From positions 1 through 64,000 of the IMG/VR virus record IMGVR_UViG_3300025133_009446: a DNA stretch of 64,000 nt. One strand, given 5' to 3'. Below, piece by piece: positions 1-64,000 of the stretch. The DNA comes from a virus. Both the position numbers and the translations under genes were made by a program. Positions within the stretch are counted from its first letter, which is position 1; every line of letters starts with the position of its first letter. Under the pieces are notes generated by a model. The model saw only the letters and a list, made by a program, of their open reading frames with translations, made no database searches and had not been told where the DNA came from.

Positions 1-284
1 GTTCTTGGAACTGAAATTAATTTAGACTTCATCATTGACGTGTTATTTGTGAAAGCTTCAAAAACTGGTGTTTGCAGAATTTCTAAATCGTAATAAGCAG
101 AGCCAGATGCGTGTGCACCTTCGGTGTGATTTGAGTTTCTAAAGCTTGCATAATTGATCTCGTCATCACCTAGTGCAAATTTTGCAATTTTAAAACTATT
201 GTCGCCTCTAGCTAGTCTAAGTCTACCTTCGTCTGTTAACACTGCATCAAGAATGATGTCTCCGGAATTGTCTAAGAATGCCAT
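1..284 (-). CDS. Conserved phage structural protein, N-terminal part (cut by window edge)
   Basis: The start ATG at 284 follows a good ribosome site (AAGGAGATAAGC), and 94 codons remain open to the left window edge, so the C-terminus is missing. The visible protein begins MAFLDNSGDIILDAVLTDEG and continues with a KIAKFALGDDEI stretch. I recognise this opening from hypothetical or virion structural proteins of T4-like marine phages, but I know no defined function. It is the last gene of the leftward structural block, 53 nt after the 757-residue gene. A late virion role is inferred from position and family memory only. Confidence 0.75.
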   Translation of the reverse strand, partial: MAFLDNSGDIILDAVLTDEGRLRLARGDNSFKIAKFALGDDEINYASFRNSNHTEGAHASGSAYYDLEILQTPVFEAFTNNTSMMKSKLISVPR

Positions 285-337
285 GCTTATCTCCTTTTCA
301 AATAAATAGTTACAGCATTTAAATAAATACCAATAAA

Positions 338-2611
338 CTACTTTTTCTTACCGTCGCCTTCACTTTCACCAACCAAGTGCTCATGTTTAAAATCAACATT
401 GAAATCTATCTTCTTCCCTGTTTGGCGAGAGCAAAATCTTATTTTAAATTTTCTACCAAAAATCTTATTGGCTTTTTGTCCTAATGAAATATTATCTTTA
501 TCTTGATCCGCTATCTCTACCAAGCCCTGTGCAAATGTTGGAGAAATAAAAATATATCTTTTCATTGGCTTTTGCAACAACCGCTTGTTTATTTGCCTTT
601 GTCTAATCTTCAACTCTTTTTCACTAAAGACGTTTATAATAGGATAAATAACTCCATCATTACTAACCATCTCTACCTCATATATATGCGTCGGATTAGA
701 AAAATTACCATGTGAATCAAAGACTCTAAAGGTATAATAATATTTTTTATTAGGCAAAATATCGTCAACATATGAAGATATCGGCTCATACACGGCGCCA
801 TGAAGTTTGTTTCTGAAGTCTTCATAACTTAATGGTATCGTTGGTAACCTATATATTTGGTATACATATGCATGATCGTCCCCACCATAAGAAAGCTTTC
901 TTTGCATTTTGGCAGCTTTGGGATCTTTTAGTGGATCTATATCTTGAGACATATAATAACCAGTTACTTTATATCTATCAGCTGATTCAATTATCTTTGG
1001 TACCAAATCCACTTCACCAACTTGATTAACTAAGCTGATTAAAATTTTGTTATCAACACCTTTATAGGGTGTCATGCTAACCTCTGGTGGTAATGGAGGT
1101 TTGTCTGATATCAGAATATCCTGTGATTCAGCATATGGAACCTCTACTAACCGTGGAGCCTTACCAAGAGCAAGAGGGTGTCCGAGAGCCTTGCCCGGCG
1201 AATCGCCTATAACTATTTGATATGCATATATTTTATATCGATACCCTTTAAAGTATTTAACTTGTGAATCAATTAGTTTAACCACATTAATCCTACTAGA
1301 ATTTGGAATCCAATAATTTTGAATTACATTATTTTTTGAATCTCTTTTTTCTATTCTATAAAATGCTGTTTCAGAATAACATGCAATACCATTCTGTGCT
1401 TGGCTAGTTGTTCTGGCTTTTGCTTTTAAAAGCTCTTCAGTCTTAGCCTTAAATATGAGCAAGTGCAATGCTTTTACTAAAGTGTCATTCATTAATGATG
1501 ATTCACCACCAAAACCAAGAAACACGGCGTCAGAAAAATTAGTAAAATCCTCACTTGGTTTTTCATATAGATCTTTTACGCTTGAAAACCACTCTGTAAT
1601 GTCCCAATGCCTAAGAAGTCTTTTTGTTACCTTTCCGCCGCCAAGATTGCCTGCAGGAGTGGCTACTTCAATATATGATTTTTGTGCAGCTGGTCCATTT
1701 GGTCCATATACCATTTGCATAAACATTCGACTTAATTTCGCTTCTTCTAAAATATCTGCGAACTCTGTTTTGATGTCGGTTGTGAACTCAATAGACACTG
1801 TATATGGATGCATCTCTTTAAAATTTGCTTTATCTGTCAACCATTTAACATTATTTATTGGCACTATTATGTTTTTAAATCTATTGGCTACTGATTTTGG
1901 GTTAGTCGACTCTCTTTTAAGAAACTCTTTAATCGCCTTAGTCCAAGAATCATAGTAGTCTTGATTTTTAATATACGTTTTATATGTAGATGCCTTTTTT
2001 TCTAAATAGCCATGATCAGATTTTTCATAATGAGTGATTGGAGAGGTTTCAGTTTTTATACCGAAGAAGTTAGTTGTCCCAACGGGTTGGAGGGCGGCAT
2101 GTTGCCATAGAATATTACGTAAAGCTGCGCTTGTTTTGTTTTCATCCACACCTCTAACCGATTCCAAAACATAAAGATTGGGCAAGATAGTCTCTGGTAT
2201 TGTACCTAGTGAAGACACTTCTTCATATTTTGGCATTGAAAAGTTATATTCTGGTATAAAATTAGCATATGAAAACTCTATAGAACCTTGCAAAGAAGCT
2301 CCAAGTATTCCACTGCTTAAAACGTCCATAGGCGTGAAGATCTTAAATTTATGTCGTTTTAGAACTGCTGCAGCTTCTGCTGCTTCAACTGCGAGTTGAT
2401 AGTCTGATTTTCCGGCAGCAGCCGGATCATCCATCGAACCTTTTTCTATCGTGGTTTTTGAATTATCAGTGGGATCGCTACCCCCCAACTCAGAAATCGT
2501 TTCTCCTGTGAGTTCTCCGTCACTAGCCACATCGCCCCCTAAAGGTGGAAGTTTCCCCGGCGGCTTTTCAGTGGTGAAGAATGGCACGCTTACTGCAATA
2601 AGTTTTGCCAC
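338..2611 (-). CDS. Putative virion structural protein, 757 aa
   Basis: The start is GTG at 2611, preceded by GAAGGAAG about 9 nt upstream; there is no ATG nearby. After a Gly/Asp/Thr-rich low-complexity N-terminus (residues about 15-70) comes a long region without motifs I recognise. Around residues 620-650 the stretch KKYYYTFRVFDSHGNFSNP resembles a beta-sandwich (fibronectin-III-like) strand pattern, which is common in phage tail and baseplate proteins. It has no signal peptide or membrane segment. It lies between the 1134-residue protein and the partial gene at the window edge, in the baseplate/tail block. The structural role is inferred from location; the exact function is unknown. Confidence 0.7.
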   Translation of the reverse strand: MAKLIAVSVPFFTTEKPPGKLPPLGGDVASDGELTGETISELGGSDPTDNSKTTIEKGSMDDPAAAGKSDYQLAVEAAEAAAVLKRHKFKIFTPMDVLSSGILGASLQGSIEFSYANFIPEYNFSMPKYEEVSSLGTIPETILPNLYVLESVRGVDENKTSAALRNILWQHAALQPVGTTNFFGIKTETSPITHYEKSDHGYLEKKASTYKTYIKNQDYYDSWTKAIKEFLKRESTNPKSVANRFKNIIVPINNVKWLTDKANFKEMHPYTVSIEFTTDIKTEFADILEEAKLSRMFMQMVYGPNGPAAQKSYIEVATPAGNLGGGKVTKRLLRHWDITEWFSSVKDLYEKPSEDFTNFSDAVFLGFGGESSLMNDTLVKALHLLIFKAKTEELLKAKARTTSQAQNGIACYSETAFYRIEKRDSKNNVIQNYWIPNSSRINVVKLIDSQVKYFKGYRYKIYAYQIVIGDSPGKALGHPLALGKAPRLVEVPYAESQDILISDKPPLPPEVSMTPYKGVDNKILISLVNQVGEVDLVPKIIESADRYKVTGYYMSQDIDPLKDPKAAKMQRKLSYGGDDHAYVYQIYRLPTIPLSYEDFRNKLHGAVYEPISSYVDDILPNKKYYYTFRVFDSHGNFSNPTHIYEVEMVSNDGVIYPIINVFSEKELKIRQRQINKRLLQKPMKRYIFISPTFAQGLVEIADQDKDNISLGQKANKIFGRKFKIRFCSRQTGKKIDFNVDFKHEHLVGESEGDGKKK

Positions 2612-2649
2612 TTAAACAACTTCCTTCGACTTCATAATTTCATTTTTTT

Positions 2650-5600
2650 TCATTTTTTCTTATATCCTTTACTTAACTTCTTCTTCTTATATCCTTTACT
2701 TAACTTCTTCTTTTTTTTTGCCTGTTTGAACAGTTTCACATTAGTGTAAATATACTCTGTTGGTATAATGCTCGATTGCATGTTCAGTGTTTTAATCATA
2801 GCTCCAACAATTTTTTTAACTCCAGAATCAGCTGATAACAAATATGGTACTTGTTTGGTTTGTTCGACATCAAGAATAAAATATTTATTATATATTTGTA
2901 AATTCATTCCAGTTTTTTTCACATTTAATTTAGAGTTTGTGTATGGAATCAATCTGCAAATAACGTTCCCTCCACCGCGATTTTTAATTATCTGCAAGGC
3001 TTCTGGGGTTAATAATTTAAATATCGGCTTACTAAGATCCGGAATAATTGGTGGTGGAGGTTGCGCGGGAAGCTGAACAACTGGAGTTGATTGATCATAA
3101 CTTTCTAAATATTCAACATTTACTAAAGAATTTTGTCTTAAAGACAATATTGCAGCGAAGTTCTCATTGCTTTTATAATTGCTTAAAGGGGCTATAGCTC
3201 CGACTGTGGCGCCTATAAATTCAGATTTTAATTGAATAGGTGTCGTATTTAAATTTATTTCATCTATATTGATTTGTGTGTCGCTTGGCGCGTGATTATT
3301 AGGATTAAAAGAGTTTGCAATTTCTGCAGAATTAAGCATTTTAGACATACCAAACACTTCAGATAAACTGTTTGTTTCCTTACCTAACAATGCTGGCTCT
3401 AGCAGCTTTTTGTACAAACCAGAAGCGTCAACCTTATCCATCTCCTTGGCATATTTTTGTTTCAAAGCTTCAACTTTTTTAGAATCTATATCCTCATTTT
3501 TATAAGCCCTTCCACTTATAGGGCTTCTTTTGTTTGATCTTTTTCCTCTTCCGCTTTTTTTCAACATCTGTTCTGCAATATCTTGTATATTCTCTGTAAG
3601 TGGGCTCTCCGCAGTAACATTTTTTTCTGCCATAATTTGTGATAAATTAAATCTCGTTCTTTGTTCACTTTTAGTTAGTCTGGATTTAAACGACGTTTTA
3701 TTTAATGGACCAAATAAAGGTATTTGTGGAGATTTTTTAAACTGATTGAGCATTAAAGCAGTTGCAACAGTTTCAGCGTACTTGCTAACATCATTCATCT
3801 CCGATTCAGATGAACCAAAACTAATCGGCTCAGTAGAAGGTAGCTGCACCATAGAGGGTGACAGTGTTGACAATGCCATTGTATTTGAAAATAGTTCTAA
3901 TGACGTTGTTCCTGTATCGCTGGCGTTAACAAATTTTGCCAAATCTGCGGCGATTACAGTTTTAAAACTATTTTCACTTATAAGATCGAGTCCGATACCA
4001 CCCTCAGTCATGGGCTTAGAGTTTTTCTTAGAAAAATAATCAAATCCAGCACCTTTTGGGGTGTCGCTATCAACCATCTCATTAAAATAAACAACCACCT
4101 TGTGTGTCAATGTGGGAGATTTACTAGTAACTGTTGTTGCTCGTGCGGGGGTATCTGCAGTGCGTCCAAGCACCATCTCTACTTTCACAAATTTAGCCAA
4201 TTGGCTTATCATGTCTTCTATCATCTTTAAAGCTACTGATATCCCATATGGACTGCCAGTTTTTGGGCTTGAAATATTAACTAAATATTCTACTAGAGCT
4301 GTGTATATGCTTGTTCTTGTTTTGTCTCGGACACCATCCCCTCCCGGCGTATTGCCCGAGTCTGCACTCTTTATTGTAATTAAATCAGCAGGCTTCATCA
4401 CACAATTCAAAACGTCCAAATAAACCTCAAATACCCCCTTCCAAGAATTATTTTTTAAAGATTGAAACTCTTGAGTAAATTTATTTGATGCAATATTCCA
4501 ATAAGGTTTTTTATCAATAGACGAATTTTTCATTGAATCCTGATAATATAGCTTAAATGTGTTAGCCACTTTTAAAAGATCTTTAAGTTTTTCTTTCAAA
4601 AACTGCATAGTGCCGTCTACAAAATCAATTTCAATCCCATATTGATAAAATCCAGCTGTTACTTCAGCTATTTGATTATCTGCAATTGTAAAAAATCTAA
4701 TGAAAGAGTTTGTTGGCAATGTCAAATGTGGCTGTATTTCTGTCACTGCACCAACTATAGTTACCCCTTTAACATCGCCACCTTTATTTACCGCATTGAT
4801 AATTATATCAGTCACCGGCTCTTCCTTGTCAAACACTGTATTTGATGATGATGGGGAGCCTAATGAATTATTAGAGAGGGTTGGTTTCATTCTCCTTCTA
4901 AAGGCTCTAAAAGATGTTATTTTTGAATAATTCATTAATTTTAAAAGATTGCTCGAATCAATCATGTCAAATAAAACTGGGAATTGACAATTTTCTTTAA
5001 CAAGCTTTTTGTAATCTAATGCAAAAAATGACTTTACTTTACCGCCAGGAGATCTAGAAATGAAAACATTGCTAAAAAAAGGATGCTTTTTTTCTATATC
5101 ATGATAAAAGCTTTTAGACTTCGCAACAGAGGAATACATTTGTTCTATCTCATTTGAAAAATCAAATTTCATTTGATTTATTTTTGAGGCTAATCGAAAG
5201 TCTTGCACCGTCAAGTTCGACACTTTTTGAAGAGTTAGATGTTCTGAAGCTTTGGTGTGTTTTTTACCTGTCATATATCCAACGTAATTAAGTGAACCAG
5301 GATTCCCAGCTGGATGATAGTGCCTTGCTCCCTTCCACAATGAACCATCTGCTCTCTTAAACACATATCCAGCAGTATTAACTTGCCCATTCCGTAAAAC
5401 AATTTCTTCTACAATATTGCCAACAATCTTTTTCTTGTGCGCCGGGACGGACCTCAAGCCTTCTATTTCAGTTAGATCCAAATAAGGTACCGCATATATG
5501 GCTAAAAATTCAGGTTCTTTTTCTAAGTCAAGTTTTTTATGAAAAGCAATATCATACGCGCCATCATTACCAACAGCATATTGAGTGATTTTAGAAAGAT

Positions 5601-6054
5601 GAGCTGTTACCTTTCGCCCTAAGGCATTAGGAACAGTGGTTGATGGACCAGAAGACTGTGGGATTTGGTGATCAGGATCACTGTAAAGGGCTGTCGCTCC
5701 AAGATCAGCATTCGAGACATTGCCATAATATTCTGCATATGCATCTGCCGTCAGATTCGGAACTTCTTTTATCGTGCCTCTTATCCACTTCAACATATAT
5801 GGTGAAAAGCCTTCTTTAGTTAAAGCATAAAAAGCAACCTTATAAACTTTTTGTATATCTTGATTGCCAAGCCATTTAGAAATAAGCCCAGGAGCAGACG
5901 TGTCCTTTAAAATACAAGAAAAATTTACGTTCAAACCACCAGTTCCGGCACTCTGAATCGAGCCATCATCTTTAAATTCGTGTGGGTTTTCTAAAACAAT
6001 GCTTTGAATGTACACATTCGGTACCAAAGTTCCAACTGGATTATTTGCTGCCAT
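2650..6054 (-). CDS. Large putative virion structural protein, 1134 aa, with Lys-rich repeated tail
   Basis: The start ATG at 6054 has AGGAAAC upstream, and the stop of the preceding gene abuts it. The product is 1134 residues and soluble, with an N-terminal beta-rich region (MAANNPVGTLVPNVYIQSIV) and a middle part with a basic stretch (about residues 830-850, KSGRGKRSNKRSPISGR). The C-terminus is strongly basic and carries a 9-residue tandem repeat (KKKKLSKGY twice, then KKK). I do not recognise a catalytic motif. Its place in an uninterrupted run of baseplate genes suggests a tail or baseplate component. The basic tail could contact nucleic acid or acidic partner proteins; this is inference. 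Confidence 0.7.
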   Translation of the reverse strand: MAANNPVGTLVPNVYIQSIVLENPHEFKDDGSIQSAGTGGLNVNFSCILKDTSAPGLISKWLGNQDIQKVYKVAFYALTKEGFSPYMLKWIRGTIKEVPNLTADAYAEYYGNVSNADLGATALYSDPDHQIPQSSGPSTTVPNALGRKVTAHLSKITQYAVGNDGAYDIAFHKKLDLEKEPEFLAIYAVPYLDLTEIEGLRSVPAHKKKIVGNIVEEIVLRNGQVNTAGYVFKRADGSLWKGARHYHPAGNPGSLNYVGYMTGKKHTKASEHLTLQKVSNLTVQDFRLASKINQMKFDFSNEIEQMYSSVAKSKSFYHDIEKKHPFFSNVFISRSPGGKVKSFFALDYKKLVKENCQFPVLFDMIDSSNLLKLMNYSKITSFRAFRRRMKPTLSNNSLGSPSSSNTVFDKEEPVTDIIINAVNKGGDVKGVTIVGAVTEIQPHLTLPTNSFIRFFTIADNQIAEVTAGFYQYGIEIDFVDGTMQFLKEKLKDLLKVANTFKLYYQDSMKNSSIDKKPYWNIASNKFTQEFQSLKNNSWKGVFEVYLDVLNCVMKPADLITIKSADSGNTPGGDGVRDKTRTSIYTALVEYLVNISSPKTGSPYGISVALKMIEDMISQLAKFVKVEMVLGRTADTPARATTVTSKSPTLTHKVVVYFNEMVDSDTPKGAGFDYFSKKNSKPMTEGGIGLDLISENSFKTVIAADLAKFVNASDTGTTSLELFSNTMALSTLSPSMVQLPSTEPISFGSSESEMNDVSKYAETVATALMLNQFKKSPQIPLFGPLNKTSFKSRLTKSEQRTRFNLSQIMAEKNVTAESPLTENIQDIAEQMLKKSGRGKRSNKRSPISGRAYKNEDIDSKKVEALKQKYAKEMDKVDASGLYKKLLEPALLGKETNSLSEVFGMSKMLNSAEIANSFNPNNHAPSDTQINIDEINLNTTPIQLKSEFIGATVGAIAPLSNYKSNENFAAILSLRQNSLVNVEYLESYDQSTPVVQLPAQPPPPIIPDLSKPIFKLLTPEALQIIKNRGGGNVICRLIPYTNSKLNVKKTGMNLQIYNKYFILDVEQTKQVPYLLSADSGVKKIVGAMIKTLNMQSSIIPTEYIYTNVKLFKQAKKKKKLSKGYKKKKLSKGYKKK
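2657..2711 (-). repeat. 27-bp tandem repeat, about two copies, at the 3' end of the 1134-aa gene
   Basis: Two nearly perfect 27-bp units encode KKKKLSKGY twice, just before the stop codon. The repeat is in frame and adds positive charge to the tail. Copy number could vary by slippage, because the flanks are poly-A/poly-T tracts. Confidence 0.8.
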
Positions 6055-7200
6055 TTAACACGTTTCCTCTGGATCTGACGTCGTTGCTGCTGTGGTGGTA
6101 CCAACGGTATCATATACATTAACAACGGCTGTTTTTTGCCCTCTTTTATATTGTCTACAGTTAAACTCTTTATCTAAGTATAAATCGTTTGGCGTGTTGG
6201 AAGCATTTGCACAAATAATGCTTGCTGGTATTTCATCATCTCTTAAAATCTTAATATAATAATCTGCAAATTCAGAGTTCATAGAATCCATTCCAAGCTC
6301 TAGTTCCTCTTCAGAAAACAATCCTAAATCAACAATATCTTCGTTTACATCTTTTTCTTTGCTAAGAAATAGAGAATTCAATTGCTCTTTTCCATCCTTG
6401 CCTTTAATAACTTCATATATTTCAATATCAAAATTTTCTTTAGTATAGGCTGCATTATTTTCCACTATCTCAAACAACAAGTAATCAGCATGTACATTTG
6501 GTATTAATTTGCCAAATTCCACCTCTTCAGGATCGTAGTTCAAAGCACCAAGATCGTCCATATCAGAACCAAACTCATCGCTTCCATCGCCATCTGTGGT
6601 TGTCATTAAAGGAAAATCTCGTTGTGGCACTTCCTCATCAGCAAAAAACGTTTTATATTTCAAATCAATGTCTAGTTGAGGAATTCTCACTGTTGGTTTA
6701 TAACCATCTTCAAATAAATCAGAGCCAGTTATTGCTGTAGTTGTTTTTTTAATTTTTCCATGTAAAAGAGTTACATCCCACGCTGGAGCATAATTCGACA
6801 TATAGTCTGATGTACCAAGAGGTTGCATCATAACATACTGATTATCAAATTGTCTTAAATTAAAAGTCTTTTGCATGCCTTCATCAAAAACATTATCAGC
6901 TTCAATAGGATCAAATCCTGACTGTCTGATTTGTTCACTAACAAATTCATTTAATTTTTTTATTTCATCTTCTACGCTACTGAATATATATTGCGACTTC
7001 AATCTTGGTGTTTCATTTTTAATTCTTGTAGGAACATCGCTCGCTGTTTCTTGATGATTCGCATAATCCACATCATAAAGAACATCATCATCAAAAAAAG
7101 CATAAAAGTGAGGCTTAAATATTCCTTTAGACAATTTATATTTGCCAAATTGAGTTAATTCAACATCAATAACTTCTTCCTTTTTATTAAAAAATTCCAT
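6055..7200 (-). CDS. Acidic putative virion protein, 381 aa
   Basis: The ATG at 7200 has GAGGATAA about 10 nt upstream. The protein is 381 residues and acidic (many D/E runs, such as VLYDVDY and DEFGSDMDDLG). It opens MEFFNKKEEVIDVELTQFGK, an N-terminus I associate with hypothetical structural proteins of T4-like marine phages. It has no signal peptide, membrane segment or catalytic motif. It sits between the 3121-residue protein and the basic-tailed 1134-residue protein. The charge complementarity with that neighbour is suggestive of interaction but unproven. Confidence 0.7.
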   Translation of the reverse strand: MEFFNKKEEVIDVELTQFGKYKLSKGIFKPHFYAFFDDDVLYDVDYANHQETASDVPTRIKNETPRLKSQYIFSSVEDEIKKLNEFVSEQIRQSGFDPIEADNVFDEGMQKTFNLRQFDNQYVMMQPLGTSDYMSNYAPAWDVTLLHGKIKKTTTAITGSDLFEDGYKPTVRIPQLDIDLKYKTFFADEEVPQRDFPLMTTTDGDGSDEFGSDMDDLGALNYDPEEVEFGKLIPNVHADYLLFEIVENNAAYTKENFDIEIYEVIKGKDGKEQLNSLFLSKEKDVNEDIVDLGLFSEEELELGMDSMNSEFADYYIKILRDDEIPASIICANASNTPNDLYLDKEFNCRQYKRGQKTAVVNVYDTVGTTTAATTSDPEETC

Positions 7201-7230
7201 CTATATAATTATCCTCAAAGTAAAAAATCA

Positions 7231-10200
7231 TTAACCATAACCTCCACCAGTTCCGCCTCCCCCTGGACCTTTATTAAACTGCCCTGCTTGTGAGGCAGCG
7301 CCTGCGGCGCTACCTGCAACCACATTAGTGGTTGCTTGATTTGTCGTTTGTATCAACGTACCAATGCCCGCTTGTGTGTTTTGCTGCATATTTGTCGTTA
7401 TAGGCGGAAGATTAGCTGGTGATGCGTCGGGTGCAGCAGTTGCCAGCGCTTGGGCTATTTCTAAGTCTTGTTGACTCAGTACGCCAAAGGCTTTTGTAAT
7501 TTGTTGTAAGTATCCTGCCGCTTGTGCCGCACCTACGCTGGATCCCACAGCGCCTTGTTGTGACGGCAGCCAAGTGATAAGTGGACCAATCGTTCCTTGT
7601 GCAGCATCTAGTGTTGGTGGCGGCGCTGCAAAGTCTGGATTGCCCATGATTAACGTACTGTCCAATTTAACCAACTCTACCAAGGAGCAAAAGTCAAAAG
7701 GCCAATTATAGTTGTAGTCTGGAACTGACTCTTTTTCTGCGCCACCATCCCCAACTTCAAAATTAAATTTAAATCTTTTATCATCTTTTGCATCAGCTGT
7801 CATAGTAAAATAATTCCAGGCGGCTTTTTGTTTAACTTTAAAAACCATCCACTGTATTTCAGAATCAAAAATATCTATTATTGCCTTTCCACTGTTGTTG
7901 TTCTGTTTAAATATGTCCACTGGTAAAGACGAATTTTTCTTAACATAACTTCTTCCAATGTCGGGCGGGAGATTCTGCCATATTTTTGATAAATCTTCTT
8001 GAGTTAAATTAACTTCAAACTCAAATATAAACATAGCAAAAGGATCTACTTCTCCGTTTTTATAAGTTGAAAAATCAAACTGCGGTGGAAATACGTACTT
8101 TTTCATCTTTTTAACCATATTTATTATATCTTTTGATGGACGCATATTTGGCTGCTGCCCCACAATTTTATTGTAAGTCCCTACTTGTTCAGCCAAGTAT
8201 AGTTCAGCCAAATCAATTGTAGTGCGAGATATGTTAAAAAATTGTTTTTCCTCTTTTCCTATATTAATAAACGGAATTGCAATAACCGCTTCAGACATTT
8301 TTCTAGATAAAGCTATTTCTCCTATTCTTTTTTCTGCCTTGCTAAATCCCACCAGATCTGAAAGTGATTTTTCATTAAAATCGCCATCTTGCATTTGCAA
8401 AAAGATCCCCTTGCCGGATGATGGCACTTGCCCATATTGATGCCACATACCCCTAGCAACAGAACCAGAACCACTTACTGGTAACGTTACATTACAATTT
8501 GAAAAATCTAAAACAGGAGTTTCAAATTTAGGTTGAATCACCCATTTACTATTTACTGCTTGTGATATCTCTTTAGGATTACCAAGGGCATCAAAAATCA
8601 CCTGTGGTACAGATGTCATTTGTTTATAGTTTACAGAAGCGGTTAATTGCATATTTGCGCACTGAGCAGCGCTCGAATCACCGACTGCGTTGGTGAGGTT
8701 GGTGCCCATTCTACGCACGCTAGCTGTCATTTCATTCATTATATCATTTAAACTATATTTCTCTGTTCTTGTTGGGGTAAATTCAAATTTGATTTCGCTA
8801 TATCCATCATAATATGGTGGTGTATAGGCACTATAAGAGGCGCTTGATGGGTGTGCGTAAAAGGCTTCATAAAGATCAGTGATCAATGAGCCGGGAGTAT
8901 ATGGTGGACCAAAACCAGAACCGTATACATCTTCGTCGGTTGTGAAATTTCGAAACGTGCCACCATTGGCTCTACCTCTTTTTTCGCTACCAAACTGCCA
9001 TGGCATCTTCCGCCCATATTTTGAATCATAGGGTCCACCGCGAGCTTCGCTTCCCAAGCGCTTGTACATCGTCACAGTGCTTGGATTATAGTTGAAACTA
9101 GCTGAATAATAATATGCCTCGTCGGCAATCAGACCTGGCGCAGCTTTGATTGTGATGATTTGATTAAGCGTTCTAAACTGTGCATGAGACATTACTAATT
9201 TTCCTACATATTCCGTTCCTTCGACAGCATTACCAAAATTAGGATCATTTTCAGGCAATGACGCTATCGTTGTGAGTGAGGAATCCTTCTTAAAAAAATC
9301 AACCGTAGATGCCAAAAAGTTATGCATAGCCATTTTATAGTTTGGAGCACCCGCACCAACAAGAGATGCAGTCACATTAAAACTAGATGAATAGTGGGGA
9401 TCGTCATCTGCTACCATAACCCCGCCTAAGTAAGCAGGATTTTCTGGTTCAACCAGCGATTCAAATGGCACTCGCTGATCAAACAACCCCCTATTTCTTG
9501 GAATTCCATTATCTGGAGTTAATATTGTTCCCGTAACATTGTGATCGCCCGTATAGATTGGATAATCAACAGCAACACCAGATTTAATTGTATTATACAA
9601 AATCCCAGGAGCAAACATGCATTGCCATAGCGGGCGAGCATCTCTTGGTGCGCCAGTAACTGCTCCAAGCGCTTGTCCAGAAACCATACTAATTGCGGCA
9701 TCATCGCCTTCTGTTAGAATATTGTCTTTATAAGAATCCCAGAATAATTTTACCAAATCCAATGTACGCTGAGCGGGGTAAAAGCCTTTATAGGGTAAAA
9801 ATTTAACAATTCCGTTGCACTCTAAAGTAAAAGACTGTACAGAGCGATTTAAAACACCTTGATAGTCTTCTTTAACCAAACCAGCAAGTTTCATGAAATC
9901 AGTCGAAGAATAGACAGTAAATCTATCAGACATTGGTAAGCGCCCAGCTACTGAGCCCGTCATATCCATAACCCCTGGTACCTCAAAAGCTCCAGTGTTA
10001 TCAGCCAAGAAATCCCCACCTTTTTGATTAACATAGTAATTCATATGTTCAGAAATTCTAAATTCAGGAATTAAACCATAATCTTTTCCTACTCTCTTAA
10101 TATCTTCAATGTAATCAGAATAAGAATTATAGAAAGGTTCTACGCCCGCTTGTTCGGCTGCTTCCCACTTTGTGTCGCCTGCATATATTCTTGTGCCGTC

Positions 10201-13200
10201 AGCCATCATCTCTTCAATTCTACGAGCATAAACTGGGGCTAATTGATTATCGGACATAGTGTCGTTAAACTGCATATGATCGTTTTGTAGGGTACCTTCA
10301 CCTAGTGCGCCGGGATCGTCCCACACAGCCGAACCAATCATAGCCTCGCCAGTTGAGTCTTCTGTTTTACTATAGCCGGTTTCAAAGTTGAGTCTTGCAT
10401 CCAATGCCCATATGCTTACGGCAGCGGGAGTCCCTTGATGTATTGCACTTCCCTGACTCCAACCCAAATTCTTTTCTGCTCCAAATCTAGCATCATTTCT
10501 ATCTGCCCTTGCCGACTTCCAATAACCTGGGAAGTTGGAGTTCTCAGCATTTAAGTCGCCACTACCTGCCTTTTTATAAGAATCTTCTTGCTCCCGTGTG
10601 ACTCTTTGTCGTATTTTGGCTAGATACGTATATTTCTGTTTCGGAAAGATCGTCTCTGTGGCTGTCACTGTCCTCAAGCCTTTAATTGGATTTTGACTTT
10701 GATCTGCTTTTTTAACAGTAGTTAATTCTGTCAAATTATCATAAAACTGTTGTCTTTCAACTGGTAAATCAAGTAAATTATTAAGCGTATCGCTGCTAAA
10801 AGCAATTAAATTATTGCCATATGAATGCTTGAGATCAATTCTGCTAATTTCACCATGACTCATCACATCCATTGAATGTACAATTGGTCTATGTTTTGAA
10901 GATATGGGGGGTTCTATAAAGCTAGAAAGCTTTCTTTCTGTTGTTATGATATCCGTATTATCACCTGGGGTAGAAATATTCTTTATAGCAGAGTGCCAAT
11001 CATAGCCGCGTGGTCTAATTTTGCCCTCTGATATAATAGAAATTCTATTGGTTTTCCTCATGTCCTTGACTAGGCGATGTTCAGAACCTCTAATTTGTTT
11101 CCAACTAGGCCAACCATATGGACCTTGACGATGAAGGATAATTGCGTTTAATACTGCTGCCCTACCTTCGGCAAACCCGGTCATCGGCTTATGAGTCCAA
11201 TTAAGTGTTTTATATACTATCGATGGATTAACATAATTTGATTCACCAAAATATGGAGTTGTTGGAACATAAGTCATTCTTGCAAACCCAAGAGTATTAG
11301 CATTATCACTAGAAGTGATTGGATCATATATGACGCTATTCATTCCAACAAAATCAACCGCTTCTACCATGGTTCTATCTACATGTAAGGGCAATATTTT
11401 TCTTGCAGCTCCATAATAAACATAGTCTGTTCCTGCGTGAGGCTTCAAGTATGCCACATGATCACTAGAACTTACAAATGTAAGATCTGTAGAAGCGCCC
11501 CCGGCGTGGGATCGATCTGGCTTCTCATACCCATACAATGCTGAACCTGTGTATCCCTCTATAATACTAGCTGTTATCCATGAATATTGAACATCTGTTT
11601 GTGGAATTGGGTGTTGGACGTACCAATTATCATGCACCAATGATGTTTCAACTGTTCCATATGCACCATTGTATTCATCAGTATATTTCAATTCCTTTCT
11701 TGAATTCCTGTGCGTTTGATGGAAAGACGCTGTTCCAGAATAACCTGAAGATGTAGCTTCGCTTTTGCCGCCAGGATAAGTTCCCCACTGATCGGCAGGA
11801 CCAGCTAACTCATATGCTTGAACTGTTTTATTATCACTATAAAATCCAAATTGATTTGTGTGGTTGGTATAAAACTCTTTTAAAGGTTCTCTTACTACTG
11901 TATTCCTCCAAGGCAATGCATTATAAACACTATATTCTGCCGCAACTTGGTCTAACAAGCCCTCACACATGGTGATAGGATCGCCAGGAGAAGAGAATCT
12001 ATTAACAATAATATTCTTATTCCTACCGGTTAAATCTCTTCTAGGTAAAGACCAATCGTGCACACCAGATACAGTTTGGGAGCCTACATTAGTTGTTGAA
12101 ATATCGCCTTCTGATTTTACAAAATAGCGATTATTACTAGTACGCCCTGTAGTCATGACAACTTCATAAGGATGAGTGTAGTTACCAATTATAGTACTTC
12201 TTATTGGGTGAATATATTGATCTTCAGTGTCTAATGCGCCAGTTGACTGCTGAATATTTGCAATATTTACAGGACGTTTTGCGATACCATCACGAAAATA
12301 AACTGATCTAAACGCATTGGGGTTAACAAGATCTAAACTTGTAGCAGATGATGAAATAACCCACCCTTCTATTCTTTCATCTTTTCCATCTGGCTCTTCA
12401 TTGTCGGGATTAAAGTTAGTAAACACATGCCTATAAGGACGCCCACCAACATATTTTTCTGTGAATGGACCTTGAAGTGGTTTGCTTTTATAGGGCTCAT
12501 ATGAATCATAGTGTATATTTGTAATATCTAAATTAGATTTAAATGAATCAATGGCACCTCTATAATCTTTCGCATCATCAGCGCTAATTGAAGAGCTATA
12601 TAAACTAAACGGATAAATCAAATCACCTTTATAGGTGTCGCCTGTGGCAGCGTCACCACCATCAATAACAGTCTCTACTGAAAATTTAAACTTTCTTTTG
12701 CCCTTCACTAAATCTAAATTATCGTCACAGTCTTTAAGATCTTCTATCGAGGTATTATCTGGCTCTATAACAATAACAGCACCGTCGGAAGCTCCAGGCG
12801 GGGCTGGGCGTTGCCTGATAGAATCCCAAAAGCCTATTTTCTTGTTTGGGTGTAAGTTGTCGCCGCCGCGCAACTGCGTTACTACGTTGGCTGCAAATTT
12901 GTGTGGTCTAGTAAACTTTCGTATTGCATATGTAGAGCCATCATATGTCGTAATCCCAGAGGTGCCGCTGGAAGCATACTCAGCTGCAGCATTATTGCTT
13001 AGTTTGTTTAAACTATCTAATATTGTTTGTTTGTTCGAATCTACCGCATCATCATCGGATGTGATCTTACCATCGTCTCTTTCAATTCTTTCTTTCCACC
13101 AAAGACAGTTATCGTCTTCTTCTTCGTTTATCGGAGCATGTCCATGCTTCCAATCATAAAGAAGCTCATTAATACCAAACAAGCTACCTTCTGGATCGCC

Positions 13201-16200
13201 TTGTTTCATTTCTAGTGTTGGAAATTTAGTCCAATATTTATTTCTTTCCAAGACATGGCTTTCAACAGTGTTTCTTAATCCTTTAGAATGTTCTGCGGAA
13301 GCAGGAACAAATTGTTCTAATATTGCTCCAAGAGAAGAGTCTATCCATTTGTAATATTCAACGAATTTATCGACATCAGGAGTGTTAGTAACTCTTTCAA
13401 AGAAAAGATGGCGAAGCTTTTCCATGCTTTTATAGCTTTGTCTATATCTGTTTACCGGCTCTCCAACGATATTATTAAAGTCAACAATAGTGGCAAACAT
13501 TTTCAACATCTCTTCTGATATGATTTGGTACATACTCTTTTCAAACATGTAATAATGTCGAATTTCTCTACTAGTCCTAGTGAATTTTTCTTCGTTTTGG
13601 TCTACTATTTGTGTTAAATTGCTACTGTTCATTATTTCTGGCAATTGCTGTTTTGCAATAGAAATATAATTTACATCTACAGCTTTATTGGTGTTAGCAT
13701 CAAATCCATAACCCCTTCCAGAGTGTTGTTTCTGAGCCGTTGTACCAATCAAACCATATTTATATTCCATCTCAGAAGAACCAGAACTAGCATCTAAAAC
13801 AGTAAAATAACCAGAAGCGTCTGATCCTGTTACCGTTTCAAAGTCCCAATTTAGCGCTAATGTTTCTATTTGCGGCACTTCTAAGTCAAAAGTGTCCTGA
13901 AAGAGGAAAGCGTTTCTATTGGGATGTAAAGAGCCCCAATTTGAAGAATCCTTAGCATGTGCCCTTACAACCTCTTTATCTAACGCATCCAGCCAATATC
14001 TACAAGAAGAAATTTTTGCATCTGTTTGTTGCAGTACGCTGCCGGTAAAGTTTGTTCTATGTGCACCAACATACACTCTTTTACTAGAACTTACAAAAGT
14101 AGCACCAGCTGTATATGGCATTGTACCTGATACAATAAATTCATTTTGTATCGTATCATAAGCAACGTTAACGCCATGAAGAACGACTGTATACGTATCT
14201 GGTCCCTCTGTAGTGGCATGCATTGTATTCACTTGAGGATAGTCCGTGGGTTTAACTGTAACTGAGAGAGTCCAGCGCTCATCATCATATACATCTCTAT
14301 AAACATCACTAACTAAGGTTGGGAAATCACCATCAGAACTAACTAACTTAAAGTGAACATCACCATCCCCCGAGTTCTTTCTAACGGCATAAACTTGAAA
14401 ATTTGCATTATCTTGATGTGTACCGGCGCCAGTCCAAGTTAAATTATTTTCAACTGTACTATTCGTTTTATGTACGCCAAACAAAGAAGAGGTGATCGCG
14501 TTATATATAGAAGAGGTGGCATATGTAGTATCTAAATATTTTGGAAATAGAACTTCTGCTTGCATTGTGTTTGCGAAACCAGAGGTTCCATCAGCAGCGC
14601 TCATGCCAGAAATATATGATAATTCATTGGAACCAGAACCGGCTGTCCACTGATGTATATTAGCGTTAAAGTGTCCCACTTTATAAAAGTTAGCATATTT
14701 CTTTTTATCAACGGATGCTCTAAAATTATCTTTTAATTCATAATCAACATTGTGTGCGTATAAATTAAATTTAACAAGCTCATCATCGACACCAAAGCAT
14801 CTTACTAAATTTCTAATCGCTTTCTCTGTGCCTTTTGATTTATAAAGATATGAAAGATTGTTGTAAATGTTTTCATAAATTAAGTTTTTAATATTATATA
14901 ATTTATCTTCAAATTCTAACTCTTCATTTCTAGAGTGTACAGATTCTAAAACCGTCGCATCGACAAAAATATCATCGACATCCATTCCTAAGTGCTGGAG
15001 TAGTTTTTTTGCATGTGGGCGCGGTTTGAAACTAGAACTTGTATATGTAATATTTTTTATTGTTGGTAGTGCCTCTATTTGCAACCACAATGTATCAAAA
15101 TAACTAGAAATAATTTGAGTTAAGTTCTTTAGATGCCCATTATGATCTGAGTCCTCGTCCAAGATCCATTGCGGCATAGAGTGATATAAAGCCGCATTAT
15201 TACTGTTATCCCATGTTTTACCTTTATTTTTCAGATTGGTGACATAATTATTAACAGCTGCATGATCCTTGTATAATATTGGATCTAAAAACTCTCTTGG
15301 TGCTGCGTTTGATATCACCATAGCAGAACCAACATTCCTAGAATCAGCGCTGTAACCAGTCCATGAACCGTTGCTTATTCTACCAGAGTAGTCAAGTACC
15401 GTGCTATCTGTTGTAGAATCGCCAACAATCCCTTCATTAAATTTATAATATACACCTAAATTTACACCATAATAAGACTCCAGATCAGTATTAGAACCTC
15501 CATTTACTTGAGTGAACCAATGTCTTCCAACTTGTGCTGGTGTTCTCTCAGTTTTCCAATATCTAAATTCATCAATTGAGGCAGAAATTTTACCCCAACC
15601 CCACCCGGTTGTTCGATCTGACGGTGTATTGTTTTCAGTTGGATAAAGAGATAAGGCGCCAATAGCAGCCACCATTGCACCACTTACATAATCAACAGTT
15701 GTACCTGCATTTTTAGTATGATTGCAAACACCATCAATATACAATCTACTTTGTATTACGCTGCCGGTGTTTTTAAATGAAATTGCATAATGATGCCACA
15801 AGCCATCAGCCATAGATACAGGAGTAATTTCATCACCAATTGATTGATTTACAATCCCACTTGTACCTGAAATATAACTTACTAAAAATGGACTATTTGA
15901 ACCAGCAGCGCCATTTAATGTAATCTGCATTCTAGCGTAATTAGTAGAACCAGAGTTGGCACCTGATAAATGCATGTCATACACAACCTCTCTTTGTGTG
16001 GTACTGGTGCTATTTAAAAATGCATCTTTTTTTAACCAGAATTCAACTGTATTTCCTCTTTCCCCATCCATCAAAAGGTTAGATTCTTGACTGTCTCCAA
16101 GAGCTAATATGTTAGCATACCCGTTTTTCCAATTGCCTCCTGTGTCTTCTATATCTCTATAAAACCTGCGAGTGCTTGTATTTGGTCCACCCTTAATGAA

Positions 16201-16596
16201 AATATATTCTTGTGTGCTTGGCTCGCCATACCCCCCTGTTACCGTGGTTTCTTGTGAGCCCCAACCTGTAGGGGAAAACAAAGCAAACCCGTTTGTTCTA
16301 GGGTACCCTTGTTCAAAAATATAATTTTCTAAAAAAGAAGCACTCCCATGCCATTGAGCCTTCTCATATGATGAACCATCGTAGGGGTAGTTTGAGTACA
16401 CCTTTTTAACAGCGTTTTCATAATATCTTTCAGCTGAACCAAATTTTGCAAAATTTTCAGGTTTAGAATAATCTACATGAGGTTCAAACCTGCTCTTCTC
16501 TTTATAATAAGAATCAACATAGTCTTGTGATTCTGCATCTGAAAAATTGTCTTTCTTTTGGAACCGCGCTTGTTCGAATAATTTTTTTATACTCAT
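7231..16596 (-). CDS. Giant baseplate/tail-fibre-like protein with LamG-like domains, 3121 aa
   Basis: The ATG at 16596 is preceded by AGGGTAG, and the frame stays open for 3121 residues. Around residues 170-360 a concanavalin-A/LamG-like jelly roll can be read (VEFWLKKD, then DGLWHHYAISF and SRLYIDG). Residues about 580-640 (LSYLYKSKGTEKAIRNLVR) look like the tail-protein helical segment that precedes receptor-binding parts. A second beta-sandwich-like region lies around 650-930 and ends with a wing (SSKRVYVGAHR). The last residues are Gly-rich (GPGGGGTGGGYG). Position directly after the gp6-type gene and the 493-residue gene matches where T4 gp7/gp8/gp9-type proteins lie. I infer a very large baseplate wedge or fibre protein that binds glycans; T4 gp7 is only about a third as long. 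Confidence 0.7.
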   Translation of the reverse strand: MSIKKLFEQARFQKKDNFSDAESQDYVDSYYKEKSRFEPHVDYSKPENFAKFGSAERYYENAVKKVYSNYPYDGSSYEKAQWHGSASFLENYIFEQGYPRTNGFALFSPTGWGSQETTVTGGYGEPSTQEYIFIKGGPNTSTRRFYRDIEDTGGNWKNGYANILALGDSQESNLLMDGERGNTVEFWLKKDAFLNSTSTTQREVVYDMHLSGANSGSTNYARMQITLNGAAGSNSPFLVSYISGTSGIVNQSIGDEITPVSMADGLWHHYAISFKNTGSVIQSRLYIDGVCNHTKNAGTTVDYVSGAMVAAIGALSLYPTENNTPSDRTTGWGWGKISASIDEFRYWKTERTPAQVGRHWFTQVNGGSNTDLESYYGVNLGVYYKFNEGIVGDSTTDSTVLDYSGRISNGSWTGYSADSRNVGSAMVISNAAPREFLDPILYKDHAAVNNYVTNLKNKGKTWDNSNNAALYHSMPQWILDEDSDHNGHLKNLTQIISSYFDTLWLQIEALPTIKNITYTSSSFKPRPHAKKLLQHLGMDVDDIFVDATVLESVHSRNEELEFEDKLYNIKNLIYENIYNNLSYLYKSKGTEKAIRNLVRCFGVDDELVKFNLYAHNVDYELKDNFRASVDKKKYANFYKVGHFNANIHQWTAGSGSNELSYISGMSAADGTSGFANTMQAEVLFPKYLDTTYATSSIYNAITSSLFGVHKTNSTVENNLTWTGAGTHQDNANFQVYAVRKNSGDGDVHFKLVSSDGDFPTLVSDVYRDVYDDERWTLSVTVKPTDYPQVNTMHATTEGPDTYTVVLHGVNVAYDTIQNEFIVSGTMPYTAGATFVSSSKRVYVGAHRTNFTGSVLQQTDAKISSCRYWLDALDKEVVRAHAKDSSNWGSLHPNRNAFLFQDTFDLEVPQIETLALNWDFETVTGSDASGYFTVLDASSGSSEMEYKYGLIGTTAQKQHSGRGYGFDANTNKAVDVNYISIAKQQLPEIMNSSNLTQIVDQNEEKFTRTSREIRHYYMFEKSMYQIISEEMLKMFATIVDFNNIVGEPVNRYRQSYKSMEKLRHLFFERVTNTPDVDKFVEYYKWIDSSLGAILEQFVPASAEHSKGLRNTVESHVLERNKYWTKFPTLEMKQGDPEGSLFGINELLYDWKHGHAPINEEEDDNCLWWKERIERDDGKITSDDDAVDSNKQTILDSLNKLSNNAAAEYASSGTSGITTYDGSTYAIRKFTRPHKFAANVVTQLRGGDNLHPNKKIGFWDSIRQRPAPPGASDGAVIVIEPDNTSIEDLKDCDDNLDLVKGKRKFKFSVETVIDGGDAATGDTYKGDLIYPFSLYSSSISADDAKDYRGAIDSFKSNLDITNIHYDSYEPYKSKPLQGPFTEKYVGGRPYRHVFTNFNPDNEEPDGKDERIEGWVISSSATSLDLVNPNAFRSVYFRDGIAKRPVNIANIQQSTGALDTEDQYIHPIRSTIIGNYTHPYEVVMTTGRTSNNRYFVKSEGDISTTNVGSQTVSGVHDWSLPRRDLTGRNKNIIVNRFSSPGDPITMCEGLLDQVAAEYSVYNALPWRNTVVREPLKEFYTNHTNQFGFYSDNKTVQAYELAGPADQWGTYPGGKSEATSSGYSGTASFHQTHRNSRKELKYTDEYNGAYGTVETSLVHDNWYVQHPIPQTDVQYSWITASIIEGYTGSALYGYEKPDRSHAGGASTDLTFVSSSDHVAYLKPHAGTDYVYYGAARKILPLHVDRTMVEAVDFVGMNSVIYDPITSSDNANTLGFARMTYVPTTPYFGESNYVNPSIVYKTLNWTHKPMTGFAEGRAAVLNAIILHRQGPYGWPSWKQIRGSEHRLVKDMRKTNRISIISEGKIRPRGYDWHSAIKNISTPGDNTDIITTERKLSSFIEPPISSKHRPIVHSMDVMSHGEISRIDLKHSYGNNLIAFSSDTLNNLLDLPVERQQFYDNLTELTTVKKADQSQNPIKGLRTVTATETIFPKQKYTYLAKIRQRVTREQEDSYKKAGSGDLNAENSNFPGYWKSARADRNDARFGAEKNLGWSQGSAIHQGTPAAVSIWALDARLNFETGYSKTEDSTGEAMIGSAVWDDPGALGEGTLQNDHMQFNDTMSDNQLAPVYARRIEEMMADGTRIYAGDTKWEAAEQAGVEPFYNSYSDYIEDIKRVGKDYGLIPEFRISEHMNYYVNQKGGDFLADNTGAFEVPGVMDMTGSVAGRLPMSDRFTVYSSTDFMKLAGLVKEDYQGVLNRSVQSFTLECNGIVKFLPYKGFYPAQRTLDLVKLFWDSYKDNILTEGDDAAISMVSGQALGAVTGAPRDARPLWQCMFAPGILYNTIKSGVAVDYPIYTGDHNVTGTILTPDNGIPRNRGLFDQRVPFESLVEPENPAYLGGVMVADDDPHYSSSFNVTASLVGAGAPNYKMAMHNFLASTVDFFKKDSSLTTIASLPENDPNFGNAVEGTEYVGKLVMSHAQFRTLNQIITIKAAPGLIADEAYYYSASFNYNPSTVTMYKRLGSEARGGPYDSKYGRKMPWQFGSEKRGRANGGTFRNFTTDEDVYGSGFGPPYTPGSLITDLYEAFYAHPSSASYSAYTPPYYDGYSEIKFEFTPTRTEKYSLNDIMNEMTASVRRMGTNLTNAVGDSSAAQCANMQLTASVNYKQMTSVPQVIFDALGNPKEISQAVNSKWVIQPKFETPVLDFSNCNVTLPVSGSGSVARGMWHQYGQVPSSGKGIFLQMQDGDFNEKSLSDLVGFSKAEKRIGEIALSRKMSEAVIAIPFINIGKEEKQFFNISRTTIDLAELYLAEQVGTYNKIVGQQPNMRPSKDIINMVKKMKKYVFPPQFDFSTYKNGEVDPFAMFIFEFEVNLTQEDLSKIWQNLPPDIGRSYVKKNSSLPVDIFKQNNNSGKAIIDIFDSEIQWMVFKVKQKAAWNYFTMTADAKDDKRFKFNFEVGDGGAEKESVPDYNYNWPFDFCSLVELVKLDSTLIMGNPDFAAPPPTLDAAQGTIGPLITWLPSQQGAVGSSVGAAQAAGYLQQITKAFGVLSQQDLEIAQALATAAPDASPANLPPITTNMQQNTQAGIGTLIQTTNQATTNVVAGSAAGAASQAGQFNKGPGGGGTGGGYG

Positions 16597-16597
16597 A

Positions 16598-18079
16598 TTA
16601 TTCTACCCTAAATTTGAAAGTCTCAGGCTGTACAACATATTTTCCATTTGTATGATAGGCGAAATTCACACCATACATATATCCGCTTTGAAATAACGAC
16701 ATGTCTAAATCAAAGTAATTCCCAGAAACATCATGCGACAATCTTGTATATTTAATAGAGCCTGTACCGAAATCAACAACTTTTAAGTTGTCAACAACTC
16801 TAGAGATTTTATAATAAGCGTTGTCAATTATAGAATTTTCTATATCCAATGATGCCTTAGAATAAATGGAAGGATTCCAATCTTTTTCACGCACATATAG
16901 CCGATATCGCGCATTTTCATTTGGTGAATATGAATCTCTTAAATTGGTTATTTTTGTAATATATTTAGGATTCGGGTTAAACGTACCTCCAATAACACTT
17001 TTCGGTACGATCGCACCGGTAACATACTCAACACCACCACTATGCCAAACATCATAAACGGTTTTTAACGAAGTGCTTCCAGTGTATGCTAGTGAGCATG
17101 TGTATATGCCAGTAGAAATATATCCACCTGTTGCGTTTAAATCCCCAGCTGCTGCTACGTCTCCACCAACGCTAAGATTTAATTTTGAACCAGATGCTGT
17201 TGAGTCATTAGAAGAGCCTGAATATAAACTCACCAATATAGTTCCAGTATCAACGCCGGGAATGTTTTTTAATTGTCCTCTAATAATGTTATAGAGATAC
17301 AAAGTGTTTAAATTATCTGCTGCTGGTGCCAATGAGCTACTGTAATAAAAATTTCCTCGATCATCTTTTTCTGAGGAGTCCCACCTAGCTTCTATGACTG
17401 GTTGCTTATAAAAGAATTCAGTACCTCGACCAAAAAATCTTTTAGTATAATATGAGCTAGTATTACTTAATACAATATCTTCATGACTAGGAGACATTCT
17501 CACTAAAAGTCCATAATTTGATTTATTTCCAAGTACGTTGCCAGAAGAGTTGATCCATTGTTCAACCAATGTAGTTACATCCAATTCTATATTTTCCAAA
17601 CCAGAATCAAAGCTTGCCGAAAAAGAAGAAGACGTGTCACTATAAAAGTCCCCACCAGTGGTTGTCCACGAAGTGTCGGCAGAGGCTTTAGCCCAACTAG
17701 CTTCATCTATATCTAGATAATCCTCCATATCCATGCCGGTACCCTCTTCCCACGAGGTGCTTACAGCAGATAATGTCAACGTGTAGTTGCTTGGTGTAGT
17801 TTCGCTGTGTCTGGCGTTATACAATTTTAAGAAAAAATTAACACTTCCGGAGACAGGAATGTTGGTGTCGCTTCTATCACTAGAAATCACATCAGTAGGA
17901 AACTTAATTAAAATTCGCGCATATTCTGTACTAGCTGAACCTTCTTGTGCAAAAATAGAAAAAACTTCTAATATATCAGAAGCTCCCATATTAGAGCCCG
18001 TGGCTCTCTGAGTTAAATTGCTTTTATACGCATTTGTAATTGTTGTATCAGCACTAGCGCTATAACGTATTATTGCCAT
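16598..18079 (-). CDS. Putative baseplate/virion protein with DNRLRE-like beta-sandwich, 493 aa
   Basis: The ATG at 18079 overlaps the stop of the gp6-type gene (TAATG), so translation is probably coupled; GGGG lies upstream. The N-terminal half (residues 1-240) has the pattern of DNRLRE/carbohydrate-binding-like beta-sandwiches: a start with SASADTTITNAY, then ARILIKFP, then SWEEGTGMD and VTTLVEQWI. The C-terminal half is beta-rich with no motif I can name. In other proteins such modules bind carbohydrate or stabilise surface assemblies. Its place between gp6 and the 3121-residue protein suggests a baseplate wedge or fibre-connector role. T4 gp8 sits nearby in T4, but I see no sequence proof of homology. 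Confidence 0.65.
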   Translation of the reverse strand: MAIIRYSASADTTITNAYKSNLTQRATGSNMGASDILEVFSIFAQEGSASTEYARILIKFPTDVISSDRSDTNIPVSGSVNFFLKLYNARHSETTPSNYTLTLSAVSTSWEEGTGMDMEDYLDIDEASWAKASADTSWTTTGGDFYSDTSSSFSASFDSGLENIELDVTTLVEQWINSSGNVLGNKSNYGLLVRMSPSHEDIVLSNTSSYYTKRFFGRGTEFFYKQPVIEARWDSSEKDDRGNFYYSSSLAPAADNLNTLYLYNIIRGQLKNIPGVDTGTILVSLYSGSSNDSTASGSKLNLSVGGDVAAAGDLNATGGYISTGIYTCSLAYTGSTSLKTVYDVWHSGGVEYVTGAIVPKSVIGGTFNPNPKYITKITNLRDSYSPNENARYRLYVREKDWNPSIYSKASLDIENSIIDNAYYKISRVVDNLKVVDFGTGSIKYTRLSHDVSGNYFDLDMSLFQSGYMYGVNFAYHTNGKYVVQPETFKFRVE

Positions 18080-19890
18080 TATTGCACAACCCCTTGTATG
18101 TCCGATGAACCAAATCTAATTTCAAAAATAGAATCATCTGGAATGGCAATGTACCTCCCAGAAGCATCAGTGTTCTCCTTAATATTAAATGGTATATCAG
18201 AGTACGTGACGCCAACTTTATGACTTACTCTAACATCCATGGTGTCTTCTACTCCTGTTGTCGCATTTAATATTTGATATATTTTAGCTATAGAAAACGG
18301 TTCCCCAAGTTCAAACGTAAACCTATATTGAGTTCTAAGACTTCTTAAACAATTTATTAATACTTCTTCTTTTGTATGCTCTAAAGAACCTTGCACGTAA
18401 AAATCAACTCCAATATTGATTATATTGGCATCTAATATATCAATTGTATCATTTATCATTTTATAATTATTTAACCACATTTTTAAATTTTCTTTTATAA
18501 CATTATTAGTTGCAACTAAATTTCCTGCGCTTCCCTCAGACACAACATATAGATTCAAGTTTCTTTTAAAAGAATCATGATCTTGTTTAATGCTACAGCG
18601 CTTAATAGCGCCAAATTGTGGTGGCATCATGTATACTATGGTTTGGTAATCTTGTTTTGTTACAGCTCTATTTTGTACAGCATATGTGTCTATCACTCTA
18701 CGCCGAACCTCTTCTGAAGACGGGTATGTGACGTCACCAACTATTGGTTCATCGTTCGTTACTTCAATGTTGTTTCTAACAATTGTGGTGTTTGAACCTT
18801 CAACTGCGGCACGTGGAAATTTTAAAAAAACTCGATCAACATTTGTAATTGCGCCCACGCCAGCATTAACAGAATCGCTTGTATTGAGTCTATATGTTAT
18901 CGTCAGTGTGGTGTTTGATGGAGCAATCCCAAATTTATCATTTTCCAACAATCGATTAGGATCAAATGATGCTTCTGTCACATAATTTCTAAAAGATCTG
19001 TTTAAAACAACATCGCTTGGATCAAACATGCTAGCATCAGTTATTTCATTATCAGAGCCATATCCAAATTGAAGAAAGGTTTTGAACCCCTCTTGCTCAA
19101 CAACAAACCTTCTAGCAACCGCTCTTGGCTTAAGCAACACCTCTGGTTCGCTAGAGCTTTGTTTAGCCAGGTTTAAAGTAGGGACATAAATAATATTTTG
19201 AGATAAATGCTCCACTTCGTGGTATTCGTGCCCTTCTTGATCGATGACAGATAATATTTCAGCAATATTATGAGAAGCTATTGTTGCTCTAAAAAATCTC
19301 TGGTAGTTTCCGACGCTCACAGTAGTCGCGAGTACTTTACCAGAAACAACTTGTCCGTATGCCCGAATAGCATAAGTCGTGGGTTTTCCAGTTTTATTAT
19401 CAACAGTGGCGACAACAACCTCATTGCTTGGATTTAAAAAATTCACATCCTCATTTAGTAAAAAAGCCGCACCAGTAGAACTTGAGAAAGAAGTGCCTCG
19501 CTTCATAGTAGGAACATAATCCACATTTACACCTATGCCATTCGAATTGGCTGGGACTACAACATAAATTGTTGCCGTACCATAAGAAGATGGACGTCCT
19601 TTAAATTTATAGCCAAGCTGTCTACCCAACCTAATAACGTTATTGAATTCAACAGCGGAATCAATAAAAGATTCATTGACTTGATAGTCTAAATAAAAAG
19701 AAAGCATATCCCCTATATATGCAACACTATCCAGCATTAAAGAACCAAAAGAGGCTTCATTAAAGTCTTTATAAGTGTCTGGGTAGTATCTTTGTGCGTG
19801 AGAAATTAATTCCTTTTTAATCGATGCAAAATCTCTGCTTGTATATTTTATTGGCACATTTTTAATTTGCCGGCTTTTTCTAGGTGACAT
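18079..19890 (-). CDS. gp6: Baseplate wedge protein, T4 gp6-like (baseplate J family)
   Basis: This 603-residue protein begins with ATG at 19890 after GAGGAAATAAAC. The N-terminus has the gp6/J signature: IKYTSRDFASIKKELISHA, then DFNEASFGSLMLDSVAYIGD and LSFYLDYQVNESF. The family forms the ring of wedge proteins that holds the T4 baseplate together around the hub and starts the hexagon-to-star transition. Length is close to T4 gp6 (about 660 aa). It follows the gp25-type gene, as expected because gp25 and gp6 interact. The C-terminal part (residues about 380-600) has the RRRVIDTYAVQNRAVT and DYQTIVY stretch typical of J-like proteins. Family assignment is strong. Confidence 0.9.
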   Translation of the reverse strand: MSPRKSRQIKNVPIKYTSRDFASIKKELISHAQRYYPDTYKDFNEASFGSLMLDSVAYIGDMLSFYLDYQVNESFIDSAVEFNNVIRLGRQLGYKFKGRPSSYGTATIYVVVPANSNGIGVNVDYVPTMKRGTSFSSSTGAAFLLNEDVNFLNPSNEVVVATVDNKTGKPTTYAIRAYGQVVSGKVLATTVSVGNYQRFFRATIASHNIAEILSVIDQEGHEYHEVEHLSQNIIYVPTLNLAKQSSSEPEVLLKPRAVARRFVVEQEGFKTFLQFGYGSDNEITDASMFDPSDVVLNRSFRNYVTEASFDPNRLLENDKFGIAPSNTTLTITYRLNTSDSVNAGVGAITNVDRVFLKFPRAAVEGSNTTIVRNNIEVTNDEPIVGDVTYPSSEEVRRRVIDTYAVQNRAVTKQDYQTIVYMMPPQFGAIKRCSIKQDHDSFKRNLNLYVVSEGSAGNLVATNNVIKENLKMWLNNYKMINDTIDILDANIINIGVDFYVQGSLEHTKEEVLINCLRSLRTQYRFTFELGEPFSIAKIYQILNATTGVEDTMDVRVSHKVGVTYSDIPFNIKENTDASGRYIAIPDDSIFEIRFGSSDIQGVVQ

Positions 19891-19934
19891 ATGTTTATTT
19901 CCTCACTTAATCATTAAAATAAATAGATTTAAGC

Positions 19935-20330
19935 CTAGAAAGGAGCCACACTTAAATCTAAAACATCTACATATCCTGCTGCGCGCACTCTATAGTGTAC
20001 AGACACTTTTATAAAATTTGTTTTCGAAGCGCCCGCCTCGGTGACTTCATCCGTTATTATTACATCAATTAGATCTACAAACGGCATGTGTTTACTAATT
20101 TGAGACTTTATCATACCTTGAATCTCTCCTTTAGCTTGGTTGGTGTTCTGCTCGAAAAGCCATCTTTTTAAGCCCACTCCAAAACTTGGCATCATGACTC
20201 TTTCACCTGGACAAGTTAAAATGAGCAGCTTTAAGTTTTGTTTCACATTCTCATTCAATCCTTTAGTTAAAGAGTGAGTCCCGTCGCCAGAATCGGGTGC
20301 CAAAGGTAATTTTGGTGCTATACCAGGCAT
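19935..20330 (-). CDS. gp25: Baseplate wedge subunit, T4 gp25-like
   Basis: The product is 131 residues from ATG at 20330, five bases past the stop of the 2468-residue gene, with GGGGGAA about 10 nt upstream. An in-frame ATG at 20348 (137 aa) overlaps that gene and has a weaker site. The core reads LTKGLNENVKQNLKLLILT, then PGERVMMPSFGVGLKRWLFE, which is the gp25/GPW family pattern (the conserved MxPxFGxGLxxxLFE). Gp25 is a small structural wedge subunit that binds gp6 and helps nucleate the sheath. The gene is directly upstream of gp6 in transcription. The old lysozyme label for this family is not supported by catalytic residues. Confidence 0.92.
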   Translation of the reverse strand: MPGIAPKLPLAPDSGDGTHSLTKGLNENVKQNLKLLILTCPGERVMMPSFGVGLKRWLFEQNTNQAKGEIQGMIKSQISKHMPFVDLIDVIITDEVTEAGASKTNFIKVSVHYRVRAAGYVDVLDLSVAPF

Positions 20331-20332
20331 AA

Positions 20333-23300
20333 TTAGTTGTTCCCCCATATGTCATCTTCTAGTTTTGGATCTTTTGGTCTAGGAATAAAAGAGAAAGCCT
20401 TATCTTTAAAAGTACCTGCCGCTCCACCTTTTGCCTCATAATCAACATCAGAATATTGATAATTCCCAGAATTTAATATCCCATTATAGATTGCTTTTAA
20501 ACTAGTTTCTGAGTCTTCCATCAAGTTATAAAAAGATTTATTAACATTGGCTGTAAAGCTCATCATAGTATAAATAGTTATTAGTGAAATCATTGATCTA
20601 GCTTTTTTCTCAAAAAGATGTTTATACTCTTTTCTTTTTATTAATCGAGACATTAAGACATCATATGGGTACGATTCTGGATTAAGAAAATCTTCACCAT
20701 TTAAGTTAACATATTTCAAATAAGCAGGATTTTTCGACGCTTGCGATATAACAGCATTCATAACACCCTGCATACCAAGAATTTGATCAAGAACATCTTT
20801 TGCTGCACCGAGAGGATCGTCTTCACCTTCTTCATCAGATTGTGTTTCTGGAAATTCAGGCACAGCATATGGTGCATTTGTAACCTCTATCTCTTCCTCT
20901 ATTAGGGGCACTGAAAATGTCATACCGGTGGCAGCCTCGACAGAGGGAGAATCAGGTGTGAGAAATTTATCACCCATTACAAAAGCGTTCTCTTTTAAAG
21001 CGTTTTTAATATTATCTTTTGAAAATGATTTTAAAATTTGTTTAAAACTGGTGGTGTCGTCGCCTTTGCCGGTACCGCCGAGCTGTACCTCGTTTAAGTG
21101 TGGGGCGCCTTGTACAACATCATAAGCCCTGGGTGCAATATAAGATAGCCTTAACCCATACTTCAAGCTCTTATAAAAGTTTTGATATGAAAGAGATTTC
21201 TGAGTTGCTTCAAAATCTAATGGACCAATTGGAATTAAATCATATTTTCCAAGAACCGTGTTACCAACATATTCCCCAGGAGGAATTTGTGATAGCCCAT
21301 GCGCTGTTTTCACCATTTCAAAAAATCTTTTTCTATTTTCTTTAGACCCACCTTCAATTGAAACAAAAAATTGATTTCTCACTTTTGCATGCCAGCCTCC
21401 ATTATATCCTGAAAATGACGTTGACTTCTCTGAATCATATCCATTAATGTTTTTTTTCATCCACCAGGGATCAAACACTCCTGCTAGCGAAGTGTCTGGT
21501 GCGACATCGAGTGCTGGGCGTATTCTATACATAAAACTAGCCATATTCCCACCAGACTTCGGAGGCGAATGAGTTGATACCCACTTCCAAAAACGGTTTC
21601 CAGTGCCAGTGGCAGCAGGAGATATCAAAAGTTGTCCATTGGCAGCTTGCCCAGAAAAACCCAGAGAAGAGCCAAGTTGAAATAATACATTTAACATCTG
21701 CTGGAAGTGGTACGGCACAGTGTCATCACCAAACAGCGGCTGTTTATTAGAGCCACTCTTTGGTTTTATAATAAACCCCATAGTGCCTTTTGGCATTGCC
21801 TCAAATGAACCAAAACCATCGTTAGCCAGCCACATATCTGGATCGGTGATGTTGTTTAAAAAGTTTATCATATTTCCTACGCTGTCTTGTTCTGACGAAG
21901 TAGTAACCCATGATTTAATATTCTTTTTAAAAAGGTTTATGTTGTTCACTCCATAAAGCATTGTTAATTGATGTTTCTCCAGGGGGACATGATCCCAGAA
22001 GTCACCTGGTACTGCTGCAGGATTTGTCCAATACTGCACTATATCAGCCATAGTATCAATTGGTAGCACTTCACCGCCAAAGGAAATGTTGTTGCCACCG
22101 TCTGCGCCTTGTCCTTGTGTTAGTCGATGAAAGGTGGGCAGAAAATCTTCACCAAACATTGCTTTTATTTCATCATCCGTTTTTGGTACTGCGCGCACAT
22201 ATTTTTCAAAAATTAAAGTTCCATTGCCATGATCATCAGCATCAAAGACTGTTCTAGTCGGGTAGTTGCCCCAGAGATCAAGCGGGTATTTCCCCCACAC
22301 ATCTAAAACTCCCCATTTCAGATCAGTTTTGCCGGTATGATCTTCTAATATTACCCTTAAAAGACTATCAGTAAAATCAATTTTATCAGCAAAAGCAGAA
22401 TATACATTTTTCAACATTGGTGCTAATCTATCTCTTTCCTCTTTTATCATTTCCAACATGGGAGTTCGATTGGTTGGAAATGTCTCGCCAGATAACATTC
22501 TTTCTTTAATGATCTTATCAGCATCAGCACTCATAAGTTCATATGTTGCCCCCCCTAGTCGTAATTTAATATTATTATGCACCACCTCATCAAATGATTT
22601 ATTTAAGGCATCATCAAAAGAAAATTCTGTTAAAACAAACATTGCCTGTATGGTTGCCTCTATTAAAGCCAACTGTACAACTGCGCGCACAACACCTTCT
22701 CTATTAGCCAAGTTAAAAGACTGATAAGGATCTTCACTATCTAATTGTTTCTTTCTCTTATAAACCATATCTTTTATTTCAGTCAAATCAAACAATTCTG
22801 CAGAATTATTAGAGTCGCTTTCCGTCGCCATCATAGCGCCGATACCGCCTTCATCATCTATGGCGGCACCATCTGGATTATCATTTGTTTTAAAATCTAA
22901 TTTAACTAACACCCCTGGACTAAACAGTTTTGATTTAGAAACAATTTTAGCAACTTTCTTTACTATCATAACATGTAATCTGTGATTCAAATCAAAAGGC
23001 AATAAAGATTGTAATTGTGTCACAAAACTACTATTTGGTTTGATCTTCTGCATTAATGACTCTGCAATTGCTTCTCTAAATTCTAGATTTTGATTTATTG
23101 CCATATTTTCTTCAGTATCATTCATCCCAGCATATCTAAAAAACTCTCTTCGATTTCCTGCAGAGATGCTGCCATGCTTGCCCGCAGCTGGTCTATATAA
23201 AGAATAAGGATAATCAAATCCTTCATTGGGAATTTTTATGTTTACTGCAGGACTACTCCCCCAAAAATCATAATTCATAATATCGATATTCTCATCATAA

Positions 23301-26300
23301 TACGTCACCGGTAATTTTTGAATATTTGCACGAATGCGCTCTAATATTGGATTAGTCCACGTAGAAGGATCTGCGGCAACCGATATATTTGTGTTGACTG
23401 TCAAAAGTGTCATTATTTCAGCTAGAGTTGCACTAAAAAACATTCTGGGACTGTCATAAATACCATCAATTATTTGTGATGCAGAAAAATCCATAGCAGG
23501 GCTAGTCATTGCTATTTGTGCTGCAGTTTTTGATAATTGCTTACTTAATTTTCCACTTTGCAGCTGCCTCTGGCTTGCTAAAACCGATGCCAAGGCTTTT
23601 AATCTTTGTTTTCTTCTCTGTCTTTTCTTTTCTACTTGATCTGCTATTATGTTTGAATCTGCCTTGGTGCTAAGCATCTTGTTCATTAAATCTTCTTCTG
23701 GGTGCGGAGCGCAAAGATCTAAATCAACAATATGCCCTAAATCTTTTATCCAACCTTCACCAGAAAGCATTCGCGCATTTCGTTTAACTTTTTCAATGTT
23801 TACCACTTTACCAAATTCAGAAAATATATCAATCATAACATTAGTTGGATTCTTACCTTTTTTTCTGTTGCTACCCTTTGATACTGTTTCTGCAAAAGAT
23901 AACCCCGCTGAGCCAGCTGCCGTTCTCATTTTTCTAGTAATGGCAACAGAATTAATGGCATCTTTCGTTTTTTTAGTCGGGCGCCCTTCTAATAGTTCAA
24001 TCATTTCTTTGCTGGATATATTATTCGAAATTTCATCAAAGATACCAGTAACCCCATTCATATCAAGACTTATATCACCACTAGCAAATTTCTTTACAGT
24101 CTTATTCACAAAAGCTTTAGCATCGTCTAATAGATCCGAACTCTCCAACAGCTCATTGATGTTTTGAGTGCCATAATCCATGCCGGCTTTCACAGTATCT
24201 TCCAACTCGCTCAGAGCGTCTGTACCAAAAGTAATAATTTTATCAATTGCTGCAGCCACCTCATCTAATACTATTTTTACTATTCCAATTATAATTTCAT
24301 CAATTATCATTTCTACAATTTTTTCAACTGCTTTAGAGATCATAGCCATATAATCAACTACCGGCAATAAATCATCTAAACGTGGTAACGTAAGTGCGTC
24401 AATGCTTGGCAAATCTTTCCAATTTGGTGGAAACGACTCCCCAAACGAATCAGATAATTGATTTAAATCTAAATTATTAACATAATCTCCCAATCCAAGA
24501 TCTGGAAGCCCCATACTACCAAGTGTGTCAGAAACAGTTTGAAGTAAATCTTTGGCATAATCTTCTGCTACGTCTACATGGCTTTCTATCAATTCAAGTA
24601 GCTGTTCTGTGGGAAGATGCTTATCAGGCAAGTTTAACAACAGTGTTTGTAACTCATTGGTTGACAAATCACTTAGTAAGTCTTGTACCGGCAACGCCTC
24701 CATTAAACTATCAAGCGGAAGCGAAGAAGCTAATTCTGTAAGCGAATTCGCGTCTGCCTCTTTCAAACCTTGCAAGACTTGAACCCCAGCAGAACTTAAA
24801 AACTTTCCTATATCAGCGTCATCTATCACTCTATCTAAAGTGGGATTTAAATCATTTGATACTTTTTTGAATTTATCAAAAAACCAATCATTTCTCATTT
24901 TAGATGTAAAAGTCGGTGCAATTGCGACATTACCACCTTCAGCAGGCTTACCCTCCAAGAGCACACTATAATCTATTTTACCAAAAGCATTTTTGCCAAA
25001 AATATTTTCTGGAGATATATCAATTGAAAACTGCTCTACAATTCTAGAAAAATTCCACTGAGTTGCTCCACCCAACAAACTTTCATATGGGGCAGGACTA
25101 CAAGAAATATTAAATATTTTACGTATAAACTTGTTACCAGTTGCAAATTCAGTAGCTTTTCCTGTTGTTGTGGAAATTTTATTTTTTGTATCTTCCCAAA
25201 AGTTTACATATTGATCATATAGCGTATCTAAAGTATCAGTCAATTGATTTATATTTGCCATTTCATTTGGCATGAAAGACATAAAATCATCTTTAATTAA
25301 TTGCGGCAAATCATAATAGTTTATGTTCTTAACAAGCTTTTTAACCAACCCCACATCATCAATAGGAGCTTGGCACAGTATCATTTCAATTACATCATCG
25401 GGAAGCCCATATTTATCTATCATATCAGAAATAAAATCTGTTGGTATTTGTATGTTACCAAATATTTTTTTCAGAATATATGGGGACGCCTGAGAAATCA
25501 TCCCCACCAAAAATTCGTCTGGCACTCTACCTTTCTTTATAAAATCAACAATATTATCTATAGGAAGGGTATCTATCTGTAATTCAAGAAGAATTTTATT
25601 CAATATGTCTGCCGGCAGTCTATTAATAATCAAACTCATTAATTCTTTACCAGAAAACGCCTGTAAGCCGCCAGCTAATAAAGCATCAACACTATCTGGT
25701 ATACCCAATTCTTCTGTTATAGAATCAATACCTATACTCATTAGAGTATCAATTCCAATCTTATTCAACACCACATCATAAAGCTTTTCGAAAGAAAGTC
25801 CATCTATTTGATCAGTTATTGTTCTTATTTGATCTAAAACTTCATCGCCAACAAATTCATTAACACTTTCTCTTGCGCCAGATATTTTCTCTTTAAACTC
25901 GTTTGTTATAGCCTTCGACTCGCGCTGTAGCTCTCGTGAAGTCTTCACTAGCCTATTATTAAATTCACCTTCTATAGATTTAACTTCATCTAAAAATCCT
26001 TTTTTCTGATCTGAAGGCTTGATCTCTGGTATCGGATATGTAAAGAATGAAACAAACTGAGTCCACGGCATATCTCTAGAGCGCGTCCCCAAAAGTTCTA
26101 ATATTTTCCAAGAATAAAATACAAAAGCATTAGTCCGAGGTCTATTGAAGGGATCAGAATCTTTAAATGCGTCAAATCCAACTCTTAACGGTTGTCCTCC
26201 AAATCCACGATCTACAACAATGTGTGTATAGTTAAACTCACCGTCAAATCCAAGTTCGACTATTCTATCAGATTCTGTTGCTGCTGAAATCTGTTCACTG

Positions 26301-27739
26301 GTAGTTGTAGATTGAGTTTCTGCCTCTTCAGTTGCTTCTGCATTGGTTGCTTCTGCATTGGCTGCTTCATCACCTGTTGCGTCAGCAGTTGGCGAATCAG
26401 GTGGAGTTGCTTGTTGTGCCGCAGCTTCAGCCGTAAAATCAGAAACTCCACTTGTTTTTGACGGCTCGCCTAGTTTAGCATAACTGTTTTTCACCAAAAA
26501 TTCATTAAAACCATTAATATATTTTTCCACTCTAGAAGATTCTTCTACTAAATCTAAACCCTCTATATTCACACCAGAATCGTTAATTGCTTCACCATAC
26601 ATTTTTATTTTATCGGCTGCCAAAGTAAGCATTTCTGCCATATCATTTGCTTTAAAAACAACACTTTTCTTAAAAAGTCCATCAAAAGCAAACCCTTCTC
26701 CCTTTTTTGGCATTATTTGTAAATGTTGTCCAGGCACTTTAACTAATATTAATAATTTACCTTCAGGTGCTGGACGTTCCTCTAAGTGCCAATCGGTTGC
26801 CGCCGAATGTTCCATTAGTTTTTCAACTATTTTGTTTATATCTAATTCACCTATGGTTAAAGATTCTTGCAGCAAATCTGTAACTGCTTCTGGAGGTGGT
26901 GGTGGTGGTGGAGGGAGTATTTCACCAGTTTGGCTGTGGACGCACATAGGATCTGGGATCCCTTCTTCAACAATTTTAGTATAACCAGCTGGGCATTGCA
27001 ACGTTTCAGCTGCAGCTGCTTTTGCTTCTGCTGCTTTTTCTCCTGGTGTTAGATCACCTTCACTTTCGTCTCCTACAGCTGGACCGGATCCGGAACCACC
27101 AGCTGGCGCCCCAGGGGGACCGATCCAATCACCTTGAACTCCTGTATTCACGCCATCAGTTGACTTATTGAAATCAGATTCTTTATATTCTCCAACGTCG
27201 GTATGGCTTGGCATCATTTTTAGCATTGCTTCTAAATGATTAAATTGTTCTTTATTTTTTGTCGCCACTCCTCCATGTTCACCAACCCCGTAATTCAATC
27301 GATTAATTGCATGCACATTAAGAGTGCGCTGCCACTTTTTAACTTTAGCACCTCGCTTGCCTCTTTTCAATATTATTTTTGTTGGTGGGTCACCCCCGCC
27401 TGAAGCATTACTTCTTCTGCGCCGCCCAGAACCTCCAGAGCCACTTGAAGCTGGAGACTCTGGCGGGCATTGTCCAAGAGGCGCTGTAGAACCATCAATA
27501 CACTGAACTTGATCTTCTGGTATGGACATGCCGCCCTCTTGTGACATGCCGCCCACCTCGGCAGCTGCGATCTGTTCCTCTAATTGGTGGATTTCTCTTT
27601 TAGTGTCGTCATAGAGTTGATATAACTGTTTGTACTGTTCATGTTCAATAAATTGATCCATACTCTGAAGATTGCTCTTGAGGCTCGCTTTCTTCCTCTT
27701 TAATTCTGCCAATTCCGCCATTAGATTTGCAATTGACAT
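20333..27739 (-). CDS. Giant putative baseplate/tail protein with N-terminal coiled coil and helical repeats, 2468 aa
   Basis: ATG at 27739 overlaps the previous stop (TAATG), with GGAGG upstream. Order of parts: coiled coil (residues 1-65), a Cys motif (CIDGSTAPLGQCPP, about 80-93), a Gly/Ser linker, a peptidoglycan-binding-like segment starting near residue 120 (KRGAKVKKWQRTLNV), a second Cys pair and a poly-Pro run near 285, then an A/E/T-rich linker. Around residues 650-1100 short Leu/Pro/Asp helical repeats recur (RLPADILNKILLEL, YGLPDDVIEMIL, NLPDKHLPTEQLLELI). The rest is long mixed sequence with no motif I know. Its place between the hub-like genes and gp25 suggests a baseplate or tail component. 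A tape-measure role is possible, but the sequence is not mainly coiled coil. Confidence 0.65.
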   Translation of the reverse strand: MSIANLMAELAELKRKKASLKSNLQSMDQFIEHEQYKQLYQLYDDTKREIHQLEEQIAAAEVGGMSQEGGMSIPEDQVQCIDGSTAPLGQCPPESPASSGSGGSGRRRRSNASGGGDPPTKIILKRGKRGAKVKKWQRTLNVHAINRLNYGVGEHGGVATKNKEQFNHLEAMLKMMPSHTDVGEYKESDFNKSTDGVNTGVQGDWIGPPGAPAGGSGSGPAVGDESEGDLTPGEKAAEAKAAAAETLQCPAGYTKIVEEGIPDPMCVHSQTGEILPPPPPPPPEAVTDLLQESLTIGELDINKIVEKLMEHSAATDWHLEERPAPEGKLLILVKVPGQHLQIMPKKGEGFAFDGLFKKSVVFKANDMAEMLTLAADKIKMYGEAINDSGVNIEGLDLVEESSRVEKYINGFNEFLVKNSYAKLGEPSKTSGVSDFTAEAAAQQATPPDSPTADATGDEAANAEATNAEATEEAETQSTTTSEQISAATESDRIVELGFDGEFNYTHIVVDRGFGGQPLRVGFDAFKDSDPFNRPRTNAFVFYSWKILELLGTRSRDMPWTQFVSFFTYPIPEIKPSDQKKGFLDEVKSIEGEFNNRLVKTSRELQRESKAITNEFKEKISGARESVNEFVGDEVLDQIRTITDQIDGLSFEKLYDVVLNKIGIDTLMSIGIDSITEELGIPDSVDALLAGGLQAFSGKELMSLIINRLPADILNKILLELQIDTLPIDNIVDFIKKGRVPDEFLVGMISQASPYILKKIFGNIQIPTDFISDMIDKYGLPDDVIEMILCQAPIDDVGLVKKLVKNINYYDLPQLIKDDFMSFMPNEMANINQLTDTLDTLYDQYVNFWEDTKNKISTTTGKATEFATGNKFIRKIFNISCSPAPYESLLGGATQWNFSRIVEQFSIDISPENIFGKNAFGKIDYSVLLEGKPAEGGNVAIAPTFTSKMRNDWFFDKFKKVSNDLNPTLDRVIDDADIGKFLSSAGVQVLQGLKEADANSLTELASSLPLDSLMEALPVQDLLSDLSTNELQTLLLNLPDKHLPTEQLLELIESHVDVAEDYAKDLLQTVSDTLGSMGLPDLGLGDYVNNLDLNQLSDSFGESFPPNWKDLPSIDALTLPRLDDLLPVVDYMAMISKAVEKIVEMIIDEIIIGIVKIVLDEVAAAIDKIITFGTDALSELEDTVKAGMDYGTQNINELLESSDLLDDAKAFVNKTVKKFASGDISLDMNGVTGIFDEISNNISSKEMIELLEGRPTKKTKDAINSVAITRKMRTAAGSAGLSFAETVSKGSNRKKGKNPTNVMIDIFSEFGKVVNIEKVKRNARMLSGEGWIKDLGHIVDLDLCAPHPEEDLMNKMLSTKADSNIIADQVEKKRQRRKQRLKALASVLASQRQLQSGKLSKQLSKTAAQIAMTSPAMDFSASQIIDGIYDSPRMFFSATLAEIMTLLTVNTNISVAADPSTWTNPILERIRANIQKLPVTYYDENIDIMNYDFWGSSPAVNIKIPNEGFDYPYSLYRPAAGKHGSISAGNRREFFRYAGMNDTEENMAINQNLEFREAIAESLMQKIKPNSSFVTQLQSLLPFDLNHRLHVMIVKKVAKIVSKSKLFSPGVLVKLDFKTNDNPDGAAIDDEGGIGAMMATESDSNNSAELFDLTEIKDMVYKRKKQLDSEDPYQSFNLANREGVVRAVVQLALIEATIQAMFVLTEFSFDDALNKSFDEVVHNNIKLRLGGATYELMSADADKIIKERMLSGETFPTNRTPMLEMIKEERDRLAPMLKNVYSAFADKIDFTDSLLRVILEDHTGKTDLKWGVLDVWGKYPLDLWGNYPTRTVFDADDHGNGTLIFEKYVRAVPKTDDEIKAMFGEDFLPTFHRLTQGQGADGGNNISFGGEVLPIDTMADIVQYWTNPAAVPGDFWDHVPLEKHQLTMLYGVNNINLFKKNIKSWVTTSSEQDSVGNMINFLNNITDPDMWLANDGFGSFEAMPKGTMGFIIKPKSGSNKQPLFGDDTVPYHFQQMLNVLFQLGSSLGFSGQAANGQLLISPAATGTGNRFWKWVSTHSPPKSGGNMASFMYRIRPALDVAPDTSLAGVFDPWWMKKNINGYDSEKSTSFSGYNGGWHAKVRNQFFVSIEGGSKENRKRFFEMVKTAHGLSQIPPGEYVGNTVLGKYDLIPIGPLDFEATQKSLSYQNFYKSLKYGLRLSYIAPRAYDVVQGAPHLNEVQLGGTGKGDDTTSFKQILKSFSKDNIKNALKENAFVMGDKFLTPDSPSVEAATGMTFSVPLIEEEIEVTNAPYAVPEFPETQSDEEGEDDPLGAAKDVLDQILGMQGVMNAVISQASKNPAYLKYVNLNGEDFLNPESYPYDVLMSRLIKRKEYKHLFEKKARSMISLITIYTMMSFTANVNKSFYNLMEDSETSLKAIYNGILNSGNYQYSDVDYEAKGGAAGTFKDKAFSFIPRPKDPKLEDDIWGNN
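26331..26360 (-). repeat. 15-bp perfect tandem repeat (two copies)
   Basis: Two identical 15-bp units lie inside the 2468-residue gene and encode NAEAT twice within an A/E/T-rich linker. It is probably a flexible spacer that changes length by slippage. Confidence 0.7.
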
Positions 27740-28611
27740 TATGCCTCTCCTCCAGCTATAATTTGAGAAATTTTATCTTTTGTATCTTTCTGTTGTGAAT
27801 CTAAATCACCATAGTTCACCACAGTAGACTCTATCTTCATTTGTTCCTCGCTAGAAGCTTCTAATAGATATGATGCCGAACCGGTTTGTTTATTATAATA
27901 TTCTAATATTTTAGTTAGTCCAGTTTTTTTTGCCTCTGTAATTATAGCTCCAAAATCAGCCGTAGTTTTTCCAACTAAGTTGCTGTGCTCTGTGCGTACA
28001 ACCACGTAATACTCATCGGCTTCGGAATCATAGAACGGTTCGGCTTCCTTTTGGGAAGGCCATTTTGCAAATTCTGTAGCTGATTTCGTATTCTTTTGTA
28101 AATCCACCAATTCGGGCGGTAGTGCTTCTTCAGCGGCTGCAGCTGCTTCACTCTCTGTAGAAGAGATTGCACCTGACACGTGGAGCGGTGTAAATGCGGT
28201 TTTAGTATATTCTTCATACTGCTGCAGTGTCACCTTTATATCATCAATCAACCTTTTAGTTGCTGCTTCTGTTTTTGGTCCATATATACCGTCTACTTTA
28301 ATTAAACCAGCTTGGGCTGAATTTTGACTATCTTCTACAGCCTGACTCAAGGCTGAACGCATTGGACGCTTAGCTGTTGGGCTTGGTGATTTTTCAGATG
28401 CAAGCGCTTCTGCTTCTGCTTCTTCTTGATAGTAAGCAATCTGTTCCTCTAATTGTTTGATTTCAGCTTTAGTTGCCTTTAATTCCTGCCCCAATGATAA
28501 ACGATAATCAACATCAGTCGTTTGATCATCATATCCTGACAAAATATGTTGAATTTCCCCTTTCTTTTGCTTTAATCCTGCCAATTCAGATTGTAAACTT
28601 TCTACTGACAT
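27739..28611 (-). CDS. Coiled-coil protein with peptidoglycan-binding-like motif, 290 aa
   Basis: The start ATG at 28611 follows AAGGAGAAGCG. Residues 1-65 form a coiled coil (LQSELAGLKQKKGEIQ, then KQLEEQIAYYQEEAEAEA) closely related to the N-terminus of the next gene. The two genes even share a 17-bp identical DNA stretch (27570-27586 and 28439-28455). Around residues 110-125 the stretch IKVDGIYGPKTEAATKRL matches the core of PG_binding_1 domains (VDGIxGPxTxxA). The C-terminal part is alpha/beta with no known motif. It looks like a cell-wall-contacting baseplate accessory subunit that may pair with its neighbours through the coiled coil. Function is inferred. Confidence 0.7.
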   Translation of the reverse strand: MSVESLQSELAGLKQKKGEIQHILSGYDDQTTDVDYRLSLGQELKATKAEIKQLEEQIAYYQEEAEAEALASEKSPSPTAKRPMRSALSQAVEDSQNSAQAGLIKVDGIYGPKTEAATKRLIDDIKVTLQQYEEYTKTAFTPLHVSGAISSTESEAAAAAEEALPPELVDLQKNTKSATEFAKWPSQKEAEPFYDSEADEYYVVVRTEHSNLVGKTTADFGAIITEAKKTGLTKILEYYNKQTGSASYLLEASSEEQMKIESTVVNYGDLDSQQKDTKDKISQIIAGGEA

Positions 28612-28633
28612 TACGCTTCTCCTTTCCTAATAT

Positions 28634-29605
28634 TTAGTTTGTATTATTAAATCTACTATTTATATACTCACTACCAGCAACCATATAAAAATTCTTCTTA
28701 TACATAACCAAATTAGATTTAAAAGATGCAATCGACGATTTGACTTGAGTTAGTAAAGCAGGAATATTGGTTCCTCCAGACGTGGTTGCAGCGATGGATG
28801 GTTGAGTCATGGCAGTAACAACTGTTACAACAGGTCCACCGGCATTTCCACCGGTACCAGAACCAATAACATTATGAGTGTGGTTCATTACTGCAGTATT
28901 AAAACTGGTTTGATAAGTTAAAAATGCATCGACAATACCACTTAAAGCATCAACATGTTCTACCATCTTATTTAAAGCTTTGTTCAAGTTTTCACCTTTA
29001 ACCATTGGTTGCAAATCTTCATCATTGTTGCCAGCTATTAAATCAATACCAAGCACGCTACTTACGTCGGCACCTTGAGAATTTTTTATATCTGTTCTTG
29101 TTATTAATTTAATTCCTTCACGAGCTATGAATCTCAAAGCATCTGCCTTTATTGCAATTCCAGATTTAGCTTTAGACTCCCCTATTTTGCCGGGAGTTAA
29201 TCCAAAATTTGTATCAATATCAGTTTTTTGACTAATATATATTCTTGCAGCATCTTTTTGAAAGTGTGGATCCACATATATTGATTCGTTATTTACAGTA
29301 ACTGCAACAGTGTCAGCACCTAATCTTCCTGTTACAATATCTATCGAAGCGCATTGAGTATCCCCTTTCCCACCATAACCACTTAGCCTAGAAGCTGGGC
29401 GATCTCTACCTAATACTATCGAGGCACCATTTTGATTAGCAATTACTTTTTCAGATGGAGTTTCTATAAAGCCAGGAATCGCTTCCATTAGCTTATCCCC
29501 AGCAACTCCCAAAGAACTAGCTCTATCTGATTTAGCAACCTGCAAAGCCTGTTCAACACCTGGAATGGAGCCAGCAGTGTTAATGGCTTGTTTTAAAAAA
29601 TCCAT
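28634..29605 (-). CDS. Putative baseplate/virion structural protein, 323 aa
   Basis: ATG at 29605 has AAGGAAT upstream and the gene begins 15 nt after the lytic baseplate gene. The 323-residue product contains a conserved-looking centre, ASIVLGRDRPASRLSG then YGGKGDTQCASIDIVTGR, and a later segment with KADALRFIAREGIKLIT. The beta-rich repeated short strands there resemble spike or hub-associated proteins. The C-terminus is helical. I recall similar proteins in marine T4-like phages beside lytic baseplate genes, without a tested function. A part in the central spike or hub is inferred from order (gp5-like, this, then coiled-coil subunits). Confidence 0.65.
   Translation of the reverse strand: MDFLKQAINTAGSIPGVEQALQVAKSDRASSLGVAGDKLMEAIPGFIETPSEKVIANQNGASIVLGRDRPASRLSGYGGKGDTQCASIDIVTGRLGADTVAVTVNNESIYVDPHFQKDAARIYISQKTDIDTNFGLTPGKIGESKAKSGIAIKADALRFIAREGIKLITRTDIKNSQGADVSSVLGIDLIAGNNDEDLQPMVKGENLNKALNKMVEHVDALSGIVDAFLTYQTSFNTAVMNHTHNVIGSGTGGNAGGPVVTVVTAMTQPSIAATTSGGTNIPALLTQVKSSIASFKSNLVMYKKNFYMVAGSEYINSRFNNTN
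28657..28664 (-). promoter_or_regulatory. Candidate T4-type late promoter (TATAAATA)
   Basis: On the minus strand an exact TATAAATA lies inside the end of the 323-residue gene, 45 nt before the start of the 290-residue gene. T4 late promoters use this -10-like box with gp55-type sigma, and this window encodes such a sigma. The same 8-mer occurs by chance several times in DNA this AT-rich, so only the spacing supports the call. Confidence 0.35.
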
Positions 29606-29620
29606 AATATTAATTCCTTA

Positions 29621-32600
29621 TCATTCGTATTCGGGAAAAGCCGCCAGCTCGGGCAGGAACCCTTCATCACTAGAACCACCACCAGATTCTTGTGGCGGAT
29701 CAGCTGGTGGGGGAGAAGGTGTACCATCACCATCACTTGAAGACAGGCATTTACCACAAGATTCTGGACAACTCTGCGCGCAAGGATCACAACCATCACA
29801 TGGAGGTCCATCACCAACAGCCGCTGTTTCTTCAGGGGCGGGAGGAATTCCATCTGTTACCGGGGCACCTGTGATTGCAACAGAATCAGCGCATGCGTTC
29901 AAAGGTCTATTGCCCCACCACGATTTAGCTGCAGCCGACATCTCTGGACCGGGAAGGGGGCAAGTCCTATAACCACCTGGGCTTCTTATGCCATTAATAA
30001 CGTTTCCTCCACAAACTGCCATCATTAAAGCTGCCATTTTATAAGCATCGTGACTAGAAAAACCTTTTGTTCTAGCGAAACAATAATACTCTGCTGCACA
30101 TCCATCTGAATGTCTTGGCCAACGAGCATGTGCAACCACGCCTTGGTGATTTGGTTTTGTACAAGACGGGGTGCCCTTGCTGTTCTCGCCACTCCACCAA
30201 TAACCATTTGTGCCTGTTGCTTGTGCTGAGTTTGGATAGGGGCCGCTTTTATAAAACCCTTCAGATTCATTAATTGCTGGAAATTTTGCTGGTATTTGTA
30301 CAACATCCGTTGGGTTGGATATATACGATTGAATTAACTCCCACATTCTTCTCATTTGTATTTCTGCTGGCATGCAAAAGTGCCCATGCCATGCTGCAGC
30401 TTTTTTGGAAGTTTTAAGTCCTTTTACTGGATCTGCATGCGGACCAATAACAACAACGCCAATTGCTGCTTGTTTCTGAGCAGCTTGAGAATAGTTTCCA
30501 TCAACATAACCAAAACAAGGAACAACCATCTCACAACCAATACTACAGGCATTCGACCAATTAGCGTGTGGCGCCTTTATCTCCGGTGGTTGTGTCTGCA
30601 AAACATCACCATTTCTGGCTAGCCAAAACATAACGTTACAATAAGAACTCGGCTTTCTATTCTGATTTACAATACTATTATAACCAGGACAAGTCTTTCT
30701 AATCCCACTAGCAGTTTCATGAATGACAAACATTGTCACTTTGCGCCTTTTACTTGCTTTACTAAAGGTTCTGGATGATTTGCTCCAACGGTGTCCATCA
30801 CAAATATGACTAGTATTCACTATTTTCCCTCCAAAACCAGCCCTAGAAGCCTGGAAAGCAGTGCCACCGGTTGCACCAGTCCATGGTGTCGTTGCGCCTC
30901 CTCCTGCGGCGCCTGGGAGCGCGCCTGGACCACCCATAACACCACAGGCAACTGGTGAAGATGGAGAGGGTAGAGCGGGAACAGGAGGGGTTGGAGACGC
31001 TGCGTCGCCTGGAGTTGTTGCATCTGCATTAGCCGAGGAAGCGTTACTAGAGCCACCTTCGGGGGCTTGAGGTAATTGATCTGGATCTATTTTATTTTCT
31101 AAAGACTCTATTTCTGTGTCGATTATCTGCATATATACTTGTTTGGCTTCTTCCGCTAGTGCCCAAAAAGGTGCAATATCCGGATGTTCTTGCGGTGTTA
31201 CATATTGAGCATTCTCGGCAGGATCGAAAGCGGCAGCCTTGCTGGCATATGTTGCCCGAGCTTCGTCATATTTAAATAGCGCCGCTTTAAACTCCTCAGA
31301 AAGCCCCGCTTCAGTTATTTTTGTTTCTAAATTTACTGACTCTGTGGAGATTTGAGCAGCTAGTTCTGTGCTCTGTTGTGTTCTCAATTCTATGATTTTT
31401 GTAAGCTCTTCCACATAAGGTTGGAGCGCTGCTGTCTGAGTATCATTCAAAGAAGGATTAGAAGCCATGGCTAGAGATTCTTTTGCCTGCTCTTGTTTGA
31501 GTTGTGTTGCTTGCAATTGTAAATTTAAATCATCTAATTTATTTTTGATTACTTTGATTTCATTAAATATGCTTACAGATGGAGAACCCTTTGGATCGCC
31601 TGGTTGTGAGCCCGCAGCCTGGAGCGCATGCAAATCTTTATATAGTTCAGCAATCTTTGCTTTTAAGTCTTCTCTTTCAATCGCATCGTACAGGACGGAC
31701 AGCTCCTCTACCTTAGCCTCTGCTGCTTTTATCTGAGAGAGGAGATCTGCTTGCTTTGCAATAGATGTTCCTCCTCCTGGTGGGGGAGGTGTCGGGTTTG
31801 TTACATTTGGAGCAGGTTGGGCTGTTCCAGAAGCGGGCGGGCACTGCCCCATAAGAGCAGTACTTCCATCTTCACATTGCTGCTCCGCAGCGACACCAGA
31901 CATTGCCAAAGCATCACCTTCACTATTTCCTGCATTTCTAACAACATCCCACCGTTCAGGTCTTTTTTTAAGATTGTGATAAGACCACCAAGACACCGAA
32001 TTGTTTGGTATTGGACACATATTAAACTCTTCTTTCATCCTTTGAGGTGGCTTCGAAGTGGTTTCAGAACCGGCTGTTGGTGTACCAGCAACATATGTCC
32101 CTCCACCCCCACCAGGGTAATCATTATAAGATCTACCATAAGCTCCTAAAATAGGCATTACAGTTTCCGCACCAAATATATCACCATATGCTTGCACGTT
32201 TTTTGTCCAATAATCTGCGCGGGTGCGAGGGTTGGCTTGCGCCACGTGCCCTTTACCCCCATATAATTGTGGAAAACACATATCCACACCTTTAAAACCT
32301 GAATACCATGTAACTCTTTTATTTGGATTTTGTTGTAACAGATATGGCGGATCGTATACGGCGCCATAACTTGTAAACCCAGTTACCAATCCATTCTTTT
32401 GAGCTTCTGCTATAAAAAGCTGCCCACACGTTAAAGCTGCTGCATAGCCATCTTGTGGAGACATTTTTTCATAAGCTGCTTCTGGATCTGCAACAATGCC
32501 ACTAGCGCCTGCTTGTAAAGCTAAAGTTACCATGGTATTAACAAATTCCTCTTCTTTACCGGGCATTGGCCAACCCCAATGATAAACATATATCCCCTTT

Positions 32601-33565
32601 GCTAAAAAGACCTCTGCATATTTCTTCAATTTTTCCACAGGTGATATTTTTGAAGGAGTTGCTCCTTCTTTTTGAATAATACTAGATACTAAAATATAAT
32701 TTATGCCCGCTGCAGCACACTGAGCAGCTTTTGTTTCCACATTGCCACCATGAAACATCCACATTCCTTTTCCTATTGGCTTAACTCCGCGCACGCTATT
32801 CGGATCAATAGGATCGCGGCGTGGAGGCAATTCAAGCCCCGCATGCGTAAGAGGATAGTTTAACCCACCAGGACCAGTATTTGGCAGAGAACTACCTGGG
32901 GCTCCCGATGTCCCTGGTGTGCCCGCTCCGCAAGTGCCAAAAGCACCCGCTGCATTCACACCAGCTGCCTTGGGAAGGTAATCACCAGTAGGCTCTATAT
33001 AAATACCAGTGGTAAAATCACCCATGCGTTGGAAATTAACCCAAACTAAATCATATATTGCTGGTTCTGGAATCGATTCATTTTTGGCTGTATATGTCGG
33101 AAGAGATTCAATTATGTTAATCGCTTCTGGACTTGGATTGTCCAAGTCTCCAGGTGGACACCCCCAATAGTTTAATTCTGGAATGTAAGCCTTAATTTCA
33201 ACTAATTTAGGGGGCTTGGTATCGGGGGGATCGAGCATAGAAACTAATCTAGATGCTAATTGTAGAGGTTCTTTTTTGTCATCTGTTTTCTTTGATTTTA
33301 TTGCAACAACAATCGCCAAAAATGGACCTTGTACGGCAGAAGGTGCATCACCAGAATTAGAACTTCTCATAACATCACTTAATGCAGCCATGTTGCTGTG
33401 TCTTTGAGGATCGTGAGTTGCTGCAAATGGTGACTGTTTTTGAATAGAGGGGTTTAAAGCACCGGGTGGATATTGAGCGCAGATATCCCCACTATTTGCT
33501 ATTTGATCAATTGCTTGTTCTACAGAGGTCCCCGCTGCCGGTGGGGTTTGTTGCTCTCCAGCCAC
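29621..33565 (-). CDS. Lytic baseplate hub-like protein: TIM-barrel hydrolase-like plus amidase domains, 1314 aa
   Basis: GTG at 33565 is the start (AAGGGG upstream, 2 nt after the previous stop). Domains: a small beta-rich N-terminal region (about 75-200), possibly the OB-fold of gp5-type hubs; a TIM-barrel glycoside-hydrolase-like domain (about 265-490) with YVYHWGWP and GIVADPEAAYE, whose D-x-E could be catalytic; a Cys motif (CEDGSTALMGQCPP, about 564-577); a coiled coil (605-760); a Pro/Ala/Ser linker; an N-acetylmuramoyl-L-alanine amidase-like domain (940-1180) with FVIHETASG (His949), NACSIGCEM and HARWPRHSDG (His1146/His1152 as possible zinc ligands); and a Cys-rich tail (1255-1275). 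It likely digests peptidoglycan at the tail tip during entry. Two muralytic-like domains in one protein are unusual. Confidence 0.8.
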   Translation of the reverse strand: MAGEQQTPPAAGTSVEQAIDQIANSGDICAQYPPGALNPSIQKQSPFAATHDPQRHSNMAALSDVMRSSNSGDAPSAVQGPFLAIVVAIKSKKTDDKKEPLQLASRLVSMLDPPDTKPPKLVEIKAYIPELNYWGCPPGDLDNPSPEAINIIESLPTYTAKNESIPEPAIYDLVWVNFQRMGDFTTGIYIEPTGDYLPKAAGVNAAGAFGTCGAGTPGTSGAPGSSLPNTGPGGLNYPLTHAGLELPPRRDPIDPNSVRGVKPIGKGMWMFHGGNVETKAAQCAAAGINYILVSSIIQKEGATPSKISPVEKLKKYAEVFLAKGIYVYHWGWPMPGKEEEFVNTMVTLALQAGASGIVADPEAAYEKMSPQDGYAAALTCGQLFIAEAQKNGLVTGFTSYGAVYDPPYLLQQNPNKRVTWYSGFKGVDMCFPQLYGGKGHVAQANPRTRADYWTKNVQAYGDIFGAETVMPILGAYGRSYNDYPGGGGGTYVAGTPTAGSETTSKPPQRMKEEFNMCPIPNNSVSWWSYHNLKKRPERWDVVRNAGNSEGDALAMSGVAAEQQCEDGSTALMGQCPPASGTAQPAPNVTNPTPPPPGGGTSIAKQADLLSQIKAAEAKVEELSVLYDAIEREDLKAKIAELYKDLHALQAAGSQPGDPKGSPSVSIFNEIKVIKNKLDDLNLQLQATQLKQEQAKESLAMASNPSLNDTQTAALQPYVEELTKIIELRTQQSTELAAQISTESVNLETKITEAGLSEEFKAALFKYDEARATYASKAAAFDPAENAQYVTPQEHPDIAPFWALAEEAKQVYMQIIDTEIESLENKIDPDQLPQAPEGGSSNASSANADATTPGDAASPTPPVPALPSPSSPVACGVMGGPGALPGAAGGGATTPWTGATGGTAFQASRAGFGGKIVNTSHICDGHRWSKSSRTFSKASKRRKVTMFVIHETASGIRKTCPGYNSIVNQNRKPSSYCNVMFWLARNGDVLQTQPPEIKAPHANWSNACSIGCEMVVPCFGYVDGNYSQAAQKQAAIGVVVIGPHADPVKGLKTSKKAAAWHGHFCMPAEIQMRRMWELIQSYISNPTDVVQIPAKFPAINESEGFYKSGPYPNSAQATGTNGYWWSGENSKGTPSCTKPNHQGVVAHARWPRHSDGCAAEYYCFARTKGFSSHDAYKMAALMMAVCGGNVINGIRSPGGYRTCPLPGPEMSAAAKSWWGNRPLNACADSVAITGAPVTDGIPPAPEETAAVGDGPPCDGCDPCAQSCPESCGKCLSSSDGDGTPSPPPADPPQESGGGSSDEGFLPELAAFPEYE

Positions 33566-33567
33566 GT

Positions 33568-33876
33568 TTAGCCAGCCCCTTGTAGTATATCAAATAGCTC
33601 ATTTTTGTCTTTTTCAGATAAAGACTCAGAACCAGAACCAATGTTTTTCTGCATCATTGACGTTAGTTTAACTAATTGTTCATTTGATCTTTGTAGGGTT
33701 TCTAAGTATTTGGCGGCAATTAATCCCAAATCTTTATGAGACTCATAAGTAGAGGTTGGCGCTTGAAGTTCTGACATCACATCAGAAAGTAGTGTCGTTG
33801 TCCTATCTCTATCATCTCTTATATTGTTTATTGCCTCATTAATATAATTTTCTAATTTTGTTCTCCGTTGTCCCAT
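33568..33876 (-). CDS. Small conserved phage protein, 102 aa
   Basis: ATG at 33876 lies inside the end of the gp55-type gene (25-nt overlap), with AAGGA about 11 nt upstream. The product is helical and charged; the segment AAKYLETLQRSNEQLVKLTS is the most family-like part. It has no signal peptide, membrane segment or enzyme motif. I recall similar short proteins in T4-like marine phages next to gp55-type sigma or baseplate genes, but no function. It might act with late transcription or in assembly; neither can be shown here. Confidence 0.65.
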   Translation of the reverse strand: MGQRRTKLENYINEAINNIRDDRDRTTTLLSDVMSELQAPTSTYESHKDLGLIAAKYLETLQRSNEQLVKLTSMMQKNIGSGSESLSEKDKNELFDILQGAG

Positions 33877-34556
33877 TTAATTTTAAAGTCCTTATATTTA
33901 GATCTTAGCTTTTGCAGGTTATTAACAACTTGCTTTGTGTTCAAGCCTGTTATTTCCCTCAAATATAGATAAATAGCTTTTTTATTAAAAATCTCTATTT
34001 CATCGCTACTTTCAAATAAGATCTTTACTGCTTGCATAACTTTACGTTCATTCTCCTTTAAATGTTCAGAATCCCATTCAGAAAATTCTTTCCAAAACTT
34101 TTGCCAAAATTCAAAATCAGCTCTGGCTTTTAGATAAGGGTTATATGTAACTAAATTCGCATTCTCAACCAGTGCGGCGTTGTTGCTGTATGTTGAACGA
34201 TATTCTTCATAATCAACTTCCCTTCTATTTCTAGTGGCATTGAGCTTAACCTTGTGAATAAACCAATTTTTTGTAATTACACTAAAATATGAAAAAGCTT
34301 TTGAACCTTTATTGGGATCATATTTATCTAATATTGTGGTTAACCACACTTTGCAATCTTCTTTTAAATAATCTATATTAGGCAAGCTAGTGAACTTATA
34401 GGTGTACACTATTTTATCAACCAATTCATCAAACGCAGGACCAATTAAAGCAATATATAATTCAGATCTTCTCTTTTTGTCTTCTGTGTTGGCATATTCT
34501 ACAATTGCTTTTTCATGAACAGAGGTAAAATAATAATTAGACTTCTTTTTCCGCAT
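33852..34556 (-). CDS. gp55: Late sigma factor, T4 gp55-like
   Basis: ATG at 34556 is preceded by AGGAGGAGCG. The 234-residue product (T4 gp55 is 185 aa) contains the region-2-like core of gp55: LKEDCKVWLTTILDKYDPNKG, with KAFSYFSVITKNWFIHKVK directly after. This matches sigma-70 region 2 (DPxKGxxxFSYFxxxxKNWF). Gp55 proteins bind host RNA polymerase and direct it to late promoters of the TATAAATA type. Placement next to the structural genes fits late control. T4 needs gp33 and the gp45 clamp as partners; neither is in this window. The C-terminal extension beyond T4 length (helical, KQVVNNLQKLRSKYKDF) resembles an extra DNA-contact segment. Confidence 0.9.
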   Translation of the reverse strand: MRKKKSNYYFTSVHEKAIVEYANTEDKKRRSELYIALIGPAFDELVDKIVYTYKFTSLPNIDYLKEDCKVWLTTILDKYDPNKGSKAFSYFSVITKNWFIHKVKLNATRNRREVDYEEYRSTYSNNAALVENANLVTYNPYLKARADFEFWQKFWKEFSEWDSEHLKENERKVMQAVKILFESSDEIEIFNKKAIYLYLREITGLNTKQVVNNLQKLRSKYKDFKIKWDNGEQN

Positions 34557-34860
34557 CCATACGCTCCTCCTCTTCTATATCAGAAAGCAAAATCGGCGCC
34601 TCAAAATCATAAGATTTTCTAAATGATTCAATCTCATCTGCTACATGTTTTGAATACTCCAATAATTGTGCTATCATCTCATCTCCATAATACATTTCTA
34701 GTTCATGAAGATCTTCTACATATTTTGTATACCTTTCCAACATTTCGCTCACGTCTTCAATGTTTTCAGATACAAATATAAGTCTCTTCAAGCTTTGATA
34801 GAACGCATACCCAAGCAAGACATTAACTAATAATGATAGTACTAGCCAGATCCACATCAT
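34537..34860 (-). CDS. Small membrane-anchored phage protein, 107 aa
   Basis: ATG at 34860 overlaps the previous stop by 4 nt (ATGA). Residues 1-20 (WIWLVLSLLVNVLLGYAF) form one transmembrane segment, followed by a helical cytosolic part with VSENIEDVSEMLERYTKYV and LEMYYGDEMIAQLLEYSKHV. This layout is common in marine T4-like phages upstream of the sigma gene, and I know of no tested function. The last 20 nt overlap the gp55-type gene. The conserved helical domain suggests assembly at the inner membrane. Confidence 0.75.
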   Translation of the reverse strand: MMWIWLVLSLLVNVLLGYAFYQSLKRLIFVSENIEDVSEMLERYTKYVEDLHELEMYYGDEMIAQLLEYSKHVADEIESFRKSYDFEAPILLSDIEEEERMDAEKEV

Positions 34861-35114
34861 TGAGTGTACTCCTTTTCTTTAAGCCTTTTTTTAGCCTCTT
34901 CCACCTCTCGTTTAGTTTCTTTTATGTAGGAATCAACTAATTCACCAGCTCTTTTTTTCGAAGGAGCTTTAAAAGGGATCCCCATCATTGAAGGTATTCT
35001 AACTAAAGAACCAACAGTTTCACATATCGTGCAATCAGTTAGTTTATCGTGTATAGAGTGTTTCTCTTTAAATTCTGTTTTGCATGTATCACAGTGATAT
35101 ACATAAATCGGCAT
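34857..35114 (-). CDS. FmdB-type zinc-ribbon protein, 85 aa
   Basis: ATG at 35114. The N-terminus MPIYVYHCDTCKTEF with a later DCTICETVG gives CxxC...CxxC, the FmdB/CxxC zinc-ribbon pattern. The C-terminal half is a charged helix (KRAGELVDSYIKETKREV). The FmdB family was named for a putative regulator. In marine T4-like phages this small gene is common next to gp55 and its function is unknown. A nucleic-acid or protein binding role is a family-level guess. Confidence 0.85.
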   Translation of the reverse strand: MPIYVYHCDTCKTEFKEKHSIHDKLTDCTICETVGSLVRIPSMMGIPFKAPSKKRAGELVDSYIKETKREVEEAKKRLKEKEYTQ

Positions 35115-35117
35115 ATA

Positions 35118-35357
35118 TTATTCCGATTGGGTGTCAACAGTGTCAAAATCAAATGATTGCTGTTGCAAATTCTCTTCAAACTCATCATTAAACTTAACCA
35201 ATGGCGGGTTCATAACTACCAGCCCCTGATCCGAGGTTCTAAATCTGAACTCTTTTAAAACAGGAACAATATCACTTTGCTCCATTAAGCTTTTCTGCAG
35301 AGCCATCATAACAGCCCCCACAGCCTGATCTGACATGTTTACTTCTCTATCGCTCAT
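35118..35357 (-). CDS. Conserved small phage protein, 79 aa
   Basis: The best start is ATG at 35357, which has AAGGAGAAATTA just before it; upstream in-frame codons would overlap the sugar-nucleotide dehydrogenase much more. The stop of that gene overlaps this start by 11 nt. The protein (MSDREVNMSDQAVGAVMMAL, then VVMNPPLVKFNDEFE) is small, soluble and acidic at its end. I recall similar proteins beside the FmdB gene in marine T4-like phages. No function can be assigned. Confidence 0.7.
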   Translation of the reverse strand: MSDREVNMSDQAVGAVMMALQKSLMEQSDIVPVLKEFRFRTSDQGLVVMNPPLVKFNDEFEENLQQQSFDFDTVDTQSE

Positions 35358-36216
35358 TAATTTCTCCTTCTTTGCTAATGGCTCTACCTTCAAGCGCTTC
35401 CCAATCTCTTTCTGGGCGTACTTCCAAGTTTTTATTCCACGCAGCTTTTAATACCGCCGGATTTATATTTAGATTCTCTGCATATTTTATCATCGCATTT
35501 AAATCCTTTGGAAAGCACGAACCACCAAAACCAAACTTACCATCTGGACCTGGAACAGAAAAATGGGATCTACCTAAACGCTTGTCATATAAACCATATT
35601 CTACTATCTTATCATAGTCTACATTAATTTTTTCACATATTTGTTTGATTTCATTAGAAAAACTAACTTTGGTTGCAAGAAAACAATTGGTAAAATATTT
35701 CACCATCTCAGCTGTATTTGAACCAGTTTTCACCAATGTCGTTTCTGGAAATGCTTTTCTATAAAGATTTTTTACTTTTGTTGATGCTGGTCTAGGTCCA
35801 CCAATTATAATTCTTGTTTGATTTTTAAAATCTTCAACAAAATTTGCTTCAGTTAAAAATTCAGGATTAAAAATAACTTTCAAATTATTGCACTCTTGGT
35901 TAAACTTTTCAGTTGTCCCAGGAGGGACTGTAGATTTAATCACTGCAATATTGTCGTTATTATAACTATCCAACTTCATTATTGTGTCTGTTACAATAGA
36001 TAAATCACATACACCATTTCGCTTCATCGGTGTTGGAAGGCATATAAAAATTATACCAGCTTGTTGACTTAGTTGTTGCAAAGATGTACATGTTGATGCG
36101 CGTGCTTTGAACTTGTCATACGTATCAACATGTACACCACGGACACCCTTAAACCCTTCGTACACAGCTGTGCCAACAAAACCCTGTCCAACTATACCAA
36201 TATTAGTTTTTCTCAT
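35347..36216 (-). CDS. UDP-glucose/GDP-mannose 6-dehydrogenase family, short form
   Basis: The 289-residue protein has the Rossmann motif GIVGQGFVGTAV, the STVPPGTTE loop, NPEFLTEANFVEDF, and the catalytic cysteine segment FGFGGSCFPKDLNAM near residue 230. These are the NAD-binding and central domains of enzymes that oxidise UDP-glucose or GDP-mannose to the uronic acid. Cellular members have about 390-450 residues; here the C-terminal sugar-nucleotide domain is absent, and the frame ends cleanly with an operon overlap, so it looks evolved rather than broken. Whether it still binds a normal sugar nucleotide is open. It is the last gene of the glycan island and would supply an acidic sugar. 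Confidence 0.85.
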   Translation of the reverse strand: MRKTNIGIVGQGFVGTAVYEGFKGVRGVHVDTYDKFKARASTCTSLQQLSQQAGIIFICLPTPMKRNGVCDLSIVTDTIMKLDSYNNDNIAVIKSTVPPGTTEKFNQECNNLKVIFNPEFLTEANFVEDFKNQTRIIIGGPRPASTKVKNLYRKAFPETTLVKTGSNTAEMVKYFTNCFLATKVSFSNEIKQICEKINVDYDKIVEYGLYDKRLGRSHFSVPGPDGKFGFGGSCFPKDLNAMIKYAENLNINPAVLKAAWNKNLEVRPERDWEALEGRAISKEGEINER

Positions 36217-37101
36217 TTAAAATTCCCAAAACAACTTTTTAAAACATCTATCAACACCAGCTTCTGCACCGATTTCCGCCTTCCAACCTAAGTCTTGCAA
36301 AGGTAAAACATCTGCTAACGTTACCATGACATCGCCCTGTCTTTCTTCTATATACTCAAATGCAATATCGGTGAAGTATTTTTGAACAATATCCTTCACT
36401 TCATTTAAAGAAATATTGTCGCCAGTTCCAACATCAAAATGCGCTCCATTGAATTTATCGTCGCGCTCCATTGCAAATATGTTTGCACTGATAGCATCAG
36501 AAACGTGCAACATATCTCTTCGTTGTTCTCCGGTACCTGTAATAAAGGGAGTCTTGCCTTTTCGAATATATTTCATCCAATTCGCAATTGCAGTAGCATA
36601 TGGACCATCTGCTTCCTGATCTTCCGAATAAACATTAAAATAACGCAAACTAACAGTATCAATTCCATAAAGCTCTGAATAAAGCTTGCACTCCATTTCA
36701 CTAACTAGCTTTTGTAACCCATATGGGTTTGTTGGTCCATCTCCATCGCCAACAACTGATGAAGAACTAGAATATATTACACGCTTTGCGCCAACATGTT
36801 TTGCAAAATTAAGTATATTACTTGTACATAAAACATTATTTTCCATTGTTCGAACAGGGTTTTCCACACTATATGTTACCCTGGGAAAGCACGCTAAGTG
36901 AAAAATATATTCAGGCTTGAAATTAAAATAATGTGGGTGAAAATCTCCACGCATTGGTTCATTGTATTCGCGAAGATCTTTATTAATATCATGCCCCTCA
37001 AATAAATCAATTCCTTGCACTTCGTGTCCCAATTCTTGTAATGTTTCATACAAATGGGAACCAATGTATCCTCTATGTCCTGTTACTAAGCATCTAGCCA
37101 T
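36217..37101 (-). CDS. NAD-dependent sugar-nucleotide epimerase/dehydratase
   Basis: ATG at 37101 follows GGAGGAGAAG. The 294-residue protein shows the short-chain extended fold: GHRGYIGSHLYE for NAD, a Ser-rich catalytic strand (YSSSSSVVG) and NPYGLQKL with the active Tyr and Lys (YxxxK). RYFNVY and RRDMLHVSD are typical of UDP-glucose 4-epimerase and related dehydratases. It likely interconverts a nucleotide sugar for the island's glycosyltransferases. Substrate cannot be read from sequence. It overlaps the preceding gene by 16 nt. Confidence 0.88.
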   Translation of the reverse strand: MARCLVTGHRGYIGSHLYETLQELGHEVQGIDLFEGHDINKDLREYNEPMRGDFHPHYFNFKPEYIFHLACFPRVTYSVENPVRTMENNVLCTSNILNFAKHVGAKRVIYSSSSSVVGDGDGPTNPYGLQKLVSEMECKLYSELYGIDTVSLRYFNVYSEDQEADGPYATAIANWMKYIRKGKTPFITGTGEQRRDMLHVSDAISANIFAMERDDKFNGAHFDVGTGDNISLNEVKDIVQKYFTDIAFEYIEERQGDVMVTLADVLPLQDLGWKAEIGAEAGVDRCFKKLFWEF

Positions 37102-37934
37102 TTTTCTTCTCCTCCTTCAAAAAATTGTGGTGGCATATCCCAAAATTGTTTCGCGCTTTTAAGTCTGTTTTCTTGCAACACTACCTCATTGTTCAAAATA
37201 TATTTCTCATAATCTATAATTGGGTATACATCTAAGTAAGTTTTTAGCGATGCATTGTAAAACTTTGTATCTCTGCCTCTCTCTATGAAATTCTTTAATG
37301 CTAAAGAATGTACATTTCTCATCTGATGATTGATTTTATAAAGCTTTTCATGAGGAATATCTGCTCGATATGATTTGTCAAAATGATTTGGATCACTTTC
37401 GCTACCTCTATCGCCAGTCCAACCCAAATCTGCTCCAACAATCACAACCTCACTAAAACCCATGTGGTATGTTAATTGTAAAGCTAGATTCATTGTCGTG
37501 CCGGTTTTATCTATCCGTTCGACAATATCTGTAGAAAAACATGTTTCTGATATTCTACCATCCATGGGCGGTTTCCTCTCACTCATAGAATCAAACCAAT
37601 TAATATGCGGGTAATCATCATTTGAATCAATTGTGGGCTTAAACATTTTTGCAATAAAAGACGTCGTGTCTGATTCTTTCACAGCGTTACGAACAGAGCC
37701 TGTCCACGCCCTGCCCCACTCTGGGTGTCTAACATTAGTAGACGAAAACAAATAATACGTAGGCTTCCATTCTGGGTTTTTATCATATATAAGAGATATA
37801 CGATTCATAGCAATTGTATTTTCATTCTTAAGAAGGTTTAAATTCGTATTCGCCAAGCTTGGTCCATTGGCAATAAGAAATACTCTTTCGCCTTTATGTA
37901 AGTCCTTATACTTATCAAATACAGCATTTTTCAT
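37086..37934 (-). CDS. DUF115/Maf-like or GT42-like glycosyltransferase-fold protein
   Basis: ATG at 37934 has AAGGG upstream and gives 282 residues; an upstream in-frame start would overlap the methyltransferase gene. The N-terminus GERVFLIANGPSL and the later FSEVVIVGADLGW are features shared by DUF115 (MptE/Maf-like) proteins and CMP-sialic-acid GT42 transferases, which have related folds. Maf proteins add pseudaminic-type sugars to flagellin; GT42 enzymes add sialic acid. The island also encodes a CMP-sugar synthetase, so a nonulosonic acid substrate is reasonable but inferred. I cannot choose between the families. Confidence 0.65.
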   Translation of the reverse strand: MKNAVFDKYKDLHKGERVFLIANGPSLANTNLNLLKNENTIAMNRISLIYDKNPEWKPTYYLFSSTNVRHPEWGRAWTGSVRNAVKESDTTSFIAKMFKPTIDSNDDYPHINWFDSMSERKPPMDGRISETCFSTDIVERIDKTGTTMNLALQLTYHMGFSEVVIVGADLGWTGDRGSESDPNHFDKSYRADIPHEKLYKINHQMRNVHSLALKNFIERGRDTKFYNASLKTYLDVYPIIDYEKYILNNEVVLQENRLKSAKQFWDMPPQFFEGGEEKWLDA

Positions 37935-37938
37935 GATA

Positions 37939-38625
37939 TTATTTTTCCCTTGAAGAAACAAGAATTGTTCTTTTATAATTTAAATGACTTTCATCATTAT
38001 AAAATGTATTGTTATTGAATCCTAATTCTTTCATTCTATTATTAACATATGTTTGTGTTGGAATTGAGTGAAGTTTATTATATTTATTAGATTTACTTTT
38101 ATGTCCCCCAGAGACACAAAGATCATCTAACGAATCGTATGTTTTAAACTCTAAGATTAATAAATTTGAAAGTTTAGACATTTTTTGTAAACATTGTAGC
38201 ACGTTTGGTATTCTATGTAATAATCCCAACCCTAAAATCATATCATAATTTTTGTTTTCTTTTAACTCATATAAATCCCCGACTTCAAATTGGACATTAT
38301 CAAGCTTAAATATTTGTTTTATGAAATTCGCCCTTTCGATTCTCAATGGATCTGGATCTATTCCAACAACTTGCATATCATAATCCATTGCGCATTTTAC
38401 AGAATAATAACCGTCGCTGCATCCAATGTCCAAAGCTTTTTTTCCTTTTAAATTTAACTTATCTATTATTGGATTTAATCTAGCCCATTTGTTGATATTG
38501 TACCCCGGACTATTAATATCGGTTTTTCTTGTTTTTATTAAACCTGGGAGATTATATTGATGATTCCAATCTTCCTTTTTGGATAAATCTGAGACTTTCT
38601 GTTGTATCCATTTATGATATTCCAT
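37939..38625 (-). CDS. SAM-dependent class I methyltransferase
   Basis: ATG at 38625 follows GGAGAG. The 228-residue protein carries motif I LKGKKALDIGCSDGYYSV, then VVGIDPDPLRIERANF and a motif IV-like MILGLGLLHRI, as in small-molecule or tRNA-type methyltransferases (DUF1698/CmoB-like). It sits among sugar enzymes, so a glycan O-methylation is more likely than tRNA modification. The start overlaps the preceding gene by 14 nt. Confidence 0.85.
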   Translation of the reverse strand: MEYHKWIQQKVSDLSKKEDWNHQYNLPGLIKTRKTDINSPGYNINKWARLNPIIDKLNLKGKKALDIGCSDGYYSVKCAMDYDMQVVGIDPDPLRIERANFIKQIFKLDNVQFEVGDLYELKENKNYDMILGLGLLHRIPNVLQCLQKMSKLSNLLILEFKTYDSLDDLCVSGGHKSKSNKYNKLHSIPTQTYVNNRMKELGFNNNTFYNDESHLNYKRTILVSSREK

Positions 38626-39283
38626 TTATATATCTCTCCATAATTTTTATAGCAACATACTCATCTAGAAAACCACTTGTAACAGATGGCCATTTATCAA
38701 CATTTTTAGAACTATATATTTTGCGCGGTGGTTCAATTCGGTTTTTTTTATCTCGCGGTTTCAAATGTTTCTGTTCCTCATAAACAACCGGTATGGGCAA
38801 ATCAGGAAATAAAGCAGACAATGTTGCCACACGATGATTGCCACTGACTACATAAAAATTTTTTCCTGTGTGATTCTCTAAAAAATATCCAGTAATATGA
38901 CCTTTTTTCCTATCTAAAAAAGCATCTGGCGTATACCCAAATTCTTTAATAGATAAGACAAGGTTTTTCATTTTATCTATTTGTGCATCAATAAATTTTT
39001 TATCTCGTCGCATAAAAGCAACATCCACAAACTCTGTGACGGGGCTTGTATGAATCCATGGAAGAAAAATAGATTTATAAGAATATCGCTTTAAATTTTC
39101 ACCAACGTTGTAAATGTCATATAGTGTCTTTAAATTAAAAGATTTATAATGATCATGCAAAACAGTATTCTCTAATGTTTGATTAGATTTTAGCAATTGC
39201 AACGCCGTTAAGTAACAAGGATTATCACCAATAGCAAATGGCAATCTACTTAAATTACATATTTCTTCTTTAAAAATCTTCAT
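38612..39283 (-). CDS. ParB-like nuclease-fold protein in the glycan island, 223 aa
   Basis: I use ATG at 39283, which overlaps the GDPD-like gene by 14 nt; the longer frame begins with a rare codon inside that gene. The C-terminal half contains FYVVSGNHRVATLSALFPDL, which matches ParB box II-like sequences (VxGxHR). The N-terminal half has no signature. Classic ParB/Srx-fold enzymes bind CTP or act as nucleases. In sugar loci related proteins are uncharacterised. It could be a sugar-pathway enzyme that uses the ParB fold rather than a partition protein, since no parA or parS-like context is visible. Function unknown. Confidence 0.7.
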   Translation of the reverse strand: MKIFKEEICNLSRLPFAIGDNPCYLTALQLLKSNQTLENTVLHDHYKSFNLKTLYDIYNVGENLKRYSYKSIFLPWIHTSPVTEFVDVAFMRRDKKFIDAQIDKMKNLVLSIKEFGYTPDAFLDRKKGHITGYFLENHTGKNFYVVSGNHRVATLSALFPDLPIPVVYEEQKHLKPRDKKNRIEPPRKIYSSKNVDKWPSVTSGFLDEYVAIKIMERYINGIS

Positions 39284-39722
39284 AGTTTTCAATATAATCG
39301 CTACATATCCCAACACATTGTTGAATATCTTCCTTTTTATATTGTGCGACTTCCGGAAGCACACAAATTGAACCTTTTAATATTCTCTTCTTAGGAAAAC
39401 CCCACATATATCCTTTAGATGTTAAAGTAACGTCATCTGTTTTGTGAAAAAAACAATGTATCTCTTGAGGTGGCCGAGGATTAATCAATTTCGCCAATGC
39501 TTCCGGATTTTTACAATGACACCACAGTTTATCGTTGTTTAAAAAAGAAATATTTATTTTATATTCAGGCTTGTCATGACCAAGATACAAGCAATTGTTT
39601 TTATACCAAACGTCTATCTCCACATTGTAGCCGGATTTCATAGCCTCTAAAATATAATCAGGAGAATTTTCTCTTTCTGGATTCTTGCCATTAACGTTGC
39701 CTCTGTGAGATATCAAAATCAC
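39270..39722 (-). CDS. GDPD-like phosphodiesterase, short
   Basis: GTG at 39722 is the start, 4 nt inside the preceding gene (GTGA), with GGAG upstream. The 150-residue product begins ILISHRGNVNGKNPE and continues with GYNVEIDVWY and LYLGHD, the N-terminal catalytic part of glycerophosphodiester phosphodiesterases (HRG, ExD, and a His). Family members usually have 230-300 residues, so the barrel is incomplete. In polysaccharide loci such short forms occur beside nucleotidyltransferases and may act on glycerol-phosphate-type substituents. It is coupled to the nucleotidyltransferase gene. Confidence 0.75.
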   Translation of the reverse strand: MILISHRGNVNGKNPERENSPDYILEAMKSGYNVEIDVWYKNNCLYLGHDKPEYKINISFLNNDKLWCHCKNPEALAKLINPRPPQEIHCFFHKTDDVTLTSKGYMWGFPKKRILKGSICVLPEVAQYKKEDIQQCVGICSDYIENYEDF

Positions 39723-40435
39723 TTATAGTTCTCCAAAAAAGATCTTAAATCTTCGGGAGTGCCAAGACCACACATCTTGTGCACATAAAATGGAATAAGA
39801 GTTTTGCCATCAGCTATTAACTCGTTATAAACTGGAGCTATATAAAACTCATTATTAACACGAATATCTTTTTCAATCATTTGTTCTGCATATTTTACAA
39901 AATCAGAACCATGGCGGTACCAATAAATCCCACATGTTGCAATATTGGATATTGGCTTTTTTTCGGCAACTTCTGTAATGAATCCTCTAGAGTTCGTTTT
40001 GACAAAAGACCATTTAGGGTGCACTGCATTAAAAGTAAATACCATTGCATCACAATTGGTTAAATTCTTCAATGATCTGAAGTTCTCTGACTCGTAATCA
40101 ACATATTGATCTGAATTAGCAATAAGTAAATCATCATCATTATTTATATATTCTCTAGCTAACAATGCGGTACATGCTGCACCCTCAGTTAATTTGTCAA
40201 CAACAAGATATTTAAAATTATTGTTTGTTATTTGTGAAAGTGTGCCCAACAAACCTTCATATTCTTCGACATGTTTTTTTCGAATCAAAAAAATATATTC
40301 ACAATCAAAATCTAAGTTTTCTACAACCTTTTGAATCATGGGCTTTCCATTAACATCAATAAGCGGCTTTGGGAAGGTGTAACCTTCCTTGACAAACCTA
40401 CTTCCTTCGCCAGCCATTGGAATCAATATTTTCAT
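39719..40435 (-). CDS. Sugar-1-phosphate nucleotidyltransferase-like
   Basis: The 238-residue protein opens MKILIPMAGEGSRFVKEGY followed by TFPKPLIDVNGKPMI, the GxGxRF...KPL signature of NTP_transferase enzymes (glucose-1-phosphate thymidylyl/uridylyltransferase and LicC-like). The DLLIANSDQ segment provides the catalytic Asp. These enzymes make the activated sugar or choline-type donor. It overlaps the HAD gene upstream and the GDPD-like gene downstream by 4 nt each, so the three make a tightly coupled unit. The exact nucleotide and substrate are not readable. Confidence 0.85.
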   Translation of the reverse strand: MKILIPMAGEGSRFVKEGYTFPKPLIDVNGKPMIQKVVENLDFDCEYIFLIRKKHVEEYEGLLGTLSQITNNNFKYLVVDKLTEGAACTALLAREYINNDDDLLIANSDQYVDYESENFRSLKNLTNCDAMVFTFNAVHPKWSFVKTNSRGFITEVAEKKPISNIATCGIYWYRHGSDFVKYAEQMIEKDIRVNNEFYIAPVYNELIADGKTLIPFYVHKMCGLGTPEDLRSFLENYK

Positions 40436-41049
40436 TTTAAAACCTCTTTAAACAATTCAATTGTCACTTCATCAGCATTTTTAACAGAAATTACATGGCA
40501 TCCAGACTCTTTCGCTGCTTGTAAACCTTTGGGTGAATCTTCCACTATTATAGTGTTCTTGTTAGAAATATCAAGTTCTTTAAGTGTTTTTATATAACCC
40601 TCTGGATCTGGTTTAGGTTTTTCAACATCTTGATTGGTTAGTACCATGTCGAAATAATTCAAAATACCAGTTTTATCTAACATCATATATGCTGTTTCTC
40701 TAATGCTGTTTGTAAAACATGCGACTTTCAAATTTTTATCTTGAACCAACCATTCTAATAAATCAATTTTTTCTTGCCTAATTTTTGCATTGGATTCAAT
40801 AATTTCTTTCGTTTTTTCTTGTTTTAAATCATAAACATCTATATGCTCATCTTCACTTAATATATTTATCTCTGTGAGTGCTGCTAGTTTAACTTTTGTT
40901 GGAAGCCCATTATATTTGTTATAGTGGTCTTCTAAAGAAATTTCATAATTGCACACCTCTTTTAAAGCTTCGTTTAGAGCAACTCGATGCCACTCACATG
41001 CATCAACCAAGACACCATCTAAATCGAATATAACTAATTCAACACTCAT
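40432..41049 (-). CDS. HAD-family phosphatase/phosphomutase-like, beta-PGM type
   Basis: The 205-residue product has all HAD motifs: FDLDGVLVD (motif I), ACFTNSIRE (motif II), KPKPDPEGY (motif III Lys) and VEDSPKGLQAA (motif IV). The cap is helical, as in beta-phosphoglucomutase and similar sugar-phosphate phosphatases. In this locus it may isomerise or dephosphorylate a sugar phosphate for the nucleotidyltransferase encoded just after it. Start ATG at 41049 is followed by a full domain. Confidence 0.87.
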   Translation of the reverse strand: MSVELVIFDLDGVLVDACEWHRVALNEALKEVCNYEISLEDHYNKYNGLPTKVKLAALTEINILSEDEHIDVYDLKQEKTKEIIESNAKIRQEKIDLLEWLVQDKNLKVACFTNSIRETAYMMLDKTGILNYFDMVLTNQDVEKPKPDPEGYIKTLKELDISNKNTIIVEDSPKGLQAAKESGCHVISVKNADEVTIELFKEVLK

Positions 41050-41050
41050 A

Positions 41051-41944
41051 TTACACCAAATAATTTTTTAAATCTAGATTCTTTATATCCTTTTCGAAAT
41101 ACAGATATTTTATCACATTTTTAATGCGCGAGCTTCTTATATCCGGGGGATTGCTTATAAACTCGCCGCTCCAATTCTTTACCCAACCTTGCTTTGTGGG
41201 GTTAGATTTCCACGTTCCACTCCACTTTGTATAAAAATAGTTCCAAGAATATTCCTTATATATCCCACTTCGGGTTTTCCATATACTTTGATGCTCCGCG
41301 TCATCTGCTCTTCTTTTTAAAGTGTGATCACCAGCGAATCCAGGCTCTTCTATAAAATTCCTGTCGATAATGGTATCCAACTCTAACGCACTCTCATTGT
41401 TTAATTCTAAACCATGAAGCGTATCATTAATACATGATTTTTCCTTATTAAAAATAAGCGCCCTAATCCAGTAATCTGCTTCTTTATATTGCACACCAAA
41501 AAAGTTTTCATCCCACATGCCAATATTTTTAATAGCTTCAGGTGTATAGCTAACCAAATTGTCTCCATATTTTCCAACCACAAAATTAAACTTCTCATGC
41601 ATCTTCATCAGATTGCTATACCAATTAGGGTGCACCGATGTATCGTTCTGTAATGTAACCACATACTCACAATCAGGCTTATTAAGACTTTTAAAACCGT
41701 TGATTAAAGCTTGGTTCCAGTTTTCTGCTAGATTTCCATTTGACCAATCGGGGCGCAAAACATTGTGTAGTACGTTAACCTTGTTTTCATATTCTGGCTT
41801 TAAATAAAACTCAGAATGATTGTTAATAATATTAACCTCTGTATTTGGAATACTTGAAAAATCCGAAGCAAAAAGCTTCTCCAACGTATCATTTAGTATG
41901 TCAGAGCGCTTATAAGTCACAATATAGATTTTCATTTTTTTCAT
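41051..41944 (-). CDS. Glycosyltransferase, GT2-like
   Basis: I choose ATG at 41944, one base after the previous stop, giving MKKMKIYIVTYKRSDILNDT at the N-terminus. That beta-strand plus YKRS is the GT-A start. The segment EYVVTLQNDTSVHPNWY supplies a D-x-[TS]-type motif for metal and nucleotide, and WNQALINGF precedes it. The C-terminal third (ending FEKDIKNLDLKNYL) is unusual and Trp-rich. It probably transfers a sugar from a nucleotide donor during assembly of the island's glycan. Confidence 0.8.
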   Translation of the reverse strand: MKKMKIYIVTYKRSDILNDTLEKLFASDFSSIPNTEVNIINNHSEFYLKPEYENKVNVLHNVLRPDWSNGNLAENWNQALINGFKSLNKPDCEYVVTLQNDTSVHPNWYSNLMKMHEKFNFVVGKYGDNLVSYTPEAIKNIGMWDENFFGVQYKEADYWIRALIFNKEKSCINDTLHGLELNNESALELDTIIDRNFIEEPGFAGDHTLKRRADDAEHQSIWKTRSGIYKEYSWNYFYTKWSGTWKSNPTKQGWVKNWSGEFISNPPDIRSSRIKNVIKYLYFEKDIKNLDLKNYLV

Positions 41945-41945
41945 A

Positions 41946-42872
41946 TTATACAATCCCGGCAATTCTCAATTGCTCCATACAAGAATTCCAATTAGTAAAA
42001 CGGAACCCTTTATCATCAATATATGCCACCGCTCTTGGCTTTTCGGCTGTAACCTTTGTTACAAGCTTATCCATATCATATTTCTTAAGCCATTCCCACA
42101 CCAACTCTATACCAGTTTTACCATCTACCAAACCGCGATCAGGCTTTGCTTTACAGGTATACATGATAACATTGTATTTTTCAGACAACGCTTGCAAAGC
42201 CTCTCTAGAGCCAGGAACTGGTTCATCATAAATTGTTCCGTCATAGTACCCTTTTGAGCACTTATGAATCACACCGTCGAAGTCGATGCCGATTTGATAA
42301 GTTTCGTCATCATTAGAGTGAAGACGAGGGCTCGCGGGTTGTTCATTCGGAACGGTCTTTATCATTGGTGATTCGAACCCTGAAGCGTTCATTAATCGAT
42401 GAAAAAGCATGATGGTCAGCACTTCAGAAGAATAATAATGTGTTGCACCTGTTGATACTTCTATGCTACCCCATTCATTGTTGACCGATTGAGATGTAAT
42501 GTAACATGTATCACATCCGGTTGATGCTGCAAATATCAAGGCAGCATCAACATCGGGTGATGCTCCGGATGATGACACGCCGATGACTAACGGCATTTTA
42601 TTCGAATTAGAAAGTCGAGGTCTGAGCCATTCTATCAGCCACTTTTGATAATCAAAATCGCCATGCCAGATAGAAACTGTATCAGTATCTGGAGCACATA
42701 TTAATTTCTTGCCTCCAGTGAGCCTTGTAAGATCTGTAGCTATGTGTCGGCAAATCGACAAATTTCCGCCATGACATGCCAAGTATACTTCGCTGTGTCT
42801 TTCGAATAATTTTTCAATATCTTTCCACTCATCCGAGAGAATTGTTTTTTCATATAGATGTTCTACATTCAT
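41946..42872 (-). CDS. SIS (sugar isomerase)-HAD fusion protein, 308 aa
   Basis: Residues about 1-160 form an SIS domain like GmhA (sedoheptulose-7-phosphate isomerase): ACHGGNLSICRHIATDLTRL, PLVIGVSSSGASPDVDAALI and TGCDTCYITSQS. Residues about 190-305 form a HAD-like domain: YQIGIDFDGVIHKCSKGYY then VIMYTCKAKPDRGL and VAYIDDKGFRF. GmhA and HAD phosphatases act in heptose biosynthesis, so one protein could isomerise and then dephosphorylate a sugar phosphate. The kinase of the classical heptose pathway is not in the window. The frame is intact across the join, so it is a real fusion. Confidence 0.82.
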   Translation of the reverse strand: MNVEHLYEKTILSDEWKDIEKLFERHSEVYLACHGGNLSICRHIATDLTRLTGGKKLICAPDTDTVSIWHGDFDYQKWLIEWLRPRLSNSNKMPLVIGVSSSGASPDVDAALIFAASTGCDTCYITSQSVNNEWGSIEVSTGATHYYSSEVLTIMLFHRLMNASGFESPMIKTVPNEQPASPRLHSNDDETYQIGIDFDGVIHKCSKGYYDGTIYDEPVPGSREALQALSEKYNVIMYTCKAKPDRGLVDGKTGIELVWEWLKKYDMDKLVTKVTAEKPRAVAYIDDKGFRFTNWNSCMEQLRIAGIV

Positions 42873-43762
42873 TGTTTGCTCTCTTTTCTCTTGTCGCTAA
42901 TCTCTCCTAGACAACCCACAAGACCAAGCCCAATATCAATATACTCTGATGCTAACATTTTTTTAGGAATATCTTCGCCATATTTATACGGAGTAGTTTG
43001 ATAATGTGAAGTAATCAGACTTTTATTTTTGCTTTGATTATATTTTATTTCCACATCTTTATTCATTATTTCAGATATAATTGTTAATATTCCTGATGTT
43101 CGAAACGATCGTTCGCCTGTAAGGATCATACAACGATTTTTATATTTAGAGCCTAAAGACTTTATAGTTAAGTCTGCTGCATCAGACGCATGAATATAAT
43201 CGCGGCGTTCGCACCCTGTCCCTTGATATGTTATTTTACCATCAAGGGCTTGATCTAAAAATCTATAAACACTGTTGTTTTTATCTGCGCCTGGACCGTA
43301 AATTGTTCCATATCTTAATATTGTATAGTTAAGATTATAATACTTCTTATAGTCTTTTGTAAGAGACTCACAGACATTTTTTGTAGAGCGATAAACTCCT
43401 CCTAAACCAGACTCAGAATAAACACTACTAGCCAAGACAAATCTATTTACTTTAGCTTTTGCACACTCATCTAAAATAATTGTGTTACCCAAAATATTTG
43501 TTTCTACTGCTTTAACTGGATCATCAATACATGCTTCAATATCTGCAATTGCTGCATAATTAAAAACTATATGCGCGTCTTTTACGATACTTCTAACATC
43601 TTCCCTGTTAAGAACATTTCCTACTATTGAATACTTCTTTTTTAGATCTGGTGAAGGAGCTTGATCAAATGAGTAGACAACATATTTGTTTTCCCTTATC
43701 AGTCTTCGTACTGTATATCTTCCAAGAAAGCCGGCGCCGCCAAATACAACTACTTTTTTCAT
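42869..43762 (-). CDS. NAD-dependent sugar epimerase/dehydratase
   Basis: This 297-residue protein has GGAGFLGRYTVRRL (Rossmann), SSVYSESGLGGVYRSTKN with YxxxK, RYGTIYGPG and RRDYIHASDAADL. This is the extended short-chain dehydrogenase fold of nucleotide-sugar 4-epimerases and dehydratases. It overlaps the SIS-HAD gene by 4 nt and the dehydrogenase gene by one base. It is a second sugar-nucleotide modifying enzyme in the island, different from the one at 36217, so two precursors may be made. Confidence 0.87.
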   Translation of the reverse strand: MKKVVVFGGAGFLGRYTVRRLIRENKYVVYSFDQAPSPDLKKKYSIVGNVLNREDVRSIVKDAHIVFNYAAIADIEACIDDPVKAVETNILGNTIILDECAKAKVNRFVLASSVYSESGLGGVYRSTKNVCESLTKDYKKYYNLNYTILRYGTIYGPGADKNNSVYRFLDQALDGKITYQGTGCERRDYIHASDAADLTIKSLGSKYKNRCMILTGERSFRTSGILTIISEIMNKDVEIKYNQSKNKSLITSHYQTTPYKYGEDIPKKMLASEYIDIGLGLVGCLGEISDKRKESKQ

Positions 43763-44757
43763 TATATAACCCTGTTAATCATATCTCTTGATTCAAGATA
43801 GTTGTTAACTGATTTTGCTGCGCCTACTTCCATTTCAAGCCTACTAATTTTTGAGCAACTCCCGAGATGAGGTGACATCAGAATATTATTAAGAGACAAT
43901 AGATTTCCATCATAGGGTTCTTTTTCAAAAACGTCAATTGATGCAGATGCGTCACTATTTTTTGTTAGCCAATCGTACAAAGCAGCTTCATCAACTATGC
44001 CGGCGCGAGACGTGTTAATTATGCATGCATTTTTCTTGAGCAATGATAGCTCTTTTGTTCCGATGTAACCTATGTTAGCTTCATTTAGTGGGATGTGCAA
44101 AGAGACGATATCGCACTCCGCTAAAATTCTATTTTTAGATGACCACTCGTATGAGGGAAATATTGCTCTAGATGAATCAGTGTCTGTGTACAATATTCTT
44201 TTTGGCTGTAGCGACTCCAGCTTTCTTAAGACTGATGTTCCTATTCTTCCAACCCCTATAATACCAATAGTACAGCTTGACAATTCTCTTCCGATAATTC
44301 GGGACCACCTGCCAGCCTTCATTTCAGAATCAACAATCCATGTTTTTCTTAGTAATGATATTATTTGCCCTATTGTTAACTCTGCGACTGCATTAGTAGG
44401 AGCATCTGGTGTATACGTTACACATATTCCTCTCTTTTTACATTCATCTAAATCAACAGAATCTAGACCAATTCCTACTCTGGATATCATCCTAAGATTT
44501 GGGCATGCGTCTAAAATGCTGACGTCATATTTTTCAGTTCCGGCAACAATAATTTCAGGCCGTTTATTCTGAAGTACTTGCAAAAGCTCTTCTCGCGAGT
44601 ATTTTCTTCCCGTTTCATTGTACGAGACTTTCATATTATTGTCTAGACACAGACGTTCCAACAATTCTCGGGGATCGCTATTTTTTGACCCATACGGAAA
44701 TGTCGTAACAACAATGTTTGACAATTTTTTGTCATCAATATTTTCAAAATCAAGCAT
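43762..44757 (-). CDS. D-2-hydroxyacid dehydrogenase (phosphoglycerate dehydrogenase-like)
   Basis: Start is ATG at 44757 (overlap of 8 nt with the aldolase gene); upstream a TTG is less likely. The 331-residue protein has IGIIGVGRIGTSVLRKL, the NAD-binding signature, and NTSRAGIVDEAAL, DVFEKEP and PHLGSCS, which carry the catalytic Arg, Glu and His. The family oxidises or reduces 2-hydroxy/2-keto acids. In a sugar locus beside a pyruvate-type aldolase and a CMP-sugar synthetase it might produce or use a C3 or ulosonic acid precursor. Substrate is unknown. Confidence 0.87.
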   Translation of the reverse strand: MLDFENIDDKKLSNIVVTTFPYGSKNSDPRELLERLCLDNNMKVSYNETGRKYSREELLQVLQNKRPEIIVAGTEKYDVSILDACPNLRMISRVGIGLDSVDLDECKKRGICVTYTPDAPTNAVAELTIGQIISLLRKTWIVDSEMKAGRWSRIIGRELSSCTIGIIGVGRIGTSVLRKLESLQPKRILYTDTDSSRAIFPSYEWSSKNRILAECDIVSLHIPLNEANIGYIGTKELSLLKKNACIINTSRAGIVDEAALYDWLTKNSDASASIDVFEKEPYDGNLLSLNNILMSPHLGSCSKISRLEMEVGAAKSVNNYLESRDMINRVI

Positions 44758-45460
44758 TTTGCATTTCTTTATATGATTCAATTAAGGCAGTTGTATCCAT
44801 ACCCACTGCAATTATACCATAGTCATCATATTTTTTAATCTCTTTTTTAACATCTTTCGGAATGTGAACTGCCATTTTTTTGATTGATACCATATTTTTT
44901 ACCTTTTCTACCGCTTCTAGATACAAAGAGTTATTAAATTGTCCAGGTATACCAAGACTAGTAGACAAGTCATAAGGACCAATCATGTAAAAGTCAAAAC
45001 CCTTAATGTCGCCAATGTTTTCAACACCCCTTCTAGTTTCAATTTGAGCAACTATTATGGGCGGTTTTGCTATTAAAGCTTTATTATTTCCCCACTTGTT
45101 TTGTCTAACTAGTCCTAAGCCACGTCTACTAGAGGTTGCGTAACCTTCTTTACCATAAGCTACTGGGTATTTGCAATATTCATGAATTTGTTCGGCTTGT
45201 TTTCTAGTTTCTACTGTTGAAAAAATTAACCCAGTTGCCCCAGCATCTAAACAATATTTAACCATGTGTAGATCTAGATTTCCTAGTCGAACAAAGCACT
45301 GTTTATTGTTGGCTGTGACTATTTGTATACAGCTATATAACGTTTCATTATTAAAGCAACCGTGTTCAGTGTCGATTACAACACCATCTAATTTATTTTG
45401 ACAAAGTATATCAGATACAACAGTTGATGGTATTTGCTGCCATGCCAATCTCCTTACCAC
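44750..45460 (-). CDS. HpcH/HpaI-type aldolase (2-keto-3-deoxy acid aldolase-like)
   Basis: GTG at 45460 is the start, one base overlap with the preceding TAG (TAGTG) and AGGAG 9 nt upstream. The 236-residue protein follows the HpcH/HpaI barrel: DGVVIDTEHGCFN, RLGNLDLHMVKYCLDAGATG, AQIETRRGVENI and FYMIGPYDLSTSLG. These are metal-dependent class II aldolases that join pyruvate with an aldehyde to make 2-keto-3-deoxy acids. Next to a NeuA-like synthetase this suggests a route to a keto-acid sugar; NeuB-type synthase is not in the window. Chemistry is inferred from family. Confidence 0.87.
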   Translation of the reverse strand: MVRRLAWQQIPSTVVSDILCQNKLDGVVIDTEHGCFNNETLYSCIQIVTANNKQCFVRLGNLDLHMVKYCLDAGATGLIFSTVETRKQAEQIHEYCKYPVAYGKEGYATSSRRGLGLVRQNKWGNNKALIAKPPIIVAQIETRRGVENIGDIKGFDFYMIGPYDLSTSLGIPGQFNNSLYLEAVEKVKNMVSIKKMAVHIPKDVKKEIKKYDDYGIIAVGMDTTALIESYKEMQNA

Positions 45461-46146
45461 TATAAAAATCTCCTATATTTTTTTGTTTTGGTGCTGCTTT
45501 GTATTACGTTCACAAATTCCCAATCATCTTCAGTATCGATATCTAAGCTCTCCAAAAAACTTGTAGGATAAAAATATGGATTTTTACCAATTCTATTTCC
45601 ACTATTTAACACAATGTCGGAATAGAACATATAAAATAAAGAGTTCTCTTCATAATATACTGGTAGATCTTGTGTCTGTTGCAGAATCATTGGATTGTGA
45701 TTGACGGGGCACACACCGTATTCCTCTTTCCTCCAAAATCTTTTTTGAGTTGATATGCAAGAGGTGATAGAATCATATCCTTCATCAAACTTTTTCGCCG
45801 CTGCAGTTAGCGTTGCGACACCTAAAAACGGAGAAGTGACGTGAATCTGGCATATTATATCGTTTTCTACACTTTGTTGTTCATGAACAATGAAGTGTTT
45901 AATTAACTTACACACAGAAGTATTATGATCGACAAGCGCTGAGCTTCTTTTATAAGCAGTAACATGTGATAGGTTTTTATCTTTTTTTACTTCCTTGATG
46001 ATTTCTTCACTGTCTGTGTCAACATATACTTCAAAATCTTTTAGTTTATAAAGCGTATGTTTATATAACGGCAAATTTGCAAATAATCTAAAGTTCTTTT
46101 TTGGCACCCGTTGTGATTGCTCTTTTATTGGAATAAAAATTTTCAT
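45460..46146 (-). CDS. CMP-sugar synthetase, NeuA-like (acylneuraminate cytidylyltransferase family)
   Basis: The 228-residue protein begins MKIFIPIKEQSQRVPKKNFR, with the R-x-P-x-KN nucleotide loop of CMP-sialic acid and CMP-KDO synthetases. Other family cues are YVDTDSEEIIKE, QIHVTSPFL and SLDIDTEDDWEFV near the C-terminus. It would activate a sialic-acid-like or KDO-like sugar with CTP. It is coupled at both ends to a GT29-like transferase (4-nt overlap) and to the aldolase. The acid sugar itself cannot be named from sequence. Confidence 0.87.
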   Translation of the reverse strand: MKIFIPIKEQSQRVPKKNFRLFANLPLYKHTLYKLKDFEVYVDTDSEEIIKEVKKDKNLSHVTAYKRSSALVDHNTSVCKLIKHFIVHEQQSVENDIICQIHVTSPFLGVATLTAAAKKFDEGYDSITSCISTQKRFWRKEEYGVCPVNHNPMILQQTQDLPVYYEENSLFYMFYSDIVLNSGNRIGKNPYFYPTSFLESLDIDTEDDWEFVNVIQSSTKTKKYRRFL

Positions 46147-46892
46147 TTTATAGCATCACTAAAAAGCTTCTTGTCGAGCTTTTCTAAATTTAAAATCACA
46201 TCTAATACACTGTCTAATTTAACAGAAGGGTTGTCTCTCAAAGTATCTTTAGCATATTGCCATATGTTTTTTTGTACATGTCTCTTTGAGTTAAATGCCA
46301 TCGTAGCAAATTCATCTTCTGTTACGTTTTTTTCTTTTTCAACACCAGACTTACAGCCGGGTATAAAACCATCCAAATAAAAACTAAATCCATATATTGA
46401 CAACATGCTTGGATTAAAATTTAATAAGTCATATATTGCAAGAAATCCAGTATTTGGTCTACATTGAACCTTTTTTGCCAATTCTGTATGCATCTGATGA
46501 TCAACAATTCTAAGTGGTAATACTTTAATTATATGTTTAACAGTTTTCATATTAACCATCTCATGAAACGTTGTTCTTTGGGAGATCCCTTTATAATCAG
46601 ATTGTGGAGGGGCGCACACGAACTTAACACCATAATCATTTTTTAACTCAAGAACGTCTAACTTCCCAGCATTTTGTGCTGTTTCTATCAAACAAGAATA
46701 TAAAACATCGGTTTTTACCCCCACATCAGCTGAATATTGTTTAGTGGTTTCAATGCTTCTATTGATTCTAACAACCACGTCATGTTGATCAATTTCTTCA
46801 CCCAAACAAGAGCCAACCATATATTTTGCTGGACCGACCAAAGCAACTGTTTTTCCGTGTATAATGCTTTTAAAAAGAGAATTATCAATCAT
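46143..46892 (-). CDS. GT29 sialyltransferase-like protein
   Basis: The 249-residue product contains a sialyl-motif-L-like stretch, VALVGPAKYMVGS then EEIDQHDVVVRINR, and a motif-S-like stretch, RPNTGFLAIYDLLNF then SIYGFSFY. This pattern is that of GT29 enzymes, which are best known from animals and transfer sialic acid from CMP-sialic acid. The motif VS histidine-glutamate is not obvious. It overlaps the NeuA-like gene by 4 nt and the methyltransferase by 4 nt, so it is likely a functional partner. The donor is presumably the CMP-sugar made by the neighbour. Confidence 0.8.
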   Translation of the reverse strand: MIDNSLFKSIIHGKTVALVGPAKYMVGSCLGEEIDQHDVVVRINRSIETTKQYSADVGVKTDVLYSCLIETAQNAGKLDVLELKNDYGVKFVCAPPQSDYKGISQRTTFHEMVNMKTVKHIIKVLPLRIVDHQMHTELAKKVQCRPNTGFLAIYDLLNFNPSMLSIYGFSFYLDGFIPGCKSGVEKEKNVTEDEFATMAFNSKRHVQKNIWQYAKDTLRDNPSVKLDSVLDVILNLEKLDKKLFSDAIK

Positions 46893-47470
46893 TTTCTTTT
46901 TTTAAATATCCCAACCTTATTTTCAACAATGTTATAAAGATTCTCTTTGCCAAAAAAATGACTAGCATATTTCTCTTCAATAAGCCGACCCATATCATCA
47001 ACTACGCAAATACCATTATTCTTTAAAAGATAGTGTGCCGTATAAATGCTTTGCATCCTACCTGGACCTTTATATGGTCTAGGGGGGTTGTGTCCAAGAG
47101 GTCCGTCGACAAGAATCATATCCCACTCTATACTAGTAACTTCGTCTGGAAGCTTCATTTTAAGCTTCTCGATATCAAACCCAATATCAGCATGCTCTTG
47201 TGCTTTAGTATCGTACTTCACTGGATGTATTTTAATATTGACGTCTGGATCTTTAAATTTTTCAATCCATTCTAAATCATCCTCCAGAAACACAGTCTTG
47301 CCGCCAGCATTTATCTGCTCCCAAATATAAGAGTCCTCTCCTAATCCGAAAACTAAAAAATTACATGGAGACAATAAGTCCAAAACGTAACCAACATTCA
47401 TATATTGAGTCTGAGACATTAATCCCTTACCAGAAGCTTTCATATCTTTTATAAGCGTTTTAAAATTCAT
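46889..47470 (-). CDS. IRX15/GXM-like polysaccharide methyltransferase
   Basis: The 193-residue protein has LVFGLGEDSYIWEQINAGGK followed by TVFLEDDLEWI, which is the characteristic opening of the IRX15/GXM family (glucuronoxylan 4-O-methyltransferases and relatives). MILVDGPLGHNPPRPYKGPG and VVDDMGRLIEEKY complete the methyltransferase fold. In plants it methylates glucuronic acid of xylan; bacterial and viral members act on unknown polysaccharides. With a uronate-forming dehydrogenase in the same island, 4-O-methyluronic acid is a reasonable product, but this is inference. Overlaps GT29 gene by 4 nt. Confidence 0.82.
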   Translation of the reverse strand: MNFKTLIKDMKASGKGLMSQTQYMNVGYVLDLLSPCNFLVFGLGEDSYIWEQINAGGKTVFLEDDLEWIEKFKDPDVNIKIHPVKYDTKAQEHADIGFDIEKLKMKLPDEVTSIEWDMILVDGPLGHNPPRPYKGPGRMQSIYTAHYLLKNNGICVVDDMGRLIEEKYASHFFGKENLYNIVENKVGIFKKRK

Positions 47471-47471
47471 C

Positions 47472-48215
47472 CTAATATTCCATAAAGTTCTCTTTGCAAA
47501 TTTTTAACGCTTCATCAAGCGATTCAATTTCATATGTACCTTTGTTTATTCGTGGATCAGCATGCATGTGGTATATTCTTGGCGCAAGATGTTCTTCTCC
47601 AAACTCATGATGAAAAATATGTTGTTTTTCTCTATTCGCCTTACTTCTAATATTATATTCTACAGGGAAAACATAGAACTGTAACCCCTCTTGAATGGCT
47701 TTCCAAAGAGAAATTCTGAATGAAGCCTGATCCCAAGGACAATAATGCCGATAATGGTAAAAACACTCTCTCCAATCCTTAAAAAGCTTTAAGACTTTTT
47801 CGTTTTTCTTGAATACGAGCACGCCAGTATTAATTTCAGAAAACGCATAAGGAATATTTCTATACTCAGGCATGACAGTTGAATATTTCTTTCTTTTTCT
47901 CGCCAAATCATGAGTGCCGGCAAAATCAACGTTGTCTAGCAACTCAAACAGATCCTCTATGTTGCGATCAACTATAGTGTCTGTATCTAAAAACAACGTC
48001 TGCTCATAGGGAGTTAAAGCTATATAATCTATTTTAGGACGCAAATGAGCGACTTTAATTATCTTAACCTCATCAATATACTCAGACTCAATCTGTTTAT
48101 CTATAAACGCAGTTATGTGTAAGTCTGGATTATGTTTTTTAACAGACTCTGCAGAGAACAACATCTCTTTAATAAAATGCTTACCAAAAGCAATATACAA
48201 TACACCTTTATTCAT
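47472..48215 (-). CDS. Glycosyltransferase, GT8-like
   Basis: ATG at 48215 overlaps the preceding stop by 8 nt. The 247-residue protein has YIAFGKHFIKEMLFSAESVK at the N-terminus, the DxD-type motif QTLFLDTDTIVDRNIEDLF, and FSEINTGVLVFKKN, all typical of GT8-like nucleotide-sugar transferases. CPWDQASFR further on is a common substrate loop. It probably extends the island's glycan with a hexose. Donor specificity is unknown. Confidence 0.83.
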   Translation of the reverse strand: MNKGVLYIAFGKHFIKEMLFSAESVKKHNPDLHITAFIDKQIESEYIDEVKIIKVAHLRPKIDYIALTPYEQTLFLDTDTIVDRNIEDLFELLDNVDFAGTHDLARKRKKYSTVMPEYRNIPYAFSEINTGVLVFKKNEKVLKLFKDWRECFYHYRHYCPWDQASFRISLWKAIQEGLQFYVFPVEYNIRSKANREKQHIFHHEFGEEHLAPRIYHMHADPRINKGTYEIESLDEALKICKENFMEY

Positions 48216-49203
48216 AACTTATCCCCAATATGTCATTATACAATTTAGAAGCCCATGCATATGGACTATATAATTTATCAAATTCTCTCTTTGCGCGATC
48301 TGCCATTTTTTGCCTTAATCTAAAGTCTTGTAACTTTAATATACCTTTTTTCCAGCCTTCGTAGTTGTTTGCAATAATCCCGCATTCAGGATCACCCATA
48401 ATATGAAAATTACTAGGAGTAAAATCAGCAATCACAGGGATCCCCAATTGATGGAAAACAAAAGCCCTACCTGCATTAGATTTGTTTTTCATTCTCACTA
48501 TAAAATCCGTGTTATATAAACCAAGATCTGTAGAGGTTTTATGCTTGCTTAAGTCCAATGGTATATGAGTCACATTGGGAACAATACCAATATCGCAACT
48601 TAACAAATCTTGTTTTATGGTTTTAATGTTCCACGGTTTCATAATAATGTTTTCAATATTTGGTTTTCCAACCTTCCATTTAAATGATGTGTTGGACGTC
48701 ACAACAAACAATTCTATATCACACGCTTTGTTAACCTCTTCTATAGCTCTTTTAAGATTAGGCGCAAACTTGCTTAAATGCGGATAATGTCCATGAAAAC
48801 CTATCCTTAACCTAGATTTCTTAGAATGAGTTTTATAGTCATCGCCTTGATACATTTTTTCAATCAAAGGAAAAAGGAACACATTCTTATAATGAGATAA
48901 ACTATCCATCTCTTCTATGGAGCCAACAATTACAAAGTCTATTGGTAGGTTTCTAGCGTCGGCTGCCAAATTTATAACACCCACTTTCTTATTTGGATAT
49001 GCTTTCTTAATGCCAATGGCAGTTGCAACATCGTTTTTGCCGCAGATAACAACATCATAATCTAATACATCTGTCTTATTGGTTGCTATCTCAGATTGAT
49101 ATCCACAATCACGAAAATAATCATTTAAATCATTAACCCAAATTCTATAAGAACCAACGCTAATATCACGGTTGTTGGAAACAAACAAAACTTTCATAAT
49201 CAT
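48208..49203 (-). CDS. Glycosyltransferase, GT-B fold
   Basis: The 331-residue protein (from ATG at 49203; an alternative ATG two codons later) starts with a Rossmann-like strand, MKVLFVSNNRD, and has LRIGFHGHYPHLSKFAPNLK, CDIGIVPNVTH and KNKSNAGRAFVFHQLGIPVI with PECGII later, the pattern of GT-B (GT4-like) transferases that hold the donor in the C-terminal domain. It is coupled to the short gene upstream through an ATGA overlap. Role: sugar transfer in the island. Confidence 0.78.
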   Translation of the reverse strand: MIMKVLFVSNNRDISVGSYRIWVNDLNDYFRDCGYQSEIATNKTDVLDYDVVICGKNDVATAIGIKKAYPNKKVGVINLAADARNLPIDFVIVGSIEEMDSLSHYKNVFLFPLIEKMYQGDDYKTHSKKSRLRIGFHGHYPHLSKFAPNLKRAIEEVNKACDIELFVVTSNTSFKWKVGKPNIENIIMKPWNIKTIKQDLLSCDIGIVPNVTHIPLDLSKHKTSTDLGLYNTDFIVRMKNKSNAGRAFVFHQLGIPVIADFTPSNFHIMGDPECGIIANNYEGWKKGILKLQDFRLRQKMADRAKREFDKLYSPYAWASKLYNDILGISYE

Positions 49204-49349
49204 AACTTTCCATAAATCACGACTTGATGATTCGGATTTCCACTAGCAGCATTTGGAACTATTAATTCATTAAGATTTAGAATAGCCTTTTCTTCTAAAG
49301 TAGAATGTTTTTCCCATTCAACCCATGATAATATTTCTGCATTATTCAT
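49200..49349 (-). CDS. Short unknown gene in the glycan island, 49 aa
   Basis: ATG at 49349 sits in the end of the preceding glycosyltransferase gene (8-nt overlap) and the stop TGA overlaps the next ATG (ATGA). This fills an otherwise empty 138-nt gap with an open frame that keeps the island's overlap pattern. The peptide begins MNNAEILSWVEWEKHSTLEE and ends NPNHQVVIYGKL; it is soluble and mildly acidic, without a motif I know. It could be a remnant of a larger sugar enzyme or a real small protein. Confidence 0.55.
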   Translation of the reverse strand: MNNAEILSWVEWEKHSTLEEKAILNLNELIVPNAASGNPNHQVVIYGKL

Positions 49350-50250
49350 TAATTGTCTCTTTTATAAAGTTCCTGTACTTCTCTGCAACTGTTTTCATAT
49401 TATAATCTACTTCAATATTATTTTTCACCTTTTTATAAAAATCCATCTTAGGTGGTTTATATAACTCAACCGGCTCAAAATCCCACTCATCTTCTTCAAT
49501 TACAACCGCATCTAATCCAGCTATTTCTTTTGTTCCACCAGCAGAAGAACATATAATTTGGCACCCGCTAGCGCGTGCATCAACAACCACGTTAGGACAA
49601 TGATCGAGCCAAGCCAAATGGATAAAATAATCTGCGCGTTTATAGAGAGCGGTAAGATACCTTATGTTTAGTTCGCCAACATAAAAAAGATTAGGAGTTC
49701 TCGCAATTTTTGCTTGTTCAAGATATTCAAGGTTTCCTCCAGCAACAACCAAACAATCATTTTTCGAAGAATGCTTTAAAAAATATTTGATATTTTCATT
49801 CAACCTTTTGTGAGGACGCCAAGACGAAGCACAACACCAAACATGTTCGTAATTATCCAGCATCCCTCGCAAGGGCTTGATTGATTCAATATGCTCTACA
49901 TCAGCACCATTGTGTATGACAGTAGAATTCTTGTGTTCTCCAAAATATTTAGTTATAAGCTGTTTGTTGAACTCAGACTGAAATATAACCCCATCTGCAT
50001 TATCATAAGTTCTCTTTATATTTCTATTCTGCTTTTTATAGTCTTGTGCCTTATTAAAGTAGATTCCATCTAACCTCTGGAATAGCGGCACATCATCAAA
50101 CTGTCTTCTTTGAGATTCTATAAAACACAACCTAGCATCTGGCTTTTTAGAGCCATCGGTGTCCGCATCTATATATTTAATCAATTTAGAAGCGAAGTGG
50201 TTTGGTCCAGAGGTGCTCTGTGTGTTGACATTTTCAAAATGAATATTCAT
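49342..50250 (-). CDS. Glycosyltransferase, GT4-like
   Basis: Start chosen at ATG 50250 (AAAGGA about 6 nt upstream); ATG at 50256 overlaps the previous stop (ATGA) and is the alternative. Features are FENVNTQSTSGPNHFASKL at the N-terminus, STVIHNGADVEHI, ASSWRPHKRLNENIKYF and CPNVVVDARASGCQIICS-type donor-binding region in GT-B order. The fold is GT4. The start of the protein resembles retaining transferases that read a target polymer. It likely adds a sugar to the growing glycan. Confidence 0.82.
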   Translation of the reverse strand: MNIHFENVNTQSTSGPNHFASKLIKYIDADTDGSKKPDARLCFIESQRRQFDDVPLFQRLDGIYFNKAQDYKKQNRNIKRTYDNADGVIFQSEFNKQLITKYFGEHKNSTVIHNGADVEHIESIKPLRGMLDNYEHVWCCASSWRPHKRLNENIKYFLKHSSKNDCLVVAGGNLEYLEQAKIARTPNLFYVGELNIRYLTALYKRADYFIHLAWLDHCPNVVVDARASGCQIICSSAGGTKEIAGLDAVVIEEDEWDFEPVELYKPPKMDFYKKVKNNIEVDYNMKTVAEKYRNFIKETINE

Positions 50251-50252
50251 AT

Positions 50253-51212
50253 TCATCCTTTGTAGATTTTTAATGCCCAAAAGGCAGGATTTTCTATCTC
50301 TTTTTGCAGATCTGTTAATAACGCAGCGTGCAGCAATTCTCTATATTGTTCAGGATTAGAATTTCTTTTATCCCCCAAATTATCTAAATATATTGGCTTT
50401 GTAATGTAGTCAAAGTGCAATTTATTAGAAGCCTCTCCGCATATTTTATATAATTCTACATCACAATCACTAAACAAGTCAACTATTTTATTTATTGCAA
50501 AATCTCCATATTGTCTATATCCGTGCAAAAGGTATAAATCAAGAGAAGCTGGACCTGGGAAAAGGTGCACTTGTATACAAGGCTCGTCCTTTTGATACAT
50601 AAACTTCTTTAACTGCTTAAATGTACCTAAATCGTTTTTTATATGTTCAATCGCAGACTGAGACATGAGAAAGTTTATATTTGTTGGGATATCAAATATT
50701 GCATCACTATCTAGATTTGCCTGTTCGAAGCTTACATTAATATCCTTTTCCTTACCCCAGCTAATGTTGTCATGCCACTTAGGAGATTGATATATATCCA
50801 AGCCCTTATATGAAGTTATAATGCCATTAGACCAATTCTGCAGTTTCTTGCAATACCCACCGGTACCGCAACCAATATCCAATATATTGACTTCTCCTAA
50901 ATTTTTCTTTATATCACCCCAAGGCAAGTTCATCCAAAACATGTCACCCATAGCTCTGCTAGGTGATGGGGTACCCTTTATTTTGTTCCAAAAATTATTA
51001 AATTTTTCTTTTTCTAAAGTAAAGTCTGTGCTCAACAATTTATCTGTTAGCAATTTGTTGCTTATATGATTCCACAACAAATACAAAGTTTTTTCTGTTG
51101 AAGATAGTGAAGGACTATCTCCATTTATAGAGTGAATGGATGTCGACATGTCATCCTGTAGTCCGACACTATAATTTTCAATTAAAAAATTAAAATTGTT
51201 ATATTCTTTCAT
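50253..51212 (-). CDS. SAM-dependent methyltransferase
   Basis: The 319-residue protein has the class I motif EVNILDIGCGTGGYCKKLQN, then GLDIYQSPKWHD for the adenosine side, and NFLMSQSAIEHIKND in motif IV. The N-terminal 100 residues are extra and Asn-rich with no signature. It overlaps the GT4-GT2 fusion gene by 14 nt. It probably methylates a sugar or a carrier-linked glycan; the acceptor is unknown. Confidence 0.85.
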   Translation of the reverse strand: MKEYNNFNFLIENYSVGLQDDMSTSIHSINGDSPSLSSTEKTLYLLWNHISNKLLTDKLLSTDFTLEKEKFNNFWNKIKGTPSPSRAMGDMFWMNLPWGDIKKNLGEVNILDIGCGTGGYCKKLQNWSNGIITSYKGLDIYQSPKWHDNISWGKEKDINVSFEQANLDSDAIFDIPTNINFLMSQSAIEHIKNDLGTFKQLKKFMYQKDEPCIQVHLFPGPASLDLYLLHGYRQYGDFAINKIVDLFSDCDVELYKICGEASNKLHFDYITKPIYLDNLGDKRNSNPEQYRELLHAALLTDLQKEIENPAFWALKIYKG

Positions 51213-52833
51213 ATGATTGCTTACCTCTAATTTCTTGTGCTAACTCAAACTGTTTTTTAGCTTTAATCTTGTCAACATTAAGAGGGTTTTCTTTGTTATA
51301 TACATGAAGCACCTCTGGAATAAATTTGGCGCGTTCTTGAGCCATTTCCAACAGTGGGAGCATTATGGCTTGATCATATGTCATCTCATAATAGTTTCCA
51401 GATGCATCTTTAAGATCTTCATGTTTGATTTGCCTCCACAGCTTGTGCTTAAACGTTCTTAGGTGAGAGGCTCTCCACTGATCTTTTCTATAAGCATTGT
51501 CTCTAATCACCCTTTCTGGGTATTGTGAGGGTTCTGGACCTCTTAAGCCTTCTGGACTAAGTACATAACTCCCATATGTCATCAATGTGTCACCCACATA
51601 CACATTACAAAGTTTAGTTAACGTTCTAGTAGACGCCAACCAATCATCACCATCCAACAAGATTATCACATCATCATCGTCGCAATTAGTCTGTTCGATC
51701 CCTAGCACGATATTGGCAAGAGCATACTTCTTTTCACTATTCTCTATCAAAGAAAATCGCGCATCTCCTTCTATACTACGTTTAACTACTTCAACAGATT
51801 TATCTGTTGAAATGTCATCAATTAAGACACAATCAAATTTCTCATATTTTTGTCTTTTAAGACTTCCTATGGTTTTAGATATCCACTCTTCACAGTTGTA
51901 AAATGGGATTATAAATTTAAATTTTGGAGGGTTGGGGTTTTCAACAGCTTCACAAACTGGTATATTTGTAGATTGCTGCGCCGTTTTTTCTATTTCATTC
52001 CAAAATCTTTTAGTACTCTTCCTTAGATATTTTATGGCGCTATGTTTGTTGGTGAACCAATCTTCATCTTTATGTTGTACATGCTCATTCAATATCATCT
52101 CACAGTCCAACAATTTAGCTTCAATCGTCATTCTTGGACATGTATCATCAGCGCGGGGAAAGAAGATGATACCTTTTGATTTTGCCAATTTTTCTAGAAG
52201 ATCAAAATGTTCAAGTCCCCAAACCAATTCATAATTTAAATTATTCTCTACAGCATACTCTACAGCGTCTTCAACGCCCTTAACCCATGATTTAGAATTC
52301 AATATCAACCACGTATCTTCTTTGTTAGAAGTGTCCAAAGACTCTATATAATCCAAAGTTTTATCTGCAAAAACAGAACTTAAAACTCTATTATTATCAT
52401 TTCTTAAAAAAGGATACTCTGATTGGTAGATCTCTAATTGTTTGTGAGACATCCACCATGTAATATCTGCATTATACAAAAACATAGAAATTAATTTTGC
52501 CATGGAGTGCGTAGAACAATCACATTCACCTTCTTCTGACTTGTGTTTCCCTGGAGATCTAAACCGGCAATATTTATAATCATATTCTAATACGCTATAG
52601 TTTAAATTCTTAGTTGCGTACATTAGACACTCAGCTGAAACTAGAGAAAAATTACCAAACACCCAAAATGCGTGTTTATATTCTTTCATAATAGATAACA
52701 ACTTTGGATTAAATGAATTGAGCCTGGTGAACCCACAAGGAAAGAGAGAGCTTTTAATTATAGCTCGCGTTGTTAGCTCGGCACCGCCTTTATTATACTG
52801 TTCTCCGAAAAGATCAGATACAAATATTATCAC
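51199..52833 (-). CDS. Bifunctional glycosyltransferase: GT4-like plus GT2 domains
   Basis: GTG at 52833 is the start, 2 nt after the preceding stop. Residues about 1-300 form a GT-B-like part (IIFVSDLFGEQYNKGGAELT, then SWVKGVEDAVEYA and FPRADDTCPRMTIEAKLL). Residues about 305-500 form a GT-A (GT2) part (KFKFIIPFYNCEEWISKTI, CVLIDDISTDKSVEVVK and VIILLDGDDWLAS, with DDIS and DGDD as metal/nucleotide motifs). Two transferases in one chain may act successively on one acceptor. Total length 544, in frame throughout. Confidence 0.82.
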   Translation of the reverse strand: MIIFVSDLFGEQYNKGGAELTTRAIIKSSLFPCGFTRLNSFNPKLLSIMKEYKHAFWVFGNFSLVSAECLMYATKNLNYSVLEYDYKYCRFRSPGKHKSEEGECDCSTHSMAKLISMFLYNADITWWMSHKQLEIYQSEYPFLRNDNNRVLSSVFADKTLDYIESLDTSNKEDTWLILNSKSWVKGVEDAVEYAVENNLNYELVWGLEHFDLLEKLAKSKGIIFFPRADDTCPRMTIEAKLLDCEMILNEHVQHKDEDWFTNKHSAIKYLRKSTKRFWNEIEKTAQQSTNIPVCEAVENPNPPKFKFIIPFYNCEEWISKTIGSLKRQKYEKFDCVLIDDISTDKSVEVVKRSIEGDARFSLIENSEKKYALANIVLGIEQTNCDDDDVIILLDGDDWLASTRTLTKLCNVYVGDTLMTYGSYVLSPEGLRGPEPSQYPERVIRDNAYRKDQWRASHLRTFKHKLWRQIKHEDLKDASGNYYEMTYDQAIMLPLLEMAQERAKFIPEVLHVYNKENPLNVDKIKAKKQFELAQEIRGKQSYERI

Positions 52834-52835
52834 TT

Positions 52836-54119
52836 TTACTCACTCTTTTGTAATAATTCATCAAACATTGTATTTATCTCATCTTCAACAGATTCTTGAG
52901 AATCAAATATGTTTACAGAATCGATTGATTCTACAAATTTGCTATATTGTTTCTTTTCAGAGAAATTCTCTAATACCCACGATTGCAAGTCCTTGGCTTG
53001 TTTTTTAAATCTGCCAAAATCTTTATATACTTCGCGCAGTCTCATCTTATAGCTCCCTTGCTGCGGGTAGCACCACATTGAATCTTCCTCTAACACGCTT
53101 TTCCACACAGCCTCTTTCTGAATAGGCTTCAAATCGTATTCAACACGAACAAAGTGTGGCTTATTCTTAATTCTTCCTTTTTTGTCTTTTACAGGCATAG
53201 TAAGAAAATCTGTGTATCCACTCCATTCTGGAGCTATAACTGGTAATCCTGAATATGCAGCCTCAAAGTGCGGCAAGCCAAAACCCTCACCGTGACTTAA
53301 AGAAATAAAAGCCTTTATTTTAGGGTGCTTGTAAAGAGAATGCATTTCTTGTTCTTTCAAATCGCCATGTAATAAATAAATTTTACATTTTCTATCTTTA
53401 TATTTTTCTAAAATTGTTTGCAAAGAATTGGTTACTGACTTTCTGTCTAATACAGATCCTCCCTTCTTAAACGTCTTAACAACCAAACCAACTTCTGGAT
53501 TGTCAAAAAACTCCTCAACAAACCACTTAACAGTGTTCGGCATATTTTTTCTTGGTCCCCACTGTGCCACGGTTAAAAAGTTAAAAGGAGTGTCAAGTTT
53601 AAAATCTAAATCAATCTTTTTATATTTTTTAACTGGGTAATGCACAACATCGATTGGAACAGAGTTTTGTAGAAGCAGCTTTTCTCCTGTTTCGTTATTT
53701 ACTGCTTCATATGCTGTATTGTCAAATACATTTTTAGAATGGTTTGAAACCACAACCATTCTATCAACTTCATGAGTCTTCTGGATCCAATCAGGGGATA
53801 CTCTGGTTGTCTCTATACCCGCAGTAACTCCAATATTAACAGGAGCCATTTTTTGCCATTCATTTGGAATTGTCACTTGTATGCTAGCATCATAAGTACC
53901 ATTTTTATGTTGATAGAGTGCTGTCTTCTTTATTAAAGCGTCTAACCATTGTCTTTCCTCATTATCTTCCCAAATCCAATTGGACTTTCCCCAAGTTACA
54001 GGCATTACATAAATATCATATCTATCTTCTACCGTTCTCAAAGAGCGTAAAACAAATCTAGCATGCTCCCCATATCCAGTTCTAGTTAATACCGGTCCTC
54101 TAACTATTATTTTTTTCAT
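52836..54119 (-). CDS. Glycosyltransferase, GT4
   Basis: ATG at 54119 has GGAGCTTAA before it. The 427-residue protein shows FNFLTVAQWGPRKNMPNTVK, ISLSHGEGFGLPHFEAAYSG and LPVIAPEWSGYTDFL. This is the GT4 (group 1) signature with the EGFGLPxxEA donor site. N-terminal residues begin KKIIVRGPVLTRTGYGEHAR, a GxGxHA acceptor loop. It overlaps the next gene by 4 nt. Donor and acceptor unknown. Confidence 0.87.
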   Translation of the reverse strand: MKKIIVRGPVLTRTGYGEHARFVLRSLRTVEDRYDIYVMPVTWGKSNWIWEDNEERQWLDALIKKTALYQHKNGTYDASIQVTIPNEWQKMAPVNIGVTAGIETTRVSPDWIQKTHEVDRMVVVSNHSKNVFDNTAYEAVNNETGEKLLLQNSVPIDVVHYPVKKYKKIDLDFKLDTPFNFLTVAQWGPRKNMPNTVKWFVEEFFDNPEVGLVVKTFKKGGSVLDRKSVTNSLQTILEKYKDRKCKIYLLHGDLKEQEMHSLYKHPKIKAFISLSHGEGFGLPHFEAAYSGLPVIAPEWSGYTDFLTMPVKDKKGRIKNKPHFVRVEYDLKPIQKEAVWKSVLEEDSMWCYPQQGSYKMRLREVYKDFGRFKKQAKDLQSWVLENFSEKKQYSKFVESIDSVNIFDSQESVEDEINTMFDELLQKSE

Positions 54120-55405
54120 TTAAGCTCCTCTAAATGCCAGTTAGCATAGCCCCGGCGAGTCTCCCACGAACCCAATTCAGTATGAAGGTTTGTAAGTAGT
54201 TCATCCCATGTTTTTACATATTTTGCAAAATTATAGTTTTCAACTACGTGTTGTCTTCCTTTTGCGCCAAGCTGCTCTCTTTCTTCGGACTTCATTTCAT
54301 ATATTTTTATCAGCGCATTAATGAAATCATCTTCATTAATTCTATCTTCTCTAATCCATGGAATTTCTTGTGAACCAATGATCGACTTTGAGGATGGTTC
54401 AATCCCAATACCAAACCAATTTTCTCCATCTGTCACTTGCTCTTGCAAACCGCCTGTCATATTAACAACAATAGGCACCTCACATGATAGAGATTCCAGA
54501 GTAGATAAACCAAACCCTTCAGCATCTGATATATTGATCGTGCAGTCGACTGCGTTATAAAATCCAGCTAGCTGTTCTGGTGGCATTTTTTGAGTTGAAA
54601 ACAGTACTTGTCCATCTTGTAGTTCCAAGTGTTCAACAATCTTAATAAGATCCTGTCCATGATGATCTTTGGGTTCTGTGTGCATTATTAACGTTGCTTT
54701 ATCATGTCCAACCTTATCTAAAAATTTCTTAAACCAAAATAATAAACTACCACTTTGTTTACGTCTGGCGTTTCTATTGTTCCAAAAGCAAATAAATTTG
54801 TTTTGTATGTCGTCTTCTTCTAGATCTGGAAAGATGCTATACATCTCTTTTCTTGCATTAGACTTAGAATAGTTTGAATCATTTTTTAAATTTCGAAATA
54901 TATCTGAATTTACAGCATGAGGCACGTATTGACTCATAACATTTGGAGCGACAGTTTTTACAATATCATCAGTAACTTTAGAGATTGCAGCAATAAAATC
55001 ATTTGACTCATAATATGCCTTATTATATGTGGGGTAAGGATAGTTGTCCCATACATGATAATAAACCATCGGCATAAGAGGACGGATTTCATTTTCCATT
55101 TCCCACAACCACCCCCAAAAGCGAGGATCTGTCATAAACCAAAGAATATCAGGCTTCTCATTACGAATCATAGATCTGACTATCTCTTGATTCCCATATC
55201 CTTCAACAGGAAATATTACCCAATCATCTTTGTACTCTTCCGTTTTGATGGGCTTATTATGAGGGTGCTTAATAGCTCCACCTAAGCTAATTACCTTATA
55301 TTTGCCGGTACGTAAAAGCCCCTCAATAACATACCTAGTTTGAGTGCCCACACCAGATGGAGACAACGGCATGTCGCTTATTGTCATTATTTTAATTTTT
55401 TTCAA
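54116..55405 (-). CDS. Glycosyltransferase, GT4 (TTG start)
   Basis: The best start is TTG at 55405: it follows TTGGAGAAGTACA and gives an N-terminal KKIKIMTISDMPLSPSGVGT strand typical for GT4; the other in-frame starts upstream overlap the nuclease gene and lack a site. Donor-site features are DAEGFGLSTLESLSCEVPIV and CFWNNRNARRKQSG. It pairs with the next GT4 gene by a 4-nt overlap. It is the first gene of the glycan island in transcription order. Confidence 0.85.
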   Translation of the reverse strand: MKKIKIMTISDMPLSPSGVGTQTRYVIEGLLRTGKYKVISLGGAIKHPHNKPIKTEEYKDDWVIFPVEGYGNQEIVRSMIRNEKPDILWFMTDPRFWGWLWEMENEIRPLMPMVYYHVWDNYPYPTYNKAYYESNDFIAAISKVTDDIVKTVAPNVMSQYVPHAVNSDIFRNLKNDSNYSKSNARKEMYSIFPDLEEDDIQNKFICFWNNRNARRKQSGSLLFWFKKFLDKVGHDKATLIMHTEPKDHHGQDLIKIVEHLELQDGQVLFSTQKMPPEQLAGFYNAVDCTINISDAEGFGLSTLESLSCEVPIVVNMTGGLQEQVTDGENWFGIGIEPSSKSIIGSQEIPWIREDRINEDDFINALIKIYEMKSEEREQLGAKGRQHVVENYNFAKYVKTWDELLTNLHTELGSWETRRGYANWHLEELK

Positions 55406-55419
55406 TGTACTTCTCCAAT

Positions 55420-56199
55420 TTATGGACAATGTTTTGTTTTGTAAAATTCACAACCATAGCCTCTCGTACAAGAGAGCTTGTTCTTAATAAAGTTTTTACT
55501 TTTTATATTATACAAAGCTTTGTATAATAAATTAAGGGCATTTTTAATCTTTTTATTGCCACTAGTGACTCTAAAAATTTCAATATTGTTCTTTTTTGCC
55601 GTTCTCTTTAATAGGGCAAAATGAGTTTCAACAGTACTAGGATCTAAATTGTGTTTCTTGCAGAAAAAATGCTTATAAAAAGTTAACTGGTAGGTTGTCA
55701 TCCTTTCGGCTTTTCTTCTAGAATCCCAACCCCACGAACATGTCTTCCAATCTATAACGTGATATTTACCATCAGGAGTTTGTACAACCAAGTCCACAAA
55801 ACCTTTAAATTGATATTCAGATTCATTTTCTATGGGCTCATACAACTGCTCTTCTACGGAATAAACCTTATATGAACCAAAGTAGTCCTTAAGGGCTGGT
55901 AGTACATAATCAATTAATATACCGCCTTGATCCTTCATCTTCTTAATCAAGTCGATATTTAGAGCATTTTCATCTGGCAATTTCTTAAGATTATCTCTAA
56001 ACTCAGTTAAAAAATATATTTTTGCTTTCTCTTGAAATTTGGCTTCTGTAACCAGCCTTTCACACGTACTGTGCATGGCGGTGCCAAAAGCAGTATATTC
56101 ATTACCTTCAAAGCTTGTTACATTGTCTATATATGCTAATTTATGCTTCCAGGCACACTCATTCCATATTTTAAGCTCTGAAAACGAAACATGACTCAT
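55420..56199 (-). CDS. PD-(D/E)XK nuclease, RecB/Cas4-like
   Basis: The 259-residue protein starts SFSELKIWNECAWKHKLAYI, then has YTAFGTAMHSTCERL, FKGFVDLVVQT and HVIDWKTCSWGWD, which give the D...DxK core. The C-terminus has CTRGYGCEFYKTKHCP, so with an upstream Cys the Fe-S or zinc cluster of Cas4/AddB-type nucleases may form (a Cys is visible near the N-terminus, NECAWKHK). Such proteins act in recombination, packaging or DNA end processing in phages. It separates the glycan island from the phoH block. Confidence 0.85.
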   Translation of the reverse strand: MSHVSFSELKIWNECAWKHKLAYIDNVTSFEGNEYTAFGTAMHSTCERLVTEAKFQEKAKIYFLTEFRDNLKKLPDENALNIDLIKKMKDQGGILIDYVLPALKDYFGSYKVYSVEEQLYEPIENESEYQFKGFVDLVVQTPDGKYHVIDWKTCSWGWDSRRKAERMTTYQLTFYKHFFCKKHNLDPSTVETHFALLKRTAKKNNIEIFRVTSGNKKIKNALNLLYKALYNIKSKNFIKNKLSCTRGYGCEFYKTKHCP

Positions 56200-56645
56200 T
56201 ATCCACCTTCTTGTGTATTAGTATTCTTTGGATCCAGTGTAACTGTTGTTTTTTCATTTGTCAATGTTTTTTTTGCGCTGGTGCGTGTGCGGGTTGCTAC
56301 AGTTTTTCTAGTGGCTTTTCTAGTGGTTTTTCTAGTGGTTTTTCTAGGAGCATTTACAGTGCGAGTTGTATTTTCATTGTGTCCTTTGGTTGTCCACACC
56401 CACTGCCCTGTTTGACTATTCGGTTGGTGGCTATTAACCTTGGAAGTGCCTGATATTAATCGTTCAGCTTCAATACCTGCACCTAAAAGCACCCTTCTGA
56501 CTGTTGATGCATCAATTTCTATTCGCTTGCTAGCGCTTTTAGCTCCATCATTATATTTAATATTAGCAGTAACCGTTACCGTGCCAGCTTTTTTATCCAC
56601 TGTCCATTTTAAATAACTATCATATTTTCCTTGTTTATAGCTCAT
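56199..56645 (-). CDS. Unknown protein with basic repetitive C-terminus, 148 aa
   Basis: ATG at 56645 follows TATAGGAGATCTTAC. The first 95 residues (MSYKQGKYDSYLKWTVDKKA, then KRIEIDASTVRRVLLGAG) make a compact beta/alpha domain without a known motif. Residues about 100-130 are extremely basic and repeat RKTT-type units, encoded by four 12-bp units. Such tails bind DNA or RNA non-specifically. It lies between the PD-(D/E)XK nuclease and the metallopeptidase-like gene and could coat or condense DNA, but no function is known. Confidence 0.65.
   Translation of the reverse strand: MSYKQGKYDSYLKWTVDKKAGTVTVTANIKYNDGAKSASKRIEIDASTVRRVLLGAGIEAERLISGTSKVNSHQPNSQTGQWVWTTKGHNENTTRTVNAPRKTTRKTTRKATRKTVATRTRTSAKKTLTNEKTTVTLDPKNTNTQEGG
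56303..56349 (-). repeat. 12-bp tandem repeat, about four units
   Basis: Units of TTTTTCTAGTGG (plus-strand reading), one with a single change and the last partial, encode the RKTT/RKAT array of the basic tail of the 148-residue protein. Copy number may vary by slippage. Confidence 0.8.
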
Positions 56646-57319
56646 GTAAGATCTCCTATATTTTCTAATTTATTATATACCGTGGGACTTAGCTTTTTCA
56701 CTAATTGTCTGTTATATAAGTAGTAATGTTCAAAGCAATTAGCAAAATACTCTCGCAAGCTAGTGGCGCCATATGGAGACACAAACAAACCAGAAGTAAA
56801 GCTTTGTAATATATTATACCCAATTTCACGATACAACAGCTCATCAAACTTTTCTGAATATTCAGTATTATAAAAGTCTGTCAAATTTACTTTATACCCT
56901 TCATAATCTAATATTTGATATAGTCTTTTTCTTTTCCCAAGAAATTCCAACTCTATAACGTTATCTCCATATAGATCTTCTCCATATATTTCTTCGGCTG
57001 AATGAGCGATTTCATGTACAATATCATTAACCATGTCATTCGCGTCATCTTGCGCGTTTGAAACATAAATTGCGCCATCTTTATAGGCAGCGTTGGTTTG
57101 ATTTTGAACAAATATATCAAAATGTCCGACATATATCGCATCTATTAAATAAAAGAAGTGCTTCGGTACCGTTTCTTCAATTTTTTTCAGCACTACTTCT
57201 ATATCAACAGTTTCCGGAAGATCGTCCTTAAGAAAAACTAATATGTTGTTAAATAAAAATTTTTCTTTCCTTTCTCTTAAAGCTTTAATAGCAGATTTTT
57301 TAATATAATCTATTCTCAT
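56642..57319 (-). CDS. HExxH metallopeptidase-like protein, 225 aa
   Basis: The protein contains VNDIVHEIAHSAEEIYGEDL, an HExxH zinc motif, with SLREYFANCFEHYYL downstream where a third ligand (Glu) could lie. The rest is mixed alpha/beta with no family I can name with certainty. Its short N-terminus and 20-nt overlap with the preceding gene suggest coupled translation. A protease for phage or host protein maturation is possible. T4 prohead protease is a serine enzyme, so this is not that. Function unproven. Confidence 0.72.
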   Translation of the reverse strand: MRIDYIKKSAIKALRERKEKFLFNNILVFLKDDLPETVDIEVVLKKIEETVPKHFFYLIDAIYVGHFDIFVQNQTNAAYKDGAIYVSNAQDDANDMVNDIVHEIAHSAEEIYGEDLYGDNVIELEFLGKRKRLYQILDYEGYKVNLTDFYNTEYSEKFDELLYREIGYNILQSFTSGLFVSPYGATSLREYFANCFEHYYLYNRQLVKKLSPTVYNKLENIGDLT

Positions 57320-57632
57320 TGTTTATTTGTAACGTTATTCCTCTTTCATCTAATTGCTTTTGCAAATTTTCCTGCCACTCTTTTTGCGCAATTTCCGCAT
57401 CATTTAACCCCTGCTTGTAGCCTCTAATAAAATTTTCTTCAGCAACAGGCAATAAGAATTCTGGAAATTCCTTAGCCATAACTTGAATTACCATTTCAAC
57501 ATTCACTTCATCATCTTCAGGTTGCAATTTTTCTCCCACATAATTAACCAACCACTTCTTCATCTCATTATCTAAACCAATTGGCTGTAAAATATCTGGT
57601 TTAAAATCTTCCTCTTTCAACGTATCAGTCAT
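57300..57632 (-). CDS. Conserved phage protein, 110 aa
   Basis: ATG at 57632 follows GGAGAATGTT. The protein is acidic and helical (LDNEMKKWLVNYVGEKLQPE, then FIRGYKQGLNDAEIAQKEW). I recall this N-terminal type from hypothetical proteins of marine T4-like phages beside phoH. It has no membrane segment, signal peptide or enzyme motif. Function unknown. Confidence 0.7.
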   Translation of the reverse strand: MTDTLKEEDFKPDILQPIGLDNEMKKWLVNYVGEKLQPEDDEVNVEMVIQVMAKEFPEFLLPVAEENFIRGYKQGLNDAEIAQKEWQENLQKQLDERGITLQINNENRLY

Positions 57633-57675
57633 AACATTCTCCTGTTTTATATACTAAATTAGTTTCATTTTTAAT

Positions 57676-59001
57676 TTAAAGTATTTTTGCTGCTAACGTA
57701 GCTACTTTAGATCTTTCACCCTTAGTTAAGGTGATATGTCCTGCTAACTCATAATATTTAAATTTTTCAATTGCATAAGTTAGTCCATTAGAGGTTTCGT
57801 CAACATATGCATTATCGATTTGCTCGACGTCGCCTGTTAATATAATTTTAGTATTTTCCCCCACTCTCGTAATGATTGTTTTAAGTTCATGAGCAGACAA
57901 ATTTTGTGCCTCATCAATGATTATATAAGAATCTGCAAGAGAACGCCCCCTTATATAAGTTAAAGCTTCAATTTCGATCGTACCGTTCTCTGTATACATT
58001 TTAAGTGTTTCTTTATCATTCCCCATTAGAAATCGTAAATTGTCTTGTATTGGCATCAACCATGGGCTCATTTTTTCTTCCATGGAACCAGGCAAATAAC
58101 CAATATCTTTACCCATAGGCTGAATAGGTCTGGAAACTACCAATCTTTTATATCTAGCTGCTGTCGTCTCTTCAACAACTTGTTCTAATCCGGCAGCTAT
58201 AGCCATTAATGTTTTGCCGCTCCCAGCTTTTCCAACCAACGTCACCACATGCACATTGGGATCCATCAACAAATCTAATGCAAATGTCTGCTCTTTATTT
58301 CTTGCTCTAATTCCCCATATTTTTTTCTTAGAATTGATTCCATTCACTCTTTGTAATGGAGATGTATAATTTATAAATCTTGCCAGCGCAGTTTTTTTAT
58401 CATTAGAGTTTGACACCAACATCATATATTGATTAGGAAATAATTTAATATCCTCCTTTTCTAAGAAAATATCTTCCCCACTATAAAATTGATCAATTGT
58501 TTGATCATCTACCAAGTGAGTTACGTATCCATCATATATATGAGTTGTGTCCTTTACAACTTGATTGGTTATATAATCCTCGGTTAAGAGTCCCAAAGCA
58601 TCACACTTAACGCGCATGTTGATGTCGCGTGAAACTACAATTACCTTTCTATTTAAACTTAATCTTTTTTCCGCCATGGCGACACCAATGATTTCATTAT
58701 CTGGTATTTTATAATCAATATCTTCAGGTAAATTTGCAAACTTAAAATTTTTAACTGTTATTAAACCTTTACCTTTATCTATTCTCACTCCTTTGAATAA
58801 ACTTCCTTTTTCTCTGAGAGAGTCTAATTTACGAATAACATTTCTAGCATTAGATCCAACACTATCTTGTCTTTTTTTATGATTGTCTACTTCCTCTAAA
58901 ACTTTAAATGGAATTACAATATCGTTATTTCCATATGAGGTTAAAGAGTTCGCGTCAGTTAGATATACGCTGGTGTCGAGAACATATATTTTTTTAGCCA
59001 T
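57676..59001 (-). CDS. phoH: PhoH-type ATPase with N-terminal PIN domain
   Basis: ATG at 59001 has AAGGGAAATAC upstream. The 441-residue protein has a PIN-domain start (KIYVLDTSVYLTDANSLTSY, then FKVLEEVDNHKKRQDSVGSN) and a PhoH P-loop (VVTLVGKAGSGKTLMAIAAG) with Walker B YIIIDEAQNLSAHELK. Two-domain PIN-PhoH proteins occur in bacteria such as Bacillus YlaK-type and in marine phages. They are thought to unwind and cut RNA, but the phage role (often called phosphate-related) is untested. Transcription leads into the metallopeptidase-like gene. Confidence 0.9.
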   Translation of the reverse strand: MAKKIYVLDTSVYLTDANSLTSYGNNDIVIPFKVLEEVDNHKKRQDSVGSNARNVIRKLDSLREKGSLFKGVRIDKGKGLITVKNFKFANLPEDIDYKIPDNEIIGVAMAEKRLSLNRKVIVVSRDINMRVKCDALGLLTEDYITNQVVKDTTHIYDGYVTHLVDDQTIDQFYSGEDIFLEKEDIKLFPNQYMMLVSNSNDKKTALARFINYTSPLQRVNGINSKKKIWGIRARNKEQTFALDLLMDPNVHVVTLVGKAGSGKTLMAIAAGLEQVVEETTAARYKRLVVSRPIQPMGKDIGYLPGSMEEKMSPWLMPIQDNLRFLMGNDKETLKMYTENGTIEIEALTYIRGRSLADSYIIIDEAQNLSAHELKTIITRVGENTKIILTGDVEQIDNAYVDETSNGLTYAIEKFKYYELAGHITLTKGERSKVATLAAKIL

Positions 59002-59028
59002 GTATTTCCCTTTGCGCAGGAATATTAT

Positions 59029-59036
59029 TATAAATA
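59029..59036 (+). promoter_or_regulatory. Candidate late-type promoter (TATAAATA) for the protease gene
   Basis: An exact TATAAATA in the divergent region lies 100 nt upstream of the only plus-strand gene. It fits the T4 late -10-like box. The distance is longer than usual and the same 8-mer is expected by chance in AT-rich DNA, so the call is tentative. Confidence 0.35.
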
Positions 59037-59084
59037 GATAGATATTTCGAAATTCACCAGTATTGGGGGATCTGTTTTAAAACC

Positions 59085-59107
59085 GAACAGCTGCTTTTAA
59101 GCTGTTC
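59085..59107 (+). promoter_or_regulatory. Perfect 8-bp inverted repeat (hairpin) before the protease gene
   Basis: GAACAGCT and AGCTGTTC pair perfectly around a 7-nt loop, 29 nt before the protease start and upstream of its AGGAGG ribosome site. It could be an mRNA hairpin that tunes translation or stability, or a terminator for minus-strand readthrough, though its T-run is weak. Confidence 0.5.
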
Positions 59108-59136
59108 TATACTAGTTATTTTAGGAGGCGCATCGC

Positions 59137-59874
59137 ATGAAATACAAAAAAACAATGTTTCTATTAATAATTTTCATTTTTTCTCACATCAGCAGCTGTA
59201 GTAATCCTCCTTTTTCTCACCATGTTAGTCGCCATGATGAATATATGCAAAGCAATCTCCCAAGAGAAGCTTTTATAAAAATAAAATCTAAAATCACAAT
59301 TAAAAATTGTGTAGCTGGAATATGCTCTAGACGTACATTGTCATATGCAGGATCTGGTTTTATTGTTGGTGTTGGAGAAAGAGGATCCTTTGTCATGACT
59401 GCTGCACATGTATGCAGAGATCGTGATGAGGACGCTAACAGACTTTTAGAACATAAAATAGTCGATCTAGATGGTAACGAACATGTTGGAATAACACTGG
59501 CTTATGATATCCAAGCCGATATTTGCCTTATGTATGCAACTGGATTGACAAACAAAAGGGCATTAACAGTTTCCCCAAATGAACCAAAACCTGGAGATAG
59601 ATTATATAATCTAGCAGCGCCTGCAGGTATATTTGATATCAATATGATGCCAATATTAGAAGGTTTTTACAATGGAGTTAGTAGCGGTGCAGCTGTATAT
59701 AGCATTCCTGCTGCTGGTGGAAGTTCTGGATCTCCAGTATTAAACAGTCACATGCAAATAGTAGGATTGATCCACTCTGTACATGTAGCTTTTCCCATGA
59801 TTACAATTGGACCAACTTATGAAGAAATAAAGCACTTCATTGAAACTAATGTAGAAAAATATTCAAATTTATAG
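59137..59874 (+). CDS. Secreted trypsin-like serine protease, lipoprotein
   Basis: The only plus-strand gene. ATG at 59137 has a near-consensus AGGAGG 10 nt upstream. The 245-residue protein has a positively charged start (MKYKKT), a hydrophobic run and lipobox ISSC with Cys21, so it should be lipidated and exported, the +2 Ser favouring the outer membrane. The trypsin-like triad can be read: His91 in VMTAAHVC, Asp128 in QADICLMY and Ser197 in GGSSGSP. The orientation, own ribosome site and possible promoter fit a moron gene that alters the infected host's envelope. The target is unknown. The stop meets the minus-strand stop of the next gene with no gap. Confidence 0.85.
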   Translation: MKYKKTMFLLIIFIFSHISSCSNPPFSHHVSRHDEYMQSNLPREAFIKIKSKITIKNCVAGICSRRTLSYAGSGFIVGVGERGSFVMTAAHVCRDRDEDANRLLEHKIVDLDGNEHVGITLAYDIQADICLMYATGLTNKRALTVSPNEPKPGDRLYNLAAPAGIFDINMMPILEGFYNGVSSGAAVYSIPAAGGSSGSPVLNSHMQIVGLIHSVHVAFPMITIGPTYEEIKHFIETNVEKYSNL

Positions 59875-60225
59875 CTACTTTTCCCAAATAATTGATCCCA
59901 ATGTGTTTTTCACTGCAGTTAACCTATCATAAAATTGCATGCCTTGTATCTCGTCATACAACACATAACTTTGAAATTCATCTCTATCATAATTCGAAAA
60001 GATGTTATACAACATGTGAGATAATTGATCGTCAAAATGTATACGTTTAGTTGGAAATTTCATCATGTCCTCGCATGTAAAAGACAAATTCTGATTTTCA
60101 TAAAAGGAAACATCAACATAATCTCCTTTATTATTCATACTAGGCACCTTATAGCACATTACAATACTGAACGTTTGAGGGTTACATACATAACGTACCT
60201 CATCTGCATATAATTTAGTATTCAT
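59875..60225 (-). CDS. Unknown protein, 116 aa
   Basis: ATG at 60225, one-base overlap with the preceding stop. The 116-residue protein (MNTKLYADEVRYVCNPQTFS, then FPTKRIHFDDQLSHMLYNIF) is soluble with aromatic-rich strands. I see no known motif. Its stop codon is back-to-back with the protease stop (TAGCTA). It ends the small-gene operon that begins after the tmRNA. Confidence 0.6.
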   Translation of the reverse strand: MNTKLYADEVRYVCNPQTFSIVMCYKVPSMNNKGDYVDVSFYENQNLSFTCEDMMKFPTKRIHFDDQLSHMLYNIFSNYDRDEFQSYVLYDEIQGMQFYDRLTAVKNTLGSIIWEK

Positions 60226-60431
60226 TATATAGTGCTCACTTCTTTAGGAGATATAAATTGCAATTTACTAGTTTTATTTCTAGGATCAGTTAGTGTTAAA
60301 TACTGATTTGTGTTCCAACTTAAATAATCAATATCTTCAATAAGCCATGTTCTATTTCGAAACAACACTCTGCTTCCTACGTAAGCTTTTCTACCTCTTT
60401 TATCAATTGTGAATCTTCTTGTTGTTTTCAT
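60225..60431 (-). CDS. Small basic unknown protein, 68 aa
   Basis: ATG at 60431, overlapping the preceding gene by 29 nt. The 68-residue protein (MKTTRRFTIDKRGRKAYVGS, then LFRNRTWLIEDIDYLSW) has a basic N-terminus and the short beta pattern of an SH3-like barrel, seen in small nucleic-acid or ribosome-binding proteins. No firm family. Confidence 0.6.
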   Translation of the reverse strand: MKTTRRFTIDKRGRKAYVGSRVLFRNRTWLIEDIDYLSWNTNQYLTLTDPRNKTSKLQFISPKEVSTI

Positions 60432-60660
60432 TTTTCTTTCCTCGGCTCTTTTTTTTATTAGATTTTGGTTTTTCTTCTGGTTTAACCCAGAGTTTTAATC
60501 TGAATATTTCTCTATTTGAAGATGTGCCTCTCTTAATCTTTAAATGAATGGTTTCTGCATCATCATCATAAGTCATAGCTGCATCTCTTGCCTCCTCGTA
60601 TGTATTAAACATACCAACGTTAACCCACTTTTTATTATTTGATTCATCAGATTTATTCAT
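60403..60660 (-). CDS. Small protein with basic tail, 85 aa
   Basis: ATG at 60660 follows TATAGGAGATCAT and starts 17 nt after the tmRNA end. The N-terminal part (KKWVNVGMFNTYEEARDAAM) has the strand-helix pattern of small AP2/SPOR-like domains, and the C-terminus is very basic (KSNKKKSRGKKNENNKK). It may bind nucleic acid. Function unknown. Confidence 0.65.
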   Translation of the reverse strand: MNKSDESNNKKWVNVGMFNTYEEARDAAMTYDDDAETIHLKIKRGTSSNREIFRLKLWVKPEEKPKSNKKKSRGKKNENNKKIHN

Positions 60661-60677
60661 ATGATCTCCTATATCAG

Positions 60678-60991
60678 TGGAAGTGTCGGGAGTCGAACCC
60701 GAGTCCGAAAAACCTCAAAAACAACGTCATTCACAAGATTAGTCAGTTATTTGAACTCTGACAAACTCAAACCCTGCATGCGCGTACCACCAGTTTTGTG
60801 ACTTTCTTGAAAAACTGGAAAGCTGCCTAGCTTCCTTAATGGAGTGCTAGAAACTCCAAATTACGCAGCTAAGGCGTAATCAAGTTCAACATTATCGTTG
60901 GCTTTTATAAAAATTGAGTATTTTTACTGTGCTACCCACACAGCCTTGCACGTTTATTTTATCCATTCTCCGTCGAAACCTTTTCACCCCC
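60678..60991 (-). ncRNA. ssrA: tmRNA (transfer-messenger RNA), one-piece
   Basis: A complete, non-permuted tmRNA of 314 nt. The 5' end GGGGGUG (60991-60985) pairs with CACUUCC (60685-60679), including G3-U70, the alanyl-tRNA synthetase identity pair. After the 5' acceptor comes the conserved GGUUUCGACGG. The 3' side has a T-arm (UCGGG, loop UUCGACU, CCCGA). The tag reading frame (60902-60861) starts with GCC and reads ANDNVELDYALAA then UAA; its LAA end is the ClpXP-type signal. A GUGC...GCAC hairpin (about 60953-60931) fits pseudoknot 1. The CCA end is not encoded (CTG instead), so host nucleotidyltransferase must add it. tmRNA with SmpB frees stalled ribosomes and tags the product for degradation. 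No smpB is seen here. Phage tmRNAs are rare. Confidence 0.93.
60861..60902 (-). other. tmRNA tag-peptide reading frame
   Basis: Thirteen codons plus UAA inside the tmRNA encode ANDNVELDYALAA. The resume codon GCC (Ala) follows an A/U-rich stretch, as in known tmRNAs, and the hydrophobic LAA ending is the usual protease signal. Confidence 0.9.
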
Positions 60992-61005
60992 ATTATTGCT
61001 ATTAG

Positions 61006-61023
61006 TATATACAATTGTATATA
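61006..61023. promoter_or_regulatory. 18-bp perfect palindrome upstream of the tmRNA
   Basis: TATATACAATTGTATATA reads the same on both strands. It lies between the HTH gene stop and the tmRNA 5' end, 14 nt from it, where the promoter of the tmRNA should be. It may be an operator or simply an AT-rich promoter element. Confidence 0.55.
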
Positions 61024-61033
61024 AGATGTTAAG

Positions 61034-61384
61034 CTATTTTTCGAAATAATCTTCAACTTTAAATTTTCTTAAGAGTTTTCGCAATTCTCTTGGCGCTATT
61101 CCTAAGAATCTTGCTGCTTCTCTTTTGGATTTTGTCGCGCTTAGGGCATACTTTAATAATGCATCTTGTACAATTTCTTTTGCACTATACCATATTGGCA
61201 TGCCATATAATTTATTGCCAAATACTTTAGAAGCTAATTCAAGCTTGAGTGCAATTGCTTCCTCAAGTGTCAAAGAATTTAACATTACCTCAAATTCTTC
61301 GTTACTTTTCAGATCGTTGCGGAGTTTCTTTGCGATGCTATAATTTTTATTTTTCCCAGAGACTTTTCTTTTTTTCCAGACCAC
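61034..61384 (-). CDS. Small HTH protein, Fis-like C-terminal domain
   Basis: Start is GTG at 61384 with GAGAGAAAA upstream; no ATG is close. The 116-residue product has a basic N-terminus (KKRKVSGKNKNYSIAKKLRN) and a C-terminal helix-turn-helix: LLKYALSATKSKREAARFLG then IAPRELRKLLRKF, as in the Fis/NtrC C-terminal HTH_8. It probably binds DNA. Two perfect palindromes (61425-61440 and 61006-61023) flank the gene and are candidate sites. Position before the tmRNA suggests local control, but nothing is proven. NtrC-type ATPase parts are absent. Confidence 0.75.
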   Translation of the reverse strand: MVWKKRKVSGKNKNYSIAKKLRNDLKSNEEFEVMLNSLTLEEAIALKLELASKVFGNKLYGMPIWYSAKEIVQDALLKYALSATKSKREAARFLGIAPRELRKLLRKFKVEDYFEK

Positions 61385-61424
61385 TTAAATTTTCTCTCTA
61401 GATATGATACAATAAATTCATAGT

Positions 61425-61440
61425 TTGATTAATTAATCAA
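61425..61440. promoter_or_regulatory. 16-bp perfect palindrome upstream of the HTH gene
   Basis: TTGATTAATTAATCAA is a perfect palindrome about 40 nt upstream of the HTH gene start, in a 141-nt AT-rich intergenic stretch (61385-61525) that also has a TATAAT-like box. It could be the HTH protein's own operator. No other feature is seen in that stretch. Confidence 0.55.
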
Positions 61441-61525
61441 TCCAATCTATTATAATCTTTATTATATTTTATTCTTTATATTATTTAAATGAAATATTAG
61501 ATATGATGGATTGCAACAGTACTAG

Positions 61526-62320
61526 CTAGACTCCTTCTTCTTCTTCTACCTCTTCTGCACCAACAGGTACATCTAGATCGTCAGCTAGTTCTTGTTCAAA
61601 TTTTCTGAAATATAGCTTAAAGTTAGTAATAATATAATCGCGATATGCGTCTGCATCTTCTTCATCTTCTAGATCTTCATATGCGCTAATGATCTGTTTT
61701 TCAACTTTATTCCATGCCCTTTCTGCAAAGTTGCGTCCAGTTCTATTTGCTCCCGGCAGATCTTGAAACGTTTTTTCTTCTTTTTCTGCTTCTTCCTTTG
61801 CCTCTTCTTCATCTTGTGGGCGTGCGGGAATAAATTTCGCTTCTTCTGCCTCTTCCTCATCCACTTCAACACCAATTACTTCCATGATAGCTTCTTTTAT
61901 TCTATCTTCAATTGAAGCTTCCTCGTCTGTTTCTTTTCCACCCGGCGCAAATCGATTTGCATCAACAGGGGCTAAAGCTGCATCTAAAGTGGCAAGGAAG
62001 TGAGCGGCAAAAGAATCTCGTTGTTCTTTTTTGGTTGTTAAAGTCTTGTATTCCTCTTCCACTTGCACTATAGTAGCTTTAAGCACTTTATCTAATTCTA
62101 CAATACCGGTGTTTTTGTGTTGTACGCCGCTAGCAACACTCGTGCTAGCATCTTCAGAAATTAGCCTACGTATCATGTTTCTCAAAACAGTTTCTTCTAG
62201 ATATTCTTTTTTAGCTTGTTTTAATTTTTTTTCATATATTGCTTTAATTCCATAACGTACAAATTTTCGTACTGTCATCTCCTCTTGCATTTCTGATATA
62301 AATTCTTTTCTATCAATCAT
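61526..62320 (-). CDS. Acidic unknown phage protein, 264 aa
   Basis: ATG at 62320 overlaps the preceding gene by 4 nt. The first 60 residues are helical and basic (EFISEMQEEMTVRKFVRYGI, then AKKEYLEETVLRNMIRRLI), and the C-terminal half is very acidic (DEEEAEEAKFIPARPQDEEE, ending EEVEEEEGV). Such a charged, helical profile is seen in scaffold or core proteins, but I have no signature to name it. It is transcribed with the nucleotidyltransferase-like gene. Confidence 0.65.
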   Translation of the reverse strand: MIDRKEFISEMQEEMTVRKFVRYGIKAIYEKKLKQAKKEYLEETVLRNMIRRLISEDASTSVASGVQHKNTGIVELDKVLKATIVQVEEEYKTLTTKKEQRDSFAAHFLATLDAALAPVDANRFAPGGKETDEEASIEDRIKEAIMEVIGVEVDEEEAEEAKFIPARPQDEEEAKEEAEKEEKTFQDLPGANRTGRNFAERAWNKVEKQIISAYEDLEDEEDADAYRDYIITNFKLYFRKFEQELADDLDVPVGAEEVEEEEGV

Positions 62321-64000
62321 ATTGCGCGCCTCATTGTTTTAATTAAATAGTTATATACTTCATCAATAAACTGTTCTTCTAGCTTTGTTTTCTTTTTTTT
62401 CTTTTTCTTTCTTTTTATTTTTCTTCTACGTACCGGCTTAACCTCTGTGGTACCAAACCCGCCAGAAAAACCTGCAGCTGCCCCCCCGCCGCCGCTGGAC
62501 ATCTCTTCTAATGCTTCGCCTTTTTCTGCCACTGATGATTCGGCTTCTGCTTCCATAGCCGGTGCTTCTTCTTCTGCTGTGTCTTGAGCTTCTTCTTCTG
62601 CTGTGTCTTGAGCTTCTTCTTCTGCTGTGTCTTGAGTTTCTTCTGCTACTTTTCTAGCTTCTTCTTCTTGTTTAGCCTTAACAACGAAATCACTACTTAA
62701 GGCTTTAAACATTTCATCTCTGGCAGCTGCTTGATTAAAAAGATCTTTTGCTTGTTTTTGCAGCGCCTGAAGTGCGGCTATGCCTTTTGTTTCATTACCT
62801 GCTTGTTGTAGAAAATATTTAGCTTTATCTTGAGTCGTCATTTTTTCGAAATCCAAGCCCTCAGACAAAGTTCTATCAATTTCTTCTTCTATTAGCCTAA
62901 GAAATATTCCCACATGAAACTGGGAATCCTCCTTCAACTCAGCGTTTTTTAATTTATTAACAATCATATTATGTAATGTCTCATCATACCACCCCATTAT
63001 ATCTTTAAATCCCTTTGGATTGCCCTCAGTACCTTTTAGTGCAAGACGAATATTCGTACCAGACATCTCGCCAATACCTGGAATGTTAATTGAAATATGA
63101 GGAGCAATTGCTAAATAACCATTTTCTGAATATGTTTTAAGATCGTCTAAATGCCCTTCATAATATTGAAAATAAGTTGGTTTTCCTTTTTTTGTAGTGC
63201 CCACATTGAATCTAGGACTTTCTTGCATATCTTTTTTACCAACAAAAAAGACGACTGAGGTTGTTTCTGGATCAAAATCCTCTAATATCTCTTTTGCTAT
63301 ATATGGATTTTTAGTCATGACAATGTTATTTTCTGGGATCTCGTATCGAACCATAATGGCTTTCTTTTCTTCAAAATTGAATGGTGATTTAGGGACACCA
63401 CCTTTATCGCTCGCGTCTACTACTGGAGAAGTGGAGATAAAGGTGTTTTCCTCTCCAAATTTTTCTTGTATTATTTTAAACACTTCGGCGTGATGTGCAC
63501 CCATGGGTTGAAACCTTCCTGGGTATATAGCTATAACCCTATTAGTAACACCCTCTGGAACGCCCGTAAATGCCTCTTTAAGAGCGTTTAACGACATTGG
63601 AGGCATATGCCCCCTACCGTATCTAAAAAGCCCTAACAATTGATTTATAGGAGCAAAATTACCGGTAAATTTATACATTTGCCCTTTCCACTGAAAAACA
63701 AACCCTTCTACAACTGTATCGATATCGTCGTGAGTTTTAAGCTTGTCTAATTGTTTAGCTAATATTTCATGAGCCTCGTCTTTGTGAGGTCCATCATATT
63801 TATGAATAGAGTTGATAGCTTGTTCAACGTCTTTTTTAATTCTATCAAGCTCGGCGTCACTATCTAAGATATAAGCGCTTCTCAAACTTCTCAATAATTC
63901 GACAGCGAAATCATGTATTGCTAACTCAATTGGCCAAATTAATTTTTTTATTTCTGTATTAGAATTATCAACAAAGTCTTTTACAACCGGATACGACTCT
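62317..64000 (-). CDS. Nucleotidyltransferase-like (NMNAT/cytidylyltransferase fold) protein, partial
   Basis: The frame is open to the right window edge and has no clear start inside (TTG at 63894 is mid-frame), so the N-terminus lies beyond. The centre has IAIYPGRFQPMGAHHAEVFK, an HxGH-like site (GAHH), and GIGEMSGTNIRLALKG, like the ISSTxxR box, which together indicate a nicotinamide/cytidylyl-type transferase. Upstream VVEGFVFQWKGQMYKFTGNF resembles the EGxV...YKxTG motifs of nucleotide ligases. The C-terminal 120 residues have three 8-residue acidic repeats (AQDTAEEE) and a Lys-rich stretch. Such multidomain proteins occur in marine T4-like phages with unknown role. Confidence 0.72.
   Translation of the reverse strand, partial: ESYPVVKDFVDNSNTEIKKLIWPIELAIHDFAVELLRSLRSAYILDSDAELDRIKKDVEQAINSIHKYDGPHKDEAHEILAKQLDKLKTHDDIDTVVEGFVFQWKGQMYKFTGNFAPINQLLGLFRYGRGHMPPMSLNALKEAFTGVPEGVTNRVIAIYPGRFQPMGAHHAEVFKIIQEKFGEENTFISTSPVVDASDKGGVPKSPFNFEEKKAIMVRYEIPENNIVMTKNPYIAKEILEDFDPETTSVVFFVGKKDMQESPRFNVGTTKKGKPTYFQYYEGHLDDLKTYSENGYLAIAPHISINIPGIGEMSGTNIRLALKGTEGNPKGFKDIMGWYDETLHNMIVNKLKNAELKEDSQFHVGIFLRLIEEEIDRTLSEGLDFEKMTTQDKAKYFLQQAGNETKGIAALQALQKQAKDLFNQAAARDEMFKALSSDFVVKAKQEEEARKVAEETQDTAEEEAQDTAEEEAQDTAEEEAPAMEAEAESSVAEKGEALEEMSSGGGGAAAGFSGGFGTTEVKPVRRRKIKRKKKKKKKTKLEEQFIDEVYNYLIKTMRRAI
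62564..62635 (-). repeat. 24-bp tandem repeat, three copies
   Basis: Three identical 24-bp units (62564-62587, 62588-62611, 62612-62635) encode an acidic 8-residue repeat (QDTAEEEA register) in the linker of the nucleotidyltransferase-like protein. Perfect identity suggests recent expansion. Confidence 0.9.

Follow-up and report, generated by a model that had tools for sequence, protein, structure and literature searches.

An alanine-type one-piece tmRNA gene in a marine phage lineage and tag-less tRNA-like RNAs at the same locus

Phage-borne tmRNA (ssrA) genes have been known for some time: an earlier survey counted about ten (PMC4131195), and tmRNA has been reported in 402 of 18,146 phage genomes, with 133 unique structures (PMC9004378). 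At some 2% of phage genomes the kind is already well known. One-piece examples occur in the mycobacteriophages Bxz1, Wildcat and Kumao, in Streptomyces phage Mildred21, in Bacillus phage G and in huge phages, for which both tmRNA and SmpB have been reported (PMC7162821). Marine phages account for only 2.5% of the one-piece forms; Methylophilales phage Melnitz and other marine two-piece phages carry a complete ssrA gene in an operon, which in Melnitz is permuted and accompanied by a glutamine riboswitch (PMC9004378). A further form, restricted to a tRNA-like domain (TLD) without tag, is that of mycobacteriophage DS6A; two papers, citing Mao et al. 2009, report that it strongly inhibits tmRNA, perhaps by titrating SmpB (PMC4131195, PMC11915505). 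What a phage gains from a tmRNA is a standing question.

Here we describe such a gene in a 64,000-nucleotide stretch of viral DNA (the window), the first part of IMG/VR record IMGVR_UViG_3300025133_009446, an uncultured linear viral fragment of 75,427 bp. Features are on the minus strand unless marked (+). The mature RNA, without CCA, spans exactly the positions given in the preliminary description, 60678-60991, from G1 to the discriminator A, where the RF00023 covariance model scores 108.5 bits (E 1.9e-41; gathering cut-off 47) and ARAGORN calls a standard, not permuted, tmRNA with the tag ANDNVELDYALAA*. This bears out the tmRNA call of that description, made before any database search; no other Rfam family exceeded its cut-off in the window. 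Like the one-piece genes cited above it is phage-borne, but it can be aligned with them over at most about 30-50 nt of DNA, lies in a marine myovirus and has a tag of its own; BLASTN against isolated phages and plasmids returned short T-arm matches only. Unlike the Melnitz gene it is in one piece, a form unusual for its habitat; for phage tmRNA as a whole, "rare", as the preliminary description put it, stands for about 2% of phage genomes.

The 5′ acceptor strand GGGGGUG (60985-60991) pairs over 7 bp with the 3′ strand CACUUCC (60679-60685, with U70 and U69), forming the G3-U70 alanine identity pair that had been recognised beforehand and, in addition, a second wobble, G4-U69. The discriminator A (60678) is followed by CTG (60675-60677) where CCA would be. 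CCA is therefore not encoded and must be added; this is not a lineage trait, since 30 of 39 lineage molecules encode it. The T-arm is canonical (UCGGG-UUCGACU-CCCGA), the D-like region contains AGGUUUCGACGG and the conserved 5′ sequence is present. The tag reading frame with its UAA stop (60861-60902) is complete, and the tag ends in a ClpXP-type ALAA degron directly before the stop. The acceptor, T-arm, 5′ sequence, tag frame and lack of an encoded CCA had all been read correctly from the letters at the outset.

Four pseudoknots are present. PK1 (CUGUG/CACAG and GGGUA/UACUC; 60916-60943) lies 5′ of the tag and shows two-sided changes in relatives, and 3′ of the tag are PK2 (GGAGU/ACUCC and CUAGC/GCUAG; 60827-60857), PK3 (CUUUC/GAAAG and CAGUUUU/AAAACUG; 60791-60822) and PK4 (UUUGA/UCAAA and GUCAG/CUGAC; 60742-60771). 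The 129 nt after the tag hold three H-type pseudoknots, a number reached in none of 2000 dinucleotide shuffles of that segment (maximum two, in 26 shuffles). The minimum free energy of the RNA by itself is only weakly unusual (z -1.7). In relatives, covariation is seen in PK1 and in the stems.

Other classes fit the gene poorly. A permuted two-piece tmRNA is contradicted by the RF04321 score of 35.2 bits, below the cut-off of 47, and by the unpermuted order found with both ARAGORN and RF00023, as originally proposed; RF04321 matches in phages (59 bits in G006) are cross-hits, which overlap one-piece genes, and the model also matches E. coli. The mRNA-like domain and full length exclude a TLD-only RNA of the DS6A type. 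The score, the G3-U70 pair and discriminator A, the ALAA tag, the four pseudoknots and the gene order place the window gene in the one-piece RF00023 class, and its identification as an unpermuted, alanine-type, phage-encoded tmRNA is supported. Taken alone, it is an ordinary tmRNA.

The gene lies, as first described, between two protein genes of the same strand. About 43 nt upstream is a small gene (61034-61384) designated Fis-like, with a Pfam HTH_8 match below cut-off (E 9.5e-4), which synteny shows to be the conserved 5′ neighbour of the tmRNA slot, and 17 nt downstream a small ORF (60403-60660) with no family match. Further downstream, a phoH-like gene (57676-59001; phrog_2765, E 2e-114) serves as the 3′ anchor of the tmRNA slot and as tree marker. 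Most genes of the record, and all neighbours of the tmRNA except one, are on the minus strand; the exception, a trypsin-like serine protease gene (59137-59874 (+); PF13365), is a conserved neighbour of phoH both in the window clade and in those of its relatives that lack tmRNA. The gene spacing fits the dense operon of the preliminary description, but a possible sigma-70-type promoter, TTAACA-17-TATACT (61004-61032), ends 12 nt before the RNA, so that independent transcription is possible; such sites occur in the region at chance frequency and the position is suggestive only. The record also encodes a PD-(D/E)XK nuclease, glycosyltransferases, a baseplate wedge protein and a nucleotide-sugar dehydrogenase, a content consistent with a contractile-tailed phage (myovirus).

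Scans with two PhoH proteins retrieved well over 100 related viral loci, contigs of the window population included. Among 83 related records searched with RF00023, 38 carry a full-length tmRNA and nine an 82-83 nt match above cut-off; matches of 11-38 bits, below cut-off, were not counted and coincide with ARAGORN tRNA genes where compared. In about 30 marine relatives a tmRNA sits in this slot, after the Fis-like gene and ahead of phoH. The gene order p62317 - p61526 - Fis-like - [slot] - phoH - p57300 - p56642 - exonuclease is kept in the relatives inspected, where covered and recognisable, and the synteny of the slot persists at PhoH identities down to about 60%. The recurrence of the gene in one slot indicates that the window tmRNA is not a stray copy. 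In a sister clade the slot is empty, with zero RF00023 matches in the 12 of its records searched, which shows that the tmRNA is dispensable; in tree rows L038, L039, L054, L170 and L173, absence of the RNA refers to ARAGORN alone or to no search. SmpB, reported for huge phages, was not recognised in the incomplete 75,427-bp record, where smpB had been proposed as a check, nor in any of 50 related records, of which four measure 185-190 kb; ten of ten bacterial control genomes were positive. Full-length genes vary in detail: a 316-kb related viral record (G455) has one far from phoH (135596-135999, locus L191), with acceptor pairs 4 and 5 different and G3-U70 kept, and three others (L113, L192, L193) have the T-loop GGCAGUA rather than UUCGANU, with stem, acceptor and tag intact.

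Comparison of the full-length genes points to constraint on both tag and structure. For the window clade, pS is 0.46 and pN 0.058 over nine distinct tags (pN/pS about 0.13); judged from these substitutions, the tag is under strong purifying selection. In 11 window-clade tmRNAs a structure of 38 pairs, with PK1 included, is 96.9% paired. Fifteen of its pairs change on both sides, where shuffles give 8.4 and none of 500 is as high, and it stands far above versions of itself slid by one to three columns. Across 39 distinct lineage molecules, two-sided changes occur at acceptor pairs 4, 5 and 6, whereas all 39 have G-U at pair 3 and A as the discriminator. G3-U70 is an established identity element for charging by alanyl-tRNA synthetase (AlaRS), and this invariant combination is what such charging requires.

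The nine shorter matches are TLD-only RNAs of 82-83 nt, without tag, in the slot of the full-length tmRNA (L062:3958-4039, L087:2080-2161, L066:2715-2796, L070:1676-1758, L072:3057-3139, L138:2538-2619, L148:4699-4780, L172:3090-3171 and L117:1501-1582; an example is GGGGGUGGUUUGGGUUUCGACUGGGAUUAAAACCUGCAAUGGCAGUCUCAGGACCACGGUUCGACUCCGUGCACCUCCACCA). Where the contig shows the Fis-like gene, they follow it directly. They have an intact acceptor with G3-U70, a T-arm and an encoded CCA, and contain GGUUUCGAC (GGAAUUCGAC in two). The entire mRNA-like domain is replaced by a short hairpin, itself not kept in every sequence; over eight distinct sequences the fold is 98.2% paired, with two-sided changes in three helices. 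By description they resemble the tag-less domain of DS6A, a form from which the full-length window gene differs.

The PhoH tree places the nine TLD-only records in a single clade of 18 with full support, where they are interspersed with nine full-length genes whose tags are of the type AN(D/E)A(D/N)Y(G/D)LALAA, and the starred branches force at least two changes between forms. The sequences 5′ of the RNA can be aligned between the two forms, and both have TGTCAA a short distance ahead of the RNA (L062, L066, L070, L072, L080, L082, L087, L138-L140, L144, L148, L172), which might be a promoter or a signal for processing; the 3′ sequences also seem similar in some pairs (L072 or L148 with L144 or L139). 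Because the TLDs have diverged between the two forms, a recent deletion does not account for the shorter one. These RNAs, in close relatives belonging to another clade, cannot tag, and tagging is thus not a universal need of the lineage; the window's own clade has full-length genes only. We found no description of a conserved slot with either a full or a TLD-only tmRNA in the open-access literature searched.

The reading that we favour, with a probability of about 0.7, is that the window gene is a functional alanyl-tmRNA which would borrow the SmpB, AlaRS and proteases of the host to recycle stalled ribosomes in infected cells. Gene anatomy, the conserved slot, covarying folds, the invariant alanine identity, selection on the tag and the lack of a detectable smpB speak for it; the empty slot of the sister clade and the tag-less RNAs of close relatives speak against it. 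The RNA would be made during infection, from its own promoter or by read-through, its ends cut by host RNases and CCA added by a host enzyme, and the G3-U70 pair would let host AlaRS charge it. SmpB and EF-Tu, also from the host, would then carry it to ribosomes halted on mRNAs that are broken or lack a stop codon, where translation would resume at GCC and append A plus ANDNVELDYALAA; the ALAA end would direct the tagged product to ClpXP-type proteases, and ribosomes and amino acids would go back to phage synthesis. We infer these steps, from transcription to proteolysis, by analogy with the tmRNA family, and the benefit is probably the recycling of ribosomes together with the clearance of truncated proteins.

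The locus might instead take over host trans-translation, its TLD-only alleles competing for SmpB, AlaRS and stalled ribosomes and its full-length alleles out-competing the host tmRNA and swapping its tag, which would change the set of degraded proteins or spare ribosomes for the phage. That TLD-only alleles cannot tag, together with the inhibition reported for the similar DS6A RNA in the papers cited above, makes this the chief competing explanation when the whole locus is considered. It draws further on the nine TLD-only RNAs in the same slot, with G3-U70 intact, CCA encoded and a covarying fold, and on the 5′ and sometimes 3′ flanks common to both forms. The exclusively full-length genes of the window clade and their selected ALAA tag are nevertheless more easily reconciled with rescue and degradation than with a sponge, and we consider interference rather unlikely. 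Far less probable is a passive passenger without a role, whether a host ssrA copy acquired by chance or what is left of an attachment site. Integration at host ssrA is common, and in some mycobacteriophages ssrA matches lie beside the integrase genes, but no tyrosine integrase (PF00589) was found in the record or in nine related records, and the gene is whole rather than the 3′ fragment of an attachment site; synteny, covariation and selection on tag and structure across deep divergence largely refute this reading. An assembly artefact or cellular contamination, conceivable for an uncultured linear fragment, has hardly any probability left, since the identical arrangement recurs in four further contigs, which stem from separate datasets, and, diverged, in dozens more, and since PhoH and baseplate genes lie on the same record.

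Beyond the favoured rescue function of the window gene, we tentatively envisage that a single orthologous locus, in a marine myovirus lineage that is widespread, has alternative alleles, namely a full tmRNA whose degradation tag is under selection, an antagonist of trans-translation consisting of the TLD only, or nothing; the locus might act as a host-takeover device tuned to ribosome rescue in the host and not as a spare housekeeping gene. Related phages differ at this one locus in that they can tag, have at most tRNA-like functions, or lack the RNA. Such a natural allele series, combined with measurable selection on the tag, may allow interference to be told apart from rescue and degradation.

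The host was approached through the 5′ domain of the gene, for which we used a sequence-only model because RNAalifold gave an implausible nested fold on the 5′ alignment. The best bacterial score of the phage model, 51.3 bits, was for a bacterial tmRNA, in one piece, of the phylum to which a deltaproteobacterial MAG belongs; 200 sampled Pseudomonadota gave at most 41.6 bits. This best-scoring tmRNA (locus L214, tag ANDNVEYAVAA) shares TATAAATGCCAACGATAATGTTGA around the resume codon with the window gene but is longer (366 nt) and has a shorter tag. With only two phyla sampled, the match is a lead and at most a hint at the host. Some permuted alphaproteobacterial tmRNAs share the exact TTATAAATGCCAACGATAATGTTG; an alphaproteobacterial origin was set aside because one-piece deltaproteobacterial ones share it too and score higher.

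Several other features of the record were noted. A small protein gene conserved downstream of phoH (56642-57319) has a HEIAH zinc-protease-like motif, with weak Pfam metallopeptidase matches below cut-off. ARAGORN reports a tRNA-Tyr(ata) at 51098-51182 (+), which overlaps an opposite-strand ORF, has no Rfam tRNA support and is probably false. Between about 35 and 55 kb the window contains many genes with a probable role in sugar modification (nucleotide-sugar dehydrogenase, glycosyltransferases, methyltransferases). Beyond the window, at record positions 68128-69153 (L008:4128-5153), an adenylosuccinate synthetase-like gene of 341 aa belongs to a PurZ-type family in PHROGs and scores higher with the NCBIfam PurA than with the PurZ model, both below cut-off; it may serve modified-base or purine metabolism.
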